Assembly (NCBI GenBank): GCA_943327025.2 | Contig: CALPVO020000040.1 | Coordinates: 1-12,142 of the forward strand | Direction of reading: 5' to 3' | DNA length: 12,142 nucleotides | Source of the DNA: Janthinobacterium lividum | GTDB taxonomy: Bacteria; Pseudomonadota; Gammaproteobacteria; Steroidobacterales; Steroidobacteraceae | In this document: piece by piece, positions 1 to 12,142 of the stretch | Layout of the letters: every line of letters begins with the position of its first letter | How positions within the stretch are numbered: the first letter of the stretch is position 1 | Program-made: the position numbers and the translations under genes | Notes under the pieces: generated by a model | Seen by the model: the letters and a program-made list of their open reading frames with translations, nothing else | The model's database searches: none | What the model was told of the DNA's origin: nothing

Positions 1-331
1 GGCTGTCATGGACTGCGGCACCGTGATCAACCCGCGCTTGGTCGAGCAGCAGGTGCAAAGCGCCATCGCCTATGGGCTGTCCGCAGCCCTACGCGAAGAA
101 ATCACCTTCGCAGCAGACCAAGTGGAACAGACCAACTTCCACGCCTACCAGCCGCTGCGGCTGAATGAAATGCCGGTGGTGGAAGTGCACTTGGTGGAAT
201 CCACCGAACCGCCCACGGGTGTCGGTGAGCCGGGCACCCCACCCATCGGCCCCGCCGTGGCCAATGCCTTGCGTGCCTTGACCGGCGAAGCTGTGCGGCA
301 ACTGCCTTTCACACGCCGCAGTTGGAGCTAG
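1..331 (+). CDS. Molybdopterin-binding subunit of a xanthine-dehydrogenase-family hydroxylase (3' end only)
   Basis: C-terminal 109 residues of a large molybdenum-hydroxylase subunit; the reading frame is open from base 2 and the start lies left of the window. Visible family signatures are A-V-M-D-C-G-T-V-I-N-P at the left edge and the G-V-G-E-P-G-T-P-P-I block at about 218-247. In this family the glutamate of GVGEPG (codon 227-229) is the active-site base next to the molybdenum. The ending N-A-L-R-A-L-T-G-x-x-V-R-Q-L-P is typical of the isoquinoline 1-oxidoreductase beta subunit/aldehyde oxidase group. Such enzymes hydroxylate N-heterocycles or aldehydes with a small 2Fe-2S partner, whose gene would be expected just upstream. 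Family assignment is firm; the substrate cannot be told from this fragment. It converges with the glutathione S-transferase across a palindrome-rich spacer. Confidence 0.85.
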   Translation, partial: AVMDCGTVINPRLVEQQVQSAIAYGLSAALREEITFAADQVEQTNFHAYQPLRLNEMPVVEVHLVESTEPPTGVGEPGTPPIGPAVANALRALTGEAVRQLPFTRRSWS

Positions 332-406
332 CCAGAGGCGGCAGCCAGTTGCCTCCCACCAAGCGCGCTTCCCTTCCCTGGAGTCGGCAGCCAGCTGCCT
401 CCCAAA

Positions 407-440
407 AAGCTCGCTCTCCTGTGGGAGCGAGCTTGCTCGC
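407..440. repeat. REP-like palindrome with two mutually exclusive hairpins
   Basis: A perfect 10-bp inverted repeat, AAGCTCGCTC (407-416) with GAGCGAGCTT (425-434), encloses an 8-nt loop. The right arm can instead pair downstream as GCGAGC (427-432) with GCTCGC (435-440). The core GTGGGAGCGAGCTTGCTCGC (421-440) resembles the REP sequences dispersed through Pseudomonas and Xanthomonadaceae genomes; that resemblance is from memory. Only this one copy is seen in the window. Confidence 0.65.
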
Positions 441-444
441 GACC

Positions 445-464
445 GGCGGCAGCCTGCTGCCGCC
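445..464. terminator. Perfect 8-bp hairpin between convergent genes
   Basis: GGCGGCAG (445-452) pairs exactly with CTGCCGCC (457-464) around a 4-nt loop, 11 nt beyond the stop codon of the minus-strand glutathione S-transferase. It could end transcription from either side, but neither strand has a run of T after the stem, so intrinsic termination is uncertain. It overlaps the third 19-bp repeat unit. Confidence 0.4.
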
Positions 465-475
465 CAAACGCCTCC

Positions 476-1090
476 TCAGCCCAGCAGGCCTTCGGCCTTC
501 ATGGCGGCTTGGGCCGCGGGGCGGCTCATGACACGCGCTTGGTACGCGCCCAACACCGGGTGCGTGACAGCCAGGTCAATGCCCACCACACGCGTCCAGC
601 CCAACACCACGGCCAAATAAGCATCGGCCACGGTGAACTGCGCACCCATGAGGAAATCGCCGCCGGTCAGCTTCTCCGAGAGCCAGTCGAAGCGCTTGGC
701 GAGGTTCGCCTTGGCGCCTTCTTTCATCTCGGGCGTAGACGCTGGGTTGAACAATGGCCCGAAGTTCTTGTGCACTTCGGTAGCGATGTAGTTCAGCCAC
801 TCCTGCAACTGGTAACGCGGTAGCGTGCCGTTGGCAGGCGCGAGGCCGGCAGCGGGTGCTTGGTCCGCGATGTACTGGAGGATGGCCACGCCTTCGCACA
901 ACACGGTGCCGTCATCCAACTGCAGCGCGGGCACGTAGCCCTTACCGCCGGTCAGTGCGAAGAAGTCTTCACCCGTCGAAGTCTTCTTGTTGCGGACATC
1001 GGTTTTGTCGAGACTGAAAGACAGCCCGGCCTCGATGAGAGCCAGATGCGAGGCCAGCGAACAAGCGCCGGGGGCGTAATAGAGCTTCAT
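476..1090 (-). CDS. gst: Glutathione S-transferase, beta class (GstA-like)
   Basis: A 204-residue cytosolic transferase that conjugates or binds glutathione to electrophiles. The N-terminal thioredoxin-like domain (about 1-80) begins M-K-L-Y-Y-A-P-G-A-C-S-L-A-S-H, nearly matching E. coli GstA, with the beta-class catalytic Cys10. The V-P-A-L cis-proline motif is at 53-56 and E-G-V-A-I-L-Q-Y at 66-73. The helical domain follows, with W-L-N-Y-I-A-T-E-V-H-K (His107, equivalent to E. coli His106) and the F-T-V-A-D-A-Y-L N-capping motif at 152-159. Length matches the family. The start at 1090 is chosen because homologues begin MKLYY and a GGAG lies 10 nt upstream; a 50-codon upstream extension has no support. 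It lies 46 bp downstream of the oligopeptidase B gene on the same strand and could be co-transcribed. One oddity: residues 47-52 read T-G-G-K-G-Y where E. coli has N-P-K-G-Q, one residue longer beside the glutathione-binding loop. Confidence 0.93.
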   Translation of the reverse strand: MKLYYAPGACSLASHLALIEAGLSFSLDKTDVRNKKTSTGEDFFALTGGKGYVPALQLDDGTVLCEGVAILQYIADQAPAAGLAPANGTLPRYQLQEWLNYIATEVHKNFGPLFNPASTPEMKEGAKANLAKRFDWLSEKLTGGDFLMGAQFTVADAYLAVVLGWTRVVGIDLAVTHPVLGAYQARVMSRPAAQAAMKAEGLLG

Positions 1091-1100
1091 GGTTGCAGTT

Positions 1101-1104
1101 CTCC
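1101..1104 (-). promoter_or_regulatory. Ribosome binding site of the glutathione S-transferase
   Basis: GGAG on the minus strand, 10 nt before the ATG at 1090. It supports the short MKLYY start over the longer open frame that continues to 1240. Confidence 0.6.
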
Positions 1105-1136
1105 GGAAAAATGAGGCCGTACTGTAGCCGGCGCTC

Positions 1137-3371
1137 TCAAGGTTGTTGGCACTTGCACTCATGGGGCGCCAACTGCTGCAGCACCCACGAATACTCCATG
1201 GCGTATTCGTGGTAACGCTGGAAACGGCCACTCTTGCCACCGTGGCCAGCTTCCATGTTGGTGTGGAATACCAGCGGGTTACTGTCCGTCTTCATGACGC
1301 GCAGCTTCGCCACCCACTTGGCGGGCTCGAAATACTGCACTTGGCTATCCCACAAACCCGTGGTGACCAGCATGGCCGGGTAGGCCTTGCGCTCCACGTT
1401 ATCGTAGGGGGAATACGACAGCATGTAGTCGTAGTACGCCTTCTCTTTGGGGTTACCCCACTCGTCCCACTCATTGGTGGTGAGCGGAATGCTTTCGTCC
1501 AACATCGTGGTGACTACGTCCACGAAAGGAACGTGCGCAATGATGCCGCGGTAATCGTTCGGCGCGAGGTTGGCAATGGCGCCCATCAGCAAACCACCAG
1601 CGCTACCGCCCATGGCGAACACCTTGCCGGCCTGGCCATAGCGCTCTGCCACGAGGAAACGGGTCACGTCGATGAAGTCGGTGAAGGTGTTTCGCTTGTT
1701 CAGCAAACGACCATCGTCGTACCAGTGCCGGCCCATCTCCTGCCCACCGCGAACGTGGGCAATGGCGTAGACAAAGCCACGGTCCAGCAATGGCAGCCGC
1801 GAAACACTGAACGAAGGGTCCGTCGACAACCCATAGGAACCGTAAGAGTACTGGTACACAGGCGCAGTACCGTCCAGCTTCGTGCCCTTGCGGTAAACGA
1901 TGCTCACCGGCACCCGCGTTCCATCGCGCGCCATTGCCATGCGGAATTCCACCGCATAGTCCTGCGGGTTGTAACCACCCAGTACGGGCTGACGCTTCAG
2001 CAGCGTGCGCTTGCCCGTGGTGACCTCGAGGTCGTAGGTGCTGGCCGGCGTTGCCAACGACGTATAGGTGTAACGCAGCGTGGTCGCGGCCGGCTCCTCG
2101 TTGGTGCCTAGCGCCATCGTGAACGATGGCTCGTCCGCATCCACATAAGCATCGTGCTGGCCATCCCAGCCCAACACGCGCACCTTGGAAAGGCCACCGC
2201 TCCGCTCTTCTACCGCCAGGAAGGTGTTGAAGGTAGTGAAGTCCTGCACGAACGAATCCGTACGGTGTGGCACCACGTCGCGCCACTTCGTCCGGTCCGC
2301 CACTTCGCTCGCCTTCACCCGGACGATGCGGAAATTGGCAGCCTGCCAGTTGGTGCGCAGGATGAAGTCATCGCCAAAGTCTTCAAGTTCGTATTCGTGG
2401 TCGCGCTCGCGCGGCAACACTACTTTGAACTCGCCATCGGGTTTGGTCGCGTCCAACAAGCGCACTTCGGTGGACACCGTGCTCTGCAGATAGATGGCGA
2501 TGAAACGCTCGGAGCGCGACTTGCCCACGCCGAGGTAGAAAGTTTCGTCATCGTTGGCGAACACTTCCACGTCTTGCGCTACCGGCGTACCCAGCACGTG
2601 CCGCATGACGCGCTTGCCCAGCAGCGTCTGCTTGTCCTTGTCGACATAGAACACCGTGCGGTTGTCGTTCGCGATAGCGAAGCCCGCTTCGGCGTTCTCG
2701 ATGCGGTCTGGCAGCAGTTGGCCTGTTTTCAGGTCGCGAAAGCGCAGTACCCATTGCCGACGGCCTACGGCGTCTTCCGCCCAGCCCAGTAGTTGGTCGT
2801 CGCTGCCAACCTCGTAGTTGCCTACCTGGAAGAAATCGTGGCCAGCGGCGAGCGCCGGGCCATCAATCAGCACCTGCTCGGGCGCACCGGCTTGCCCGTG
2901 CGCACGCCGCGCATGGATGGGGTATTCCTTGCCCTGCTCGAACCGCGTGTAGTAATCGAAAGCCCCTTTCTGCGCCGGCACGGAACTGTCGTCCTGCTGC
3001 ACACGCGCGACAATTTCGTTATAGAGCTTCTCTTCGAGGTCCTTCACTGGCGCCATCAAGGCATCGCGGTATTTATTCTCGGCGGCGAGGTAAGCCAGCA
3101 CCTCGGGGTTCTTTCGCTCGTCGTCGCGCATCCAGTAGTACGGGTCCTCGCGGGTGCCATTGGGTGAAGGCACCTGGTGCGGCTTGCGGGCCGCCACAGG
3201 CGGCACCGGCTGCGCCGTGGACACGGCAGGCTTGGAAGGGAGAGGCATGGTGGGGGAACTACCGGCGTTGGCGGCGAAACCGGCGAAAATGCCGGCAACA
3301 AGCAGGGCGCGGCGGAGGCACAAAGCCACCGCTGGTGCCCGGTGACTGGTCTTCCGCGGAAGGAGGGTCAT
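1137..3371 (-). CDS. ptrB: Oligopeptidase B, exported form (S9A serine peptidase)
   Basis: A 744-residue prolyl-oligopeptidase-family enzyme that cleaves short peptides after Arg or Lys. An N-terminal signal peptide is visible: basic residues, then L-L-V-A-G-I-F-A-G-F-A-A-N-A, likely cut near residue 36, then a Pro-rich linker to about 70. R-E-D-P-Y-Y-W-M-R-D-D (74-84) opens the catalytic-fold part; the beta-propeller covers roughly 135-470 and the hydrolase domain about 480-735. The triad is Ser590 in G-G-S-A-G-G, Asp675 in L-W-D-S-Q-V and His710 in A-G-H-G-G. Its spacings (85 and 35) equal those of E. coli PtrB S532/D617/H652. Of the acidic residues reported to set specificity, Glu634 is kept but the second is Asp636; at the proposed S2 site Asp518 is kept and the second Asp is Ser520. 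The start at 3371 is chosen for a GGAG 6 nt upstream and the export signal; ATG 3398 lacks a binding site. The export signal implies periplasmic action, unlike the cytosolic E. coli enzyme. Confidence 0.94.
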   Translation of the reverse strand: MTLLPRKTSHRAPAVALCLRRALLVAGIFAGFAANAGSSPTMPLPSKPAVSTAQPVPPVAARKPHQVPSPNGTREDPYYWMRDDERKNPEVLAYLAAENKYRDALMAPVKDLEEKLYNEIVARVQQDDSSVPAQKGAFDYYTRFEQGKEYPIHARRAHGQAGAPEQVLIDGPALAAGHDFFQVGNYEVGSDDQLLGWAEDAVGRRQWVLRFRDLKTGQLLPDRIENAEAGFAIANDNRTVFYVDKDKQTLLGKRVMRHVLGTPVAQDVEVFANDDETFYLGVGKSRSERFIAIYLQSTVSTEVRLLDATKPDGEFKVVLPRERDHEYELEDFGDDFILRTNWQAANFRIVRVKASEVADRTKWRDVVPHRTDSFVQDFTTFNTFLAVEERSGGLSKVRVLGWDGQHDAYVDADEPSFTMALGTNEEPAATTLRYTYTSLATPASTYDLEVTTGKRTLLKRQPVLGGYNPQDYAVEFRMAMARDGTRVPVSIVYRKGTKLDGTAPVYQYSYGSYGLSTDPSFSVSRLPLLDRGFVYAIAHVRGGQEMGRHWYDDGRLLNKRNTFTDFIDVTRFLVAERYGQAGKVFAMGGSAGGLLMGAIANLAPNDYRGIIAHVPFVDVVTTMLDESIPLTTNEWDEWGNPKEKAYYDYMLSYSPYDNVERKAYPAMLVTTGLWDSQVQYFEPAKWVAKLRVMKTDSNPLVFHTNMEAGHGGKSGRFQRYHEYAMEYSWVLQQLAPHECKCQQP

Positions 3372-3428
3372 GGCGGACTCCAGGTCCCAAAGAGGCATGC
3401 AGTGTAACTTGCGTGCTAGCCTCACGGA
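3372..3428. promoter_or_regulatory. Divergent intergenic region between the oligopeptidase B and MalM-like genes
   Basis: Only 57 bp separate the two divergent starts, so both promoters must lie here or reach into the coding ends. On the minus strand TACACT (3406 to 3401) matches the -10 consensus at 4 of 6 bases and would give a leader of about 20 nt for the peptidase, but no matching -35 box is seen. No convincing plus-strand promoter was found. Confidence 0.3.
3378..3381 (-). promoter_or_regulatory. Ribosome binding site deciding the oligopeptidase B start
   Basis: GGAG on the minus strand, 6 nt before the ATG at 3371. It favours this start over the ATG nine codons upstream (3398) and over the open frame that runs on to 4076 beneath the MalM-like gene. 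Confidence 0.6.
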
Positions 3429-4142
3429 ATGATGCTTGCACGAACCCCTTGGTTTTTTAACTACTCTTGGCGCGATGCGTTGCTCGGCACTTGCCTGGCT
3501 GCCGTCAGCTGGACCGCCAGTTTGCCGGCCGCGGCCGCTGGCGGCGCGGTCGACAAAGCCCCTGCAGCGCCGGCCGGAAACCCGGCGCCCCCGCCCGCCA
3601 CCTGCTGCCGCAGCACCGACGATTTCACCTGGCTGGATCTCCCCGCGCCCGGTCAGAGCTTGGAAGTGGTCATCGACAGCCGCTCGCCCACCTACCAATT
3701 TCATGCCGGCGAAAGCCGTTTCGTGGCTTTCCGTCTGCCGATGGCCACCAGCCCCTACCGTATCGAACTGCGCGCGCTGCCTGCGGCCGCCAACGACGTA
3801 CCCGGCGGCTGGCGCGTGTTTTATCCGGAAGCGGTCATGCTCGATGGGGATCACCTGGTGTCCCGTACGGCACCGGCCGAGAATCTCGTGCTGGAGCCGG
3901 TAGGCGGTGAAGTGGCGCCGAGCGGTGCTTACACCCTGTATCTGCCGGTCGACCCCGCCACCGATGGGGAGAAGTTTCTGGTTATTCACACCACTGCGGA
4001 AACCGCGGCACCGGCCGCCACGCCGCAGTTCCTGCAAGCCAGGGGTGCGGCCATGCGCGCCGCGGGCAACTGGCATGCCGGCGCCAGCGACACCGGACGT
4101 CTGCGTATCTCGGTGGTGGCCAGCACGGGCCCGTCGCGCTAG
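3429..4142 (+). CDS. MalM-like secreted protein
   Basis: A 237-residue protein with an N-terminal export signal (hydrophobic A-L-L-G-T-C-L-A-A-V-S at 17-27, then A-A-A-A-G-G near 35-39) and an Ala/Pro-rich linker to about 57. The rest resembles the E. coli maltose-operon periplasmic protein MalM by eye: a vicinal Cys pair (59-60) before an L-P-A-P-G-Q-S-L-E-V-V-I-D strand, V-A-F-R-L-P, an F-Y-P-E-A-V-M-L-D segment (131-139), Y-L-P-V-D-P with F-L-V-I-H-T-T (183-189), and a closing D-T-G-R-L-R-I-S-V. E. coli MalM has the matching K-L-Y-V-L-V-F-T-T and T-D-G-L-L-K-L-K-V. MalM's function is poorly known, and no maltose transport gene is near. Two in-frame ATGs (3429 and 3432) compete behind a weak GGA; the choice is uncertain. 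The last codon interlocks with the stop of the convergent membrane-protein gene. Secretion is well supported; the family call is moderate. Confidence 0.7.
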   Translation: MMLARTPWFFNYSWRDALLGTCLAAVSWTASLPAAAAGGAVDKAPAAPAGNPAPPPATCCRSTDDFTWLDLPAPGQSLEVVIDSRSPTYQFHAGESRFVAFRLPMATSPYRIELRALPAAANDVPGGWRVFYPEAVMLDGDHLVSRTAPAENLVLEPVGGEVAPSGAYTLYLPVDPATDGEKFLVIHTTAETAAPAATPQFLQARGAAMRAAGNWHAGASDTGRLRISVVASTGPSR

Positions 4143-5104
4143 TCCTGCGGCTTGAGCGAACGGCCCTTACCGGCGAGTTCAGCCAGCGCCAGCCCGAACA
4201 CCGCCCAAGCCAGCGGTACCACCTCGTAAACGCAGCGATACAGCAGCATCGCCCCCAGCAGTTGGCCGGGAGGCACGTGCGGCAACATCACCAGCAATAC
4301 AGATTCAAATACGCCCAGCCCGGCAGGCACGTTACTGGCCAAGGCCGCAAAAATGCACAGCACGTACAGGGGCAGAAAGGCCACATAGGACATGCCGATG
4401 CCGGAGGGCAGGAACAGGTAAAGGATGCCGGCGGCCGCCCCGACGTCCACCACGCCGAGCAGATACTGCATACGGGTAAGCCTGCCCGAGGGCAATTTCA
4501 ACGACAGCCCACCCAACCAGCGCGGCCACTGCCAGCGCCCACGCACCCGGAAGGTCGCGGTGACATAACCGACATGGAACAGCAAGGACGCCACAGCCAG
4601 AACCGTGGCCCAGTGGGCAGGCACATGTAGCAAGGCCGCAGCAATTTCGCCGCGCCACAGCAAAGACACGGATAACAGCACGCCTAGCCCGACCGCATAG
4701 GGAATGGTGCACAGCACCACCACCTGGCCCACTTCCGCCAGCGACAGGCCTGCCGCGGTGTACCAGCGCAAGCGGATGGCGCCACCCGACAGAGCACCGA
4801 CGCCCACCGCGTGGCCGATGGGGTAGGCCACCAGTGCCGTAGCGAAGGCGCGCCGCTGACTGCAGCCGCCAAGCCCGGCAGCCTCCTGCACCGCCAACAC
4901 CTCGTGATACGCCAGCGACGCGTAGGAAAGCCCGCAAAGGGCCAGCGCTGCCGCCACGGTGAGCCATTGCACTTCACGCAAGTGCACCAGCACGTCCGCC
5001 CATTGGACGCCCGCCAGTTGGCGCTGCAGCACGGACGCCGCGAGGTAGAAGATGCCAACGGTCACGACCACCGTCAGCACACTGCGAAGCCGGAAGCGGG
5101 GCAC
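4139..5104 (-). CDS. Integral membrane protein of the MprF-flippase/YbhN family (LPG_synthase_TM)
   Basis: A 321-residue protein with about eight hydrophobic segments (roughly 9-25, 47-67, 86-106, 127-148, 163-182, 213-232, 239-257 and 286-308). Family signatures are G-A-L-S-G-G-A-I-R-L-R-W-Y-T-A-A-G-L (103-120), like the loop in the flippase half of lysyl-phosphatidylglycerol synthases, S-N-V-P-A-G-L-G-V-F-E (257-267), and L-L-Y-R near 287-290. There is no C-terminal acyltransferase domain, so it cannot make aminoacyl-lipid; stand-alone members are usually of unknown function, with lipid flipping suspected. The GTG start at 5104 shares its G with the TAG stop of the preceding small gene (TAGTG), pointing to translational coupling, and is followed by a proper membrane-protein N-terminus (basic residues, then the first segment). 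The open frame upstream to 5425 is just the shadow of the small gene. The stop interlocks with the MalM-like gene at CTAG. Confidence 0.87.
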   Translation of the reverse strand: MPRFRLRSVLTVVVTVGIFYLAASVLQRQLAGVQWADVLVHLREVQWLTVAAALALCGLSYASLAYHEVLAVQEAAGLGGCSQRRAFATALVAYPIGHAVGVGALSGGAIRLRWYTAAGLSLAEVGQVVVLCTIPYAVGLGVLLSVSLLWRGEIAAALLHVPAHWATVLAVASLLFHVGYVTATFRVRGRWQWPRWLGGLSLKLPSGRLTRMQYLLGVVDVGAAAGILYLFLPSGIGMSYVAFLPLYVLCIFAALASNVPAGLGVFESVLLVMLPHVPPGQLLGAMLLYRCVYEVVPLAWAVFGLALAELAGKGRSLKPQD

Positions 5105-5316
5105 TAGCGGACGCGCCGCTCGGTGTAGTTTTCCTCGATGTTGTCGCGGAAGAAACTCCACTGCGAACCGGAGCCCGCAAAACGGCGCCAGGTGTCGTCG
5201 GATACACCGCTGTATTCCATCAGGCTGCCGTTGGTCATTTCGACGCGCAGCACGCGTTGCGCCGGGTCGTACCCGATGGCGCGCAGACTGCCGGCATTCA
5301 CTTGCTTCATTTCCAC
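5104..5316 (-). CDS. KTSC-domain small protein
   Basis: A 70-residue protein matching the KTSC-domain pattern: M-E-M-x-x-V near the start, then A-I-G-Y-D (13-17), a short strand-hairpin-strand R-V-L-R-V-E-M-T-N-G-S-L-M-E-Y-S-G-V (21-38), a helix W-R-R-F (43-46), and the end S-Q-W-S-F-F-R-D-N-I-E-E-N-Y (51-64). The domain's role is not known; it occurs alone or fused to other domains. The C-terminus here ends T-E-R-R-V-R and lacks the Lys-Thr-Ser-Cys residues that name the domain. The GTG start at 5316 has GAGG 8 nt upstream; an ATG two codons in (5310) is the alternative. It is the first gene of a two-gene unit with the membrane protein (1-nt stop/start overlap) and follows a strong terminator belonging to the operon upstream. 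Confidence 0.82.
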   Translation of the reverse strand: MEMKQVNAGSLRAIGYDPAQRVLRVEMTNGSLMEYSGVSDDTWRRFAGSGSQWSFFRDNIEENYTERRVR

Positions 5317-5367
5317 CCAACTGCCCTCGGGCGCCCTGAACGGGCCTTGGCGGGGTCGGAGTATCGC

Positions 5368-5423
5368 AAAGAAAAGGGGCGGATACCCGTGCCATCTTTG
5401 ACAGAGGCACCGGCATCCGCCCC
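5368..5423 (-). terminator. Strong rho-independent terminator after the hydrolase operon
   Basis: Reading the minus strand, an 18-nt arm (5423 to 5406) pairs with 5393 to 5376 around a 12-nt loop with only two mismatches; the outer nine pairs are GGGGCGGAT/ATCCGCCCC. The stem is followed at once by TTTTCTTT (5375 to 5368). It lies 70 nt after the stop of the alpha/beta hydrolase and about 50 nt before the KTSC start, so it ends the upstream operon. It could also act as a leader attenuator if the KTSC gene is transcribed from further upstream. Confidence 0.85.
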
Positions 5424-5492
5424 AAAGGATCTTTCGCGGGGGATATCCATCAACGTCTTGCGCTGTTTGTGACCGCCCTTTTCAGGTGAAGT

Positions 5493-6350
5493 TCAGCCGG
5501 CTTGAAAAAAAGCCACCACGGCCGCCACCGTAGCGGGGTCACGCAACAGATTGCGGTGCCCCAGGCCCCGGGTTTCGTGCAAGGTAGCGGCCGGCCAGGC
5601 CGCCGCCAGGCGTCGCCCTTGGTCCGGCGCAACAATCACATCGTCCACGCAATGCACAATCAACGCCGGCACCTGCGCCACCGGGGCCAGCGCAGCCAGC
5701 ACTTCGGGGTCCAGTTCGCGCATGGGTCGACCACCATGCTCGTCCATCAGGCGCCGCAATTCGTTACGGGCAGCGCCCCCGACACCTACCGCCTTGAGGA
5801 AGTTCTCGGTGATTTCCGACATGGCTGCCGGAGCCCCCAGCGTGGCCACGCGACGGGCCCGTAAACCGTGAGCCAACGCGATGGGCACAGCACCGCCCCC
5901 CAAGGAATGCCCTACCACCGCGTCCGGGGCACCAAACTCGGCCTGCGCGGCCAGCAAGGCCTGGGCGAACAACCAAGGGCTGGCCTGCTTGCCGGGGGAA
6001 CGCCCATGCCCGGGGCCTTCAATGGCGAGGACACGGTAGCCCTGCGCCACCAGCGCCCCAGCCAGCGGACGAAACTGTGTGGGCCGACCCTCCCAACCGT
6101 GCTGAGCGAATACCCACGGTGCCCGTGTAGCAGCCAGCGGTTCCCAGCACAGCGCGGCCAGGCCGTTGGCCAAGGTCAACTCACGCGCGGAGGGTTCGTC
6201 GCCCCGTAGCGGTTCAATCTCCCAGGCCTGTGGCGAGTTCTGACGCGGTCGCAGCACCCGGTGCCCCACCACGCGCGCCACCGCCTTCGGCGCCACCCGG
6301 CTGACCAGACCGAGGGTGGGCGGCACCCAACCCGGAACCTTGATGGTCAT
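5493..6350 (-). CDS. Alpha/beta hydrolase
   Basis: A 285-residue alpha/beta-hydrolase-fold protein with the expected landmarks. The oxyanion-hole strand ends F-A-Q-H-G-W-E-G (81-88), followed by V-L-A-I-E-G-P-G-H-G-R-S (107-118). The nucleophile elbow is G-H-S-L-G-G (147-152, Ser149). The acidic residue is Asp236 or Asp237 in V-H-C-V-D-D-V-I-V, and the catalytic His is His265 in G-L-G-H-R-N-L-L. There is no signal peptide and no lid domain large enough to suggest a lipase, so a cytosolic esterase or C-C/amide hydrolase of unknown substrate is likely. The ATG overlaps the TGA of the upstream permease (ATGA, 6347-6350), so the two are translated as a coupled pair. Followed by a strong terminator. 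Confidence 0.88.
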   Translation of the reverse strand: MTIKVPGWVPPTLGLVSRVAPKAVARVVGHRVLRPRQNSPQAWEIEPLRGDEPSARELTLANGLAALCWEPLAATRAPWVFAQHGWEGRPTQFRPLAGALVAQGYRVLAIEGPGHGRSPGKQASPWLFAQALLAAQAEFGAPDAVVGHSLGGGAVPIALAHGLRARRVATLGAPAAMSEITENFLKAVGVGGAARNELRRLMDEHGGRPMRELDPEVLAALAPVAQVPALIVHCVDDVIVAPDQGRRLAAAWPAATLHETRGLGHRNLLRDPATVAAVVAFFQAG

Positions 6351-7414
6351 GGGGCAGAGCCCGTCTCACCTTGCTCCTCGAGCCACTCGCGCCACACCGC
6401 CAGCGCTACCGCAAGCACCACCGGCCCCAGAAACAGACCAATGAGGCCGAAGGCGGCCACACCGCCCAGTACACCGAACATGACCAGCAAGAAAGGAATA
6501 CGCGTAGCGCTGGAAATGACGAGCGGCCGCACGAGGTTATCCACCCAACTGACGACCAGCGCTCCCCAGAGGAACAGGGCCAGCCCCTTCCCGGTCTCAC
6601 CGGTCAGCACCAGCCACAAGGCCAGCGAACCCCAGACGAACGGCGTACCAAAGGGAATAAGCGCAATGAGCACCGTGAGTGCGCCGAGCAACAGCGGCGC
6701 CTTGAAACCCACGGCGGCGTAGCCGATACCCGCCATGACGCCTTGCGCGAGCGCCGTCAGCACCAAGCCATAAACCACCGCTCGGGTGGTGGCGCCAATG
6801 GCTTCCACATAGCCCTCCACGCGCGCACCCAACAGACCACCCGCGGCCAAGCGCACTTGACGCAGCAGGTCCTCGCCCGACAGATACAGGAAAAACAGCG
6901 CCAACACGGCGAAACCCATTTTGGCAAGGTTGCGACCGACGCCGCCCATCACCCCACCCATTTCGCCAAACAGGCGCGTGGCCATTTCCGACAGGGCGGC
7001 GCCAAGGGCGTTGGGGTCGCGCCTTACTTCGTCCAGCAGCTCGTGCAGGCGCGGACCCACCACCGGCCAACGGGAAACGCCCTCGGGCAAGGTGAGTTGG
7101 CCCTTTGCCGCGCGCGCCACGAACTCCTGCCAAGCACCACCTAACTCGCGCTGCATCGTCAGCGCCAGCCAAATGAGCGGACCGATGACGGCAGCGGCGA
7201 TAAAGAGGGTCATGAACGTGGCGGCCAGATGCCGGCTGCGAAGCAGGCGCTCCAATCGCAAAAACAACGGCCAGCTGACATAGGCGAAAATGGCCGCCCA
7301 AAGTACCGGCACCACGAATGGCGCGAGCACCAGCCACGCCAGCAACACCAGACCGCCCAACAGGGCACCCAAAATGAGGCGACGCAGCAACGGGGATGTC
7401 AGGGGATCGAGCAT
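6347..7414 (-). CDS. AI-2E family transporter (YdiK/PerM type permease)
   Basis: A 355-residue polytopic membrane protein. Hydrophobic segments lie near 13-31, 34-52, 63-85, 164-180, 211-235, 240-256, 259-271, 276-291 and 306-340, with a soluble loop around 90-160, the usual AI-2E family layout. Recognisable signatures are L-I-P-F-G-T-P-F-V-W (252-261) and W-V-D-N-L-V-R-P-L-V-I (290-300). The family is named after E. coli TqsA, reported to export autoinducer-2, but many members carry out other exchanges, so the substrate is not assigned. AGG lies 5 nt before the ATG at 7414. It is the first gene of a pair with the alpha/beta hydrolase and diverges from the H-NOX gene across 116 bp. Confidence 0.9.
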   Translation of the reverse strand: MLDPLTSPLLRRLILGALLGGLVLLAWLVLAPFVVPVLWAAIFAYVSWPLFLRLERLLRSRHLAATFMTLFIAAAVIGPLIWLALTMQRELGGAWQEFVARAAKGQLTLPEGVSRWPVVGPRLHELLDEVRRDPNALGAALSEMATRLFGEMGGVMGGVGRNLAKMGFAVLALFFLYLSGEDLLRQVRLAAGGLLGARVEGYVEAIGATTRAVVYGLVLTALAQGVMAGIGYAAVGFKAPLLLGALTVLIALIPFGTPFVWGSLALWLVLTGETGKGLALFLWGALVVSWVDNLVRPLVISSATRIPFLLVMFGVLGGVAAFGLIGLFLGPVVLAVALAVWREWLEEQGETGSAP

Positions 7415-7530
7415 GAAGGCCTGCCAGCAACACCGGGCGGCTACCCGGCAAGCGTGATGGTACCTTGTGCAGCATGACGATTCTGTTCCAGAGTCGCCGA
7501 AACTGCTGCAAAGTCGATTGAGGTCACTGC
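7415..7530. promoter_or_regulatory. Divergent spacer between the permease and H-NOX genes
   Basis: The 116-bp spacer must drive both the permease operon and the NO-sensor operon. A short inverted repeat CCGGG-N6-CCCGG lies near 7433-7454. I found no promoter with good -35 and -10 boxes on either strand, and no NsrR/NorR-type operator that I could recognise. The H-NOX ribosome binding site GAGG is at 7520-7523, 7 nt before the ATG. Confidence 0.35.
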
Positions 7531-8082
7531 ATGAAGGGCATGATATTCACCGAATTCCTGGAGATGGCGGAAAGCCGTCATTCAGCCGAATATGTCGATG
7601 CCGTCATTCAGGCGGCGGCGGTGCCGAACGACGGCGCCTATACGGCCGTGGGAACCTACCCTGCCGCCGAAATGGGCTGCCTGCTAAAGGCCTATTCGCA
7701 ACGCAGCGGCCTTGCCCCCTCGGCCATCCTGAAGTCGTTCGGAGAGCACCTTTACGGCCGCTTTCGTGAACAATACCCGGCGTTCTTCAGCACTGCACCA
7801 GAGCCGCTGGCGTTTCTGGAGAGCGTCGATGGCTATATCCACGTAGAAGTGCGCAAGCTCTACCCGGACGCGGAACTGCCCACCTTCCAATGCCATCGGC
7901 CAACTCCCGACAGCTTGGTCATGCTGTATCAGTCCAGCCGGGGTTTGGCGGACCTAGCGGAAGGGCTCATCCGCGCCTGTCTTGCCGGCGCCGGGGCCCC
8001 ACACCTACTGGAACGCGAGGACCTCTCGGGTGGTACGGGCACCATCGTTAGGTTTACTTTGCGGCCCCCTCTGCATGACTAG
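7531..8082 (+). CDS. H-NOX heme-nitric-oxide-binding sensor protein
   Basis: A 183-residue stand-alone H-NOX (HNOB) domain of standard length, starting M-K-G-M-I-F-T-E-F-L-E-M-A-E. The heme-ligand histidine is His104 in I-H-V-E-V-R-K-L-Y-P, the conserved heme-bending proline is Pro117 (E-L-P-T-F), and the Y-x-S-x-R heme-propionate motif is Tyr133-Ser135-Arg137. Nine residues after Tyr133, where O2-binding H-NOX proteins carry the distal Tyr140 (Thermoanaerobacter numbering), this one has Leu142. It should therefore bind NO and exclude O2. Its three cysteines (50, 121, 150) do not obviously form the zinc site described in some NO-responsive members. It acts in the cytosol and should inhibit or activate the kinase encoded by the overlapping next gene. 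Start supported by GAGG 7 nt upstream and by the family N-terminus. Confidence 0.93.
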   Translation: MKGMIFTEFLEMAESRHSAEYVDAVIQAAAVPNDGAYTAVGTYPAAEMGCLLKAYSQRSGLAPSAILKSFGEHLYGRFREQYPAFFSTAPEPLAFLESVDGYIHVEVRKLYPDAELPTFQCHRPTPDSLVMLYQSSRGLADLAEGLIRACLAGAGAPHLLEREDLSGGTGTIVRFTLRPPLHD

Positions 8083-10426
8083 TGAAGACGAGGCGCTTTG
8101 GGAACGGCGCCTCCACCGTGAACGGCAGGCAAGGAAGGCAGCCGAAGCCATACTGGAAGCCAAGAGCCGCGAGCTCTATCTGTCCAATGAAGCGCTTCGT
8201 AGCCTGACCGGTCGCCTCGAGGGCGAAGTGGTGGAGCGCACCCGCTCCTTGAGCCAAGCCAACACCGCCTTGCAACTCCTGCACACCACCAGTGAGGTGC
8301 TGGCGACTGCCGAGGACCCACTCAAGGCTGCAGAACAGGTGCTGTCGCAGTCCTGCACTTTGCAGGAATGGGATGGCGCCCACTACTGGCAACACCATCT
8401 GCCCACGGCAACCCTGCAATGTGCCGCGAGTTGGGCGATGAACCCCGCAGCCGATGCCTCCTGGCTGGCTGCGAGGAGCCTGGCAGACCTGCCAGCGGGC
8501 GAAGACCTGCCCGGCCGCGTGCTGTCCAGACCCGTTGCACTCCACTGGCAGGACACGGCCAACAGCGAGCACTACCCGCGGCTTGCCACTGCCGGCGTAC
8601 GCTGCGCGATTGCCGTACCGGTCATCGCCCATGGTCGTTGCGCGGGTGTGCTGGAGTTTTTATCGCGACACCGGCGCGTTGCAGATCGCTCGCTCGTCAA
8701 TACCCTCACGGAAGTCGGCGTCAAGCTGGGGTTGTTTCTGGAACGGCACGCTGCCGCGCAGGAACTGCGCCTCGCTAAAGAACAGGCCGATGCCGCCAAC
8801 CAAGCCAAGGGTCGATTTCTGGCCAACATGAGCCACGAGATCCGGACGCCCATGAACGGCATCATTGGCATGGCCGAACTGGCGCTGGACACGAACCTCG
8901 ACCGCGAACAGCGGGAATACCTCGAAATCGTGCTCAAGTCAGCCGAAGCGCTCTTGGTCATCCTCAATGACATTCTGGATTTCTCGAAGATTGACGCAGG
9001 CAAGCTGGAACTAGAGACGGTCGCTTTCACGCCCGTAACGTTGGCCGAAGAAGCACTGCGACCATTTCAGTTAAGAGCCAAACAGAAAGGCCTGCGCCTG
9101 CTGTTGAACACCGACCCCGGCATACCACCACAACTCCTCGGCGACCCGGGTCGCTTGCGGCAAGTCTTGCTGAACTTGCTGGGCAATGCGCTGAAGTTCA
9201 CGGAACGTGGCGAGGTACGGTTGCGAATTTCCATGGCACAAGCCACTCCCTTTCATCAGCGCCTGCAGTTCCAGGTCAGTGACACGGGCGCTGGCATACC
9301 ACTCGAGAAGCAAACGAGCATCTTCGAGGCGTTTCAGCAAGCGGATGCTTCGTTCACACGACTCCATGGCGGCACGGGGCTCGGCCTCTCCATTTGCCAG
9401 CGACTGGTGCGATTGATGGGCGGCGAACTGGCTGTGGAAAGCATCCCCGGCCAAGGCAGCACCTTTGCTTTTTCCGTGAATTTCGAGCTTCCGCCACAGA
9501 TTTCTGTGCCAGCGAAGGCCATGGCGCAGGACCCGGAACAGACCAAAGCACAGGCCGCGGCAACAAGAAGGCAACAACGCATGCGAATTCTGGTCGCCGA
9601 AGACAGCGAAGTGAATCAGGTGCTGGCGCTGGCGATGCTCGACAGTCTTGGCCACGAAGCGGTGGTTGCAGCGGACGGCGAAGCGGCCTTGCGCGCACTG
9701 GCCCGGGGCACCTTCGACGCCGTGCTGATGGATGTTCAGATGCCCGTCCTCAGCGGTCTGGAAGCGACCCGTCGGTTCCGTGAGACGGAGGCGGGTTCAG
9801 GCTCGCGCGTGCCTATCATTGCCATGACCGCCAACGCCATGCAGGGCGACCGAGAGGCGTGCCTGGAAGCAGGGATGGACGGTTACCTCGCCAAGCCCAT
9901 CCGGCGGCAACAACTCGCAGAAGCGCTGGACGCCGCAGCGGCAAAAACCTTTCCGCTGCCAGGCCCTTTGACTACCGGGATGGCGAGCGCATTGCCGTCA
10001 ATACCGGCTCTTCCGCTCGACACCACCGCAGGGACACCTACCGGCATCGACCTGGCAAAGGCGCTGGCGATGATGGACGGCAAAGCCCGCTATCTGGCGC
10101 GCATGGTGAAGGGTGGGCTTGACGCTTTGCCACGCGGCCTCGCCGAGGCACAACACCATCTGGCCGCCAGCGACTGGGGCGCCTTGGAGCACACAGCGCA
10201 CACCCTGAAGGGTTCGCTGGCAGCGCTGGTGGCCAAGCCCGCTGCGGGGAGCGCGCGCGCCTTGGAAGAGGCGGCGCGGCGCAATGAGCGCACTGCCGCT
10301 ACCACCGCTTTGGTGGCTCTGGAAACGCAAACGCGGGCATTGCTGCCCGCGTTGGAAGAAGCCTTGCGCCCCGGCGGGCTGGCTTGTGAAAGCCAACCCG
10401 GGGGGCCGACCGCGCCGGAGCGCTAG
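8075..10426 (+). CDS. H-NOX-associated hybrid histidine kinase (GAF-HisKA-HATPase-REC-Hpt)
   Basis: A 783-residue soluble kinase with no membrane segment. Order: charged N-terminal coiled coil (about 5-65), GAF domain (66-228, with L-P-G-R-V and A-I-A-V-P-V-I-A-H-G-R-C-A-G-V-L-E-F), HisKA with His254 in M-S-H-E-I-R-T-P-M-N-G, HATPase_c with N box Asn367/Asn371, D-T-G-A-G-I-P (403-409) and G-T-G-L-G-L (433-438), receiver domain (503-622) with Glu509/Asp510, phospho-acceptor Asp553, Thr585 and Lys607, a Pro/Thr-rich linker, and Hpt domain (655-765) with His709 in A-H-T-L-K-G-S. All catalytic and relay residues are intact. The ATG overlaps the last 8 nt of the H-NOX gene (ATGACTAG), with no clear ribosome binding site, so coupled translation is likely; the longer frame back to 7982 is inside the H-NOX gene. 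In known systems NO-bound H-NOX controls such a kinase. No response regulator lies nearby, so the output is encoded elsewhere. Confidence 0.93.
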   Translation: MTSEDEALWERRLHRERQARKAAEAILEAKSRELYLSNEALRSLTGRLEGEVVERTRSLSQANTALQLLHTTSEVLATAEDPLKAAEQVLSQSCTLQEWDGAHYWQHHLPTATLQCAASWAMNPAADASWLAARSLADLPAGEDLPGRVLSRPVALHWQDTANSEHYPRLATAGVRCAIAVPVIAHGRCAGVLEFLSRHRRVADRSLVNTLTEVGVKLGLFLERHAAAQELRLAKEQADAANQAKGRFLANMSHEIRTPMNGIIGMAELALDTNLDREQREYLEIVLKSAEALLVILNDILDFSKIDAGKLELETVAFTPVTLAEEALRPFQLRAKQKGLRLLLNTDPGIPPQLLGDPGRLRQVLLNLLGNALKFTERGEVRLRISMAQATPFHQRLQFQVSDTGAGIPLEKQTSIFEAFQQADASFTRLHGGTGLGLSICQRLVRLMGGELAVESIPGQGSTFAFSVNFELPPQISVPAKAMAQDPEQTKAQAAATRRQQRMRILVAEDSEVNQVLALAMLDSLGHEAVVAADGEAALRALARGTFDAVLMDVQMPVLSGLEATRRFRETEAGSGSRVPIIAMTANAMQGDREACLEAGMDGYLAKPIRRQQLAEALDAAAAKTFPLPGPLTTGMASALPSIPALPLDTTAGTPTGIDLAKALAMMDGKARYLARMVKGGLDALPRGLAEAQHHLAASDWGALEHTAHTLKGSLAALVAKPAAGSARALEEAARRNERTAATTALVALETQTRALLPALEEALRPGGLACESQPGGPTAPER

Positions 10427-10435
10427 CCCCCCGGG
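10397..10435 (+). terminator. Hairpin spanning the kinase stop codon
   Basis: A perfect 10-bp inverted repeat, CCCGGGGGGC (10397-10406) with GCCCCCCGGG (10426-10435), around a 19-nt loop. The left arm lies within the last codons of the kinase and the right arm begins on the G of its TAG stop. No T-run follows, so it is either a weak, factor-assisted end of transcription between convergent genes or a 3' stabilising structure. Confidence 0.5.
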
Positions 10436-10448
10436 CGACCGTTAGGCA

Positions 10449-10895
10449 TCACGTGCAGCCAGGATCGCCATCCTTGAAGGAGACGGTCAGCTCCGGCTGG
10501 CCTTCGGCAGGCATTTGAATGTCACGCTCGCAAATGGACGGACCGGATGCCAAGCGAACCTTGAACTCCCAGATGCCAGTCCCGAGCGGACGGGAAGACT
10601 GCGCCTCACCGGCACAAGCGACTTCGCCCTCCTTGACCTGCTTCATGTCGATTTCTGTGTAGAACATGGCCGTCGCCGACATGCTGCCCTGGCCGGGCGC
10701 AAGATTCTTGGGCGTCGCCTGCACCGACACGTGTTCGCACGCACCGTCCTGAGTGACGGAGTCGATCTTGAATTGGGCGTGGATGAGCTTGTCGTCGCCA
10801 CCCGAGCCGCCGCCACAAGCACCCAGCATGAGCGCAGCCGCCACAGCCGCCGTACCGAACACGGCCTTACGGGCCAGCGAAAGCGAAATCTGCAT
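10449..10895 (-). CDS. Small Cys-containing lipoprotein of unknown function
   Basis: A 148-residue predicted lipoprotein. The signal peptide has Arg9-Lys10, a hydrophobic A-V-F-G-T-A-A-V-A-A-A-L-M stretch and the lipobox L-G-A-C with lipidated Cys27, followed by a flexible G-G-G-S-G-G linker. The mature part has four further cysteines, in G-A-C-E, V-A-C-A, S-I-C-E and the C-terminal P-G-C-T, enough for two disulfides, and looks mainly beta-stranded. I do not recognise the family. There is no Asp at position +2 of the lipobox, so outer-membrane sorting is likely if Lol rules apply. The start at 10895 is set by AGGGGGA 6 nt upstream and the signal peptide; the frame is open to 11150 without support. 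It converges with the kinase gene 22 bp away. Confidence 0.85.
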   Translation of the reverse strand: MQISLSLARKAVFGTAAVAAALMLGACGGGSGGDDKLIHAQFKIDSVTQDGACEHVSVQATPKNLAPGQGSMSATAMFYTEIDMKQVKEGEVACAGEAQSSRPLGTGIWEFKVRLASGPSICERDIQMPAEGQPELTVSFKDGDPGCT

Positions 10896-10900
10896 GAGTA

Positions 10901-10907
10901 TCCCCCT
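10901..10907 (-). promoter_or_regulatory. Ribosome binding site of the lipoprotein
   Basis: AGGGGGA on the minus strand ends 5 nt before the ATG at 10895, fixing this start over the open frame that continues upstream. Confidence 0.6.
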
Positions 10908-10994
10908 GAAAAAACAGCACAAGGCCAAGTAATGCTCGGCAGCGGTAGGCTTAAAGACCAGCCAATGCCGTTCGATGAATTCTAGCAGCAAGCC

Positions 10995-11033
10995 TGAACG
11001 AAACGCGCCCGACAGCGCTAACTGCCGGGCGCG
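10995..11033 (-). terminator. Terminator hairpin after the methyltransferase gene
   Basis: On the minus strand 11033-11022 pairs with 11015-11004 around a 6-nt loop: a 12-bp stem with one G-U wobble and no other mismatch, mostly G and C. It is followed by TTTCGTTCA (11003-10995), a modest T-rich tail. It lies about 150 nt beyond the methyltransferase stop and ahead of the lipoprotein gene, so it insulates the two. Confidence 0.6.
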
Positions 11034-11180
11034 GCGCAAAGGCGCGTCTGCTCGTCTTCCCCCCTCGGAGCCCATCCTGCGTGGAATGGGACCCTTCCTT
11101 TGAGGTGAGTTTTCGCCGATTTTCGGAACCAGGTCAATCCTGCACTGCAAAACAAAACACCGGCGGAACCCTCGCTTGCA

Positions 11181-11777
11181 TCACTTCCAAGGGGTTTCCA
11201 ATTCCCACAGCAACGGTGCGTAACTGCGCAAGGCATAAACACCAAAGCCCAGATGCCGAAAATGCCGGCGCAAGCGTCGCTCGTACCAATCACGCGGACG
11301 CAAGTGGACCCCACGATCTGTACGCGAGGTATCCGCGTTGTTTTTCCAGTCCCCGGCGGTGAGCACGCTGAAATACAGCAAGCCGCGCGACAGTTGCGCC
11401 AGCGAAGTAATGGCCCGCGCCGCTTCGCGGTCGGGCAGGTATTGCAGCACGTCGTGGCAGACCACGAGATCGAAGCCCTTGGTGTCGGTATAGCCCGGAA
11501 GGCTGCCTTGCACCCAGCCATACTTGCGGCACAAATACTCGCTAACCTCGAGCCCCACGTATTCCGCGCCCTTGAACTGCCGCCGCAACGGCGTGCGCAA
11601 CCAGCCCACGCCGCAACCGGCGTCTAGCAGGCGCTTCACGCGGAAGCCACAGTAGTGCGCCACGCCACCGATAAGCGCTGCGAGCCGCGCCTGATCCTCC
11701 CGCGTGGCCACGCGCGTGGCCGGATTGGCGTAATAGCGCTTGAAGAAAGCAGCATCGAAACGGTCATTGGCGATCAT
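11181..11777 (-). CDS. Class I SAM-dependent methyltransferase
   Basis: A 198-residue protein with the Rossmann-type methyltransferase motifs. Motif I is R-L-L-D-A-G-C-G-V-G-W-L-R (49-61). Motif II acidic residue is in Y-V-G-L-E-V-S-E (73-80), and the post-motif F-D-L-V-V-C-H-D-V-L-Q-Y-L-P is at 102-115, followed by G-L-L-Y-F-S-V (132-138). An N-terminal helical stretch with F-F-K-R-Y-Y (11-16) precedes the fold. Soluble; the substrate is unknown. The start at 11777 (MIANDRF) is preferred: it begins where the conserved part begins and leaves room for a promoter. An in-frame ATG at 11828 would add 17 residues and leave only 14 bp to the divergent gene, with no ribosome binding site. Even at 11777 the site is weak (AGG about 9 nt upstream). 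Confidence 0.85.
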   Translation of the reverse strand: MIANDRFDAAFFKRYYANPATRVATREDQARLAALIGGVAHYCGFRVKRLLDAGCGVGWLRTPLRRQFKGAEYVGLEVSEYLCRKYGWVQGSLPGYTDTKGFDLVVCHDVLQYLPDREAARAITSLAQLSRGLLYFSVLTAGDWKNNADTSRTDRGVHLRPRDWYERRLRRHFRHLGFGVYALRSYAPLLWELETPWK

Positions 11778-11842
11778 GCGGTGGGGCCTGCTCTGCGTTC
11801 CGGGCAACACTGCCTTCGGGGCCGCCATGCTAACGTGGTGCC

Positions 11843-12142
11843 ATGAAGCTGCGCACTGGTTCGTTACTGATTCCTTTGCTGCTAGGCACTCTGGCACTGG
11901 CGGCGGTGGCCAACGCGTCCCCGCGCGACAATCCGCCGGACATTCCGCTGGACATGCCACCGGACATGCCACCGGACAGGCCACCCGCTCCGGCCGCAGT
12001 GCCTGCGTCAGTCACGGCGCCACCTGCGATGCCGGCACCCTCAAGCGGCAGCACAGTCGTAGAAGACGTGGTCAGTGGCCCCTTCAAAGATCTGAACTTG
12101 GTGAAGAAGGACATTCCACCCGTGTTGGTGGACTTGCATGGA
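11843..12142 (+). CDS. Secreted Pro/Asp-rich protein (5' part, runs off the window)
   Basis: An ATG at 11843 opens a frame with no stop to the window end: 100 codons, 3' end missing. A signal peptide is clear: Lys2 and Arg4, then L-L-I-P-L-L-L-G-T-L-A-L-A-A-V-A-N-A, likely cut after Ala25. The next part is low-complexity: P-P-D-x repeats (31-46), then an Ala/Pro/Ser-rich stretch to about 73. A more ordered segment begins V-V-E-D-V-V-S-G-P-F-K-D-L-N-L-V-K-K-D-I-P-P-V-L (74-97, split here only by hyphens). I do not recognise the family with certainty; similar export signal plus Pro-rich linker proteins are common in Xanthomonadaceae. The ribosome binding site (GGTG, 2-5 nt upstream) is poor. 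It diverges from the methyltransferase gene. Confidence 0.75.
   Translation, partial: MKLRTGSLLIPLLLGTLALAAVANASPRDNPPDIPLDMPPDMPPDRPPAPAAVPASVTAPPAMPAPSSGSTVVEDVVSGPFKDLNLVKKDIPPVLVDLHG
11933..11980 (+). repeat. Four 12-bp tandem repeats encoding Pro-Pro-Asp-x
   Basis: Four in-frame 12-bp units read PPDI, PLDM, PPDM and PPDR. Units 2 and 3 are nearly identical in DNA (CCACCGGACATG in unit 3, one base of the second codon pair and one third position changed in unit 2), and unit 4 differs from unit 3 at one base. A partial fifth unit, Pro-Pro, follows. The repeats lie just after the signal peptide of the secreted protein and keep the frame in whole-codon steps, so copy number could vary without a frameshift. 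Confidence 0.8.

Follow-up and report, generated by a model that had tools for sequence, protein, structure and literature searches.

A putative nitric oxide sensor gene overlapping a hybrid kinase with a built-in Hpt domain, and a stand-alone Hpt gene at the matching site of a sister genome

In Vibrio harveyi and V. parahaemolyticus, the haem NO-binding sensor H-NOX regulates HqsK, a cytosolic hybrid kinase that gives phosphate to a separate Hpt protein, LuxU, and whose target is encoded away from it (PMC6759604, PMC6769237). In Vibrio fischeri, HahK is encoded in an hnoX-hahK operon and needs its receiver residue Asp506, with output running through an Hpt domain encoded elsewhere, either that of SypF, whose Hpt alone restores function, or LuxU (PMC12369376). 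The H-NOX-controlled kinase of the HnoK-HnoB-HnoD system of Shewanella oneidensis passes phosphate to the regulator HnoB, with no one-chain relay (PMC8846402). A NO-linked hybrid kinase likewise feeds an Hpt in the HptB hub of Pseudomonas aeruginosa (NosP-NahK), where HptB has a gene of its own and the sensor, NosP, comes from a different family (PMC11784011). His-Asp-His relays in one chain, ordered HisKA-HATPase-REC-Hpt, are known from BarA, ArcB, TorS and EvgS (PMC4734776, PMC4494823), and in Yersinia pestis a small active Hpt-only protein, RcsD-Hpt, arises from a larger relay protein by a frameshift and an internal start (PMC10191623).

The kinase analysed here is likewise paired with H-NOX and shares the domain order and relay of BarA, ArcB, TorS and EvgS, but its sensing part consists of H-NOX in trans plus a GAF domain. 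Whereas HqsK and HahK depend on the Hpts of other proteins, its Hpt is built in, and the Hpt is also what remains in a sister genome; unlike in RcsD-Hpt, both the remainder of the kinase gene and the NO sensor are missing there. We found no description of an H-NOX kinase with a built-in or kept Hpt in the literature searched, mostly papers readable without subscription. The window, meaning the whole stretch of DNA analysed, is an entire contig (G000:C40) with a length of 12,142 bases; it belongs to a MAG from a freshwater bacterium, with completeness rated at 75%, and is therefore by itself blind to DNA beyond its ends.

Anatomy of the H-NOX gene and the overlapping kinase

The H-NOX gene (7531..8082, + strand) encodes a protein of 183 aa that matches Pfam HNOB at 119.1 bits (cut-off 25.5) and has PDB relatives in 6bde, 6ocv and 4u99. 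The haem ligand His104 and the motif Y133-x-S135-x-R137 are invariant throughout a 30-row alignment. The distal-pocket tyrosine that bears on O2 versus NO binding is Tyr140 in the Thermoanaerobacter protein; Leu142 of the window protein lies five residues past Arg137, as placed by counting rather than by alignment to the Thermoanaerobacter protein. The kinase gene starts at the ATG of MTSEDEA at 8075, and the resulting 8-nt overlap (8075-8082), retained in the sister genomes G115 and G117, makes this an H-NOX-associated kinase by gene adjacency. The G+C content of the pair (62.9%, against 63.5% for the window) lends no support to its horizontal import.

The kinase (8075..10426, + strand; 783 aa) has the order GAF-HisKA-HATPase-REC-Hpt. 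Its GAF domain (residues 92-213; 8348..8713) scores 27.8 bits with PF01590 (cut-off 22.4), and is followed by HisKA (residues 244-309; 8804..9001; 83.2 bits) with the phospho-acceptor His254 at 8834-8836, by HATPase_c (residues 356-470; 9140..9484; 100.9 bits), and by a Response_reg receiver (residues 505-618; 9587..9928; 85.4 bits) with Asp553 at 9731-9733, placed at the same position by a second, separate search. The C-terminal Hpt domain (residues 683-761; 10121..10357; 33.2 bits, cut-off 24.6) carries His709 at 10199-10201, and its nearest solved sequence is HptB (7c1i; E = 1.7e-5). HisKA, HATPase, REC and Hpt thus occur in a single chain with the His, Asp and His of a tripartite sensor kinase; ORFs, Pfam matches and a check of the individual residues bore out the preliminary description, which had placed His254, Asp553 and His709 in one chain behind an 8-nt gene overlap. 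Among the 25 matches listed, no NCBIfam equivalog cut-off was reached, whether for TorS (405.5 versus 676.5), BarA (405.3 versus 890) or any other family.

Ahead of the GAF domain, the stretch RERQARKAAEAILEAKSREL (kinase residues 15-34; 8117..8176, + strand) probably forms an H-NOX docking helix, judging from its distribution: a strict N-terminal pattern, devised in the present analysis and not a published criterion, occurred in 46/71 H-NOX-adjacent kinases and in 0/32 other kinases, and a relaxed version, tuned afterwards, in 63/71 and 0/32, respectively (loci from the best 80 of 579).

Flanks of the pair and the wider set of H-NOX kinases

Upstream and divergent lies an AI-2E-family transporter gene (6347..7414, - strand; Pfam, 136.8 bits), with the same neighbour in G115, G116 and G117, overlapped by an alpha/beta hydrolase gene (5493-6350, - strand). 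Downstream, a convergent gene for a lipoprotein-like protein (10449..10895, - strand; start placed, by manual counting, on the Met that precedes QISLSLARKAVFG; no Pfam match) is likewise the neighbour in all three sister genomes, and a methyltransferase gene follows (11181-11984, - strand). None of the ten other window ORFs scanned with Pfam contained a receiver, GGDEF, EAL or DNA-binding domain, and a scan of all stop-to-stop ORFs of at least 60 aa with custom profiles for receivers, HKs, Hpts, GGDEF and EAL yielded nothing in the window besides this pair. Both genes and their flanks are conserved in the sister loci of G115 (L039, 19.4 kb) and G117 (L040, 19.9 kb), in which no other receiver protein was found; on the 146-kb G117 contig, the sole other receiver match lies ~65 kb from the pair. 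The locus differs from the HnoK-HnoB type in that no regulator gene accompanies the kinase in the window, L039 or L040, and from the HqsK-LuxU type in that the Hpt sits inside the kinase. Since all relay sites lie in one chain and no local regulator accompanies the pair in any of three congeneric species, the target lies at another locus, and the earlier proposals that no output gene lies near the pair and that the relay addresses a distant regulator hold.

These traits are less distinctive than the preliminary description implied. We surveyed the best 80 of 579 confirmed H-NOX loci, and among these a separate regulator was absent nearby in 17 of the 43 H-NOX kinase loci with enough flank; partners of HqsK and HahK also lie outside their operons (PMC6759604, PMC12369376). 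A built-in Hpt was found in 5/80 loci, two being the sisters G115 and G117, with Pfam run on 9 of the 71 H-NOX-adjacent kinases and the remainder judged by custom profile alone. It recurs in other phyla (L075, L092, L097), so that a built-in Hpt is uncommon but recurrent in H-NOX kinases. We could not discern a common regulator class beside these relatives: LytTR occurred at L075, HD-GYP at L092, where the gene adjoins a second tripartite kinase, and an NtrC-type regulator at L125, where the Hpt of the kinase had no Pfam confirmation. A regulator gene beside a conserved version of the locus, which would have counted against a distant target, was thus absent within the genus (G115, G117) and present only outside it, in Saprospiraceae L075, where a LytTR response regulator directly follows a tripartite H-NOX kinase in a pair not orthologous to that of the window.

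A stand-alone Hpt gene in a sister genome

In the third sister, G116, blastn and tblastn against the corresponding locus (L267) found no counterpart of window positions ~7483-10042 at the same site (7483..10042, unstranded, limits approximate), a segment covering H-NOX, GAF, kinase and receiver, with the Hpt part alone present. This remaining part is an intact 159-aa ORF (L267 8133-7654, on contig C7) that scores 40.3 bits with PF01627 and keeps its histidine (AHQLKG), its start (ATGACG) lying in sequence that corresponds to the upstream side of H-NOX. A PF07700 search of G116 returned one H-NOX, the other paralogue, on C141. We think that this solo Hpt at the same site is the best clue to the system, and one invisible to a reading of the window's sequence only.

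Solo Hpts of this kind are also present in public databases. Among the matches listed, eight clusters of Hpt-only proteins carry a leader like that of G116, beginning MTVS or MTDS (P0184-P0189, P0192, P0193); they are known as proteins only, from searches that scored the best 7993 to 7994 candidates by shared words, and because databases list open frames, decayed solo copies would be missed. An AlphaFold2 model of P0184 has five helices with a core pLDDT above 90, and its best Foldseek match is the Hpt domain 3myf (TM 0.85 by target), so that domain, phospho-acceptor His and fold are all those of an Hpt. Nine solos preserved 39 of the 44 columns that are invariant among eight kinase-borne Hpts, while 45 of the 74 columns variable among kinase Hpts varied in the solos (Fisher, 9e-8, uncorrected for kinship). 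Residues around the histidine read TAH(T/A)(L/M)KGS in window-like kinases versus VAHQ(L/M)KGA in solos.

A deflationary account, that the G116 ORF is debris, a 3' remnant of the kinase gene spared by a deletion, open by chance and drifting, is in our estimate unlikely. A single deletion would be expected to leave such an end, the Hpts of G116 and the window share 63% aa identity where most flank proteins share 76-98% (the lipoprotein, at 59%, is lower), and YN00 dN/dS is ~0.7, weak constraint at face value. That ratio, however, is the same in all three Hpt comparisons, and by NG86 dN/dS is also similar for the solo versus window (0.29/0.81) and for the window versus G115 (0.047/0.148) and G117 (0.48/1.32), so that the solo equals kinase-borne Hpts by both methods. 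The G116 Hpt is no further from that of G117 (58% identity) than is the window's (54%), and the eight clusters with the like leader, down to ~61-66% identity to G116, retain the frame, the His and the 39/44 columns. The Hpt dS of 0.81 lies within the range of eight flank genes between G116 and the window (0.40-0.85), making the Hpt no odder than its flanks and giving no support to a swap of two old alleles at the site.

A tree of Hpts was built from 11 of the 18 solo-search matches and 10 of the 11 kinase matches (P0002-P0012; P0008 was left out for its garbled end), excluding P0191 (which repeats P0184), P0194 and P0197 (which carry receiver pieces), P0198 and P0199 (fragment- or chimaera-like), and P0200 and P0201 (distant). 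Rooted on G117, it placed some solos below kinases with weak support (76/68, 77/71), and loss rather than gain is therefore argued from synteny, not from the tree. A single clade of all twelve solo rows was rejected (p = 0.003), whereas one of solos minus P0195 and P0196 was not (p = 0.48 and 0.38).

The solo Hpt suggests, as far as sequence can, that this domain connects to a larger signalling network. G116 encodes, in common with the other three genomes, one hybrid kinase family without Hpt (C98), and the solo could receive phosphate from another, Hpt-less hybrid kinase. We put forward tentatively, at somewhat less than even chances, that the Hpt is a shared hub of the genus from which NO sensing is removable: G116-like lineages would have lost H-NOX, kinase and receiver in a single event while keeping the Hpt under the old upstream region, the shifted His-flanking residues would fit docking to a receiver in trans, and the C98-family kinase would be the likely donor.

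Proposed phosphate path and candidate targets

Established here at the level of sequence are the anatomy, the lack, in three species, of any regulator gene nearby, the same-site solo Hpt and its public relatives. NO-bound H-NOX inhibits the kinase in studied systems. At this locus, NO would bind H-NOX, which may dock on the kinase at its N-terminal helix and alter its autophosphorylation; phosphate would then pass within the chain from His254 to Asp553 to His709, and from the Hpt to a genus-core response regulator encoded elsewhere. The Hpt may thus be a relay exit, usable by a network without a NO sensor. On balance we favour this reading, in which NO and H-NOX gate the kinase and its Hpt passes phosphate to a core regulator from another locus, with the Hpt also able to work where the NO sensor is absent.

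We compared the receiver proteins of the four genomes (27 in the incomplete G000, 28 in G115, 29 in G116 and 29 in G117, the weakest matches, 3/33 of G117 and 8/38 of G116, being omitted). Among the proteins compared, none but the kinase itself was present in the three pair-bearing genomes yet absent from G116, which argues that the partner is a core regulator; co-occurrence with the pair thus excluded candidates and named none. A GacA/UvrY partner, after the logic of BarA, was discounted, the closest protein (L164) scoring 122.6 against a cut-off of 280 and lying beside a HisKA_3 kinase.

Three classes of core regulator were considered, each of which we regard as an improbable target when taken singly. 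The first is a partner-switch regulator, REC-SpoIIE, as in Pseudomonas HptB-HsbR, through which NO would act via a phosphatase on an anti-sigma antagonist. HptB is the window Hpt's nearest relative among solved proteins, HptB receives phosphate from NahK, the partner of a NO sensor (PMC11784011), and an HptB-HsbR-HsbA path has been described (PMC7647112). In Thiothrix (L049, L059), an Hpt gene stands beside H-NOX and an HK-REC kinase, with a divergent REC-SpoIIE gene, and a REC-SpoIIE protein is encoded in all four genomes (G000 C49, G117 C10, G116 C23, G115 C203; assigned by orthology in G000, G117 and G116, with Pfam on the G000 and G117 copies). The gene in G117 and G116, however, clusters with CheB and a CheA-like kinase, likely its local kinase, and the G115 protein, at 37-38% identity to the others, is not a clear orthologue.

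ArcB and TorS act on OmpR-type regulators, and an orphan of this type on contig C72 (L136 1202-1900), a target we doubt to a similar degree, is present in all four genomes with no adjoining kinase gene and, in G000, G116 and G117, a peptidyl-arginine-deiminase-like neighbour; the other G000 DNA-binding regulators checked sit by a kinase, a comparison incomplete at contig ends. Its orphan status is the sole argument for it, and no locus seen links it with H-NOX. Equally improbable, in our estimate, is a c-di-GMP enzyme like Shewanella HnoB, either the REC-GGDEF-EAL protein of C197 (in 4/4 genomes) or a REC-GGDEF protein (in 3/4). H-NOX often acts on c-di-GMP (PMC8846402, PMC8738867), and the G115 REC-GGDEF gene has no kinase nearby; that of G117 lies beside another tripartite kinase. 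Against this target, the C197 protein is adjoined by its own hybrid kinase and Hpt, and REC-GGDEF was not found in the incomplete G000 genome.

It is an open problem how hybrid kinases lacking a partner nearby find their regulator, and the wiring of NO sensing is little known outside Vibrio, Shewanella, Legionella and Pseudomonas. At this single site, four close species set up a natural comparison, three of them carrying the sensor, the kinase and the Hpt and one only the Hpt. Should the solo Hpt prove active, two small domains set against a few core receivers could reveal which regulator an orphan NO pathway addresses, and the relay exit, rather than the sensor, would be the part that was kept.

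The H-NOX–kinase pair among H-NOX loci

The genome carrying the window, itself one whole contig, is a MAG with 351 contigs, a total length of 2.38 Mb and a completeness rating of 75%, and its nearest records in the named genome collection are lake or reservoir MAGs (L047, L048). Domain scanning and a check of the relay residues agree with the preliminary description of an H-NOX gene (7531-8082, +) overlapping a hybrid kinase (8075-10426, +) by 8 nt, and Pfam additionally places a GAF domain in this kinase. The absence of a local output gene, claimed in the same description, also held: two sister genomes, G115 (L039) and G117 (L040), retain the pair and its flanks, the AI-2E-family transporter (6347-7414, −) and the lipoprotein-like ORF (10449-10895, −), and across 19-20 kb neither locus encodes a further receiver protein. 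Elsewhere in the source genome (L042, contig C36, 5398-8066), another H-NOX (146.8 bits) lies beside a kinase with an HNOBA domain, with a receiver-only ORF divergent. This second H-NOX also occurs in G115 (C253) and in G116 (C141), which completes the four genomes of the genus; in G117, the PF07700 search returned only the first H-NOX.

Among the best 80 of 579 confirmed H-NOX loci in the named genome collection, our own profiles detected an adjoining kinase in 71, a GGDEF/EAL protein in 6 and neither in 3. Where a kinase locus from these 80 had enough flank on both sides, a separate receiver protein was nearby in 26/43 cases and absent in 17/43. An Hpt inside the kinase was matched by our own profile in 7/80 of these loci and confirmed at the Pfam cut-off in 5/80, namely the two sister species (G115, G117), L075, L092 and L097. 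The Hpt of L087, a locus cut by a contig end, falls just under that cut-off (23.1 vs 24.6), and the profile match in the L125 kinase was not confirmed by Pfam. The Hpt is a separate, Pfam-confirmed gene in two Thiothrix loci and in four of Akkermansiaceae type (L070, L099, L120, L122). In Thiothrix (L049, 8230-11895; L059, 8296-11919), the Hpt gene lies directly upstream of H-NOX and an HK-REC kinase, with a REC-SpoIIE gene divergent, possibly a complete pathway from NO to a partner switch within one locus. Upstream of H-NOX, the Akkermansiaceae loci carry the Hpt gene together with a receiver protein; that of L070, the only one of the four to be scanned, is NtrC-type. By our own profiles, proteins carrying GGDEF, EAL and receiver domains flank H-NOX on both sides in Massilia (L051, L052, L057).

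The 8-nt overlap is accompanied by a sequence signal that bears on whether H-NOX is linked to the kinase: an N-terminal stretch resembling RERxARKxAExLLExKSxELY is common to kinases directly downstream of H-NOX, and occupies residues 15-34 (8117-8176) of the window kinase. A strict pattern, written after inspecting a few examples, matched 46/71 kinases next to H-NOX and 0/32 kinases not next to it (16 from the same loci and 16 from the source genome). Loosening the pattern to recover sequences that the strict one had missed gave 63/71 and 0/32, respectively. We infer that this stretch may act as an H-NOX docking helix; a limited literature search returned no published description of it.

A solitary Hpt at the site in G116

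G116 is rated 96% complete, and a genome search found no match in it to the window H-NOX. At the corresponding site in G116 (L267), both sides align to the window, but window positions ~7483-10042 are missing. The transporter and the lipoprotein there enclose a 159-codon open frame (L267 8133-7654, −), which matches residues 652-782 of the window kinase at 64% (tblastn) and retains the phospho-acceptor His as AHQLKG. This frame starts at ATGACG, the same six bases that stand ~50 nt before the H-NOX start in the window and in G115. Because the pair also occupies this site in G117, the most distantly related of the four genomes, the history is most simply explained by a loss of sensor and kinase in the lineage of G116; the Hpt tree leaves the direction of change undecided.

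When the solo Hpt was used as query against ~5.8 billion proteins, 18 matches were returned, of which 8 were Hpt-only with a G116-like leader (MTVS or MTDS), two were Hpt-only with other starts (P0195, P0196), two were N-terminally truncated (P0190, P0191), two had receiver pieces attached and the remainder were fragments or distant. In P0198 and P0199, pieces of a window-like Hpt are fused to N termini of unrelated proteins, one of them similar to RecR; these are probably assembly chimaeras. Nine solos (G116 and the eight with a like leader) keep 39/44 columns invariant in eight kinase-borne Hpts, and vary at 45/74 columns variable in the kinases (Fisher, 9e-8, uncorrected for descent). The dN/dS of the Hpt relative to that of the window kinase was 0.36 for G116, 0.32 for G115 and 0.36 for G117 by NG86, and ~0.7 in each comparison by YN00. 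As each method gives like values across the three comparisons, nothing in these sequences points to relaxed constraint on the solo Hpt, but how strong the constraint is depends on the method. The structure predicted for cluster P0184 forms a bundle of helices, and Foldseek matched it best to Hpt proteins, though no match passed E 0.001 (3myf, E 0.003; HptB 7c1i, E 0.018). Among 217 family genomes, relatives of at least 58% occur only in the four genomes of the genus; 58 other family genomes with a match carry other, distant Hpts (at most 39% among the matches listed).

Phosphorelay partners within the genus

Distant partners for H-NOX kinases are already known: HqsK acts on LuxU (PMC6759604) and HahK on the Hpt of SypF or LuxU, the SypF Hpt domain alone being sufficient (PMC12369376). 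In Yersinia pestis, the relay protein RcsD is known to be reduced to an Hpt that is active (PMC10191623). We found in print neither an H-NOX kinase with a built-in Hpt nor a site with sensor and kinase gone and the Hpt remaining. We propose the C98-family hybrid kinase as a natural donor for the solo Hpt, because its members, found in all four genomes (the G116 copy, cut by a contig end, comprises 113 residues), have neither an Hpt of their own nor an adjoining one.

Three kinds of candidate target have, in our estimate, about the same odds each. A REC-SpoIIE regulator would agree with the position of its gene beside Hpt and H-NOX in Thiothrix and with the HptB precedent, although in G117 and G116 the gene lies in a chemotaxis-type cluster. 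The OmpR-type regulator of contig C72 is an orphan. A REC-GGDEF-EAL or REC-GGDEF protein is the third: the former, on C197, has its own Hpt and kinase, its gene clustering (L135, 574-5186) with those of a Y_Y_Y-domain hybrid kinase and a separate Hpt, a cluster for which each sister genome has orthologues, and the latter is an orphan in G115, where no kinase is nearby (L256, contig C67, 8884-9861). The REC-GGDEF orthologue of G117 stands in a cluster that includes a tripartite kinase along with two regulators of LuxR type.

When the receiver proteins of the four genomes (27 in the source genome, 29 in G117, 29 in G116 and 28 in G115) were compared by reciprocal best hits, the kinase itself was the only one shared by the three genomes that have the pair but lacking in G116. 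Since the kinase alone tracks the pair, the partner regulator, if it is among the proteins compared, should be a core protein of the genus.
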